From: an uncultured Campylobacterales bacterium
Lineage (GTDB): Bacteria; Campylobacterota; Campylobacteria; Campylobacterales; CACVAW01
Direction of reading: 5' to 3'
NCBI GenBank assembly: GCA_902727925.1
Contig: CACVAW010000002.1
Location: 1-49,577 of the forward strand
Length of the DNA: 49,577 nucleotides
A program made the translations under genes and the position numbers. Positions 1-49,577 of this stretch are shown here, piece by piece. The notes under the pieces are model-generated. The model made no database searches. It saw only the letters and a program-made list of their open reading frames with translations, and was not told the DNA's origin. Numbering within the stretch: the first letter of the stretch is position 1; every line of letters begins with the position of its first letter.

Positions 1-51
1 CTTTTTACCGCCCTGGTCTCTCATCGCATAATCAAAAAAACTATCTTGCAT
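1..51 (-). CDS. 5' end of an ORF leaving the window (MQDSFFDYAMRDQGGKK...)
   Basis: ATG at 51 on minus strand, preceded by purine-rich AAAAGGG; open to window edge; lies just downstream of the 1211-aa gene. Confidence 0.35.
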   Translation of the reverse strand, partial: MQDSFFDYAMRDQGGKK

Positions 52-126
52 CTTTTTACCCTTCTCTTTTCTTTGATTACTATTTTAACTAATTCTCACT
101 TTTCTTTATCTTTTGTTCAGAGCTCT

Positions 127-3100
127 CTATTCATTGTTGTTTTTTGTAGGATTTGTATTTTCAAAAAAAACATTTCTCTTTTGGTTTACTGCAAGGTCTA
201 GATGTGTTTCGACCATAGTTTTATTAAGTTTTGTTAGATACTCACTAGTATGATCTGTTGGAAGCCAAGTCTTAGCTCTATCATAGTTAATATGTACCCC
301 ATTTAAGTGAGGTTCTAAGTCTGTATTTTTAAAGTCGTCTCTTTTACTTAGTATAGTTGTTTTTCCTATACCATGAAGTCCTACAACATCATAAACTTTA
401 GGGTTACTAACCGCTGTTGTTTTTTTAATCTGTGAAGTAATATCATCTTTTAAAAGTGTTATAGCTTTTTCTACTGATCTTTGTGGTTTTGGAACATTAT
501 TCAAGTAGTTTTCATTATTTACTACTCCAGTATCTCTGTCTTGTGCTTGTTGTTGCTGTATCTTTCGATTTATTTCTAGCAACCTATTACCAGCTTCCGT
601 ATTTCTTACTCGGGCTTCTTGTAATTTTACCATTTCAGGATCATCACCAATTTCAACAAGTAATTTATCAAGTTTTGCGACAAGTTCAGTTTTATTAGCA
701 GGTAATCCAGCAGCTCTAAGTTCAGCTTCAGTAGGATTTAAAGTCTGAGGGGTAATTTTAGTAGTAGATGAACTTTCTTCTTCATCTTGATTAGTATCAA
801 GTTTAGCAGAGTTTTGAGCGACTTGAGTGACAGAACCCATCGTAATACTATTGTTACTAGTATTAATAGCATCTTGAGTAAGTTCGGATACAAGCTGTCT
901 TTCAAAAGGACTTAAAGGATTACTTGCATCGTTCATATTCTCAATAGCCGTATCGATATTTCTATTTCTTGATATAGCACCACCTACACTACCAATAGAA
1001 GCCCCAAGAGCGATACTCATAGGAATCTGTTTAAGAGTTAGTTCAAGAGCTTTATCATAATCTTCACCTTTAGCTATTTCTTGTGAAAACTGACTTAAAG
1101 GATCAACTGTAACTCCATGTATAGCACCAGAACCCATACCATATTTTATTTTTGATAAAAGAGTAGTAGCTTTTGCTGCTGCTTTGAATCCTACTACTCC
1201 AGGAAGTGCTGCTTCACTAGTACCTGCAAGTGTACCTTCTAAGCTCCAAGATTTCGCATTTTTCAATAAATGTGTTCCCAAGTTCCAATTAGCTTCTATA
1301 ATATCAATAACTCCAGAAGCTTCTGCCATGTCTACTTGTACTTTCTCATATTCAGCTGTAGCTTCTTTTGATAAGCTACTTCTATATATTTTATCTGCAC
1401 TTTGTTCTAGTCTATGGCTTAAGTCAGTTAAAACTTTGTTAGATGCTTCTTCTTGTATCTCTTTTTGTTCATACCATGAAAATATTTGTGATTCGTCTTT
1501 CCTTGCAATTTTCTCAGCAGTATCAAGAAAAGCTTTTTCTGCTTTTTCTGCTAATCTTGAAATAGGATGTACATCTCCTACTAAATCTTTTAGTCCTTTG
1601 AACGTAAAGTATGTATTTACAGCTCCACCAGTAAGCCCTCTTTTTGTTTTAGCAGTATTTGAATCTCCTTGTACCATCAAATCTTTTTCTCTGAGCATTT
1701 CTTTTGTTCTCTGCTCTATTTTATGATCTTTCAAATATCTTTTTGCATCTTGACGCTGTTCTAGCGACAAAGCTGTATTACCTGTAACATTTCCATCTTG
1801 ATCTTTTATAAATCTACCTTGAAAGTCTCTTTGACCAATTAACCCTTCATTTACTAGTCCAAGATATACTTCTGTCTCACTTGCTACTTTTCTTCCTTCT
1901 GTTGCGTTTATTTTATGTCTTAGTTCATGAGATATTTCATAATTTACTGGAGCTTGAGTTTTCTCTCCTCTTAGGTTGTCATAGAGTATGATGTCTTTAC
2001 CAAGATCTTGACCTAGAGGACTTTCATCAGCCGGTATATATGATGCTGTTTTCCCTGCACTTTCTTCTAAGAAAGGCGTTCCTATAATTTTTACATTATA
2101 AGTCTTTTCTAGTGCTTCTAGATTTTCTTTACTTAATAATCCATCTTCAACAAGTTTATTAAACTTTTCTGCTTTATAAGCATGCCCTTTTTTATAGTAA
2201 GAAGCAATACGAGGGTTATCAGGTTGAGAATCAAGAAAAGCCTTATACCCTAAAACTCTAGAAATATATTTCCTAGTCTCTAAAGGAGCTGAAGCTAAAA
2301 TTTGAGCAGTAGTTTTATTATCAACATTTCCCATACCCCAGTTATAGGCTGCAAGTGCTTTTACATTGTTACCATTATATCTTTTTGATAATATTGATAA
2401 GTATCGCCCACCAGCATTTATAGCTTTACTTGAGTTTGTTCTTTCATCTGTATTATCATTTACAACGAGATTCATATCTCTAGCTGTAGGTGGCATAAAT
2501 TGCATAACTCCAACAGCTCCAGCAGAACTTTTTATAGTTTTTTCATCTTTATTCTTTAGTACGGCTAGATGTATTGACTCTTGGTACATTAGCCCTTTTA
2601 CTAAGTTTTTGTCTAGGTTATATTTATTTGAAGCTTTTATTACATCTTTTTCATATTTGTTTAATCTTTTTAATCCTTTTGAACTAATCTTTCTTACGTC
2701 TGTAACCCTATTATTTGACTGTTGAGCTTTTTTGTGATTTTTTGTTGTATATTGTTTTAAGTGATTTGTATTGTTTGATGATGTTTTTGGTCTTAGTTTT
2801 GATGTTGGTTTGTTTTGGTAGTTTTGTTTTCTTTGTTGCTCTTGTCTATTTTGTTGTTGTTGGGCTTGTAAGTTTTGTTGTGCTAGTTGTTGTTCATATA
2901 GTTTTTGGCTTTTGTTATATTCAGCTAGTATTTGTTGTTTTTGCTCTTTTGACATACTTGGGTATTTTTTTACCATTTCTTTTTGGTATTCTTTATATTC
3001 TTGTTCTGTTTTTCTTTTCTCTGCTTGTTGTTGTTTGTATTCTTGTTCTTTTTTGTTTTCGTATTGTTTTCTTTTGTTTATTCTTTTTTTTAGTTCTTGT

Positions 3101-3762
3101 TCAAATTCTTCATCTGTTTGTTTTCGGGTTAATTTTGTTGGACTTGGGGCTTGGTTTTGTATTTGAGCTTTTTGTTGTGCTGTTTTGTTCTGTGGGGTTG
3201 GTTGCTTTTTGGGCTTTTGGCTTTCTTGTTTTGGTCTTCCACTTAGCATATCTTGGGTTAGGTTTTTTTGACTAGTTTTGCTGTATATACTACCTTGCGA
3301 TACTGTTGCTTTGTCTTTTGTGATGTCTAATTTTGGTACTTTTAATTTTGGTGCTTGTGGTTCCTCTGGGGTTTGTGGTTCTGGTTCTTCTTTTATTATT
3401 GGTTTTGGTGTTGCTGATGACCTTTCTACTTCTGGTGATATTCCTGATGTTGCTAATAGATCTTGTAGCTGATTTTGTGTTAGTTCGTCTGTATTTGCGA
3501 AGGCATTATCATTTCCTTCAGATGCTTGGTCTCCCATTTTATATAGTAAGTCTTGGGTTTCTTCTTCACTTAGTTCGTCTGTATTGGCAAAGGCATCATC
3601 ATTTTCTTCTGATGCTTGGTCGCCTATGTTGTATAGTAGTTCTTCTTCATCTATTTCTGATTCTTCTTCTATGTTAACTTTACCCATCCCTTCTAAGCTT
3701 TTACCTTTAAAAAGGCTAGAAAGAAAAAATGCTCCTCCCATGAATGCTAGTAGTGTTAGCAT
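127..3762 (-). CDS. Large multidomain protein: N-terminal hydrophobic segment, acidic 30-aa tandem repeats, Q/K-rich coiled coil, lytic transglycosylase (SLT) domain, HExxH segment, Gly-rich hydrophobic region, C-terminal P-loop (zeta-toxin-like, apparently truncated)
   Basis: 1211-aa ORF; SLT motifs GLMYQESIHL...SSAGAVGVMQFMPPTA...NAGGRYLSIL...ALAAYNWGMGNV; ISHELRHKI; VVGLHGIGKTT Walker A; RBS GAGGGAAAAGG before ATG. Confidence 0.85.
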   Translation of the reverse strand: MLTLLAFMGGAFFLSSLFKGKSLEGMGKVNIEEESEIDEEELLYNIGDQASEENDDAFANTDELSEEETQDLLYKMGDQASEGNDNAFANTDELTQNQLQDLLATSGISPEVERSSATPKPIIKEEPEPQTPEEPQAPKLKVPKLDITKDKATVSQGSIYSKTSQKNLTQDMLSGRPKQESQKPKKQPTPQNKTAQQKAQIQNQAPSPTKLTRKQTDEEFEQELKKRINKRKQYENKKEQEYKQQQAEKRKTEQEYKEYQKEMVKKYPSMSKEQKQQILAEYNKSQKLYEQQLAQQNLQAQQQQNRQEQQRKQNYQNKPTSKLRPKTSSNNTNHLKQYTTKNHKKAQQSNNRVTDVRKISSKGLKRLNKYEKDVIKASNKYNLDKNLVKGLMYQESIHLAVLKNKDEKTIKSSAGAVGVMQFMPPTARDMNLVVNDNTDERTNSSKAINAGGRYLSILSKRYNGNNVKALAAYNWGMGNVDNKTTAQILASAPLETRKYISRVLGYKAFLDSQPDNPRIASYYKKGHAYKAEKFNKLVEDGLLSKENLEALEKTYNVKIIGTPFLEESAGKTASYIPADESPLGQDLGKDIILYDNLRGEKTQAPVNYEISHELRHKINATEGRKVASETEVYLGLVNEGLIGQRDFQGRFIKDQDGNVTGNTALSLEQRQDAKRYLKDHKIEQRTKEMLREKDLMVQGDSNTAKTKRGLTGGAVNTYFTFKGLKDLVGDVHPISRLAEKAEKAFLDTAEKIARKDESQIFSWYEQKEIQEEASNKVLTDLSHRLEQSADKIYRSSLSKEATAEYEKVQVDMAEASGVIDIIEANWNLGTHLLKNAKSWSLEGTLAGTSEAALPGVVGFKAAAKATTLLSKIKYGMGSGAIHGVTVDPLSQFSQEIAKGEDYDKALELTLKQIPMSIALGASIGSVGGAISRNRNIDTAIENMNDASNPLSPFERQLVSELTQDAINTSNNSITMGSVTQVAQNSAKLDTNQDEEESSSTTKITPQTLNPTEAELRAAGLPANKTELVAKLDKLLVEIGDDPEMVKLQEARVRNTEAGNRLLEINRKIQQQQAQDRDTGVVNNENYLNNVPKPQRSVEKAITLLKDDITSQIKKTTAVSNPKVYDVVGLHGIGKTTILSKRDDFKNTDLEPHLNGVHINYDRAKTWLPTDHTSEYLTKLNKTMVETHLDLAVNQKRNVFFENTNPTKNNNE
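3478..3645 (-). repeat. Two-copy 90-bp (30-aa) in-frame tandem repeat, consensus LLYxxGDQASExNDxAFANTDEL
   Basis: LLYNIGDQASEENDDAFANTDELSEEETQD / LLYKMGDQASEGNDNAFANTDELTQNQLQD within the 1211-aa ORF. Confidence 0.8.
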
Positions 3763-3808
3763 TAGCCTTTTCCCTCAAAAATTTTCACTATATCATCATA
3801 TTTTTCAA

Positions 3809-4771
3809 TTAAATATTCTTTAACTCATCGTCAAACTTCATAAAGTCAGTTCTATTATCATCTATAAACTTAATAGCACTTCTTGGATGTTCATTCAAAT
3901 ACCCTGTAATCATATAAGGTATGCTATATCCCCAGTTTTCTTTTTTTTGCATTTTCACCATATACTCTTCTATGAATTTAAGCATAGGCTTTAGCTTGTA
4001 TTTTGGGTTCTTTAGAAATGTCATAAGAAGTTCAGTTGGACAGTTTCCTGCACCTCTACCCATACCACATATCGTAGTATCAAGATAGCTAGTTCCTAGT
4101 ATCAAAGACTCTATGATATTTGCGTATGCAAGTTGTTGATTGTTATGAGTATGTATCCCTACTTCTTTTCCTGAGTCTTTTGCAAATTTCATGTATTTGT
4201 TTGTAAGCTCTTTTATTTGTTCACTATAAAACGAACCAAAACTATCTACTAAGTAGATGATATCTACATTTGAGTCACAAAGAAGTTTTAACGCGTCATC
4301 AAGGTCTGATTCAAACACCTTTGATATTGCCATGATATTTATAGCTGTTTTGTATCCTTTTTGATGTGCATCTTCTATGAGTTCAAGTGCTTTTGGGATT
4401 TGATGTATATAAGTGGCAACTCTAATCATATCTATGACGCTATCTTTTTTAGGTAGTATTTCTTCTTTTAGTGTTCTACCTATATCTGCCATGACTGCGA
4501 GTTTAAGATCAGTATTATTCTCTCCTACTATAGCTCTTATGTCTTTTTCTTCGCTGAAGTTGAATTTCCCGTATTCTTTTTCACTCATTATTGTTTTTGA
4601 GCAGATTTTACCTATTTCCATGTACTCGATACCTGAATCTACACAAGCGTTATATGTGGCTTTTACAAACTCATCACTAAAATGATAGTTATTAATAAGA
4701 CCTCCATCTCTAATTGTACAGTCAAGTATTTTTATATCTTTACGGCTTTCTAGCCAATTTCCTTTTCCCAT
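3809..4771 (-). CDS. HMGL/DmpG-like aldolase family protein
   Basis: KILDCTIRDGGLINN...GIHTHNNQQLAYAN...GMGRGAGNCPTELL motifs. Confidence 0.8.
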   Translation of the reverse strand: MGKGNWLESRKDIKILDCTIRDGGLINNYHFSDEFVKATYNACVDSGIEYMEIGKICSKTIMSEKEYGKFNFSEEKDIRAIVGENNTDLKLAVMADIGRTLKEEILPKKDSVIDMIRVATYIHQIPKALELIEDAHQKGYKTAINIMAISKVFESDLDDALKLLCDSNVDIIYLVDSFGSFYSEQIKELTNKYMKFAKDSGKEVGIHTHNNQQLAYANIIESLILGTSYLDTTICGMGRGAGNCPTELLMTFLKNPKYKLKPMLKFIEEYMVKMQKKENWGYSIPYMITGYLNEHPRSAIKFIDDNRTDFMKFDDELKNI

Positions 4772-4906
4772 GAGATTGTTCCTTAAAATTTGATTTTTGT
4801 ATGTGTTTGAGAGATTTTAATTAATAGTAGTAATAGAGACTTTTGTCTAGCTTGTTTAATTTGATTTTGTAGTTCATAAATTTAAGGTCTCCTTTATATT
4901 TTCTGC

Positions 4907-4912
4907 TATAAT
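4907..4912 (+). promoter_or_regulatory. sigma70-type -10 box (TATAAT) upstream of fur-family gene
   Basis: TTCTGCTATAATTCTAC about 35 nt upstream of ATG. Confidence 0.5.
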
Positions 4913-4945
4913 TCTACAACTATAGTATTAAATTGGAATATAACA

Positions 4946-5389
4946 ATGGATAAAAAGTTCGATAAATTCATAAATAACTTCAGAGTTTTGATCAAAGATT
5001 TGGGTCTAAAAAACTCAACACAAAGAGAGATAATACTCAAAGCTCTCTTTCATAGTAAAGCACACCTAAGTGCTGAAGAACTATCTACTCTAATCAAAAA
5101 AGAATATGACTCAAGTATAGGAATAGCAACAGTATACAGAGTACTAAGCTTCTTAGAAGATCACAAAGTAGTATCATCAATCAATATTGGTAATGCAAAC
5201 TCAAAAGCATATGAAATAAACCCAAGTGACCATCATGATCATATAGTATGTACAAAATGCAAAAAAGTATTGGAATTCTTTAATCCAGACCTAGAAAAAC
5301 TTCAAGTAGAAATTGCAAATAAAAATGGCTTTAAACTCATAGACCATGATATGATATTGTACGGTATTTGTGCAGGCTGTAAAAAATAA
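4946..5389 (+). CDS. fur: Fur family metal-responsive regulator
   Basis: NSTQREIILKALF...HLSAEEL...IGIATVYRVLSFLED...HHDHIVCTKCKKVLEF...CAGCKK. Confidence 0.85.
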   Translation: MDKKFDKFINNFRVLIKDLGLKNSTQREIILKALFHSKAHLSAEELSTLIKKEYDSSIGIATVYRVLSFLEDHKVVSSINIGNANSKAYEINPSDHHDHIVCTKCKKVLEFFNPDLEKLQVEIANKNGFKLIDHDMILYGICAGCKK

Positions 5390-5452
5390 TATGCTAATAT
5401 ATTTCTCTATAAAAAATAATTTAAAACAACATATTCCAAAGGTATTTAAATA

Positions 5453-6778
5453 ATGTTTGATTTAATATCAAAATCTATTCTCACATCAATAAACAAAATC
5501 AAAACTAGAGATGACTCAAAAGCTCTTAATAAAGCGCTACAAGAGCTCAAAAAGTCTCTACTAAAAGCAGACATCCATCATAAAGTAGTAAAAGAGCTAA
5601 TCGCTACGATTGAGCTCAAGATGAAAACACAAGTCATCGGTCAAGCTAACTTCCTTAAAGCTATAAAAGAATCACTTGCTGATATTCTAAATATTCATAA
5701 GAACCAAGGCTTTATCTACGCATCAAAGCCACCTACAAAGATACTGCTAACAGGTCTTCAAGGTAGTGGGAAAACAACAACTTCAGCAAAACTAGCAAAC
5801 TATCTAAAAGAAAAATCAAAAAAAGTCTTAATCGTAGCTTGTGACTTGCAAAGACTCGCAGCCATAGAACAACTAAAACAACTCTCAATTGAAAATAACC
5901 TTGATATATATTATGAAGATGACAATAAGAACACTATACAAATAGCCAAAAATGCCATGAAAGTAGCAGAAGAGAAGCTTTATGATGTAGTGATATTTGA
6001 TACTGCTGGACGTCTAGCTATAGATGATGAGCTCATGAATGAGCTAAGTGATGTCAAAAAAGCAGTATCTCCTGATGAGATATTCTATGTAGCTGACTCT
6101 CTTACAGGTCAAGATGCAATAAGAACAGCTTCAACATTCAAAGACAAAATCGGTATCGATGGTGTAATCCTCACAAAATATGATGGTGATAGTAAAGGTG
6201 GTATTGCCTTTGGTATTAGTAAGATAGTTGACGTTCCTCTTAGGTTTATAGGTACGGGAGAAAAGATACCTGATTTTGAAGCATTTATACCTGAGCGTAT
6301 AATATCAAGAATCATGGGTGAAGGTGATCTCGCAACACTAGCAGAAAAAACATCTTCAGTAATAGATGAAAAGCAAGCAAAAAAACTTTCATCTAAGATC
6401 AAAAAAGGTGAGTTTAACTTCGATGACTTTTTAAAACAACTTGAAATGGTCAAAAAACTAGGTAACCTAAAATCTCTTATAGGTATGATACCTGGACTCT
6501 CAGGAAAAATCGGAGACTCTCTCAAGAACCTTGACCTAGACTCAAAAGAAATCACACATATAAAAGCTATGATATCATCAATGACTCCTAAAGAAAGATT
6601 TGAGCCAAGCTTACTTAATAACTCAAGAAAACAAAGAATAGCAAATGGAGCAGGACTAAACGAAATAGAAGTAAATAGATTTTTTAAGCAATTCAAAAAT
6701 GCTTCAAAAATGGCAAAAAAGTTTTCTAAAGGTAATATGAAAAACTTAGAACAGATGATGGGGCAAAAACCTTTTTAA
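5453..6778 (+). CDS. ffh: Signal recognition particle protein
   Basis: LLTGLQGSGKTTTSAKLA, DTAGRLAID, LTKYDGDSKGG, C-terminal M domain ending NLEQMMGQ. Confidence 0.95.
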   Translation: MFDLISKSILTSINKIKTRDDSKALNKALQELKKSLLKADIHHKVVKELIATIELKMKTQVIGQANFLKAIKESLADILNIHKNQGFIYASKPPTKILLTGLQGSGKTTTSAKLANYLKEKSKKVLIVACDLQRLAAIEQLKQLSIENNLDIYYEDDNKNTIQIAKNAMKVAEEKLYDVVIFDTAGRLAIDDELMNELSDVKKAVSPDEIFYVADSLTGQDAIRTASTFKDKIGIDGVILTKYDGDSKGGIAFGISKIVDVPLRFIGTGEKIPDFEAFIPERIISRIMGEGDLATLAEKTSSVIDEKQAKKLSSKIKKGEFNFDDFLKQLEMVKKLGNLKSLIGMIPGLSGKIGDSLKNLDLDSKEITHIKAMISSMTPKERFEPSLLNNSRKQRIANGAGLNEIEVNRFFKQFKNASKMAKKFSKGNMKNLEQMMGQKPF

Positions 6779-6819
6779 ACAGGTATAATACTTTAAGTAT
6801 TAATTAATTTAATTTTGGC

Positions 6820-6825
6820 TATAAT
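6820..6825 (+). promoter_or_regulatory. -10 box (TATAAT) for rpsP operon
   Basis: TTTTGGCTATAATGCCC about 40 nt upstream of rpsP ATG. Confidence 0.55.
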
Positions 6826-6863
6826 GCCCAACTATTTTTAACATAAAAGCAAGGAACAATAAT

Positions 6864-7091
6864 ATGGCTACAGTAATAAGACTAACAAGAATGGGAAGAA
6901 AGAAAAAACCATTTTATAGAATAGTTGTAACAGACAGTAGAAAAAGAAGAGATGGTGGTTGGATTGAATCAATAGGATATTATAACCCACTAACTAACCC
7001 AAAAACTCTAAAGATTGATACTGAAAGATTTGACTACTGGAAAAGCGTAGGTGCTAAACCTAGCGAAAGAGTTACAAGAATAACTAAGTAA
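6864..7091 (+). CDS. rpsP: 30S ribosomal protein S16
   Basis: [42 protein letters not shown]. Confidence 0.97.
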
Positions 7092-7114
7092 ATTAAATAT
7101 CTCAAAGGCTTACT

Positions 7115-7378
7115 ATGGTAGATAAATTTTTAGTTGATTTTGCAAAACTTTTGACTGATAAACCTGAACTAGTACAAACAAAAATTGTTGATACCGATGA
7201 TGAACGATATCATAAAGAAGTGATACTATTATTAGATAAATCTGATATGGGTAAAATCATAGGTAAAGATGGAAAAATGATTAGTTCAATCAAAACATTT
7301 CTTTCAGGATATAAAGCCAAGTCAAAGACTAACTATAAAATCACTGTAGAAAGTCATCAAGAAAGTACTCATAGCTAG
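7115..7378 (+). CDS. khpA: KH domain RNA-binding protein (KhpA-like)
   Basis: GKIIGKDGKMISSIKTFL KH signature; position between rpsP and rimM. Confidence 0.85.
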   Translation: MVDKFLVDFAKLLTDKPELVQTKIVDTDDERYHKEVILLLDKSDMGKIIGKDGKMISSIKTFLSGYKAKSKTNYKITVESHQESTHS

Positions 7379-7381
7379 TCT

Positions 7382-7909
7382 ATGAGTACTGATGATCTCG
7401 TAGCTGTTGCTACTATTGGCAAAAGTGTAGGTCTAAAAGGTGAATTGAAACTTCACATAATAAGCGACTTTAAATCACAATTCAAAAAAAACAGAACTTA
7501 CTACTTCGAAGATCATTCAAAAATAGTCATCGAAAACTTTAATCAAAATAATAATAGAGTTAAATTCTATAATTATGATGATATAGATATAGCTAAAACT
7601 CTTACAAACAAAAACATATACTCAACAAAAAAAGAAAGCAGTAAAAATCTAGACTTAAGAGAAAATGAATTTTTATGGTTTGAACTTATAGGTTATACAA
7701 TAATTGAGAATCATAAGGTACTTGGTACTATATCAACAATAGATAGAATATCCGATATAGATTATTTGTTGATAAATACAGATGAAGAGTTTCAAAAGAT
7801 TGCTAAGAGATTTTGTCTACCTTATGATAAAAAATATATTATTGAAGTGGATTCTAAAAACCGTATCATAAAAACAAAAAATGCTTATGATATCTTGGAA
7901 AATTCTTGA
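7382..7909 (+). CDS. rimM: Ribosome maturation factor RimM
   Basis: VAVATIGKSVGLKGELKLHII; operon context. Confidence 0.9.
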   Translation: MSTDDLVAVATIGKSVGLKGELKLHIISDFKSQFKKNRTYYFEDHSKIVIENFNQNNNRVKFYNYDDIDIAKTLTNKNIYSTKKESSKNLDLRENEFLWFELIGYTIIENHKVLGTISTIDRISDIDYLLINTDEEFQKIAKRFCLPYDKKYIIEVDSKNRIIKTKNAYDILENS

Positions 7910-8595
7910 GAATAAACTTCATTACCCTCTTTCCTCAACTTATCAAAAGCTATTTTGGTGATTCAATCCTAAAAAATGCACACGAAAAAAAATTATTTGA
8001 AACTGAGTATTTAAACCCAAGAGATTTCAGTACACACAAACATAAAAAAGTTGATGCACCTATGATTGGTGGAGGTGCTGGAATGCTTATATCGCCAGAA
8101 GTAATAAAACAAACACTAAATAGAATAAAAGAACAGACTCACATTGTATTTGTAACTCCATCAGCAAAAAGATTCACTCAAAAAGATGCAAAAAGACTCT
8201 CCACCCAAAAGAGTATCACTCTGGTAAGTGGTAGATACGAAGGCATTGATGATAGAGTCATAGAAACCTATGCTAATGAAGTCTTTAGTATAGGTGACTA
8301 TATACTAACAGGAGGAGAGCTACCATCTCTTATCATAAGCGATGCAATCCTTAGAAATATACCAGGGATACTTGGCAATAAAGACTCACTAACAGAAGAA
8401 AGCTTTGAAAATGGCTACTTAGAAGCACCAAATTTCACAAAACCAATTATTTTTGAAGATTTACAAGTAAACTCAACCTTTTTAAAGGGAAATCATAGTA
8501 AAATCTCAGACTTAAAAAATAGTATGGCTAAAATTAAAACAAGATATTTTAGACCAGACATTTATAGCCAAAAAGGTACCAAATATGAAAAATAG
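7906..8595 (+). CDS. trmD: tRNA (guanine-N1)-methyltransferase, TTG start overlapping rimM stop
   Basis: [11 protein letters not shown]...[12 protein letters not shown]...[17 protein letters not shown]...[13 protein letters not shown]. Confidence 0.95.
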
Positions 8596-8947
8596 ATATT
8601 TAGAAGATTTTGATAAATCACAAATTAAAGATAGAGATATTCCTAATTTTAGAGTTGGAGATTCACTTAGAATCGCAGTAAAAATTACAGAAGGTACAAA
8701 AACAAGAAGAATACAAAATTTTGATGGTGTTTGTATAGCTATTAGAGGCGAAGGTACTGGTAAAACTTTTATTGCTAGAAAAATAGGAGCTAATAGTGTC
8801 GGAGTTGAAAGAATATTTCCATTATATAGCGAAATTATAGAAGAAATTAAAGTACTTAGAACTGGTAAAGTTAGACGTGCTAAATTATTTTATCTAAGAG
8901 ATAGAAGAGGTAAAGCTGCTAGAATCAAAGAAAGAAAACAAAAATAA
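8585..8947 (+). CDS. rplS: 50S ribosomal protein L19
   Basis: [38 protein letters not shown]...ERIFPLYS. Confidence 0.95.
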
Positions 8948-8956
8948 ATCAACCCT

Positions 8957-8982
8957 AGATTAGGAAGAAAAACTTCTTAATC
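8957..8982 (+). terminator. Hairpin between rplS and tRNA-Leu (terminator or processing site)
   Basis: GATTAGGAAG-AAAAA-CTTCTTAATC (10-bp stem with one G-U). Confidence 0.4.
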
Positions 8983-8993
8983 ACCTCATTTTA

Positions 8994-9080
8994 GCCTGAA
9001 TGGTGGAATTGGTAGACACGCTAGACTCAAAATCTGGTGCTCTCACGAGCGTGTCGGTTCAAGTCCGACTTCAGGTACCA
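8994..9080 (+). tRNA. tRNA-Leu (anticodon CAA)
   Basis: Acceptor GCCTGAA/TTCAGGT, anticodon loop CTCAAAA in CTAGA/TCTGG stem, T arm GTCGGTTCAAGTCCGAC, encoded CCA; 87 nt. Confidence 0.95.
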
Positions 9081-9288
9081 CCCCTATTTATCGACACTTC
9101 AAGGGTTAATTTCAAACTGATATTTTCTCTTAAGTTTACCTCAGTCACACTTTAAGTCACACTTTTCTAAAAATTAACTCTTTAAATAAACATACTTATT
9201 AACTTTTTTAAGAGATACACAATTATAGAAAAATAAAGGTTTTTTATAACTTAATTTTAGATATGATTTAGAGTAAGGAGTTTTAAAA

Positions 9289-9939
9289 ATGAAAGATTCA
9301 ATATATATACTACTTATAAGCTTATTATTTACAGGCTGTGATATGTCTTCAAGTGGAGTAGCAGAAGCAGAAAGAGAACTTGAGCAAAGAGCTATTCAAG
9401 AAGAGATAGATGATTACAGAAGAACCTTACCAATTACTGATTTAAACCACCCTGAATATGTACTACCACAAGATCCTGGAAGTGCTGGAAAAGATGAACT
9501 ACTAGGAATAGATAGTAATGATAATGGAATCCGAGATGATGTAGAGATATATATCTATAATAGATATAAAAACGAACCAAATCATAAAAGAGTACTAATA
9601 GCAATAGCATCGCAATACGCAAAAGCAACCCAAAAAATACTAGTAGACCCTGAAAATGCTTATGATAATGAAACTTATAAGATTATGCATGATAGTTATG
9701 ATTGTACTTTTTATTGGTATAGAAAATATACAAAAAATCTAGATACTACAGCCAAAAGAATAGAATTTAGAAAATCAAATGATCCAATTGATGATGATAT
9801 ATCTAAAGAGATTTTCAACACATATGAAAGGAATAAGGCTTATATAGAATATAATGGAGCTTTAGGTGGTAAGGTGTTTAAAGACAGAATGTCAAAAATT
9901 GAACATTGTGATAGAAATATAAATATACTGGATAAATAA
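9289..9939 (+). CDS. Predicted lipoprotein with DSNDNGIRDDVE Ca-binding-like motif
   Basis: MKDSIYILLISLLFTGCDMSS lipobox; IDSNDNGIRDDVEIYI. Confidence 0.75.
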   Translation: MKDSIYILLISLLFTGCDMSSSGVAEAERELEQRAIQEEIDDYRRTLPITDLNHPEYVLPQDPGSAGKDELLGIDSNDNGIRDDVEIYIYNRYKNEPNHKRVLIAIASQYAKATQKILVDPENAYDNETYKIMHDSYDCTFYWYRKYTKNLDTTAKRIEFRKSNDPIDDDISKEIFNTYERNKAYIEYNGALGGKVFKDRMSKIEHCDRNINILDK

Positions 9940-11744
9940 TGAAATATTTATTACTTATTTTAATCTTAATTTCTAATCTTTACGCAAATATAGATGAAAG
10001 AAAAATTGATATTTATTATATAAATGATATTTTTATTAGCGAAAAACAAGCTATCAAGAAAAAAGATCTATTGAAAGAAGAAATCCAAATTACATACCTC
10101 TCCAACGAAGAATACCTATCACAACACACAAGCTTCGACTTAGCATTTAACTACGATAAAATATGGTGGAACGATGTACTAGAAATAGTACACCAATACA
10201 TAAGAAATGGACAAATAGAAAATGACTATAGAGTTCTACTAAGATTAATATCATCATACGGAAGAAAAGGACTTGTAGAACAAACAGCAGTTGAAATATC
10301 AAATGAACAACTTGCACTTCTAAACTCAGCCTTTGAAAACAAATCATATATAAGAGAAATAGAAGATGATAACATAGATGACCTATACAATCAAATAAAA
10401 TCATATAGCCTTAAGAGTTCACATAGAATAGCAGTAGTTTCATTTGGTCAAGGTGGTTTCTTTTCTAATGGAATATATAGAAGACTAAATAATCATAATA
10501 AATACTTCAAAAATCTTCAAATAGCTACAAGAACAAATAGAGTAGAGAGTCTTGATCCTCATATCACACTTTCTACTGATAAAATTACACAACTGCCTTT
10601 TTTGGATATTCTTCAAGGTGACTATAATAATACAGATGGATATATAGATCATACACTTTCAGATTATCTTTCAGGCAATGACACAGGACCAGCGATACTA
10701 GGAGTAGTTTCATCCCAGATAAAAGAACTCTCAAAGCTAGGAAGTCAATGGAGTATAAAAGATGAAAATAACAAAGGAACTTGTACTTATAGAGTAGAAC
10801 TAACAAACGATGTAGATACAAGTATTGATAATTTGTTTGATGTATATCCATTTAATAAAGATGGATTAGTATATACAGTAAACGAAATGGGAAAAACAAA
10901 AAGTGAATATGTAAAAGGTACTAAAGAAGGTCAAGAGATAGAATCATTTATTTGGGATTATCCAAAAGATAATTGTGAGAAGTATCCTACTGATAAACCT
11001 TGTTATACACTTACAAAGACAAGTGACGAAATAAAACCTTTTTTCAATGCTAGTAAATACAAAGTACTATTTGAATATGAAAAAGGAACTTGTAATCACA
11101 GGGTATCTGTACAGGATTTGTATAGTGGCAAGTTATATGCTGAAGTTTATCCATTTAGTACAAACGGATCATACTTGTATCAAGTAGTAAATGAGAGTAA
11201 TGAGACCAACACGGTACTATCACAAAGTTGTCAAGGTACACAAATAAAACTAACTGTTCCTGAACATGAATGTTATGAATTAGAGAATACATCAGAAAAG
11301 ATATATCAAGATTTAACGATAACTAAAACAGAAGTTATAAACGAATGTAAAACTGAGAGAATAACAGGCTCTAAAGGCTATAGTTATTGGGAAGATTTTT
11401 GTGATTATAGTGTTGTTATTAATGATTGGATTAAGTCAGAGTGGGACTGGGTGGATGATAGCTTAAAGCCTTGTGAGTTTCCAAAAGAAGATGGTGTTTC
11501 ATTCTCAAAAGAAGTACCTGAGGGGTATAGTCTTAAAGAAGAGAGTACAACGGAGTCTAATACTGCAAAGTTAGTTTATGATTCTACTGACAAGAATGCT
11601 GTTGATGTTGCTTATATTGTGGGTCAAGCTAGGTGTTATAGGTCTCTTTTGCGTGGTAGTAGTAGCTCTATAAAGTATCAGGCTACTGTGAATAAGGGTT
11701 ATGAGACTAGTTCTACTTCTACTGGCGTTTATAGTAAGGATTAG
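9939..11744 (+). CDS. Secreted Cys-containing 601-aa protein, N-terminal half lipase-like
   Basis: Signal peptide MKYLLLILILISNLYA; RIAVVSFGQGGFFSNGIYRRLNN resembles an alpha/beta-hydrolase nucleophile elbow; start overlaps preceding stop. Confidence 0.7.
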   Translation: MKYLLLILILISNLYANIDERKIDIYYINDIFISEKQAIKKKDLLKEEIQITYLSNEEYLSQHTSFDLAFNYDKIWWNDVLEIVHQYIRNGQIENDYRVLLRLISSYGRKGLVEQTAVEISNEQLALLNSAFENKSYIREIEDDNIDDLYNQIKSYSLKSSHRIAVVSFGQGGFFSNGIYRRLNNHNKYFKNLQIATRTNRVESLDPHITLSTDKITQLPFLDILQGDYNNTDGYIDHTLSDYLSGNDTGPAILGVVSSQIKELSKLGSQWSIKDENNKGTCTYRVELTNDVDTSIDNLFDVYPFNKDGLVYTVNEMGKTKSEYVKGTKEGQEIESFIWDYPKDNCEKYPTDKPCYTLTKTSDEIKPFFNASKYKVLFEYEKGTCNHRVSVQDLYSGKLYAEVYPFSTNGSYLYQVVNESNETNTVLSQSCQGTQIKLTVPEHECYELENTSEKIYQDLTITKTEVINECKTERITGSKGYSYWEDFCDYSVVINDWIKSEWDWVDDSLKPCEFPKEDGVSFSKEVPEGYSLKEESTTESNTAKLVYDSTDKNAVDVAYIVGQARCYRSLLRGSSSSIKYQATVNKGYETSSTSTGVYSKD

Positions 11745-11784
11745 TGAATTTGTATTTTAAAGTTAAAACAATACAATCCATACT

Positions 11785-13659
11785 ATGAAAAGTAAAAACC
11801 GTCCTAAACTAAAGCTAAGTGATTACAAACACTATCTAACAGACTTATTAAATGATATAAAAGATAGAGACGACCTTAACCTTGAACGAATAAAAAAAGC
11901 TTTTTACTTTGCAGGAGAGGCTCACGCTGAGCAGTATAGACAAAGTGGTGAACCCTACATTATGCACCCAGTTGCAGTTGCAAGAATAGTTGTAGCTCAA
12001 GGCTTAGGTGAAGAGAGTATTATAGCAGCACTCTTACATGATACAGTAGAAGACACAGACGTTTCTTTAGAACAAGTTATAGATATCTTTGGTAATGATA
12101 TAGCTACTATTGTAGATAGTCTAAGCCATTTTGATGAAACACTCCAAGCAAATGATAACAAAGATGTAAAAACTCTAAGAAAAATACTATTCTCTATGAG
12201 TAAAGACTTTCGTACTGTATATATCAAGATAGCAGATAGATTACACAATATGTCAACCCTAGAGCATATGCCAGTAGACAAACAAATAAAAAAAGCTACT
12301 GAAACAGCAAAGATATATATAGGACTAGCCAAGAACTTAAATCTATGGCAATGGAAAACACAGCTTGAAGATTACTGTATGAAGTATCTTGAACCAAAAA
12401 AATACAAAGCTCTTAAAAATAGAGTAAATCACGCAGAAGAAAAAAACCACGAAAAACTAGAAAAACTAGAACAAAACATAAAAAAACTACTCTCAAATGA
12501 TGAAAAAGTATCAATACACAAATACTCACTTAATGAAATATCAAACAACCTAATAAGAGAAAACTCATTTATTGACATCAATAACTTATACTATGTCCTA
12601 ATACAAACCAATAACAAATACAAATGTTATGAAATAGTAGCTAGGGTGCATGAAAAATACAAAGCTTTTATCACTAGGTTCAAGGATTATATTTCAATCC
12701 CTAAAGAAAATGGCTACCAAGCATTACATACTACAATATTTACAGACATTGGACTTATCAATATTAAAATCAAAGATAAAAACACATTCCAAAACTCACA
12801 AAAGTACAACCAAGAAGAGTGGGTGAAAAAAATTGCTCTAAGAGAAAAAAACATCAAAGATGATAAAAGCTTTCATAACTCAATTGTAGGTGAAGTACTA
12901 AGTGATACCATAAGAGTATACTCATCATTCGGAGAAGAGATAAACATACCTCAAAACTCAACTGTACTAGATTTTTTACTTTATTTGTACAAAGAAAAAA
13001 CTCTGTTTGTTAGAAACACTTATATAGAAGATAAACAAGTTGGCTTAGATTATATACTTACTCATGGAGACATAGTAGAAGTAGAATATACTAGTGAACA
13101 AAGACCTGTTAGACTAGGTTGGTTTGATATGTTAAATTCTTATGAGAGCAAGAGTATTCTTATAGGCTTACTTGGGGGAAATGAAAACTATGATTATCTT
13201 TTAAAAGGTTATGAAGAGTTTAAGTACTGGATAAGTGTATTTGATATAGAAAACTTAAAGTACATTTATAAAAACTATGAAAAAAATCTTAGTAAAAAAT
13301 TTGATTTATTTGAAGATGCACTTATATCTCTAGGTAAAAAAAATATAAATATAAAAGAGTTTTTAGCTCTTTTGTTACCCTTAGAGTTATTTAATAAGAT
13401 ACCAAGGACAGATACTTATATATTTGCACTAGATATAAGCAATACAATAGAAGACAAGATTGATATCATTATGGATTTAATGTTCAAACACTTACAAGAG
13501 GGTTTACCTAGTAAATTTAAAGAGAACTTTTATGTGTCTTTATATGGCTCGGGTATCAAGGTCAAGTATTTTTTACAGGATTTAAACAATCTAATAGATT
13601 TTATGAATTCAATAAAAAAAGATATATCACAAGATATGAAAATCAAATATATATTATAA
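11785..13659 (+). CDS. spoT: RelA/SpoT family (p)ppGpp hydrolase; synthetase motifs appear degenerate
   Basis: AHAEQYRQSGEPYIMHPVAVARI, AALLHDTVEDTDVS, KIADRLHNM (HD); RFKDYISIPKENGYQALHTTIF; TGS-like region. Confidence 0.85.
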   Translation: MKSKNRPKLKLSDYKHYLTDLLNDIKDRDDLNLERIKKAFYFAGEAHAEQYRQSGEPYIMHPVAVARIVVAQGLGEESIIAALLHDTVEDTDVSLEQVIDIFGNDIATIVDSLSHFDETLQANDNKDVKTLRKILFSMSKDFRTVYIKIADRLHNMSTLEHMPVDKQIKKATETAKIYIGLAKNLNLWQWKTQLEDYCMKYLEPKKYKALKNRVNHAEEKNHEKLEKLEQNIKKLLSNDEKVSIHKYSLNEISNNLIRENSFIDINNLYYVLIQTNNKYKCYEIVARVHEKYKAFITRFKDYISIPKENGYQALHTTIFTDIGLINIKIKDKNTFQNSQKYNQEEWVKKIALREKNIKDDKSFHNSIVGEVLSDTIRVYSSFGEEINIPQNSTVLDFLLYLYKEKTLFVRNTYIEDKQVGLDYILTHGDIVEVEYTSEQRPVRLGWFDMLNSYESKSILIGLLGGNENYDYLLKGYEEFKYWISVFDIENLKYIYKNYEKNLSKKFDLFEDALISLGKKNINIKEFLALLLPLELFNKIPRTDTYIFALDISNTIEDKIDIIMDLMFKHLQEGLPSKFKENFYVSLYGSGIKVKYFLQDLNNLIDFMNSIKKDISQDMKIKYIL

Positions 13660-13668
13660 AGGTAATAA

Positions 13669-14631
13669 ATGTCAATTTTTTCTAATCGTTACATCACAAA
13701 TGAAGATTTAGATCATAGTTATTTACAGGCATTACAATCAAGAGTTATACCCCCTATTCATAGGTTTACTAGTAAAGTTCAAGTTAACTCTTGGTTTAAT
13801 TTATATGAAGATGAGGATAATATATATTATGATAGTATTCATAACTTCGCAAAATCAATTAAAGCCAATATTGCCGAATATGTAAAAAAAGATATGAACT
13901 ATATATCTATTGGTGGATTGAATGATGTTAAAGATAGGTATTTACTAGAAGAATTTACAAAGCAGACAAACCCTACTTTAAGTGTTATTGCATCATCTAA
14001 ATATTTAGTCAAAAACACTCTTGATTCTTTGAGTAATATAGATATGAAAAAAGAAGTTTTTATATCTGATTTTAATGCAAAAAACATCAGATTAATTAGT
14101 GAAGAAATTAGGGAAGAACATCATAGTAATCATTTCTTCTCACTTCTAGGTAATAGTTTTGGTATATATCCTCAAGAATATATCTCAAAAGCTCTTAGAG
14201 ATGCTATGAATAAAGATGACTATCTTCTTATAGAAGTACATACCTCCCCTGACAGAATCACTCCAACACATACTAAAAAAATGCTATTAAACTACAGACG
14301 AGAAAAATTCCAAAAACATATTATTTTGATACTTGATAAGATAGGTATAACTCTTGAAGATGGAGATTTAGAACTAGAATACAGTAATGATAAGTTTTTT
14401 ACAGAAATGACAGTAGTAAACTACTACTTTAGATTTAAAAAATCAAAAATAATAAGATTTCTAGATCAAGATATATACTTTGCTAAAGATGAAAGAATAC
14501 TCCTTTTCTCATCAAATAAGTATAAACTTTCTGTGTTGAAGAATATTTTAAACAATCATGGTTTTAGAATAAAAGAAGAGTTTATATCATCTGAACTTAA
14601 TTCAGTTCAGATACTTTGTCAGCTAAAGTAA
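13669..14631 (+). CDS. EgtD-like SAM-dependent methyltransferase domain protein
   Basis: YISIGGLNDVKDRYLLEEF..., GNSFGIYPQEYISKAL...DDYLLIEVHTS. Confidence 0.55.
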   Translation: MSIFSNRYITNEDLDHSYLQALQSRVIPPIHRFTSKVQVNSWFNLYEDEDNIYYDSIHNFAKSIKANIAEYVKKDMNYISIGGLNDVKDRYLLEEFTKQTNPTLSVIASSKYLVKNTLDSLSNIDMKKEVFISDFNAKNIRLISEEIREEHHSNHFFSLLGNSFGIYPQEYISKALRDAMNKDDYLLIEVHTSPDRITPTHTKKMLLNYRREKFQKHIILILDKIGITLEDGDLELEYSNDKFFTEMTVVNYYFRFKKSKIIRFLDQDIYFAKDERILLFSSNKYKLSVLKNILNNHGFRIKEEFISSELNSVQILCQLK

Positions 14632-15351
14632 TCTTTGCTTAGTTAACTCTTTTATTAGTATTTCAACTCTTTCTTTGTTTACTAGTTTTAATCCCTTGTT
14701 TAAGAATGAACTTAGTTCATAGTCTGTAGGAAATGTATAGTAATTAGATATACTATGGTCTTGTTTTTCAAGAGATATAGATTCATTGTTACAAAGTATA
14801 TTATCTAAATATTCAAACAGTAATTCCTCAGCTAGAGGAACTAATCTTAACATATTTTCAACTACACTCAAACTATAATCAAGTGCTGACTTTTTAATAC
14901 CTATAATAGCTCCTGCATCATAAATCTCATTTACTCTATGAAGAGTTACTCCATAATCTTTTTCTTTATGATACATAGCCCAAAAAGAAGATACCACACC
15001 TCTATAATACGGGAGAATAGAAGGGTGAAGATTAGTAAATGGTATATCTTTTGACCTGAATGCATAAACAGTATCTTTACTGAATTTTTGACGACCTCTT
15101 ATATTAATAATACTTGCTGGATTTAATGAGATAATCTCTTTTATAAATTCTCTTGAATTTGCATCTACATCGTAGTTAAGTTTTACTCTATTACTAGTAA
15201 AGAACTCTTCAATTTCATTTTCGTAAAGCTCACAAAGGTAGCTTCTCTCATAATATAACTGTTGCGTTAACTCTTTAGTAAACTTTTTATTATCACATTT
15301 ACCTACTGTAAAATAAAAATGAATATTAAATTTGTTCTTATATTCTTTCAC
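14623..15351 (-). CDS. Formyltransferase family protein (Fmt/GART fold)
   Basis: FTNLHPSILPYYRGVVSSFWAMYHKEKDYGVTLHRVNEIYDAGAIIG. Confidence 0.85.
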   Translation of the reverse strand: MKEYKNKFNIHFYFTVGKCDNKKFTKELTQQLYYERSYLCELYENEIEEFFTSNRVKLNYDVDANSREFIKEIISLNPASIINIRGRQKFSKDTVYAFRSKDIPFTNLHPSILPYYRGVVSSFWAMYHKEKDYGVTLHRVNEIYDAGAIIGIKKSALDYSLSVVENMLRLVPLAEELLFEYLDNILCNNESISLEKQDHSISNYYTFPTDYELSSFLNKGLKLVNKERVEILIKELTKQRLL

Positions 15352-15696
15352 AGTTTTAAATAGAATTAAATATGGAATTACATTTTTAGATAATATAACA
15401 ACAAGATTTTTTTTGATAATAAATACCTTAAATTATTTTTAGATTATTGTGAAATTTTACAGTAATATTACTTACCCTTAGAATAAACCACAAAAAACTC
15501 AGAACTATACCAGCCTAAGGTTAGGGTAAAATTATTTTTATAAAATATGAATATATTCAATTTAGATAAACGACTTTAAAAGTCACTTTTCCTCATTCTT
15601 AATTCTCCTATTTTTATTTTAGCAAAATTATTCCGTTTCTTTTAGTCCTACTTTTGAGGATGCTTACATTATGAGAATCGAGTTTTTCAGGTTTGA

Positions 15697-16107
15697 CTAC
15701 TTAACTAACTTTAATATACTTTTTTCTAACTCATTTGCATATTTCATGTCACTATTTTGTTTTGTTTTCATAGCATCTATTATTACTTTGTGATGCTCTT
15801 TTAATCTCTGAACATAGTCTTTTTGTGACTCTTTAACTCTTTGTGTAAGAAAATAATCACTTATAGTTGCAATTATATTTTGTGAATGAGCTTCTTTATT
15901 ATTAACCCACCGAATTAATTGATTATACGATTGAGCATCTTTTTTCTTAGATAACTCAGAAATTGAGTTCAAAGCTTTTTTTATAGTAGCTACATCTTGA
16001 AGCATCTCTTTGACTTTTGCATTATCATCATATATTCCACAAGGTATTTGACAATGTGAATAAAGAAATGAAGCCAAGAGTATAAGTATCATACTTATTC
16101 TTTTCAT
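15697..16107 (-). CDS. sodN: Nickel superoxide dismutase, exported form
   Basis: MKRISMILILLASFLYS|HCQIPCGIYDD: Ni-hook HCxxPCGxY right after a signal-peptide-like stretch; Glu at mature position 17; ISDYFLTQR and LKEHHKVIIDAMKTKQ. Confidence 0.85.
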   Translation of the reverse strand: MKRISMILILLASFLYSHCQIPCGIYDDNAKVKEMLQDVATIKKALNSISELSKKKDAQSYNQLIRWVNNKEAHSQNIIATISDYFLTQRVKESQKDYVQRLKEHHKVIIDAMKTKQNSDMKYANELEKSILKLVK

Positions 16108-16212
16108 AAAGGTCCTTAATATTTTTCTTATCTAAAAGCAAATATATCTAAAAAATGTTAATATAATAATGTATTTAATTAAGTCTAATCAATCTTTTAT
16201 AAAAGGATTAAT

Positions 16213-16584
16213 ATGAAAATTATATTTTTAATTTTTACTCTTTGTTACTCTCTATTTGCAAAGCTTACTTATGTTGATGTAACTGAGCTTGAGAGATTAA
16301 AACTCCCTATCATAGACATAAGAACTCAAAATGAATTTAAACAAACAGGAACTATCCCCAAAGCTCACAAAATAACATTCTTTGATGAGTTTGGTAGATA
16401 TGATTTTGTTTCTTGGGAAAAAGACTTACTCAGTATCATAGATGATAAAAATAGCTCTTTTGTTTTGGTTTGTAGAAGTGGTGGTAGAACCACAAAAGTA
16501 GGAACTTACTTAAGTGATATAGGATATAAAAATATATATCACTTAAAAGGCGGAATAAAATCTTGGATTAATAAAAAAGATTAA
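16213..16584 (+). CDS. Exported rhodanese-like sulfurtransferase
   Basis: Signal peptide MKIIFLIFTLCYSLFA; IDIRTQNEF; active-site loop CRSGGRT; LKGGIKSW. Confidence 0.85.
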   Translation: MKIIFLIFTLCYSLFAKLTYVDVTELERLKLPIIDIRTQNEFKQTGTIPKAHKITFFDEFGRYDFVSWEKDLLSIIDDKNSSFVLVCRSGGRTTKVGTYLSDIGYKNIYHLKGGIKSWINKKD

Positions 16585-16817
16585 TGATGACTGAAATACA
16601 AAACTTCCTATTATACTCTTTTCTTATACACTCTTTTATACTGTTAACTTGGATATTAATGTTTGTTTTTGCTCATAATTTTATTTATGCGATTCATTCA
16701 AAGTGGTTTAACATCTCTAAAGAAAAATTCAATAGTATTCATTATCTTTTAATGGGTTTTTACAAAATACTTATACTATTTTTTATTCTTATACCTTATT
16801 TAGTATCGCTGATTTGA
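16584..16817 (+). CDS. Small two-TM membrane protein
   Basis: Hydrophobic 77-aa ORF overlapping the rhodanese stop. Confidence 0.6.
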   Translation: MMTEIQNFLLYSFLIHSFILLTWILMFVFAHNFIYAIHSKWFNISKEKFNSIHYLLMGFYKILILFFILIPYLVSLI

Positions 16818-16836
16818 AAACTTGAGAAGTAAGACT

Positions 16837-17893
16837 TAATTAAAAAAACGGGTGCATAAAAAGTTAACTATAGTTCGATATATTGGTAGTAAACAAAGGT
16901 TTATTTACAAATGGCTGTAAAAAAGTAGCAAAATATGTCCAAAATGTGACTCACAAGATATACAAAACAGAGGTTCAAGAAGAGGGATAAAAAGATATTT
17001 TTGTAAAGATTGTAAGAGTTCATTTAGTGGGACAAGACGATCAAAAAAGCTACAAGAAATCATATTTAAAGAGTATTTTTTACAACGCCAGACTTTAACA
17101 CAATTAGCTACCAAATATAATAGGTCAATACCATGGATAATGAAACAAAGAGATGAATATAATGTAGGTGAAAAAGTCCATAATCCAAGGCCGGTAAACT
17201 TAGTATGTGACGCTACATTTTATGAGAAGAATAGAGATAAGCTAGGTACTTTAGTATTTAAAGATGTAGAGTCTAAAGAGATACTTATCTGGAAACATAT
17301 TGACGGTGAAGTAGTAGAAGACTATAGACACCTAAAAGAAGAACTCATAACTTTAGGTTATACAATACAAAGTGTTACGATAGATGGTAAGAGAGGCGTA
17401 GACAAGGTATTTAGAGGTATACCTATACAAATGTGTCATTTCCATCAGAAGAAAATAATACAGCGATACATTACACTTGAGAGCAAAGTTGCAAGCTAGT
17501 AAAGATTTTAGAAGAATAGTTTTCAGATTAACGCTTACTACAGAAAAAAACCTCACTAAAAAACTAGATATTTGGTATGAAAAATATGAAGATTTTTTAA
17601 ATGAAAAAACACCTTCAAAAACTACTGGAAAACTTAGTTATACTCATCCAAAGATTAGATCTGCTTATAGAAGTTTAAGAACTCATTTACCCTACCTATT
17701 CACATATAAAAAGCATAAGAATTTGTATATTCAAAACACAACAAACTCTCTTGAAGGTGGTGTATTCTCTCATATGAAAAATATGGTTAGTTTACATAGA
17801 GGTCTTAATAAAAGTCTCAAGCTTAAATTAGTAAATTTTTATTTAGTCAACTATCTAAAAAAAGTCTAAACTATGCACCCGTTTTTTTAATTA
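16837..17893. mobile_element. Insertion sequence with 22-bp perfect terminal inverted repeats (may include part of the target duplication) and an IS256/MULE-like transposase
   Basis: Left taattaaaaaaacgggtgcata (16837-16858); right tatgcacccgtttttttaatta (17872-17893); possible TTAATTA target duplication. Confidence 0.85.
16933..17869 (+). pseudogene. Transposase with N-terminal zinc ribbon, disrupted (no ATG at expected start, +1 frameshift near 17477-17499)
   Basis: (ATA)CPKCDSQDIQNRGSRRGIKRYFCKDCKSSF... frame 1 to 17499; frame 2 continues LRAKLQASKDFRRI... to 17869. Confidence 0.75.
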
Positions 17894-18095
17894 TTACCGC
17901 ACCAATTAAATATAGCAATTTAAATGGCATAAGAGTACTATTTTTAGGGTATCATAGAAAAAATTATTTTCTATATTTTAATAGTGGAGTAATAAGTAAA
18001 AGATTATGAATATTTAACTTTTAAGTTTAGCCAATCTTTTTATCTAAAATGTTAATATTAGATATATTATTATATATTAGGAAATTTAATTTAAA

Positions 18096-18872
18096 ATGAA
18101 ATCAAAATCTTATTCAAAAATTAATTTATATTTAAAAATCATAGGTTTTCGTGAGAACTACCATCTACTTAACTCTAGGTTTATTCGTATCAAATCTATA
18201 TACGATGAGATCGAACTTGTAGCTAAACAAAGTCCAAGTAATGAGATATCTTTAATTGGTGACTTTGGATGTACATCGCAACAAAATATTATATACAAAG
18301 TAATAATCAAACTCCTTGAATACACAAAATCAAACAAATTAAAAAAATTTCTAAACGATTATCAAATACAAGTAACAAAGAATATACCCAAATTCGCTGG
18401 TCTTGGAGGATCTAGTTCAAATGGAGCTACTGTACTATCTATGATAAATGACACTTTGAATCTTGATCTTAGTTACGAAACACTAAATAAGATAGGTTCT
18501 TCGGTAGGTTCTGATTTGTCATTTTTCTTATCTGGCTATGATAATGCAAATGTTGGTGGATGTGGGGAAGAAGTAGTATTCTTTGAAGATGAGGCACTTG
18601 ATTTTGACATATATACACCTGATATCAAATGCTCTACTAAAGATGTATACACACAGTTTAGAAATACTAACTACAACCTAGAAGCAAATACAAAACTAGC
18701 CTCAAAGCTCTCAACTATGAAAGCTCGTGATATACTTCAAGAGTTTGATATAAGAACTCTTAATGACTTGTACAGACCTGCGAGTGATTTGTATCCTAAA
18801 CTTACAGACCATTCACAAAATAGATTCTTTTCTGGAAGTGGAAGTAGTTTTTTTAAGGGCAAAAGTGTTTAA
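18096..18872 (+). CDS. ispE: 4-diphosphocytidyl-2-C-methyl-D-erythritol kinase
   Basis: SYSKINLYLKIIGFRENYHLLNS...IPKFAGLGGSSSNGA...FFSGSGSSFF. Confidence 0.93.
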   Translation: MKSKSYSKINLYLKIIGFRENYHLLNSRFIRIKSIYDEIELVAKQSPSNEISLIGDFGCTSQQNIIYKVIIKLLEYTKSNKLKKFLNDYQIQVTKNIPKFAGLGGSSSNGATVLSMINDTLNLDLSYETLNKIGSSVGSDLSFFLSGYDNANVGGCGEEVVFFEDEALDFDIYTPDIKCSTKDVYTQFRNTNYNLEANTKLASKLSTMKARDILQEFDIRTLNDLYRPASDLYPKLTDHSQNRFFSGSGSSFFKGKSV

Positions 18873-19686
18873 TAAAGAAAGCTTCTTCATATCTCAAATT
18901 GAGAACAAACATATTGGCGATGATGGAGTTATTATCGGTGATAATGTCTATTCAAAAGATTTGTTTTGTGAGGGTATTCACTTCAAACGTTCTTGGATGA
19001 GTCTTAGAGACATAGCATCTAAATCAATGCTTGTGAACATATCAGACGCAATAGCAATGAATGCTACTCCTAAGTATGCTCTTCTAGGGCTTAAAATACC
19101 TAAAAATTTCAATAAAAACGATCTTGAGGAGTTATGGGCTGGATTTTCTACTACAAGCCAAAAATATAGTATAGAGATCATTGGAGGGGATACTATAGTA
19201 GGAAATACTCTTGATATATCTATAACTATAATATCAACCTCAAAGAGTCCGATATATAGAGACAATATCAAACAAGGACAACTACTAGCATATACAGGGA
19301 CACTAGGCAGTGTACAAAAAGATTTAAAAAGGCTTTTTCAAAATAAAGAGATATCTAAAACTTCAAAATTCATAACTCCTATCTTAAGACAAGAATTCAT
19401 GCAAAAAGCTAGTAAATATATAAGTAGCTGTATGGATATATCAGATGGATTATGCCACGAGCTACAAAGACTAAGCAAAGCAAATAAAATAAGCTATAAG
19501 TTCATAAAAAATCTAAATAATAATACACTAAGTAGTGGCGAAGAATACGAGCTAGTGTTTAGTTTTGATAAAAAGTACTTAAAAATCATCAAAAATATAT
19601 CTAAGAAAACAAAAACACCAATAACTATATTTGCAAAAGCCAAAAGAGGCTCATACAAACATAAGTTTAAAAACCATCATATATAA
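18865..19686 (+). CDS. thiL: Thiamine-monophosphate kinase; probable GTG start at 18865 overlapping ispE
   Basis: IGDDGVIIG..., KSMLVNISDAIAMNATPKYALLGLKIP, IEIIGGDTI, SCMDISDGLCHEL. Confidence 0.88.
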   Translation: MFNKESFFISQIENKHIGDDGVIIGDNVYSKDLFCEGIHFKRSWMSLRDIASKSMLVNISDAIAMNATPKYALLGLKIPKNFNKNDLEELWAGFSTTSQKYSIEIIGGDTIVGNTLDISITIISTSKSPIYRDNIKQGQLLAYTGTLGSVQKDLKRLFQNKEISKTSKFITPILRQEFMQKASKYISSCMDISDGLCHELQRLSKANKISYKFIKNLNNNTLSSGEEYELVFSFDKKYLKIIKNISKKTKTPITIFAKAKRGSYKHKFKNHHI

Positions 19687-19699
19687 TTGTTCAGAGGTC

Positions 19700-21418
19700 T
19701 CAATAATCCAACTTCTCTTTGAGTCTACCCTCTTCTAGTACAAACACCCTATCTGCTTGATCTATAGAGCTTTTTCTGTGTGCTATAATGATTGTTGTCA
19801 CACCACTTAAAAACTCTTCAAGTGAATGATGTAATTTTTCTTCTGTGAATATATCAAGTGAAGAGGTAGCTTCATCTAGTATCACAAGCTTTGGATTGCT
19901 TAGTATCATTCTTGCGATAGCAAGTCTTTGCTTTTGTCCACCTGAGAGCTTCACTCCTTGCTTACCTACAAGAGTATGTAGTCCTTTTGGCATTGCGTCT
20001 ACTTTTTCTTTTAGTTGTGCAATTTCGAGAGCTTGATATATTTTTTCATCACTTATATTTTCGTTAAATACAAGATTTTCTTTGATAGTAGAGTTAAACA
20101 CAAACGGGCTTTGAAGTACTGTAGCTACATTGTCACGCACTACTTCATATCCTATGTCTTTGATGGACACACCGTCAAAAAGTACATCTCCACTCTTCAT
20201 CGGATATAGTCCTAGTATGACATTAATAACTGTACTCTTACCACTTCCACTTGCTCCTACTATAGCAATCTTTTCGCCTTTTTTGACTTCTAGGTTTATA
20301 TCATCTAATATTTTTGTATCTCCATAAGAAAAACTGATATTTTTCAAGCTAAGAGTTGTTGTAGTTACACTATCAAAAGGGTTTTTTCTATGTTCATAAT
20401 CTACTTCTTTTTTCATAGATAAGAACTCATTTATCCTTGTAAGAGCTGCGTTTGCACTATGCCAAGCATACTGGATACCCAATATCTCTTGAACTGGTCC
20501 CATCATATACCAAAGGTAGCTAAACACAGCAAACATTTCACCAATACTAAGATCAGAGTAAAGAACAAGAAGCATACTTGTAGCCCTAAACACATCAAAA
20601 CTAGCCAAAAATATAGTAAAAGAAAACCTACTACTTGCCTCATTCTTCCAGAAAAACTCACCTGAACTTTGTCTAATCTCATCAGCTAAGAATGATAATC
20701 TATCAAAGAAGTTCTTACTCTGATTTGAAGCTCTTACCTGAGCCATAGCATCAAGAGTTTGTGACAAGGACTCACTAAACACTTCATAAGCTTTGTTTTC
20801 TTTTGTTTTTAGTCCTCTTACATTCTTTGCTACCCTATTTGAAAAATACAATACTACAGGATTAAAAAACAACAAAAACAGAGCCAACTGCCAATGTATA
20901 AGAAGCAGTATCACACTAACACCAATAAATATAAGTATAGAGATAATAAGTTTTGAGATTGTAGTACTAATAAACCTGTCAATAGTATCAATATCCACAA
21001 CAAACCTTGAACTCACAGCCGTACTTCCAAGTGTCTCATACTCACTCATTGAGATTTTACGAACAACTTTGAGTAAATCTTTTCTTATTTTGTATGTGAT
21101 GTTTTTAGCTATTATTGTGAATTTCTTGATTTCAAAAACACCTATTATTACTGTAAGTATTCTCAAAATTATAGTAAGACCTGTAACAACAGCAAAGTAA
21201 TATATAGGCACTTGAAGTGAGGGTGATACAAATTGATTTAAGAATCCAACTATATATGATGGCTTGTTAAGAAGTACTTCATCAACAAGAAGTGGTATGA
21301 TAAGAGGAACTGGAAGACTCACAAGAGCTACAAGAACAGCCAATATATTCGCTATAAAAAATTCTTTTTTGTGAGAAAGAATCATTTTCAAAACAGTCTT
21401 TAAAGTGTATTTTTTCAA
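19700..21418 (-). CDS. ABC exporter, fused TM + ATP-binding domains (MsbA-like)
   Basis: IVGASGSGKSTVINVIL, VKLSGGQKQRLAIARMIL, LVILDEATSSLD, TTIIIAHRKSS. Confidence 0.93.
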   Translation of the reverse strand: MKKYTLKTVLKMILSHKKEFFIANILAVLVALVSLPVPLIIPLLVDEVLLNKPSYIVGFLNQFVSPSLQVPIYYFAVVTGLTIILRILTVIIGVFEIKKFTIIAKNITYKIRKDLLKVVRKISMSEYETLGSTAVSSRFVVDIDTIDRFISTTISKLIISILIFIGVSVILLLIHWQLALFLLFFNPVVLYFSNRVAKNVRGLKTKENKAYEVFSESLSQTLDAMAQVRASNQSKNFFDRLSFLADEIRQSSGEFFWKNEASSRFSFTIFLASFDVFRATSMLLVLYSDLSIGEMFAVFSYLWYMMGPVQEILGIQYAWHSANAALTRINEFLSMKKEVDYEHRKNPFDSVTTTTLSLKNISFSYGDTKILDDINLEVKKGEKIAIVGASGSGKSTVINVILGLYPMKSGDVLFDGVSIKDIGYEVVRDNVATVLQSPFVFNSTIKENLVFNENISDEKIYQALEIAQLKEKVDAMPKGLHTLVGKQGVKLSGGQKQRLAIARMILSNPKLVILDEATSSLDIFTEEKLHHSLEEFLSGVTTIIIAHRKSSIDQADRVFVLEEGRLKEKLDY

Positions 21419-21422
21419 AATA

Positions 21423-21460
21423 TTAGTAAACCTCTTTTCTATGAGCTATTATGATGGTAC
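21423..21460 (-). pseudogene. Remnant of a second ABC-exporter 3' coding region
   Basis: Minus-strand TIIIAHRKEVY* overlapping the RHH gene 3' end; 8 residues match TIIIAHRK of the adjacent ABC gene. Confidence 0.55.
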
Positions 21461-21676
21461 ATCCAATTTTGCTTTTTTAAAGACTTCTTCAAGCGTATAT
21501 ATCTCACTTTTATTGTCTTTTATCCTATCTATTGAAATTATCTCATCTAAAGTATCAAAATATCTACTTACAGCTTTTTCTACTAGATAAGTTCTTGTTT
21601 TACCAAGCTCTCCTGCGCAAGAATCAAGATAGCTAAGCAAGTTTACATCTAATCTAAAACTAACCGCTTTTTTCAT
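21449..21676 (-). CDS. RHH (CopG/RelB-like) DNA-binding protein, probable orphan antitoxin
   Basis: MKKAVSFRLDVNLLSYLDSCAGELGKTRTYLVEKAVSRYFD; preferred start 21676. Confidence 0.75.
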   Translation of the reverse strand: MKKAVSFRLDVNLLSYLDSCAGELGKTRTYLVEKAVSRYFDTLDEIISIDRIKDNKSEIYTLEEVFKKAKLDVPS

Positions 21677-21704
21677 AGAAACCCTTTTGTATTTTATATA
21701 AATA

Positions 21705-21718
21705 ATATTGTACAATAT
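21705..21718. promoter_or_regulatory. Palindromic operator candidate upstream of RHH gene
   Basis: ATATTGTACAATAT, perfect 14-bp palindrome 29 nt upstream of the RHH ATG. Confidence 0.5.
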
Positions 21719-21768
21719 ATGTTTAGGTGCGTAACTAAAAACTTAAAGAAATTTGTGTTTGCTTAACG

Positions 21769-22692
21769 CTACTTTCCTTTTGTAGCTATGACTACTCCAC
21801 TTGATACTACCATAAATATTCCTATCCATACACTAATACTTGGAATACTATCCCCTAGTATTATACCCATCACTATAGATATAGGTATAGTTGTATAGCT
21901 TATCACTCCTACAAGTCCAGCTTTTGCTTCTCCATATGCTTTGGTCATGAATATTTGTGCTAAAGTCGCACTTATACCAAGTCCTATCGCATATAACCAC
22001 ATAACGCCAGTAGGCATCACAAACCGACCCAACATAAAATCCAAACCCTGAGTATAATAAAACTCTGATATCCCCATAAGAATTACAGGACCTATAGTAC
22101 CTATTAACACAAATGAAAGTACGATAATTCTTGTATCGTAACTTCGTTTTAGCTCTCTTACTGCGTTATAAGCAAATGCTGCAAATATACCAAGAGCTAA
22201 TCCCATAAGGTTGTACTTACTCACTCCCATATCAGGTTGCATAATAAGCACTATACCAATGAACCCGACAAACACAGCCACCCAAGCATAAGTATTAAGC
22301 CTCTCTTTAAGTAAAAAAAACGCAAGTATTGCTGTAAATATAGGAGAAGCTTTGGAGTATGTCACAGCCTCAGCCAAAGATACATTAGCAATCAAATAAA
22401 AATAAAGTATAAGCCCAAAGAACCCCACCATACCACGGAATATAAGTAAAAATGGCTTCTTATTTACACTTTTTTTACAAGGAAGTTTCAAAAAACTAAA
22501 AACAATAAGAACAATACCAAAAACATTACGAAAAAACACAACCTCAATAGAACTCATATGAGCACTCAGTAGCTTCGCAAACGAAACAGTAAAAGCAAAA
22601 CATAATGATGCTAAAAGCATAAAAAATATTGCTTTGTTTATATTTTCTTTGATGGAAATTCCTTTATTTATAAATATCTCCTCTACTATCAA
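21769..22692 (-). CDS. EamA/DMT family transporter (true start probably downstream of the ORF-track start)
   Basis: ~10 TM segments; SLAEAVTYSKASPIFTAILAFFLLKERL. Confidence 0.85.
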   Translation of the reverse strand: MIVEEIFINKGISIKENINKAIFFMLLASLCFAFTVSFAKLLSAHMSSIEVVFFRNVFGIVLIVFSFLKLPCKKSVNKKPFLLIFRGMVGFFGLILYFYLIANVSLAEAVTYSKASPIFTAILAFFLLKERLNTYAWVAVFVGFIGIVLIMQPDMGVSKYNLMGLALGIFAAFAYNAVRELKRSYDTRIIVLSFVLIGTIGPVILMGISEFYYTQGLDFMLGRFVMPTGVMWLYAIGLGISATLAQIFMTKAYGEAKAGLVGVISYTTIPISIVMGIILGDSIPSISVWIGIFMVVSSGVVIATKGK

Positions 22693-22903
22693 CTTTTAAG
22701 ATTTTTATTTCATCTTCACTCATATGAAAAAGCACTCTGTATTTTGATATTCTAACTCTATAAATTGGAGGTATATCGTTACCCTTTAGTCTATTAACGT
22801 CTCCATTAGATAAATCTTGAATTAGTTTAAATATTTTCTTTTGAAGTTTCTTATCATATTTTTAGAATTTTTTTTCAAAAGTTTTTGAATAAGATATTCT
22901 CAT
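22664..22903 (-). pseudogene. RelE-family toxin with in-frame TAA at codon 14
   Basis: MRISYSKTFEKKF*KYDKKLQKKIFKLIQDLSNGDVNRLKGNDIPPIYRVRISKYRVLFHMSEDEIKILKVDSRGDIYK*; ATGA overlap with upstream gene. Confidence 0.75.
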
Positions 22904-23751
22904 AAATCAAATTTGTTTTTAAAGTCTTCATTGAAAGTGAATTTTTCATTTTTTAATATTGATAAAATTTCTTTTTCATCATCAGCTTCTAGTATTAAAC
23001 TAGCCTGTTCTTTAAAAAAATCATTATTAAACTTATCAAGACCATAATACGCTAACAAGAACATTGGAAATCCACTTAAAACAGATACTTTATTAAAAGT
23101 TTCTATATACTTAATTTTTTGTTGATTGAATATTTCAAATTGTTTGATTTGTTTATCTGGAAATTGAAACTCACCATTAACAATAAAATTAGCTTTTTTA
23201 GAATGTTGCATTATTAACTCAAGCCAAATTTTTTTTGTATAATCATTAAAATGTAGAAACTTTTCATCACAATTTTTAGAATATTCTTTTTTATACTTTT
23301 GTTCAGATATTGCTATTGTTTGTGAAAAATTATCATTAGTCTTAATATTCCTTAATGCTTCCACCATAGGATAACTTACAAATAGTTTTCCCTTATCTGT
23401 TTCATCATTAAATAAATTTAACATCTTTAATAGTTTATCATCATCTGCATTACTAGCATGACCATCATAATCAAAGAAAAGATAGACTTCTGAAACTTCT
23501 TCTACATTAATAATTTCTTTTTTATCATTTTTAGGTTTTAAAAGAGTGACTAAATCTAAATCATCATCAAGTTCGTCATCAATAAAAAAGTCTTTATACA
23601 ATTTATAGATTACTGTACCATAAGATATAACAATATCCTGACTAAATTTTATTTCTTTTTTATCTAAAAAATATTGTTTCAAATTTTTAAATATTATTTT
23701 TTCTGTTACTTTACCTTCAAATATAAATAATATATATTCTTGTTTATTCAA
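22900..23751 (-). CDS. Toprim/RloB-like protein, partner of AAA ATPase
   Basis: ILFIFEGKVTEKIIFKNL (acidic Glu), VYLFFDYDGHASNADDDKLLKML (DxD), SYPMVEAL; 8-nt overlap with ATPase gene. Confidence 0.6.
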   Translation of the reverse strand: MNKQEYILFIFEGKVTEKIIFKNLKQYFLDKKEIKFSQDIVISYGTVIYKLYKDFFIDDELDDDLDLVTLLKPKNDKKEIINVEEVSEVYLFFDYDGHASNADDDKLLKMLNLFNDETDKGKLFVSYPMVEALRNIKTNDNFSQTIAISEQKYKKEYSKNCDEKFLHFNDYTKKIWLELIMQHSKKANFIVNGEFQFPDKQIKQFEIFNQQKIKYIETFNKVSVLSGFPMFLLAYYGLDKFNNDFFKEQASLILEADDEKEILSILKNEKFTFNEDFKNKFDL

Positions 23752-24856
23752 ATGAACCAGCTTTATACATTTTTTCTATATTATGTGCCTCTCTTAACTC
23801 TTTGTATGTTCTATCTTTTAAAGATGATATTTTCTTATTATCCATTATAAAATAGCAATCAGGTCTTAATATACGATTTGATATATTCGAAGTATTATGA
23901 GTAGTTAAAATAACTTGTACATTTTTAATTTCTTTTAATTTTTCTATAATCAAAACTGATAAGTCATGATGATAAAAAGCATCAAATTCATCTATAAATA
24001 AAAATGATGGTGTTTTATCACTTTTCATTCGTTGATACCAAAAATAAAATATACATAATGCTTTTGTCCCAGATGATGCAGCTTCAAAGAATTCAATTTC
24101 TCTTTTATCAAACTTAAAAAATATTTGATAAACTCCACTTATTTTTTTTGACCTTAAACTATACTCAAGCCCAGCATCATTCAAAAATTTTTCAAATTCT
24201 TTCAAGTTACCTTTTTTAACTATATCATCAGATAAGATATGCTCACCTTCTTCATAACCAATATAAAAACGTTCGTCTAGAGCTTTAGAAAACAACATAT
24301 TGTTAATAAAATCTTTAAATTGTTTAAAAATATTATTTTCAATAGTATCCTCCAAAATAGTGTTTTTCTCTATATAAGATATTACTGAGAGTTTTGAGTC
24401 TTTTAAATCTTTATTTAAACTTTCAGCACCTTTTGCAGATGTTGTAAAAATAGTACTTTCCCCTCTATCTACACTTGCAAAAATCTTATCATTAATTATT
24501 AATTTTTCAAATATTAATGTTTGAACATCATATTTTGTATACTCATATTCAACGATATTATTACCAAATGCAAAAACAAATTTAAATCTAACTTCTTCCT
24601 CAAAACTATTAGCACTTATATAATTATTATATTTTGCTTTTGATAAATATTTATCAGTTAAATGTGATATTAAATCAAATATAGCAAGACCTAAATTTGA
24701 CTTGCCACACGCATTGTAACCATAGATTAAGCCTTTATTTACAATACCATTTTTAATACAATCTTTATTAAATTCAAAATTACTTGTATCGCTTAAATCA
24801 AAAGTAAATTTTTCACCAAAATTTTTAAAATTAGTTATCTCTATCTTTTTTAACAT
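23744..24856 (-). CDS. AAA (SMC/ABC-type) ATPase, likely antiphage/abortive-infection type
   Basis: LKKIEITNFKNFGE...GLIYGYNACGKSNL Walker A, SFLFIDEFDAFYH Walker B, VILTTHNTSNI. Confidence 0.85.
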   Translation of the reverse strand: MLKKIEITNFKNFGEKFTFDLSDTSNFEFNKDCIKNGIVNKGLIYGYNACGKSNLGLAIFDLISHLTDKYLSKAKYNNYISANSFEEEVRFKFVFAFGNNIVEYEYTKYDVQTLIFEKLIINDKIFASVDRGESTIFTTSAKGAESLNKDLKDSKLSVISYIEKNTILEDTIENNIFKQFKDFINNMLFSKALDERFYIGYEEGEHILSDDIVKKGNLKEFEKFLNDAGLEYSLRSKKISGVYQIFFKFDKREIEFFEAASSGTKALCIFYFWYQRMKSDKTPSFLFIDEFDAFYHHDLSVLIIEKLKEIKNVQVILTTHNTSNISNRILRPDCYFIMDNKKISSLKDRTYKELREAHNIEKMYKAGSFE

Positions 24857-24954
24857 TTCAATACTCTTTTATTTTTAATACTATAATTCTATCATGTATA
24901 TTTTAGTTTATCCGTAAAAAAAATACAGCTAAAAGGCAAAATAATACTTAATTT

Positions 24955-25050
24955 ATCTTCTCCATAAACAAATCAACTTCATTTTATAAGTGCTTCAAGT
25001 TTTTTGAGTTATCTATTATGTACGTACATGATTCTAGTTTCTTTTCTATT
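24955..25050 (-). repeat. Diverged second copy of the coaE 3' end (pseudo)
   Basis: LIEKKLESCTYIIDNSKNLKHL*NEVDLFMEKIN versus coaE KIEKKLELCTYVIDNSKDLKHLQNEVDLFMEKI; ~80% nt identity over ~96 bp by eye, offset 333 bp. Confidence 0.85.
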
Positions 25051-25107
25051 AAGGTTTCGTCTAACTCTATAGTAAAAAAATTGACTATTCTCTATTTCAG
25101 CCAATAT

Positions 25108-25287
25108 TTACCTTTTTTTTGCAATCTGGCAGTGATAACAACCACTGTATTCATTATCTATATTATACCATTCATGTTCGCCAACATATTTTTCACAATC
25201 ATCTCCCTTAGAAGCTATACCCATATCAATAAGAAACCAAGGAAGAATTTTTCTAATTTTTGTTCTAAGTCTAAATGGTTGTTTCAA
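25108..25287 (-). CDS. Small (59 aa) Cys/His protein translationally coupled to coaE (TTG start overlapping TGA)
   Basis: (M)KQPFRLRTKIRKILPWFLIDMGIASKGDDCEKYVGEHEWYNIDNEYSGCYHCQIAKKR*; not in ORF track (non-ATG start). Confidence 0.6.
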   Translation of the reverse strand: MKQPFRLRTKIRKILPWFLIDMGIASKGDDCEKYVGEHEWYNIDNEYSGCYHCQIAKKR

Positions 25288-25877
25288 ATCTTTTCCATAA
25301 ACAAATCAACTTCATTTTGTAAGTGCTTCAAATCTTTAGAATTATCAATAACATAAGTACACAGTTCTAACTTTTTTTCTATTTTCATTTGTGAGTTTAT
25401 TTTTTGGATTGCAAATTCACGTGAGATTTTGTCTCTGCTTATTACTCTTTTTATCTGCTCTTCATATGAAGTGAATATCACTACACTTCTTGTGATTTCT
25501 GGATATGCAAGAGTTTCAAAGTATAGTGGGATATCAACTAGGTATGGGAAATTAAGGCTTTCAAGTCTTGTGCATTGTTTTATGATTTCTTTTCTTATTT
25601 TTGGATGTAAGAACTCTTCTAAGAGAACTTTTTTGTTACTATTGGCAAATATTAGTTTACCTAAGAGAGGTCTATCGACTTTACCATCTTTATTAATATA
25701 CTCATCACCAAAAATATTTTTTATATCACTTATACTTTCATCAAGTAACTTGTGAGCTATCTTATCTGCATCTACTATTCTGTAGCCATTAAGAAATAGT
25801 ATATTACAAACTGTGCTTTTACCAGTTCCTATTCCTCCAGTAAGAGCTATAGCATGTTTGAAAATCATAGAGAACAA
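25284..25877 (-). CDS. coaE: Dephospho-CoA kinase
   Basis: HAIALTGGIGTGKSTVCNIL, RIVDADKIAHKLL, YLVDIPLYFE. Confidence 0.92.
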   Translation of the reverse strand: MFSMIFKHAIALTGGIGTGKSTVCNILFLNGYRIVDADKIAHKLLDESISDIKNIFGDEYINKDGKVDRPLLGKLIFANSNKKVLLEEFLHPKIRKEIIKQCTRLESLNFPYLVDIPLYFETLAYPEITRSVVIFTSYEEQIKRVISRDKISREFAIQKINSQMKIEKKLELCTYVIDNSKDLKHLQNEVDLFMEKI

Positions 25878-25986
25878 TTCCTTTTATATATCTTTGATAT
25901 TACATCTGTAAGAGTCTTAAAATAATTTAAAAATCAATCTTTGAAATTAATTAGTTTCAAAATTATTTATTTTTTGTGAATAATAG

Positions 25987-26017
25987 AATACTTCCTTATT
26001 TAGAGTAAGGAAGTATT
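25987..26017. terminator. Strong hairpin terminator downstream of speE-like gene
   Basis: AATACTTCCTTA-TTTAGAG-TAAGGAAGTATT, 12-bp perfect stem. Confidence 0.7.
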
Positions 26018-26026
26018 TTGTTTAAA

Positions 26027-26566
26027 CTATCTCTTTATAACGCCTAATAGATTCTCTCTAACAAAGGTTGGCATCTCAAAAGCACTTCTTTGAATATCAC
26101 TACTGTAGTAATGTAGTCCTTCTAGGAAGTCTGATTTGTCAAGATGTATATCAGCTGTTGGATGAAGCTTTTTAGATAATAATACGAACGAAGCTATACT
26201 TTGCATACTATCCGTCATAGCTACATAGGGCATAACTATAGTAAATAATTTTCCATAGCTTGTATAAGTCTGTTTCACAACTTCTGTATTACATACATTT
26301 TCGCTTAATCCACAATAGATACCATCTTTTTTGAGGCTTCTATATATATTTGTAATATCATTACTGATTGTGTCATTAAGTACAACATCAAACTTATCTT
26401 CATGTGTTGCATCAAGTTTATCTGTTTGTGTAATAACTAAATTTTTGTATTTTGCCAATTCTTTTACTATAAACTCATTTTTACCTACAAAAAGTACTTC
26501 TTTTACATCGTTATGTGTACAACATGCTACGTGAGTTAGCATTTCTGCTATGATTTTATTGTCCAT
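26027..26566 (-). CDS. speE: Spermidine synthase-like protein
   Basis: VKEVLFVGKNEFIVKEL...DVVLNDTI...AMTDSMQSIASFVLLSKKLHP. Confidence 0.65.
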   Translation of the reverse strand: MDNKIIAEMLTHVACCTHNDVKEVLFVGKNEFIVKELAKYKNLVITQTDKLDATHEDKFDVVLNDTISNDITNIYRSLKKDGIYCGLSENVCNTEVVKQTYTSYGKLFTIVMPYVAMTDSMQSIASFVLLSKKLHPTADIHLDKSDFLEGLHYYSSDIQRSAFEMPTFVRENLLGVIKR

Positions 26567-27029
26567 TTGTTTCTCCCATTATATTTTCAAATATTTGTTT
26601 TGCTTTGTTTATTGTTTCTTTTGTTAAGTCACTCTCAACTATATCTGTAACTTTATTTGTAACCTCATCTATAACTTGTTTCGTTTTTGTTATCATATTT
26701 TGTGTTACATTGCTATCAATTAGATTTGAAATAGTTACTGTAACTTCGTCTATCATATCTTTTGCTTGAGATACCATATTATTTGCCATATCATTATTAG
26801 TAATTTCTGATGACAAACTACTAACATAACTCTTTATGTTAGTAGTTGATGACTTCACTTCACTCAAAGCTTTTTGTGTGCTATTAAGTTCTGCTACTAA
26901 ATCTTTCATTTGTAATACTAGTACTTCATTTTGACTCTCAAGAGTTTTGATTTGTTTGTTTTTGTTGATTAGTAGATATCCACAAAAACCAAGTGCCAAA
27001 ATAAGTATAAAAATAATCAGATTTTTCAA
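26556..27029 (-). CDS. Membrane-anchored coiled-coil protein
   Basis: Single N-terminal TM then heptad-rich region. Confidence 0.7.
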
Positions 27030-28045
27030 GATTCTTCTGCCTTTACCTCTTTTACTTCTAGTCCCATAGCAACTTTGATCTTGTCTTCTATCTCTTGACG
27101 AATTTCAGGGTTTTCTATTAAGAACGCTTTTGCTTTTTCTTTACCTTGACCTAGCTTTTCTGCTTCATAAGAAAACCATGAGCCACTCTTATCTACGATA
27201 TCAAACTTGATACCATAATCTATTAGTTCGCCCTCTTTTGATATACCTTCACCAAACATTATGTCAAATTCAGCTTGACGAAATGGTGGAGCTACTTTGT
27301 TTTTTACAATTTTAACTCTTACTCTATTTCCTATTACCTCTTCAGCTTGTTTTAGACTTGCTATTCTTCTTATGTCTATTCTTACTGATGAGTAGAACTT
27401 AAGAGCATTTCCACCTGGAGTTGTCTCAGGTGATCCGTATCCCATCATACCTATTTTCATTCTAATTTGGTTAATAAATACTATAGTTGTATTCATCTTG
27501 TGTGTGATTGCAGTAAGCTTTCTAAGAGCTTGTGACATAAGACGAGCTTGAATACCTACGTGAGTATCACCCATATCACCATCAATTTCTGCTTTTGGTG
27601 TAAGAGCTGCTACTGAATCAACTACGATTAAGTCTACTGCTCCACTTCTTGCTATTGTTTCAACTACTTCAAGAGCTTGTTCTCCAAAGTCAGGTTGAGA
27701 CACAAGAAGGTTTTCAGTATCAACTCCAATATTTCCAGCGTACTTGGTGTCAAAAGCGTGTTCAGCATCCACAAATGCACATATACCACCTGCCTTTTGA
27801 GCTTCTGCTATGACTCCAAGTGTAAGAGTAGTCTTACCTGAACTCTCAGGTCCATATATCTCAACTATACGTCCTCTTGGAATTCCACCGATTCCAAGTG
27901 CAAGATCAAGTCCAAATGAACCCGTACCAATAGATTCAATTGGTTCAAATTCTTTATCTCCAAGTCTTACAAGTGTACCTTTACCAAATGTCTTGTCAAC
28001 TTGTTTTATAGCTAGTTCTAAAGCTTTCTTTTTATTTTCATCCAT
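27026..28045 (-). CDS. recA: Recombinase A (start [29 protein letters not shown] at 28045)
   Basis: [58 protein letters not shown]. Confidence 0.97.
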
Positions 28046-28060
28046 TTTATATTTCCTTTT

Positions 28061-28130
28061 TATACGTTTAAATCTCACTTACACTACTGTGCTCAGCGCA
28101 CGGTTCAAGCGACTAGCCGCTTTTAAACTT
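28061..28130. repeat. Intergenic multi-hairpin element, copy B (upstream of recA)
   Basis: Outer stem GTTTAAA/TTTAAAC; hairpins GTGC-TCAGC-GCAC and AAGCG-ACTAGC-CGCTT; begins TATACG. Confidence 0.6.
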
Positions 28131-28151
28131 CACCTCTTAAATAGCAATATC

Positions 28152-29858
28152 TCAATCTATAGCTAATTTGTATTTCGGATCATCTTCATTATATTCACAA
28201 AATGGTCCTGCATTGTTTAGTATCTTTATACAATCTTTACTTAAATGTCTGATTTTTAGATTTTTCCCTGAATCTCTATATTTCTTAGTGATATTATCTA
28301 TAGCTTCAACTCCTGAGATATCTACAACTCTAGCATTTTTAAAGTCCAGTATTACGTTTTGTGGATCTCTATGAATCTTGAACTGCTCCATAAAAGAAGT
28401 TGTCGAAGCAAAAAAGAGAGGTCCGTTAAATGTATATACTTTTGTATCATCATCTTCGTATTTTGTAAGTGCATATACTTTTGCATGTCTCCAAGCAAAT
28501 ACAAGAGCCGATATGATAATACCTGCAATTACAGCTACAGCAAGATCAAGAAATACAGTAACAACAGTAACAAGAATCAATACAATCTTATCAGACATAG
28601 GCATATATCTAAGTCTATTTGCACTCTCCCACTCAAATGTCCCAATACTAACCATAAACATAATACCAACTAGTACTGCTACAGGTATGAGTGCTATACA
28701 ATCACTAAGAACAATATTAGACTGTAACATCATTAAAACATAAGGAAAACCAATTGATACAAATAGTATAAGTAATAAAAGTACTACAAAAAAAGATATT
28801 ATGTTTCGTCCACCATTTACGCTATTAATAATAGCATACAGCATAATACCAACAGGTATTACCAATAAAATAAGATTAAATTCAGCTACCACAAAAAGTA
28901 TAAGTAGTACAGCTGCCACAAATGAAGATAATCTTCCTCGTCCACCATTAGTGAAGTTAATTATTGATTGACCTATCATTGCACATCCTGCCATACCACC
29001 AAAAAATCCACAAACTACGTTTCCGCTTCCTTGCGCGATACACTCTTTGTTACCATTTCCTCTTTTACCACCCATCTCATCAAGTACTGAGAGTGTAAGA
29101 AGTGATTCAATAAGACCTACCATAGCTACTAAAAATGCGTAAGGAAGTACAATCATAATCATATTCCACTCTAAGTCAATATTGGGAATACCAAAACTAG
29201 GGAATGCTCCACTGATATCTGAAAGGTCTTTAATCTGTTTTGTATCAAGATTAAACACTATCACAAGAGCTGATATGAACATAATAGCTACTAATCCAGA
29301 AGGAACTTTTTTTGTAATTTTTGGAAAAAACTCAACTATAAGCATAGTAAGTATCACAAGAGCGTACATAAGCCACCCCTCATCCTCAAAAAGAGGTATC
29401 TGAGAATACGCAATAACTATAGCAAGACCATTAACAAACCCATACATCGCAGGCTGAGGAACAAGTCTAATAAGCTTACCAAGCTTAAATAACCCAATAG
29501 TAATTTGAATAATCCCTGCAAGCACGGTTGCTACTAATATATATTGTAATATATATGTAGAAAGTGCTTCATTTTCTATTAGGCTTTGAAGTTTCTCTGT
29601 AGGGATACTATCTTTTATTTTAATACCAAGTCCTACAAGAACAATAGCAATTGCGCCAGTTGCACCACTTACCATACCAGCTTTACCACCAATAAGAGAT
29701 GTAATAAGACCAAGTATAAATGCCGTGTAAAGTCCTACAAGAGGAGAAACTCCAGCAAGAAGTGAAAAGGCTATAGCTTCAGGAACAAGTGCAATTGCTA
29801 CAACTATTCCTGAGAGTACATTTGACTTTATCCCATATTTAGCAAAAAACTCTATCAT
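28152..29858 (-). CDS. SulP/SLC26 anion transporter with STAS domain
   Basis: GIVVAIALVPEAIAFSLLAGVSPLVGLYTAFILGLITSLIGGKAGMVSGATGAIAIVL; C-terminal STAS NVILDFKNARVVDISGVEAI. Confidence 0.92.
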   Translation of the reverse strand: MIEFFAKYGIKSNVLSGIVVAIALVPEAIAFSLLAGVSPLVGLYTAFILGLITSLIGGKAGMVSGATGAIAIVLVGLGIKIKDSIPTEKLQSLIENEALSTYILQYILVATVLAGIIQITIGLFKLGKLIRLVPQPAMYGFVNGLAIVIAYSQIPLFEDEGWLMYALVILTMLIVEFFPKITKKVPSGLVAIMFISALVIVFNLDTKQIKDLSDISGAFPSFGIPNIDLEWNMIMIVLPYAFLVAMVGLIESLLTLSVLDEMGGKRGNGNKECIAQGSGNVVCGFFGGMAGCAMIGQSIINFTNGGRGRLSSFVAAVLLILFVVAEFNLILLVIPVGIMLYAIINSVNGGRNIISFFVVLLLLILFVSIGFPYVLMMLQSNIVLSDCIALIPVAVLVGIMFMVSIGTFEWESANRLRYMPMSDKIVLILVTVVTVFLDLAVAVIAGIIISALVFAWRHAKVYALTKYEDDDTKVYTFNGPLFFASTTSFMEQFKIHRDPQNVILDFKNARVVDISGVEAIDNITKKYRDSGKNLKIRHLSKDCIKILNNAGPFCEYNEDDPKYKLAID

Positions 29859-30243
29859 TTATCAAAGTCTTCCATAGCTAGATGTTCTTTTATCACATCT
29901 AGTCCAATACCTTGAGCTGAACTTATACAATAGTTTTTTGCCCAGATTGAATTCATTTTATAATATTTTTTAAACTCTGTTTTATTTTTTGATTTTACTA
30001 CTCTATTTGTTCTTGCTGATAAATCTTTTATGAAGCTATCAAGTCGAATATATGGAGTTGCTTTAAATTGCAAGTGTATATGATCAGCACCCACACCAAA
30101 ATCTAAGATTTCTACATTATTTGACTTTGCGATGTTATAAACCTCTTCTTCTATAGTAGCTACAACTGAGTCTTCACTAAGAATTTTTCTTTTTGCTTTT
30201 GCCACTAATACTAAAGAATATTTTAATATATATTTATTTTTCA

Positions 30244-30244
<1 letters not shown>
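29855..30244 (-). CDS. IS200/IS605-type (Y1/RAYT-like) transposase homolog, probably domesticated
   Basis: KYSLVLVAKAKRKIL...GVGADHIHLQFKATPYIRLDSFIKDLSARTNRVV...WAKNYCISSAQGI; HUH motif HIH; expected catalytic Tyr region reads VIKEHLAMED. Confidence 0.75.
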
Positions 30245-31077
<833 letters not shown>

Positions 31078-32157
31078 TTATTCCTTTACGATATTGTCAA
31101 TTTTAAGTTGTATTGATTGTTCAACGTTATTAATTGCAAATTTTATATTATTAACCAAATATTTATCAATATTTTCAAAACTTTTGATATATACTAACTG
31201 TTCTGGCACTATCGGAGATTCTACAAATATTACTTTTTCATTATATTTTTTTAAATATTCATTTAAAAGTTGAATTAATTCAACTTTAGAATTATCAAAC
31301 TTTTTTTGATCTTTGATTTTTTTATTAAGAGTCCATGAAGCTGCATATTTAATTTTGTATTCATCGTTAGATATATTACTTTGAGAATACATTTGTATTA
31401 CCTGAGCTGAATTATTTGATAAAATTAAATCAAATTCTTGCAGTTTTTCTAAACCTTCTGGCATTTTTGGTATTATCTCATTTGTTTTAGCTTCAATTTT
31501 ACTATGGTTATATTCATCAACCTTATCTGCAATAACATAAAAAGAAAGATATGTAGATATTCCAGTAGCTATAAAAAATGCTAATATAAAAGATATCACA
31601 AAATATATAATATGATAAAATCTTGGCTCTAACTCTGTAAATATCGGAATCAACCTATAAAATATCCATATAATATATCCCAAAAACATAACAGCAAATA
31701 AAAATCCAAATACTGGTATGAATACACAAAAATCACTGATAATAAATATAACAAAAATATAAGAAAACATTATTAGTAAGTTTTTAAAAGACAGTGTCCT
31801 ATCTAATACATAAAAGAAAAAAAAGTTTGGTAAAACAATTCCAACAAATAAAATTGGATAAAATATAGCACGACTAATACTCAAAAATATATTAGGTATT
31901 AAGGACACCTCTCTAAATGCACTAAATGCTAACTTATATTCTTTGTTCAATAATAACTCAAACACAGCTTTCATATCTTGCATACCAATAAAATATTTCA
32001 AAATAAAATCAATTAAAATAGCTAAAAACGTAATTACTGTCACATACAAAAGTATTTTTTTTGATGTGAGATTAGATTCTTTGAGATTTTGAAAATAATC
32101 TTTTGAAAATAAAATTCCTCTATATAGCAAGCTTGATATACCTTTAAAAAAATCCAT
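31078..32157 (-). CDS. Multi-TM membrane protein of unknown function
   Basis: 359-aa ORF, ~5 hydrophobic segments. Confidence 0.7.
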   Translation of the reverse strand: MDFFKGISSLLYRGILFSKDYFQNLKESNLTSKKILLYVTVITFLAILIDFILKYFIGMQDMKAVFELLLNKEYKLAFSAFREVSLIPNIFLSISRAIFYPILFVGIVLPNFFFFYVLDRTLSFKNLLIMFSYIFVIFIISDFCVFIPVFGFLFAVMFLGYIIWIFYRLIPIFTELEPRFYHIIYFVISFILAFFIATGISTYLSFYVIADKVDEYNHSKIEAKTNEIIPKMPEGLEKLQEFDLILSNNSAQVIQMYSQSNISNDEYKIKYAASWTLNKKIKDQKKFDNSKVELIQLLNEYLKKYNEKVIFVESPIVPEQLVYIKSFENIDKYLVNNIKFAINNVEQSIQLKIDNIVKE

Positions 32158-33222
32158 TTACTCTCCTACTGTAATATAAAGTATTCTAAACCTAAGAGCT
32201 GGGGGTTTTTTTTGTGTGTCTTCAGCTATATATAAAGTAGCATTTTTAAGTTCTACACCATCTTCTTTCACTCTCCATACTCCTCCAAATAATCCCTCTT
32301 CATATCCATCAAGATTAAAATCAACTCCATTTCTTTTTGCACTCACTGAAAATATTCTTATTAGTCTATCTTTTTTCTCAATAAAGTCTTGTTTTTCTTG
32401 CGCAGTAAAATCACTCCAGAATTTATCATAATTTATTTCTTTAGAATAATTAACAGCTTTTAGTATATTTTTATTTGGATACAAGTCTTGAGCTCTAAGA
32501 GTATAGTCCTCTATAAGTACAGGTTCAAACTCTTTTAATCTTTCGAAATGCTCTGGATATTTACTTGATGATACTTCATTTATATTTGTAATTGGAGCTT
32601 CTTTAATAACTTTAGGTTCTGGTATATCATCTATCTTTCCCAAATCAGCTTTGATATAAGAAAAAATAACTTTGATATTAGTAACATAATCATCATACTT
32701 TTTTATCTGAATACTTCCTATAGGAATATCACCTTCATAAACACCAAAATCTGTTTTTTCATTAACTCTTATGATGTCATACTTACTTATCAAATTATTT
32801 TCAATAAGATCTTTATTAATCATTTTTATAATTTCAAACTCAGCATTTTTCATCTCTTGATATTCACTTGCTACCATATTAAATTCTGTGTTATTAAACT
32901 TTATAGTATTTGTCCACACTCCAGCATACTCTATATTTGAATATTTTTCTTTGAGTGTTGATGTTAAATCTATAATTTTTGGTTCACCATACTTTTGCCA
33001 AAATGAATCTAGTATATTATTATCTTTTATATTTGCTACATTTTGAAGTTTAATCGCTTGTGGACTTTGAATATCTATGGGGCTTTGAATAATTGTTTTA
33101 GGTTGATTTATTTTTTTTGGACTTTTCTCTTTAAAAAATGTCATATATATAATAATTCCAGCAACCCCAAATACCAGACAAAACAGTAAAAACTTTAGTC
33201 CCTTAAATTCAAGTTTGTACAT
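32158..33222 (-). CDS. Membrane-anchored protein of unknown function
   Basis: 354-aa ORF with N-terminal TM, adjacent to the 359-aa membrane protein. Confidence 0.7.
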   Translation of the reverse strand: MYKLEFKGLKFLLFCLVFGVAGIIIYMTFFKEKSPKKINQPKTIIQSPIDIQSPQAIKLQNVANIKDNNILDSFWQKYGEPKIIDLTSTLKEKYSNIEYAGVWTNTIKFNNTEFNMVASEYQEMKNAEFEIIKMINKDLIENNLISKYDIIRVNEKTDFGVYEGDIPIGSIQIKKYDDYVTNIKVIFSYIKADLGKIDDIPEPKVIKEAPITNINEVSSSKYPEHFERLKEFEPVLIEDYTLRAQDLYPNKNILKAVNYSKEINYDKFWSDFTAQEKQDFIEKKDRLIRIFSVSAKRNGVDFNLDGYEEGLFGGVWRVKEDGVELKNATLYIAEDTQKKPPALRFRILYITVGE

Positions 33223-33225
33223 TAA

Positions 33226-35022
33226 TTACTCCACAATTCCAAATTTTTCAAGAAACTCATCATCTACATCTATTAGGTTTCTTTTTCTTAAACTCTGTAT
33301 CACTTCTTTTGTGCAATTAGTATCTTTTGGCCAAACTCTTTTTTGACCATGAATTTTACTAGTTGCATCAAGACCAAAAAGAGTGTCATTAAACCAATCA
33401 CGGCTTACATCAATATTATTTACAACTCGCCATACTAACATATACTCATTCATATTTTTGTCTTTTAAATCTAAAAAAACTACAAATCTTGTATGCTGAC
33501 TTAAAACTTTTTTTATCTTATCAAAAGTCTCTTTTATATCTTTAGTGTTCTCTAAAAATATAGTTGTTATAGGAGTATAAGTATCTGTTTTAAATTGTCT
33601 TATATCAAACTCTCCATCAATACTAAGTTTAGATTTAAGTTCTTCATCACTAATTGTGTCTTTAATACACTCTACTTCATCTCCTGTAGCATCAATACCA
33701 AGCTTTCCACTGATACAAGGCTCCTCACTAGCATGATCAAGAGCGTCACATATCCCCTCACTAATTAAGATATTTTTATTGCTAATTCTATTAAGAATAT
33801 ATGTTGACAACTCATCATAATTATCTAATTTTGGAGCGTTATTACCTACAAAAATAGCATGCTTAACAAAACTCATTTGTCCTACACCCCAAAAAGTGTG
33901 CATAAACTGTTTTGCATGACCTGGATATCTAGCATCAATTGAAGCAAGTAAAAGATTATGATATACCCCGTTTTCAGGCATCTTATAATCTATAAGTTCA
34001 GGAGCAGTAGTTTTAAGAAGTGGTAAAAATATTCTTTCAGTCGGCCATCCCATATACTTATCTTCTAAAGGTGGTTTGCCAACAACTGTAGCGTAATAAA
34101 CTGGATCTTTTTTTGAAGTAATTTTTGTGACATCAAGTACTGGATACTCATCTGCTAAAGTATAGTATCCTGTATGATCTCCAAATGGACCCTCAATCTT
34201 ACTTATACTAGGATCAACAAAACCCTCTATTATATAGTCAGCCTCTTCAGGCACATACAAATCATTACTAAGACACTTAACAAGCCTTGCTCCCTTTTTA
34301 GTCACAAAACCATACATAAGAAGCTCAAACATACCTTTAGGCATCGGAGCAGTTGCACTCCATGTAAGAAGAGGATCTCCCCCAAGTCCAATTGCAACAG
34401 GCATTTTTATACCTGCTTTTTTATAATCGTCAAAAAAACTTGCACTATCTTTATGTATTTGCCAATGCATACCCAAAGTATTATCTGAATGAACTTGAAG
34501 TCTATACATCCCGAGATTATTCATTTTACCATCAAGGCTTTTTGTATAAACCTGTCCCATAGTGATAAATGCACCAGCGTCCTCTTCCCAAGTCTTTAGA
34601 ACTGGTATATCATATAAACTGTTTAATTCACACTCTTGCGATACTCCTTTTTTTGATAATCTTTTAGGAAAAATATCTTTCATAGAAAAAAGCTTCCCAA
34701 GCATGCCAAACTTATCCCCAAGACTAGTAGGAGGAGAGAGATGTAAAAGCTCTTCAATCTCTTTGGCAATATCGTCAGGATGTTTCTTGAAAAATAAATT
34801 TGTAACTTCAAAAGAAGAAAATAGATTAATAAGTACAGGAGTTTCAAATTTTTTGTTAAGTCTCTTTGAAACTACATTAGTAAAAAGCAAGGATTTTGAA
34901 CTCTCTTTTTTTACTTCGATATAAGCTATATGAGCAATTTCTAGATCTATATCAACGGCCGAGTCTATTACCCTTAATAAGTTATTCGCTTTTAATTTTT
35001 TTATAACATCATTTGAAGTCAT
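33226..35022 (-). CDS. UbiD family decarboxylase (menaquinone-biosynthesis type)
   Basis: SNDVIKKLKANNLLRVIDSAVDIDLEIAHIAY...GPFGDHTGYYT...VVGKPPLEDKYMG. Confidence 0.88.
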   Translation of the reverse strand: MTSNDVIKKLKANNLLRVIDSAVDIDLEIAHIAYIEVKKESSKSLLFTNVVSKRLNKKFETPVLINLFSSFEVTNLFFKKHPDDIAKEIEELLHLSPPTSLGDKFGMLGKLFSMKDIFPKRLSKKGVSQECELNSLYDIPVLKTWEEDAGAFITMGQVYTKSLDGKMNNLGMYRLQVHSDNTLGMHWQIHKDSASFFDDYKKAGIKMPVAIGLGGDPLLTWSATAPMPKGMFELLMYGFVTKKGARLVKCLSNDLYVPEEADYIIEGFVDPSISKIEGPFGDHTGYYTLADEYPVLDVTKITSKKDPVYYATVVGKPPLEDKYMGWPTERIFLPLLKTTAPELIDYKMPENGVYHNLLLASIDARYPGHAKQFMHTFWGVGQMSFVKHAIFVGNNAPKLDNYDELSTYILNRISNKNILISEGICDALDHASEEPCISGKLGIDATGDEVECIKDTISDEELKSKLSIDGEFDIRQFKTDTYTPITTIFLENTKDIKETFDKIKKVLSQHTRFVVFLDLKDKNMNEYMLVWRVVNNIDVSRDWFNDTLFGLDATSKIHGQKRVWPKDTNCTKEVIQSLRKRNLIDVDDEFLEKFGIVE

Positions 35023-35043
35023 TTATTTACCTTTATAATACAT

Positions 35044-35067
35044 ATAAAAACTATTAATAGTTTTTAT
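35044..35067. promoter_or_regulatory. 24-bp perfect palindrome upstream of ubiD
   Basis: ATAAAAACTATTAATAGTTTTTAT. Confidence 0.5.
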
Positions 35068-35080
35068 GATATAATTCACT

Positions 35081-35150
35081 TACAAAAGTTCCCATCTACT
35101 GATAAGACTCCAAGGGAGGCTTCTTCGGATAGGTAGAATGGGTCATTTTT
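35081..35150 (+). ncRNA. Candidate small RNA with promoter and intrinsic terminator
   Basis: -10 TATAAT at 35070-35075; 9-bp bulged stem CCCATCTAC (35091-35099)/GTAGAATGGG (35133-35142), inner hairpin CTCC-AAG-GGAG (35108-35118), then TCATTTTTT. Confidence 0.5.
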
Positions 35151-36138
35151 TATAGTGAAATTCATCTCTATCTTTTGTCATTTCATCAATTTTAATTAAG
35201 TACTTTTCAATTCTTTTGTAATAAGACTCATCATTTCTTTCAAATTTTCTAAAAATTGCCCAACAAATATAATCTACAATTTGAAGATTTACACTTGAAG
35301 CACTAGAATGATGAAAAATGTCATATCTAATCTTTGTATGTAACTCTTTACTCTTTAGATATTCTTTTATACCTTTTTTTAAAGCTCCAATTTGTTTATT
35401 CTTATTATTTTGTACAGGTAATCTATCAGTAATAATTATGAAGTTTTTATTAATTTCTAACTTATCAAGAAGTTTTTGAATTGCAAAACTTAGGTTCTCT
35501 ATATAAAATCTATCTTTTTCTTTCCTTTTAATTGGATCTACTTTTGGTTTTTCAAGTATATAAGAATACACTTTGACATTATTTTCATCAAAAGTAGAAA
35601 TTATATTAAATAATTCATTTTTAACATAACTATTATCTTCACAAGCATGAAAAGCTTCTATATTTAAACGTTTATCAATAAAGGGATTTAAGTTTCTTTC
35701 TAATAATGAATATCTATAATTTGCTATGTGTTCATGTAAATTGAACGGTCTTCTTTTTATTAAAAAAGTAAACATATAATGAGTACTTCCATTTAAAGAA
35801 AAATCCATATCTCCAGCTTCATCTACAAAGATATATAAAGTATCACTAACATTTTCAATATTTACTTTTGTATCTATTCTAAATTCCAAGTCCTTAATTG
35901 ATATTGTACTATCAAAAAAACCTTGAAGTAATTCGATTAATTCATTTTTAATTTTTAATTTTTTGAGCTCTAAAAAATTATTTGGATGAACAAATAGACT
36001 TATTACAACCTCTTCAAATATATCAAATCCTTGAATAATTTCTTTTTTGTAATAACCATTTTCTAGTTTTATAGCTAGATCATATTTATTCTGTTTCTTT
36101 AAAATATTTTGAATTATTTTTATATTACTTTTACTCAT
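35143..36138 (-). CDS. DUF3800-type protein
   Basis: LYIFVDEAGDMDF...; FIIITDRLP...; SVNLQIVDYICWAIFRKFERND. Confidence 0.75.
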   Translation of the reverse strand: MSKSNIKIIQNILKKQNKYDLAIKLENGYYKKEIIQGFDIFEEVVISLFVHPNNFLELKKLKIKNELIELLQGFFDSTISIKDLEFRIDTKVNIENVSDTLYIFVDEAGDMDFSLNGSTHYMFTFLIKRRPFNLHEHIANYRYSLLERNLNPFIDKRLNIEAFHACEDNSYVKNELFNIISTFDENNVKVYSYILEKPKVDPIKRKEKDRFYIENLSFAIQKLLDKLEINKNFIIITDRLPVQNNKNKQIGALKKGIKEYLKSKELHTKIRYDIFHHSSASSVNLQIVDYICWAIFRKFERNDESYYKRIEKYLIKIDEMTKDRDEFHYKK

Positions 36139-36141
36139 AGT

Positions 36142-36474
36142 TTATATCTTTTTTACATATTTGGGAGTGATTTTAAGACTACCAATACCTGGAACTTTAC
36201 AATCTATAGTATGATCATCGTCACTAGGAAATAGTCTTATATTTTTAACTTTTGTTCCTACTTTTATAACTGAAGAACTTCCTTTTATTTTTAAGTCTTT
36301 AATAATAGTAATACTATCTCCTGCTTGAAGTAATGTACCGTTTGAGTCTTTTACAATAAATTCTTTTATTATTTCCACTTGCCATTCATGAGCACACTCT
36401 GGACATATAAGAAGATTCATATCCTCGTATGTATACTCTGAATCACACTTTGGGCAATTTGGTAAAGTTTTCAT
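36142..36474 (-). CDS. yjdM: PhnA/YjdM family zinc-ribbon protein
   Basis: [27 protein letters not shown]...[23 protein letters not shown]. Confidence 0.9.
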
Positions 36475-36511
36475 TATTTATATACTTCCTTATTAAGCCT
36501 TAAAAGAGACT

Positions 36512-37363
36512 TTACTCTTTTATAACTGTTCCTACACCCTCTTTAGTGAATACCTCAAGCAATAATGAATGTTCAATCTTACCATCTATAATATGAGCTT
36601 TTTTTACACCTGCTTTTACACATTCTAAACAAGCTTCTACTTTAGGAATCATACCTCCATGTATTGTGCCATCTGCTTTAAGACTAGCAATACCATTTTC
36701 ATTTAGGGTTGGGATCAATTCTTTATTTTTATTTAATACGCCTTTTATATCTGTCATAAATATGACTTTTTCAGCTTTAAGTTCACTTGCTATCTTACTC
36801 GCTGCTAGGTCTGCATTTATATTAAATCCTGGATGATTCTCTTCATATGAAGACGCAATCGGAGCGATTACTGGGATGAATTGTTCACGAATTAAGTTTT
36901 GAACTACACTGATATCAACTTTATCAATTCGTCCTACAAATCCGAGTCTTTCATCTCTTTGTTTAGCTACTAAAAAGTTTGCATCTTTACCTGATATCCC
37001 AATAGCTTTTGCTCCGTGATTATTTATCATTGTTGTTATTTCTTTATTGATATTCCCACTAAGTACCATTTCTACAACTTCAAGAACCTCTTTTGAAGTA
37101 ACTCTTAAACCATCAATGAATTCAGATTTAAGACCTACTTTTTCAAGTGTAGAAGATATTTTTTTACTACCACCATGAACAAGTACAGGCTTAATGCCCA
37201 CCATATAAAGTAATACTATATCTTTTGTGAATTTTTGTTTTAGTTCTTGATCTTCCCATGCAGAACCGCCATATTTAATCACAAATATTTTGTCTTTAAA
37301 TTCTTGAATATACGGTAATGCATCAAGAAGTGTTTTTGCTTGTCTAATTTTCTCAGTAATCAT
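36512..37363 (-). CDS. argB: Acetylglutamate kinase
   Basis: KIFVIKYGGSAWEDQELKQKFTKDIVLLYMVGIKPVLVHGGSKKI. Confidence 0.95.
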   Translation of the reverse strand: MITEKIRQAKTLLDALPYIQEFKDKIFVIKYGGSAWEDQELKQKFTKDIVLLYMVGIKPVLVHGGSKKISSTLEKVGLKSEFIDGLRVTSKEVLEVVEMVLSGNINKEITTMINNHGAKAIGISGKDANFLVAKQRDERLGFVGRIDKVDISVVQNLIREQFIPVIAPIASSYEENHPGFNINADLAASKIASELKAEKVIFMTDIKGVLNKNKELIPTLNENGIASLKADGTIHGGMIPKVEACLECVKAGVKKAHIIDGKIEHSLLLEVFTKEGVGTVIKE

Positions 37364-37366
37364 CTT

Positions 37367-37438
37367 TATACGCCTTTTGAAGTGAGTTCAAAAGAGCTGT
37401 CTTCAGCAGACGGCTCTCGGAGCCTTGCTCCTTTTGAA
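37367..37438. repeat. Intergenic multi-hairpin element, copy A (upstream of argB)
   Basis: Outer TTCAAAAG/CTTTTGAA; hairpins GAGCTGTCT-TCAGC-AGACGGCTC and GGAGC-CTT-GCTCC; begins TATACG. Confidence 0.6.
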
Positions 37439-37495
37439 AAGCTTTGCTTTTCCATCATCTTATTAATAACTTTTAATACAACAGTTACTGTTTCC

Positions 37496-38701
37496 CTAAT
37501 ACTTTTCCTCAAAACTATACCCATTTTCTTTTATTATCTTTCTAATTTCTTCTTGGTGATCTTTGCCTTTTGTTTCTAAGCTCATTGATACATTTGCGTC
37601 ACCATAAGATAGTCTTGTAGATACTCTATCATATCCTATTTGAGTGATATTTGCACCTACAGTGTTTAGTAATTCAGTCAAATACATTAAGCTTCCTGGC
37701 TTATCTATCAGTGTTATTAGTAGTTGCATTTTTCTGTATGATTTTGACAAACCTTTTTCAATGATGATAGAAAGCATATTTACATCTATATTTCCACCAC
37801 TTAACACAATAGCTATATTTTCATTTTTTTTGTACTTAAACTTATCATGCATAAGAGCAGCCACGCCAACAGCACCTCCACCTTCAACTACAAGCTTTTG
37901 AGACTCAAGTAAAAATAGTACAGCACTTGCAATTTCTTCATCATCAACTTCAACTATATCATCTACATACTTTATAAGTGTTTCAAGATTAATTTTACTT
38001 GCACATCTTACTGCTATTCCATCAGCTATTGTTTTTACAGCTTTTGAATTAACGACTTTACCTAGCTTGTAAGAATCTCTTGTTGCACTTGCACCTCTTG
38101 CTGTTACACCTATTACTCTGATATTTGGGTTTATACTCTTTAGAGCTATGCTCATCCCCGAGATAAGTCCACCTCCACCAATTGGTACGATTACAGTATC
38201 AACATCTTTACAATCTTCAAGTATTTCAAGTGCCACTGTTCCTTGACCAGCTTTAACCAAATCATCTTCAAATGGATGAATGAACGTAAGCCCTTGTTCT
38301 TTTGCTAAAGTTTTAGCATATTCATAAGCTTCATCGTAGTTTGAGCCATGAAGAATAATATTTGCACCTAGTTTTTTTGTACCATTTACTTTTGATAACG
38401 GTGTTGCCTCAGGCATTACAATAGTAGAGTTAATTCCAAGTTTAAGAGATGCATAAGCTACACCTTGAGCGTGATTTCCGGCACTCGCAGCTATTACTCC
38501 GTTCTTTTTTTCTTGGAGTGAAAGTGAGCTTACTTTATTATAAGCTCCTCTTATTTTATATGCACCTGTTAGTTGAAGATTTTCTTTTTTAAGATATACA
38601 TTAGCTTTGTCTGATAATAAGTCCGAATATATAAAAGGTGTTACTTTTACAATATTTTTTATATTTTCTTTTGCTAGTTTAATATCTTTTAGGGTTGTCA
38701 C
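37496..38701 (-). CDS. ilvA: Threonine ammonia-lyase
   Basis: LKKENLQLTGAYKIRGAYNKV; AASAGNHAQGVAYAS; GGGGLISG; C-terminal ACT-like region. Confidence 0.93.
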   Translation of the reverse strand: MTTLKDIKLAKENIKNIVKVTPFIYSDLLSDKANVYLKKENLQLTGAYKIRGAYNKVSSLSLQEKKNGVIAASAGNHAQGVAYASLKLGINSTIVMPEATPLSKVNGTKKLGANIILHGSNYDEAYEYAKTLAKEQGLTFIHPFEDDLVKAGQGTVALEILEDCKDVDTVIVPIGGGGLISGMSIALKSINPNIRVIGVTARGASATRDSYKLGKVVNSKAVKTIADGIAVRCASKINLETLIKYVDDIVEVDDEEIASAVLFLLESQKLVVEGGGAVGVAALMHDKFKYKKNENIAIVLSGGNIDVNMLSIIIEKGLSKSYRKMQLLITLIDKPGSLMYLTELLNTVGANITQIGYDRVSTRLSYGDANVSMSLETKGKDHQEEIRKIIKENGYSFEEKY

Positions 38702-39075
38702 TTACTTACTCTATTATGAAAGTATATATCTCTATCATCATCATGTAAAATCAACATAGTGTTATTATTATGAAATGATATTTGCATCTCTTTTTCTTTA
38801 TTAGTAAGATAATAGTTTATTATTTGTTGTCCATCATCAATTACAACTTTTTGAGCATAATCAAAACTTTGATGATTCCCATATAGACATAACTCCGCAG
38901 TAGAATTATCATCAAATACCAACTGCCACTCTTTTACGCTTTTGTCTTCAATGATTTTGTTATAAAAAACTTTATCTTGACTTGACCTTATAGTATTAGC
39001 TCTATCAAAGTACCAAGTACTTGCAGCGAATATCACACTACTAAACAGGGCTATTAGTACTAATATTCTTTTCAT
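38698..39075 (-). CDS. Small exported protein of unknown function
   Basis: Signal peptide MKRILVLIALFSSVIFAAS. Confidence 0.65.
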   Translation of the reverse strand: MKRILVLIALFSSVIFAASTWYFDRANTIRSSQDKVFYNKIIEDKSVKEWQLVFDDNSTAELCLYGNHQSFDYAQKVVIDDGQQIINYYLTNKEKEMQISFHNNNTMLILHDDDRDIYFHNRVSK

Positions 39076-39076
39076 A

Positions 39077-39526
39077 TTAAAATCCTTTTTGATGTTCTAT
39101 TTTTATACATTTGTTTTGAATCATTTTGATATTGTCTTCTTCTGAAGCCTTAAAAACTTCGTTATTTATAATACCTAATTGTAACCATAATACTGGTTTA
39201 TTTTTCATTTTTTTGATATCTTCATATATTGCATTAGCAGCCTCAGGCTTTCTAAATACATTAACGATATCAATATCAAAAGGCACATCTAAAATACTTC
39301 TATAAACCTTTTCGTCTAAAATATATTCACCTTTAGGATATATAGGTACTATTTTGTAACCTACAGATTTCATATATGCTGATACTTTATAACTAATCTT
39401 TTGCTCATTAGGCGATAGGCCTATCACAGCAATTGTTTTTGAGTTTTTTAATATTTTTTTTATCTTCTCATCAGATACATTATTTTGAGGTATTTCACAA
39501 TTCACATCAATCCTTTTGTAGTACAT
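39077..39526 (-). CDS. CoA-binding domain protein (YccU-like)
   Basis: KTIAVIGLSPNEQKISYKVSAYMKSVGYKIVPIYPKGEYILDEKVYRSILDVP. Confidence 0.88.
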   Translation of the reverse strand: MYYKRIDVNCEIPQNNVSDEKIKKILKNSKTIAVIGLSPNEQKISYKVSAYMKSVGYKIVPIYPKGEYILDEKVYRSILDVPFDIDIVNVFRKPEAANAIYEDIKKMKNKPVLWLQLGIINNEVFKASEEDNIKMIQNKCIKIEHQKGF

Positions 39527-42068
39527 CTTTTAGTATTCCTAAAGTTAAAGGTTCAGGATATATATTTGCATTAATACATTTTTCTACTCCTAAATTTCGT
39601 ATAACTTCAAGTCTCTTTTTCCCATTTATAATTGGTCCTAATGTAGATATTTCAAAGTTAGATCCAATTTGAACAATTGACTTTAATATCTGCTGTTTTG
39701 TTTCATCATTTTCTATATTATCGATCAATTCATTATCAATAATTAATTTTTTACTTTTAATCTTATAAAGATAAAAAATAGTTATTTTTCCTCTACCATA
39801 ATCATCAATTACTACATTTATACCTTGAGATTGTAAGAAATTTATTTTTTTTACAACATCTTCAAATAAAGCTTCATTATCAAAAACTTCTGCACTAATC
39901 TTTATATTAATTAAATTAAGCTTAATTTGATGTTTTGATAATTTTTCTAAAAAATTTTGAGCAAAGCTCTCTTTATAAAAATGATATTTAGAAATCTTTA
40001 TATATATATTACACGGATGTTCTTCCATTAAAAGAGCTAACTCTTGAATCATCATAGATATAAATGCATTCTCAATATCAATAATAAGATTGGTATTAGA
40101 AGCAATATTCAAAAAGTCACGAACATTTAATTCACCTTTTAATGGATGCTTCCACTTCATTACAAGGTCAATACCTGTTATTTCATCTAAATTATTAACT
40201 TGAGGATAGTATTGAAGATAAAATTCATTAGTTTTAAGTGCAAAATTCATATCACTTATTATTTCTCTATTTTGTATTAGCTCTAGATTTTTACTACTAT
40301 TATATAAATAATACTTATCTCCACCATCTTTAAAAGCAAGATTAGCCGCTAATTTTGCATTATTAATCATTGTGTCAACTGTACTAGCATCATCTGGATA
40401 TATACATATACCCATACTATAACTAGCAGTTATACTATTAGATTTTAATGAAAATTTATCTGATACTCTAGATGCTATTCTTTCACTAAAGTTCATTAAA
40501 TCTGATTGATTTATATATTCATCTAGAACAATTGCGAACTTTTCATTATCTACTTTATATATACCATCAATACTCCTAATAGACTGAGATAATTTTCTGG
40601 ACAATATTGGTAATATTTCATTAACGCCATCAAGTCCATACTCTTTTTCAAGATCTTTTATGTTATCTATACTAATAATAAAAAGAATGAATTTTTTCTT
40701 TTTTCTTCTATTTATTTTGATAATGCTATCTAAATCTTCAAGTAATCTTTCTTGATTAAAAAGCTTTGTATCTGTATCAATGAAAAGCTTTGTATTTAAT
40801 TCATTAATATCATTTCTAAGACTTATTCTGTCATCAAAAGTAACTAAAAATTCTTTTGAATTTTCTTTTCGGCTTATCTCTTTTACGTCAACAAAAAATT
40901 CATTCTCTTCACCATCATAGTTTTCTAATAAAACCTTAAAGTTATTTTTATGATTATTCTTATCAATATATTTAAACCAAATTTTATTATTTATATAATG
41001 ACCTATATGATATTTGTCACTTGTTATAAATGTATCACTAATTGTTCCATATTTCTTACTAAATTCTTTTACACTTTTAACACCAAAATACTCTAAAAAA
41101 CTTTTATTTGCTGATATCGTAGTTATATCACTAATAATAATTTGTAAGTTTTTATTACTATTTAAAAATGAAAAAAACATATTTTTATACTGTTCATAGC
41201 TCTTAGCTCTACTTAAAAAATCTTTTATTAAAAATGATAAAATAAAATTAAGTAAAAAAATAAAAGATATAAGAAGTAAAAAAGGTCCTAAATAGTTAAT
41301 TACAAAAAAAGATTTTTCACGAAATTTATCACTATTAAGCAAAACATAAAGATCAATACCATCAAATTTTTTTATCTTAACAACTTTGAATTTAGAATTA
41401 GCATGAATAAAATTCTCTCTAAATGCATCTTCAAGATTAATAGTGTTTTTCAAATATCCATAAAGTATTTTTTTATTATTTTGCATAAATCCAACTGAAA
41501 GCTGTTCTTTGTTTCCACTGTCAAGTTCATAAACATCTTGAGAAACTTTTATATAAAGATCTTTAAAATTCACTCGGTATTCAATATGCCCAGCATAATA
41601 CTCGGAGTTTTTTTCTAAAGGCATATATATATGTAACCTAATCTCATTATCTTTAAAAATAAACTTATACTCTTTTTGAACTTGTTTTATATCAAAAATT
41701 GGTTTTAATAATTGTTTATCTTGGTAAAGTATTTGAGAAAATTTAGAATTAACTTTAATAACATCTATATCAAAATCATCGCCTAAAGCTTCAAATACAA
41801 TACTTTCATCAATACTAATATTTTTGTCAATACTCTTTTTTATACTTTTAGTTATAAACTCTGTTTTAGCTAGATAGTCTCTTGTATATTTCCCAATCAA
41901 AAAATCAATATATTTAGCATCAGACTTTGAAGATATTTCAAAATCATTTAAAAATTTGTCTTGTGAGTTTACTGCATAAAATAAAATAACAAAGCTAAGA
42001 AGTAAGAATACAACTAATAAGACATAATTTTTCTTTTTGACTATTTTTTTAGTATTAAAAGTTTTCAT
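39507..42068 (-). CDS. Membrane sensor with degenerate GGDEF and EAL domains
   Basis: KVDNEKFAIVLDE at the GGDEF site; GIDLVMKWKHPLKG at the EAL site; DDYGRGKIT at the DDFGTG site; two TMs. Confidence 0.85.
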   Translation of the reverse strand: MKTFNTKKIVKKKNYVLLVVFLLLSFVILFYAVNSQDKFLNDFEISSKSDAKYIDFLIGKYTRDYLAKTEFITKSIKKSIDKNISIDESIVFEALGDDFDIDVIKVNSKFSQILYQDKQLLKPIFDIKQVQKEYKFIFKDNEIRLHIYMPLEKNSEYYAGHIEYRVNFKDLYIKVSQDVYELDSGNKEQLSVGFMQNNKKILYGYLKNTINLEDAFRENFIHANSKFKVVKIKKFDGIDLYVLLNSDKFREKSFFVINYLGPFLLLISFIFLLNFILSFLIKDFLSRAKSYEQYKNMFFSFLNSNKNLQIIISDITTISANKSFLEYFGVKSVKEFSKKYGTISDTFITSDKYHIGHYINNKIWFKYIDKNNHKNNFKVLLENYDGEENEFFVDVKEISRKENSKEFLVTFDDRISLRNDINELNTKLFIDTDTKLFNQERLLEDLDSIIKINRRKKKKFILFIISIDNIKDLEKEYGLDGVNEILPILSRKLSQSIRSIDGIYKVDNEKFAIVLDEYINQSDLMNFSERIASRVSDKFSLKSNSITASYSMGICIYPDDASTVDTMINNAKLAANLAFKDGGDKYYLYNSSKNLELIQNREIISDMNFALKTNEFYLQYYPQVNNLDEITGIDLVMKWKHPLKGELNVRDFLNIASNTNLIIDIENAFISMMIQELALLMEEHPCNIYIKISKYHFYKESFAQNFLEKLSKHQIKLNLINIKISAEVFDNEALFEDVVKKINFLQSQGINVVIDDYGRGKITIFYLYKIKSKKLIIDNELIDNIENDETKQQILKSIVQIGSNFEISTLGPIINGKKRLEVIRNLGVEKCINANIYPEPLTLGILKDVLQKD

Positions 42069-42112
42069 TTACTTATTCCTTTTTTATTTACATAAATAAA
42101 CTATATTGATAC

Positions 42113-42613
42113 TTACCTCAACTTGCTTGTAATTTTTTCTAAACTTAGGTTATCAACTTCAATCGTTTCATCAGCTATTTCTTGATATTCAAGTACTCTT
42201 GAGTTATATAATTTTTTAGCATTGTCTAAATCTTTAAGTAATGGTCTTTTATCAACCTCTTTTGTAAAATCAGATTCATACTTTAATCTCTTAATAATAT
42301 TTTCAAACTCACTTTTAAGATATATTACTTTACCAATTTCTTTCATATTGTAAGACTTATAAAAGCCTCCACCTGTAGCAATGACACTATTGTTCATATT
42401 AAGGCTAAGCCAAGAAGCTACTCTATATTCTAATTTTCTAAAATACTCTTCTGAATGACTGGCAAAAATATTAGCTATTGTATCTCCATAAAAACTTTCA
42501 ATCAAATCATCAGTATCAAGGAAAAATTTATCTTGATTATTTTTGCAAAGCATCCTACCAATTGTACTTTTACCAACTCCCATAAAACCAATTAGTAGAA
42601 TATTATTTTTCAT
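42113..42613 (-). CDS. aroK: Shikimate kinase
   Basis: ILLIGFMGVGKSTIGRMLC, FLDTDDLIE, VIATGGGFY. Confidence 0.93.
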   Translation of the reverse strand: MKNNILLIGFMGVGKSTIGRMLCKNNQDKFFLDTDDLIESFYGDTIANIFASHSEEYFRKLEYRVASWLSLNMNNSVIATGGGFYKSYNMKEIGKVIYLKSEFENIIKRLKYESDFTKEVDKRPLLKDLDNAKKLYNSRVLEYQEIADETIEVDNLSLEKITSKLR

Positions 42614-43863
42614 CTATTTATTAAATCATCTCTTTCTGGTGATGTTGAAATCTTAGCTATTTTCATTCCTACTATTTCACTTAATTTTTCAAGATATTTT
42701 TTTGCGTTTACTGGTAGTTTGTCAAAATCTCTTATTCCCTCAGTACTATCCCAACCATCAAATTCTTCATATACTGGAGTGATATTGTCTAAATCCATAG
42801 GAAAGTCTTTTATGATTTTACCATTTTGTTCATACGCAACACAAACTTTAACCTTTTTTAATCCATCTAATACATCAAGCTTCATAACAGCAAGTTCATC
42901 ACAACCGTTAAGCCTACACGCGTACTTAATAGCTACAGCATCAAACCATCCACATCTTCTTGCTCGTCCTGTTACTGTACCAAATTCATGTCCAACCTTA
43001 GCCATATGCACTGCATCTTCACCAAAGTCTTCCGATGGAAATACTCCATTTCCTACTCTTGTACAATATGCTTTAGCTATACCAATAACATTACCTATAT
43101 CTTTATGACTAAGTCCAAGACCACTCATCGCCCCACTTATACTAGTATTTGAGCTTGTTACATAAGGGTATGTTCCATGATCAATATCAAGAAGAGTTGC
43201 TTGAGCTCCTTCAAGAAGTACTTTTTTACCGTTTTTTAGACTATCCCAAACAAAAGTATTTGTATCTTTTATATAATCTTTAAGTTCATCATAATAAAAC
43301 TCTAACTCTTTTTTTAGTTCTTCCTTATTAGGCAAAGTTATTCCCATAGCTTTATATATTACCTTAGAAGATTCAAACTCTTCTTGTAAATCATTTACTA
43401 GCTTTTCAATATTTCTTAGCTCCCCTATTCTATGACCTGTTCTACTTGTCTTATTACTATATGCTGGTCCTATTCCATTTCCAGTAGTTCCAATAGCTTT
43501 TTTGCCTCTTAGTTTTTCACGAGCTACATCAATCTCTTCATAGTGCTTAAATATAATATGAGCTTTTTCACTAACATATAATCTATTTTTTAGCTTATCA
43601 TCGAATTGTTTCAACTCTTCTATAAGTTGATAAGGAGCAACAACAACACCACCACCTATAACATTCATAGATTTTTTATTCATAGCACCTGAGGGGATTA
43701 GTCTAAGAGCTGTTTTCTTACCATTAATTACTATAGTATGCCCTGCATTATGACCACCTTGAAATCTTGCAACTACATCCATCTCTTGAGCAAGTATATC
43801 AACAACTTTACCCTTTCCTTCATCTCCCCATTGTAATCCAACAATCACATCAGCTTTGCTCAT
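42610..43863 (-). CDS. purA: Adenylosuccinate synthetase
   Basis: VGLQWGDEGKGKVVDILAQ; GGHNAGHTI; GTTGNGIGPAYSNKTSR. Confidence 0.97.
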   Translation of the reverse strand: MSKADVIVGLQWGDEGKGKVVDILAQEMDVVARFQGGHNAGHTIVINGKKTALRLIPSGAMNKKSMNVIGGGVVVAPYQLIEELKQFDDKLKNRLYVSEKAHIIFKHYEEIDVAREKLRGKKAIGTTGNGIGPAYSNKTSRTGHRIGELRNIEKLVNDLQEEFESSKVIYKAMGITLPNKEELKKELEFYYDELKDYIKDTNTFVWDSLKNGKKVLLEGAQATLLDIDHGTYPYVTSSNTSISGAMSGLGLSHKDIGNVIGIAKAYCTRVGNGVFPSEDFGEDAVHMAKVGHEFGTVTGRARRCGWFDAVAIKYACRLNGCDELAVMKLDVLDGLKKVKVCVAYEQNGKIIKDFPMDLDNITPVYEEFDGWDSTEGIRDFDKLPVNAKKYLEKLSEIVGMKIAKISTSPERDDLINR

Positions 43864-43909
43864 ATTTTATTTTCCTTCAAATTTTGGCGTTATTTTATTG
43901 TCATTATTT

Positions 43910-44758
43910 TTACGATAATCTTTCTATCACATCATCAACATATATTGCAAAACCATTTGCATCTATCTCATTACTCTTATAGTGACCACCCTTACAGTAA
44001 GTCTCATTTCCTTCTAAAAATCTAAAAAACATTCCATCATAGTATTTTAATTTTGAAAAATACAATGGAGCTAATATAATATTTTCATGATTAACATCTT
44101 TTACAATATTAATTAGCTTCTCAACCTCATCTTTTAAAAACTCAGGAATAATATCTTTTATATTTACCAAGTCTTCAAAGTTCTGTACAAACATTAACTC
44201 TTTAAACCACTGCTCACTTGAAACATCACTTAAAAATCCATTTTTAAATAAATCTATATCAATACCTAGATTCTGGCTTATTAATTTAGGGATTGCTATA
44301 TTTGATATTTGAAGATTTGTTTTTATTTTCAACTTATCAAATATCTTTGAAGCTATATTAATCATAGGAGATGTTTGACTATTTTCAAGCCACTCAGCAC
44401 CTATTTGATAAATCTCTTCTACAGGATACCTAAAAACAGGCTGAATATAAAACCACTTATGATCTTTTTTAATATCTAATCTTTTAGTAACAATCTTTGC
44501 TACATCAAAAGTAGAATCTGATCTTAAAATAATATTTCTGTTTTTCTCATCACTTACTCTTATTACTTCATTCTCATCTAAAGCTTTACTTTGATGATAC
44601 ACAAAAAATGGAGTTAATATCTCTTTAAAGCCATTCTCAACAAGTATTTTTGATGATATATATTCAATATCTCTTTTTAGCTGTGCACTTTTACCAAAAT
44701 AAAGCCTAGTATTTTGAGGTATTTCGTGATCTTGTATTTTATTCATTAATAACCTCAA
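43910..44758 (-). CDS. hisZ: ATP phosphoribosyltransferase regulatory subunit
   Basis: Class II aaRS-like; EILTPFFVYHQSKALDENEVIRVSDEKNRNIILRSDSTFDVAKIVTKRL. Confidence 0.8.
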   Translation of the reverse strand: MRLLMNKIQDHEIPQNTRLYFGKSAQLKRDIEYISSKILVENGFKEILTPFFVYHQSKALDENEVIRVSDEKNRNIILRSDSTFDVAKIVTKRLDIKKDHKWFYIQPVFRYPVEEIYQIGAEWLENSQTSPMINIASKIFDKLKIKTNLQISNIAIPKLISQNLGIDIDLFKNGFLSDVSSEQWFKELMFVQNFEDLVNIKDIIPEFLKDEVEKLINIVKDVNHENIILAPLYFSKLKYYDGMFFRFLEGNETYCKGGHYKSNEIDANGFAIYVDDVIERLS

Positions 44759-45855
44759 GCAAAATATATTTCATTAAAAACTTTATTAGCCTCACCATTA
44801 AAGGGTCGTATATTCATATCATCAAGAGTAAGCTCAATTGCATTAACTACCCAAACAGCTTCATGAATATTAACATCACCCATATGGTTAATCCTAAAAA
44901 TCTCACCTTTTAAGTGATCTTGTCCACCAGCAAGAGCAACTTCATATTTAACTTTTAGCTGTGATATTATATCTGAGGCTCGTGGACTTTTTACGGAGGT
45001 CATACATACAGCTGACTTTTTAGGATACAACTCAAAACCTATTGTTTTGATTGCACTTTTTGTAGCGTATGATATCTTTTTTGTCTTTTCATAAATATTT
45101 TCAAATCCAATTTCTTTAAATTCTTTTAATACTGCTCTAAGACCAATTATAATAGAAATTGCTGGTGTCCATGCTGTTGTATTTTGTTTTTGTTTTTTAA
45201 GTTCAGTTGCAAGGTTAAAATAAAATCCAGTTGCAAGTGTATCTAGATTCTTTAGTGCGTAGTTACTAAGTCCAAGTAAAGCAACTCCAGGTGGAAGTGC
45301 TAATGCTTTTTGTGAACCACTAATAAGAACATCTATATTTGTTACATCAATTTTCTCAACGCCAATAGCAGTTATTGCGTCAGCAACGACATATATATCA
45401 GAATTTATATTTTTAATGGTAGATGCTAGTTTTTCTACCGGGTGTCGTACCCCACCTGAGCTTTCACAAACTTGCACAAATACACTATCATAGTCATTCT
45501 TGACAATCATACTCTTAACATCATCGATGTCGACTGGAGTATTCCAGTCATATTTAAGTTCGTCATACTCTATATTAAAACTTTTTGCAATCTTAGAAAA
45601 TCTCTCACCAAATTTTCCAGAATTAATTATCAAAGCTTTTTTCTTAGCAAAAGTAGTAACACTTGCTTCAAGTGCTCCTGTACCACTACATGAGAGGATA
45701 AGAACCTCAGGCATATCAAAAAGCTCTTTTAACAAATCCCGTGTCTCATTGAAGATTAAACTAAATTCGGGAGTTCTATGATGAATAGATGGTTTTGCCA
45801 TTTCATTTCTAATGGCTTCTTTTGTTGGTGTTGGACCGGGAGTAAATAACAACAT
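44755..45855 (-). CDS. Class V aminotransferase (serine-pyruvate/alanine-glyoxylate type)
   Basis: LLFTPGPTPTKEAIRNEMAKPSIHHRTPEFSLIF; VLISGSQKALALPPGVALLGLS. Confidence 0.92.
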   Translation of the reverse strand: MLLFTPGPTPTKEAIRNEMAKPSIHHRTPEFSLIFNETRDLLKELFDMPEVLILSCSGTGALEASVTTFAKKKALIINSGKFGERFSKIAKSFNIEYDELKYDWNTPVDIDDVKSMIVKNDYDSVFVQVCESSGGVRHPVEKLASTIKNINSDIYVVADAITAIGVEKIDVTNIDVLISGSQKALALPPGVALLGLSNYALKNLDTLATGFYFNLATELKKQKQNTTAWTPAISIIIGLRAVLKEFKEIGFENIYEKTKKISYATKSAIKTIGFELYPKKSAVCMTSVKSPRASDIISQLKVKYEVALAGGQDHLKGEIFRINHMGDVNIHEAVWVVNAIELTLDDMNIRPFNGEANKVFNEIYFA

Positions 45856-45952
45856 ATATAATTTCCTAATACTGAATAATTATTTTATAGATTATACACT
45901 ACTGGACTAAAAATCAGCGAAAAATGCAAGCCTAGTTTGCTAAAATCATAAG

Positions 45953-48019
45953 ATGAACTTTTTAAAATATCTAAACGAACAACAACTTGAAGCTACAAAA
46001 CATATAGATGGTCCTATGCTTATCTTAGCAGGTGCTGGTACAGGAAAAACAAAAACTATAACATCAAGACTAGCTTATTTAATTTCGCTTGGTATTGATC
46101 CGGCTTCTATTTTGACACTTACATTTACAAATAAGGCTGCAAGTGAAATGTCACTAAGAGCAATGAAGCTTGTCCGTGAAGAGCTTGAATTTCCGATATC
46201 TTATCCCCCTATTCTCTCGACCTTTCACAAGTTTGGATTACTGTTTTTAAAATTTCATATAGATGAGTTAAACAGAAAAAACAACTTTGTAATAATAGAT
46301 ACTGATGATAAAAAAAGAATAATAAAAAACTTAAATAATTCTAACTTACAAAATAGATATATCTCTAATGAGATATCTAGACTGAAAAACTCTTTAGTAA
46401 CGGCCGAAAATAGTATAGAAATTGATAATAAAGATTTTGAAACTATCACAAAAGTTTATAAAAAATATGAAGAATATTTAATAGAAAACAATTTAGTTGA
46501 TTTTGATGACTTACTAATACTACCATACAAAATACTTGATGCTAATGATGAACTTTGTAAAACTATTAGTACTAAGTATCAATATATCATGGTAGACGAG
46601 TACCAAGATACAAATGACTTACAATATCAACTACTAAAAAAACTTTGTAGGACACATAATAACCTCTGTGTTGTAGGTGATGATGATCAAAGTATCTATG
46701 GGTGGAGAGGTGCAAATATAAATAATATTTTGGATTTTTCTAAAGATTTTAAAAATACAAAAATAATCAAGCTTGAAACTAACTATAGATCAACTAATCA
46801 AATACTCCAAGCTGCAAACAACCTAATAAGTAATAACAAATCAAGAATGGATAAAAAACTAACAAGTAATAAAGGAAGTGGTCCTAGGATAGAAATACTT
46901 GAAACTCTTGATGAAAAACAAGAAGCAAGAATAATAGCTTCAAGAATCTCCGAACTTCTTAAGAAAAAAACTAATTCTAAAGAGATAGCTATACTATTTA
47001 GAATAAATGCATTAAGCCGTTCTGTAGAAGAAGCCCTTAATAGAGAAAGAATTAGCTATAAAATGATAGGTGGAATGAGATTTTACGAAAGAATGGAAGT
47101 AAAAGACATCATAAGCTACCTACGAGTAATCACAAATAATCAAGATGACTACTCTTTAAAAAGAATAATAAACAGACCCAAGCGTGGTATAGGTAAAGCT
47201 AGCATTGAAAAAATGTCACTAAAAGCTTATGAGAATAAAAAAACTCTATATGACTATATAAAAGACAATCAAAATGAATTATCTTCATTAATCCCAAAAA
47301 AAGCATTTAACAATATAGTAGAATTCATCACTAACTTAGAAATGATAAAATCTAATATATCAAATGTATCTTACGACCTCTCAGAACTATGCGATGACAT
47401 AGAAGACACTTATGAAATAAGGAAATACTACGCTCTAGGAAGTGACGCTACTGAAAAACTACCTAATATTGATGAATTTTATGCTCTGTATAAAGATAAG
47501 TTCAAAAGTAACCCCGAGCTAAGTATTGATGAGTTTTTAAATGAAATAACACTACTTAACGATCAAGACCAAATAGAACTTCAAAGTATCTCTGTTATGA
47601 GTATACATGCTTCAAAGGGATTAGAGTTCACACATCTTTTTGTTATAGGCTATGAAGAAGGATTTTTCCCACTTTTAGGTGAGGGGTCAGACCTTGAAGA
47701 AGAAAGAAGATTAGGCTATGTCGCTATTACAAGATCAAAAGAATATCTTACATTAAGCACTTCAAAAAGTAGATTTTACAAAGGCAGAAGAAGTGATCTA
47801 ATAAAGAGTAGATTTCTACAAGAAAGCGAACTTGTAAAGACTACAAGTATAAACTTTGAACAACCAAACCAATTCAAAAAAGGCGACCTTGTAAAGCATA
47901 AAGTTTTTGGGATTGGAAGAGTTACCGAAGTAAATAAAATGAAAAAAGAGTACAAACTAAAAATAAATTTTGGTGGTAATATAAAAGATATCATGTCTTC
48001 ATTTCTTTATAAGGTGTAA
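45953..48019 (+). CDS. uvrD: UvrD/PcrA/Rep family DNA helicase
   Basis: LNEQQLEATKHIDGPMLILAGAGTGKTKTITSRLAYL; VDEYQDTNDLQYQLL; VVGDDDQSIYGWRGA; MSIHASKGLEFTHLFVIG. Confidence 0.95.
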   Translation: MNFLKYLNEQQLEATKHIDGPMLILAGAGTGKTKTITSRLAYLISLGIDPASILTLTFTNKAASEMSLRAMKLVREELEFPISYPPILSTFHKFGLLFLKFHIDELNRKNNFVIIDTDDKKRIIKNLNNSNLQNRYISNEISRLKNSLVTAENSIEIDNKDFETITKVYKKYEEYLIENNLVDFDDLLILPYKILDANDELCKTISTKYQYIMVDEYQDTNDLQYQLLKKLCRTHNNLCVVGDDDQSIYGWRGANINNILDFSKDFKNTKIIKLETNYRSTNQILQAANNLISNNKSRMDKKLTSNKGSGPRIEILETLDEKQEARIIASRISELLKKKTNSKEIAILFRINALSRSVEEALNRERISYKMIGGMRFYERMEVKDIISYLRVITNNQDDYSLKRIINRPKRGIGKASIEKMSLKAYENKKTLYDYIKDNQNELSSLIPKKAFNNIVEFITNLEMIKSNISNVSYDLSELCDDIEDTYEIRKYYALGSDATEKLPNIDEFYALYKDKFKSNPELSIDEFLNEITLLNDQDQIELQSISVMSIHASKGLEFTHLFVIGYEEGFFPLLGEGSDLEEERRLGYVAITRSKEYLTLSTSKSRFYKGRRSDLIKSRFLQESELVKTTSINFEQPNQFKKGDLVKHKVFGIGRVTEVNKMKKEYKLKINFGGNIKDIMSSFLYKV

Positions 48020-48179
48020 GTTTTTTTAAACTAAATATAAATACTAATTTAAAAAATATTCTTTGTATAAAATTTTATATTATAAGGTTTTTATTCTCAC
48101 ATCTGCAAGAGCTAAGAAGAATATATAAAATCAATCTATAAAAATGAGGATTTTTATAATGACAAAATAAAGATACTTA

Positions 48180-49028
48180 CTAATTATAATCAAATAATTT
48201 AGTAATTTTCTTGGTCTTTGTATCATAAAAAAAATCAAAAAAACCAGATAAACTTTTGACTTTATATTTAACCTTAACTCTTAATAACATATTATTAATA
48301 TCAGACTTACTAAAAAAACTTTTGATATCTAAACTTTGAGATATATTTAAATCAGGTTCGATACTGTCTACATAATCTATCCCCTCAGTTAAAAAAAGTG
48401 ATTGGCGTACACTCATAAGTGGAAAAGATTTATTAATATCTCCAAAATAAAATATCTCATTAAATTTTACTTCTTTTATCTGCTTATCTTGGGTTACTTC
48501 ATAATATCTATCTATTATTTTTCTAAAATGTTCTTCATTAAATACTTGTGAATTTGCAAAATTCATACTACGATAAGCAATTTCGCTAAAAATATTTCTT
48601 GACTCAAGGTCTTTGTCAATGGTATCAAGAATAATATCAAACAAGAGTTGTGAATCGCCTATTTCCAGACTATCAAATAAATGCAAGACAATTTTTTCTT
48701 TATCTGAAAAGTGATTATCATCTCTTATAATATCATTTATATTTATTTTGTTTGAAACTATCTCAAATTTTATATTAAATAATATATCACCATAAGGAAT
48801 AATATAACCTTGAGTAAGCCTCAAAATTCCCTTACTATTTTCAATTTTTGGCAAAATTATTTTGATGAATTTTTCAACATCTTTTAGAACTTGAAATGTT
48901 TGCATCATGTTTCCAGGGTTATTTTTGCTATTTAATGCATTATTTGAAGTAGTTATATTTTTAAGTATTATTAATGAAACTAAAGTAATTACTGAGAGTG
49001 TAATAAAAAGGGCTATGGCCTTACGCAT
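48180..49028 (-). CDS. Hypothetical inner-membrane/pseudopilin (GspK)-like protein
   Basis: MRKAIALFITLSVITLVSLIIL N-terminus. Confidence 0.5.
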   Translation of the reverse strand: MRKAIALFITLSVITLVSLIILKNITTSNNALNSKNNPGNMMQTFQVLKDVEKFIKIILPKIENSKGILRLTQGYIIPYGDILFNIKFEIVSNKININDIIRDDNHFSDKEKIVLHLFDSLEIGDSQLLFDIILDTIDKDLESRNIFSEIAYRSMNFANSQVFNEEHFRKIIDRYYEVTQDKQIKEVKFNEIFYFGDINKSFPLMSVRQSLFLTEGIDYVDSIEPDLNISQSLDIKSFFSKSDINNMLLRVKVKYKVKSLSGFFDFFYDTKTKKITKLFDYN

Positions 49029-49577
49029 AAAGAACTCCTAAAGAAGATACAATTATAACAACCATCCCTAAGTATTCGTAAAAACCTAATCTATCATTAA
49101 AAAAGACATATCCCATTATTACTGTAAAAATCATTTCAACTGAACCTATCGTTTTTACTAATGCTGGATTAATAAGACAAAATGCACTAAACCAACATAT
49201 CGAGGCAAGTCCTCCAAAGAAACCTAAAAAAATACTTTTGTATCTTTTTTTATAAAGTACTTTTATATCTTTTTTATTTTTTAGTAATAAGAAAACAAGA
49301 AGTATCAAGCTTTGAAATGTCAAAACCAAAAACAGACATATTCCAACGTTTAAGAATAGATCTCCACCATCTATACCAGAAACCGCTTTTGCTACACAAA
49401 TAGTTGATATAGCAAAACATAATCCTGAAAATAAACCTATCATAGTAGGTAATAAATTGATTTTTTGTTGAGTTTTTAGTTTTGGTATAGTAAGTATTAT
49501 TATCCCAAGAACAGAGAATATCACCATAACCCATCCAAAAACACTCAAATACTCGCTAAAAAAGAAACTTCCAATGA
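49021..49577 (-). CDS. EamA/DMT transporter, 5' end beyond the window
   Basis: Open frame to window end (IGSFFFSEYLSVFGWVMVIFSVLG...); TM-rich; VFFNDRLGFYEYLGMVVIIVSSLGVL. Confidence 0.8.
   Translation of the reverse strand, partial: IGSFFFSEYLSVFGWVMVIFSVLGIIILTIPKLKTQQKINLLPTMIGLFSGLCFAISTICVAKAVSGIDGGDLFLNVGICLFLVLTFQSLILLVFLLLKNKKDIKVLYKKRYKSIFLGFFGGLASICWFSAFCLINPALVKTIGSVEMIFTVIMGYVFFNDRLGFYEYLGMVVIIVSSLGVLYA

Follow-up and report, generated by a model that had tools for sequence, protein, structure and literature searches.

Nickel superoxide dismutases (NiSOD) need a free N-terminal histidine, His1, and are normally described as cytoplasmic enzymes that depend on a dedicated protease, SodX. 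Earlier work on sodN has also indicated that NiSOD tends to replace Fe-SOD. In the Streptomyces enzyme (SodN with SodX; PDB 1T6U, 1Q0D), a polar propeptide is cut off by SodX in the cytoplasm and residue 3 of the mature protein is Asp. In a survey of cyanobacteria, sodN in genomes that lack sodX was considered possibly non-functional, such that these cyanobacteria might not be able to use the enzyme (PMC8346466).

The combination of a signal peptide and His1 on a Sod_Ni protein is already published. In the SOD_Ni protein of Roseiconus lacunae (WP_230780104.1), the leader MTRLLTATLALMFTASIASA ends directly before the His residue (PMC12537917, Nat Commun 2025); that study used the leader only as a bait for other metalloproteins, and the maturation, location and activity of the protein were outside its scope. 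RefSeq annotates signal-peptide Sod_Ni proteins as superoxide dismutase [Ni], among them WP_013389192.1 from Ilyobacter polytropus, a cultured member of the Fusobacteriota, in which the leader MNKLVLILSLLILIPNYLFA is followed by HCEVPCGIYDD. The gene for this protein is located on a replicon of 0.96 Mb and is known by annotation alone, and no SodX was found among its annotated neighbors. No studies of maturation by signal peptidase, or of a periplasmic or secreted NiSOD, were found in the openly accessible literature, and exported NiSODs apparently represent a broad, uncharacterised class.

Here, we describe a member of this class from an uncultured bacterium of the order Campylobacterales. 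The gene is located in a contig stretch of 49,577 nucleotides, hereafter called the window, from a genome of 1.5 Mb that is 99% complete and the sole representative of its family among the genomes compared.

A NiSOD family protein with a Sec-type leader

The features of the gene are listed in Table 1. The open reading frame starts with ATG, and its product begins with MKRISMILILLASFLYS followed by HCQIPCGIYDD, as given in a first-pass annotation of the window that had recognized the nickel-binding hook HCxxPCGxY and assigned the protein to NiSOD. The assignment was borne out by the Pfam profile Sod_Ni (PF09055), which matched the protein with 114 bits against a cut-off of 25 bits, while the NCBIfam equivalog model for sodN (TIGR02753) gave only 37 bits (cut-off 90), and the protein thus diverges from the characterised SodN type. 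A search of the whole genome recovered no other Sod_Ni copy than the window gene itself.

Table 1. Features of the NiSOD locus, with positions numbered from the first nucleotide of the window.
Feature	Position	Strand	Description
Exported-type Sod_Ni gene (predicted)	15697..16107	minus	136 aa precursor; PF09055 E 8e-33
Sec-type signal peptide MKRISMILILLASFLYS	16057..16107	minus	Predicted cleavage after Ser17 (L at -3, S at -1)
Nickel hook HCQIPCGIY	16030..16056	minus	His1, Cys2, Cys6 and Tyr9 of the mature protein
Mature four-helix NiSOD domain, 119 aa	15700..16056	minus	Sequence, AF2 model, fold match, family alignment
Shine-Dalgarno-like AAGGA	16113..16117	minus	5 nt upstream of ATG; read directly from the sequence

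The hook immediately follows a hydrophobic leader, as the annotation had stated; the leader has 17 residues, with Lys and Arg in the n-region, an uncharged hydrophobic core and a c-region of five residues. The only cysteines in the mature protein are the two hook ligands. AlphaFold2 predicted a confident four-helix model (pLDDT 88), for which the best fold matches in PDB were crystal structures of NiSOD, with 3g50 and 1t6u on top (Foldseek probability 1.00, E 0.04, TM up to 0.75 by target); the weak E-values are explained by an identity of only 15%. A profile search of PDB was also run, and together with the fold search it led to NiSOD where a single-sequence search had not. The sole match given by the latter, to a coiled-coil protein, was spurious. 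By its Sod_Ni profile match, its hook and its predicted fold, the window gene is a member of the NiSOD family. It shares these traits with the Streptomyces enzyme, but differs from it by having a Sec leader rather than a polar propeptide, by Gln at residue 3 and by the absence of SodX.

The genome encodes a signal peptidase I but no SodX

The first-pass annotation had noted that no protease gene is adjacent to the NiSOD gene, which we confirmed, and had proposed that His1 is exposed by signal peptidase rather than by SodX. Searches of the whole genome with the SodX model (TIGR02754) identified no SodX, only a partial match of 19 bits to an ordinary, intact signal peptidase I, LepB (G000:C48, 278 aa), as identified by TIGR02227 with 126 bits (cut-off 47). 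Cleavage between Ser and His had been considered plausible by analogy with two other leaders in the window, and both are present (MKYLLLILILISNLYA before N at 9939, and MKIIFLIFTLCYSLFA before K at 16213). Within about 310 kb of stretches from the same genome, leaders end in a similar manner, with LFA, LYA or IFA.

Among 397 genomes from the phylum of the window genome, only four others had Sod_Ni (G165, G304, G324, G348). These genomes are from the same order, and their NiSODs share the Sod_Ni family with the window protein but differ by having short leaders that end with KA or HA before HCDVPCGIYDP and are not signal peptides, a SodX of about 100 aa located about 80 bp downstream, and no Fe-SOD in the genome.

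Two types of NiSOD across phyla

We compared the window protein to Sod_Ni proteins from several phyla, in a census in which 49 of 343 genomes of Planctomycetota, 46 of 289 of Verrucomicrobiota and 12 of 199 of Acidobacteriota were positive. The 117 usable loci fall into two types. The propeptide type (22 loci) has short, non-hydrophobic and polar propeptides and the hook HCDxPCG, and the signal-peptide type (95 loci) has hydrophobic leaders and the hook HC(Q/E)xPCG, with HCS in one locus. The Ilyobacter protein is 43% identical to the window protein. The nearest relatives of the latter are from Calditrichia, Verrucomicrobiota, Planctomycetota, Armatimonadota, Kiritimatiellae and Acidobacteriota, and the ten nearest from other phyla all have a hydrophobic leader that ends at the hook.

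SodX, scored by whole-genome searches with TIGR02754, was adjacent in 21 of the 22 propeptide-type loci and in 0 of the 95 signal-peptide-type loci (Fisher 3e-22, as for the other comparative counts with loci that are not fully independent, the genomes being related). The match was located directly downstream in each of these 21 loci and mostly spanned the full model (positions 2-69 in G478), and the single propeptide locus without it (G508) stops at a contig edge. Both types occur together, as single copies, in three genomes (G506, G575, G597), where SodX adjoins only the propeptide copy. A weak, unlinked match to TIGR02754 with full coverage (30.6 bits, 162 aa) was observed in G464.

In a tree of the mature domain, inferred by a quick method from few columns, the two types are separated by a single change of type on a long branch (SH-aLRT 99, length 4.8), with the Streptomyces-type and window NiSODs on opposite sides. 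The window protein is placed inside the signal-peptide clade, where it forms a small group together with proteins from Calditrichia and from marine-type Verrucomicrobiota, which makes it likely that the gene was acquired laterally. No relatives were found in viral contigs. Judged by sequence, the window NiSOD is one member of a large clade and not a local oddity. A very divergent Sod_Ni-like protein from an Acidobacteriota genome (L107, G1045), with the hook HCSLPCGYYDWD after a hydrophobic leader, has an extremely long branch in the tree.

The hook is in register with the signal peptidase site

The hydrophobic leaders of the 95 loci vary widely at positions -2, -4 and -5 relative to the hook. 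Position -1 is occupied by A in 72, S in 15 and G in two (89 of 95), and position -3 by A in 48, V in 20, L in 12, I in nine and S in three (92 of 95). As read from these leaders, the rule for signal peptidase I is obeyed exactly at the hook, beyond what is expected by chance, and the window leader conforms to it. The SodX-type propeptides end with A at -1 in all 22 cases, with A or V at -3, which fits with SodX being a relative of the signal peptidases, as also indicated by the partial match of LepB to TIGR02754. We infer that the SodX and LepB routes would share a similar cleavage chemistry in different compartments.

In four proteins from Planctomycetota (L120, L121, L124, L125), some 15-20 additional residues separate the hook from the hydrophobic core and position -1 lacks a small residue, so that a single cut by signal peptidase would not free His1. 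For these, a second cleavage or a loss of function would be expected.

Residues and C-terminal tails

The residues His1, Cys2, Pro5 and Cys6 are invariant in all 117 Sod_Ni proteins, and the exported members retain these along with Tyr or Phe at position 9. Residue 3 is Gln or Glu in the exported clade versus Asp in the SodX type. The columns that correspond to Arg47 and Lys64 in the Streptomyces sequence, as entered in the alignment, are occupied by His and by Leu or Met, respectively, in the exported members (His and Leu in the window protein). Since Asp3, Lys64 and Arg47 are replaced, the activity of the window NiSOD cannot be taken for granted.

The first-pass annotation had also pointed to a Glu at mature position 17, as in Streptomyces. 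Numerically, residue 17 is indeed Glu, but the window protein has an insertion of one residue after Tyr9 relative to the Streptomyces protein in the family alignment, and Glu17 of the latter is therefore aligned with Met18. This column contains M, L or I in the exported clade, and the Glu is not kept in the sampled SodX-type proteins either; with no conservation in the column, Glu17 was dropped as a diagnostic argument.

His-rich C-terminal tails were identified in 42 of the 95 exported-type proteins, as compared to none of the 22 SodX-type proteins. One protein ends with YYPEHHHHH (L003) and GHGHDHK-like tails occur elsewhere; the window protein has no such tail. That the tails take part in nickel loading is a speculation.

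Superoxide dismutase complement and compartment

Other superoxide dismutases were counted in 80 of the census genomes. Fe/Mn-SOD was found in none of the 19 genomes with the propeptide type only, as compared to 38 of the 58 genomes with the signal-peptide type only (phylum-stratified exact P 3e-6), and the direction was identical in each of the three phyla in which both NiSOD types occur. Cu/Zn-SOD, which is commonly an exported enzyme, was found in 8 of 19 versus 3 of 58 genomes (P 0.002); both P values are optimistic because the genomes are related. This pattern fits with an envelope location for the exported type and a cytoplasmic location for the SodX type. The window genome encodes one leaderless Fe-SOD (MTHKLPELKYAKD...), and no Cu/Zn-SOD was found in it, as expected if NiSOD serves the envelope.

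We consider it rather likely that these are two ancient NiSODs split by compartment and protease. One would be a cytoplasmic enzyme that is matured by SodX and replaces Fe/Mn-SOD. The other would be an envelope enzyme that is matured by signal peptidase, receives its nickel outside the cytoplasm, perhaps aided in many members by the His-rich tail, and occupies the niche of Cu/Zn-SOD.

Proposed maturation and alternative explanations

Maturation of an exported NiSOD by signal peptidase, as proposed in the annotation, is favored by all indirect tests, namely the absence of SodX, the presence of LepB, the register of the hook and the complement of superoxide dismutases. Very probably, the window NiSOD belongs to an exported, SodX-independent clade in which His1 is freed by signal peptidase I. 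The precursor would be threaded unfolded through Sec, and LepB would cut after Ser17 and thereby free His1 of the nickel hook. Once outside the cytoplasm, the protein would bind nickel through His1, Cys2 and Cys6, and the mature enzyme would remove superoxide in the periplasm, with the separate leaderless Fe-SOD covering the cytoplasm. Cleavage, export, nickel loading and activity are all deduced here from sequence comparisons. In the oxidising periplasm, the two thiols could become linked by a disulphide ahead of nickel binding, and the analysis identified no factor that would deliver nickel to the window NiSOD.

Alternatively, the hydrophobic segment may be a propeptide that is cut in the cytoplasm by a putative SodX-like protease, given that the SodX-type propeptides also end with a small residue and that SodX is related to the signal peptidases. 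However, those propeptides are short and polar, whereas the leaders of the window clade are typical signal peptides; moreover, there is no full-length SodX in the window genome or near any of the 95 clade members, and the genome already has a cytoplasmic Fe-SOD, which makes a cytoplasmic NiSOD very unlikely. An anchored protein would also agree with the hydrophobic N-terminal segment and a cysteine two residues past the site: the leader would be an uncleaved membrane anchor, or Cys2 would belong to a lipobox that is processed by signal peptidase II. We regard this as very unlikely, for a lipobox needs G, A or S just before the Cys and His is found there in all 95 members, including the window protein. 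In addition, the hydrophobic core of about 10-13 residues is short for an anchor, a canonical -3/-1 site comes after it, and the invariant hook would be destroyed if the N-terminus were left uncleaved or were lipidated.

It is also conceivable, if improbable, that the protein is exported and cut before His1 but serves as a periplasmic metal-binding or metal-carrier protein and not as a superoxide dismutase. The replacement of the three residues of the characterised enzyme and the His-rich tails in other members of the clade are compatible with this, and N-terminal-His proteins that bind nickel and are apparently not enzymes have been reported (compare the "anglerase" idea, PMC12537917). On the other hand, all first-sphere ligands, Tyr/Phe9 and the fold are retained, and the complementary distribution relative to Fe/Mn-SOD and Cu/Zn-SOD is in keeping with a superoxide dismutase.

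If the clade of exported, signal peptidase-matured NiSODs is real, an absence of SodX does not mean an absence of function, and the replacement of Fe-SOD by NiSOD would hold for the SodX type only. It also raises the question of how a nickel site with thiol ligands can be put together in the envelope, which is testable now in Ilyobacter polytropus as a cultured carrier.

Gene neighborhood

A rhodanese gene is divergently transcribed from the NiSOD gene across an intergenic gap of 105 bp (16108-16212), the distance given in the first-pass annotation, and is followed by a DUF6868 gene. Neither gene recurs in the vicinity of the other 94 signal-peptide-type loci, and both were ruled out as functional partners since the neighborhood is kept at no other exported NiSOD. 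An apparent neighbor family shared by 28 loci lacked the hook and looked like the NiSOD gene itself read from the reverse strand, and no conserved partner gene of the signal-peptide-type loci is claimed from the comparison of neighbors.

Elsewhere in the window, a gene for a short lipoprotein-like protein and one for an exported protein of 601 aa, for which no NCBIfam match was found, lie consecutively at positions 9289-11744. A protein encoded at 13669-14631 has a weak match to the histidine N-methyltransferase EgtD (32 bits; cut-off 291), and its gene adjoins a formyltransferase-like gene on the opposite strand. About 1 kb from the NiSOD gene, at 16900-17870, two overlapping frames make up a split transposase of the IS256-variant kind. 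In line with a Campylobacterota host, its closest plasmid relatives are from Aliarcobacter (67% identity).
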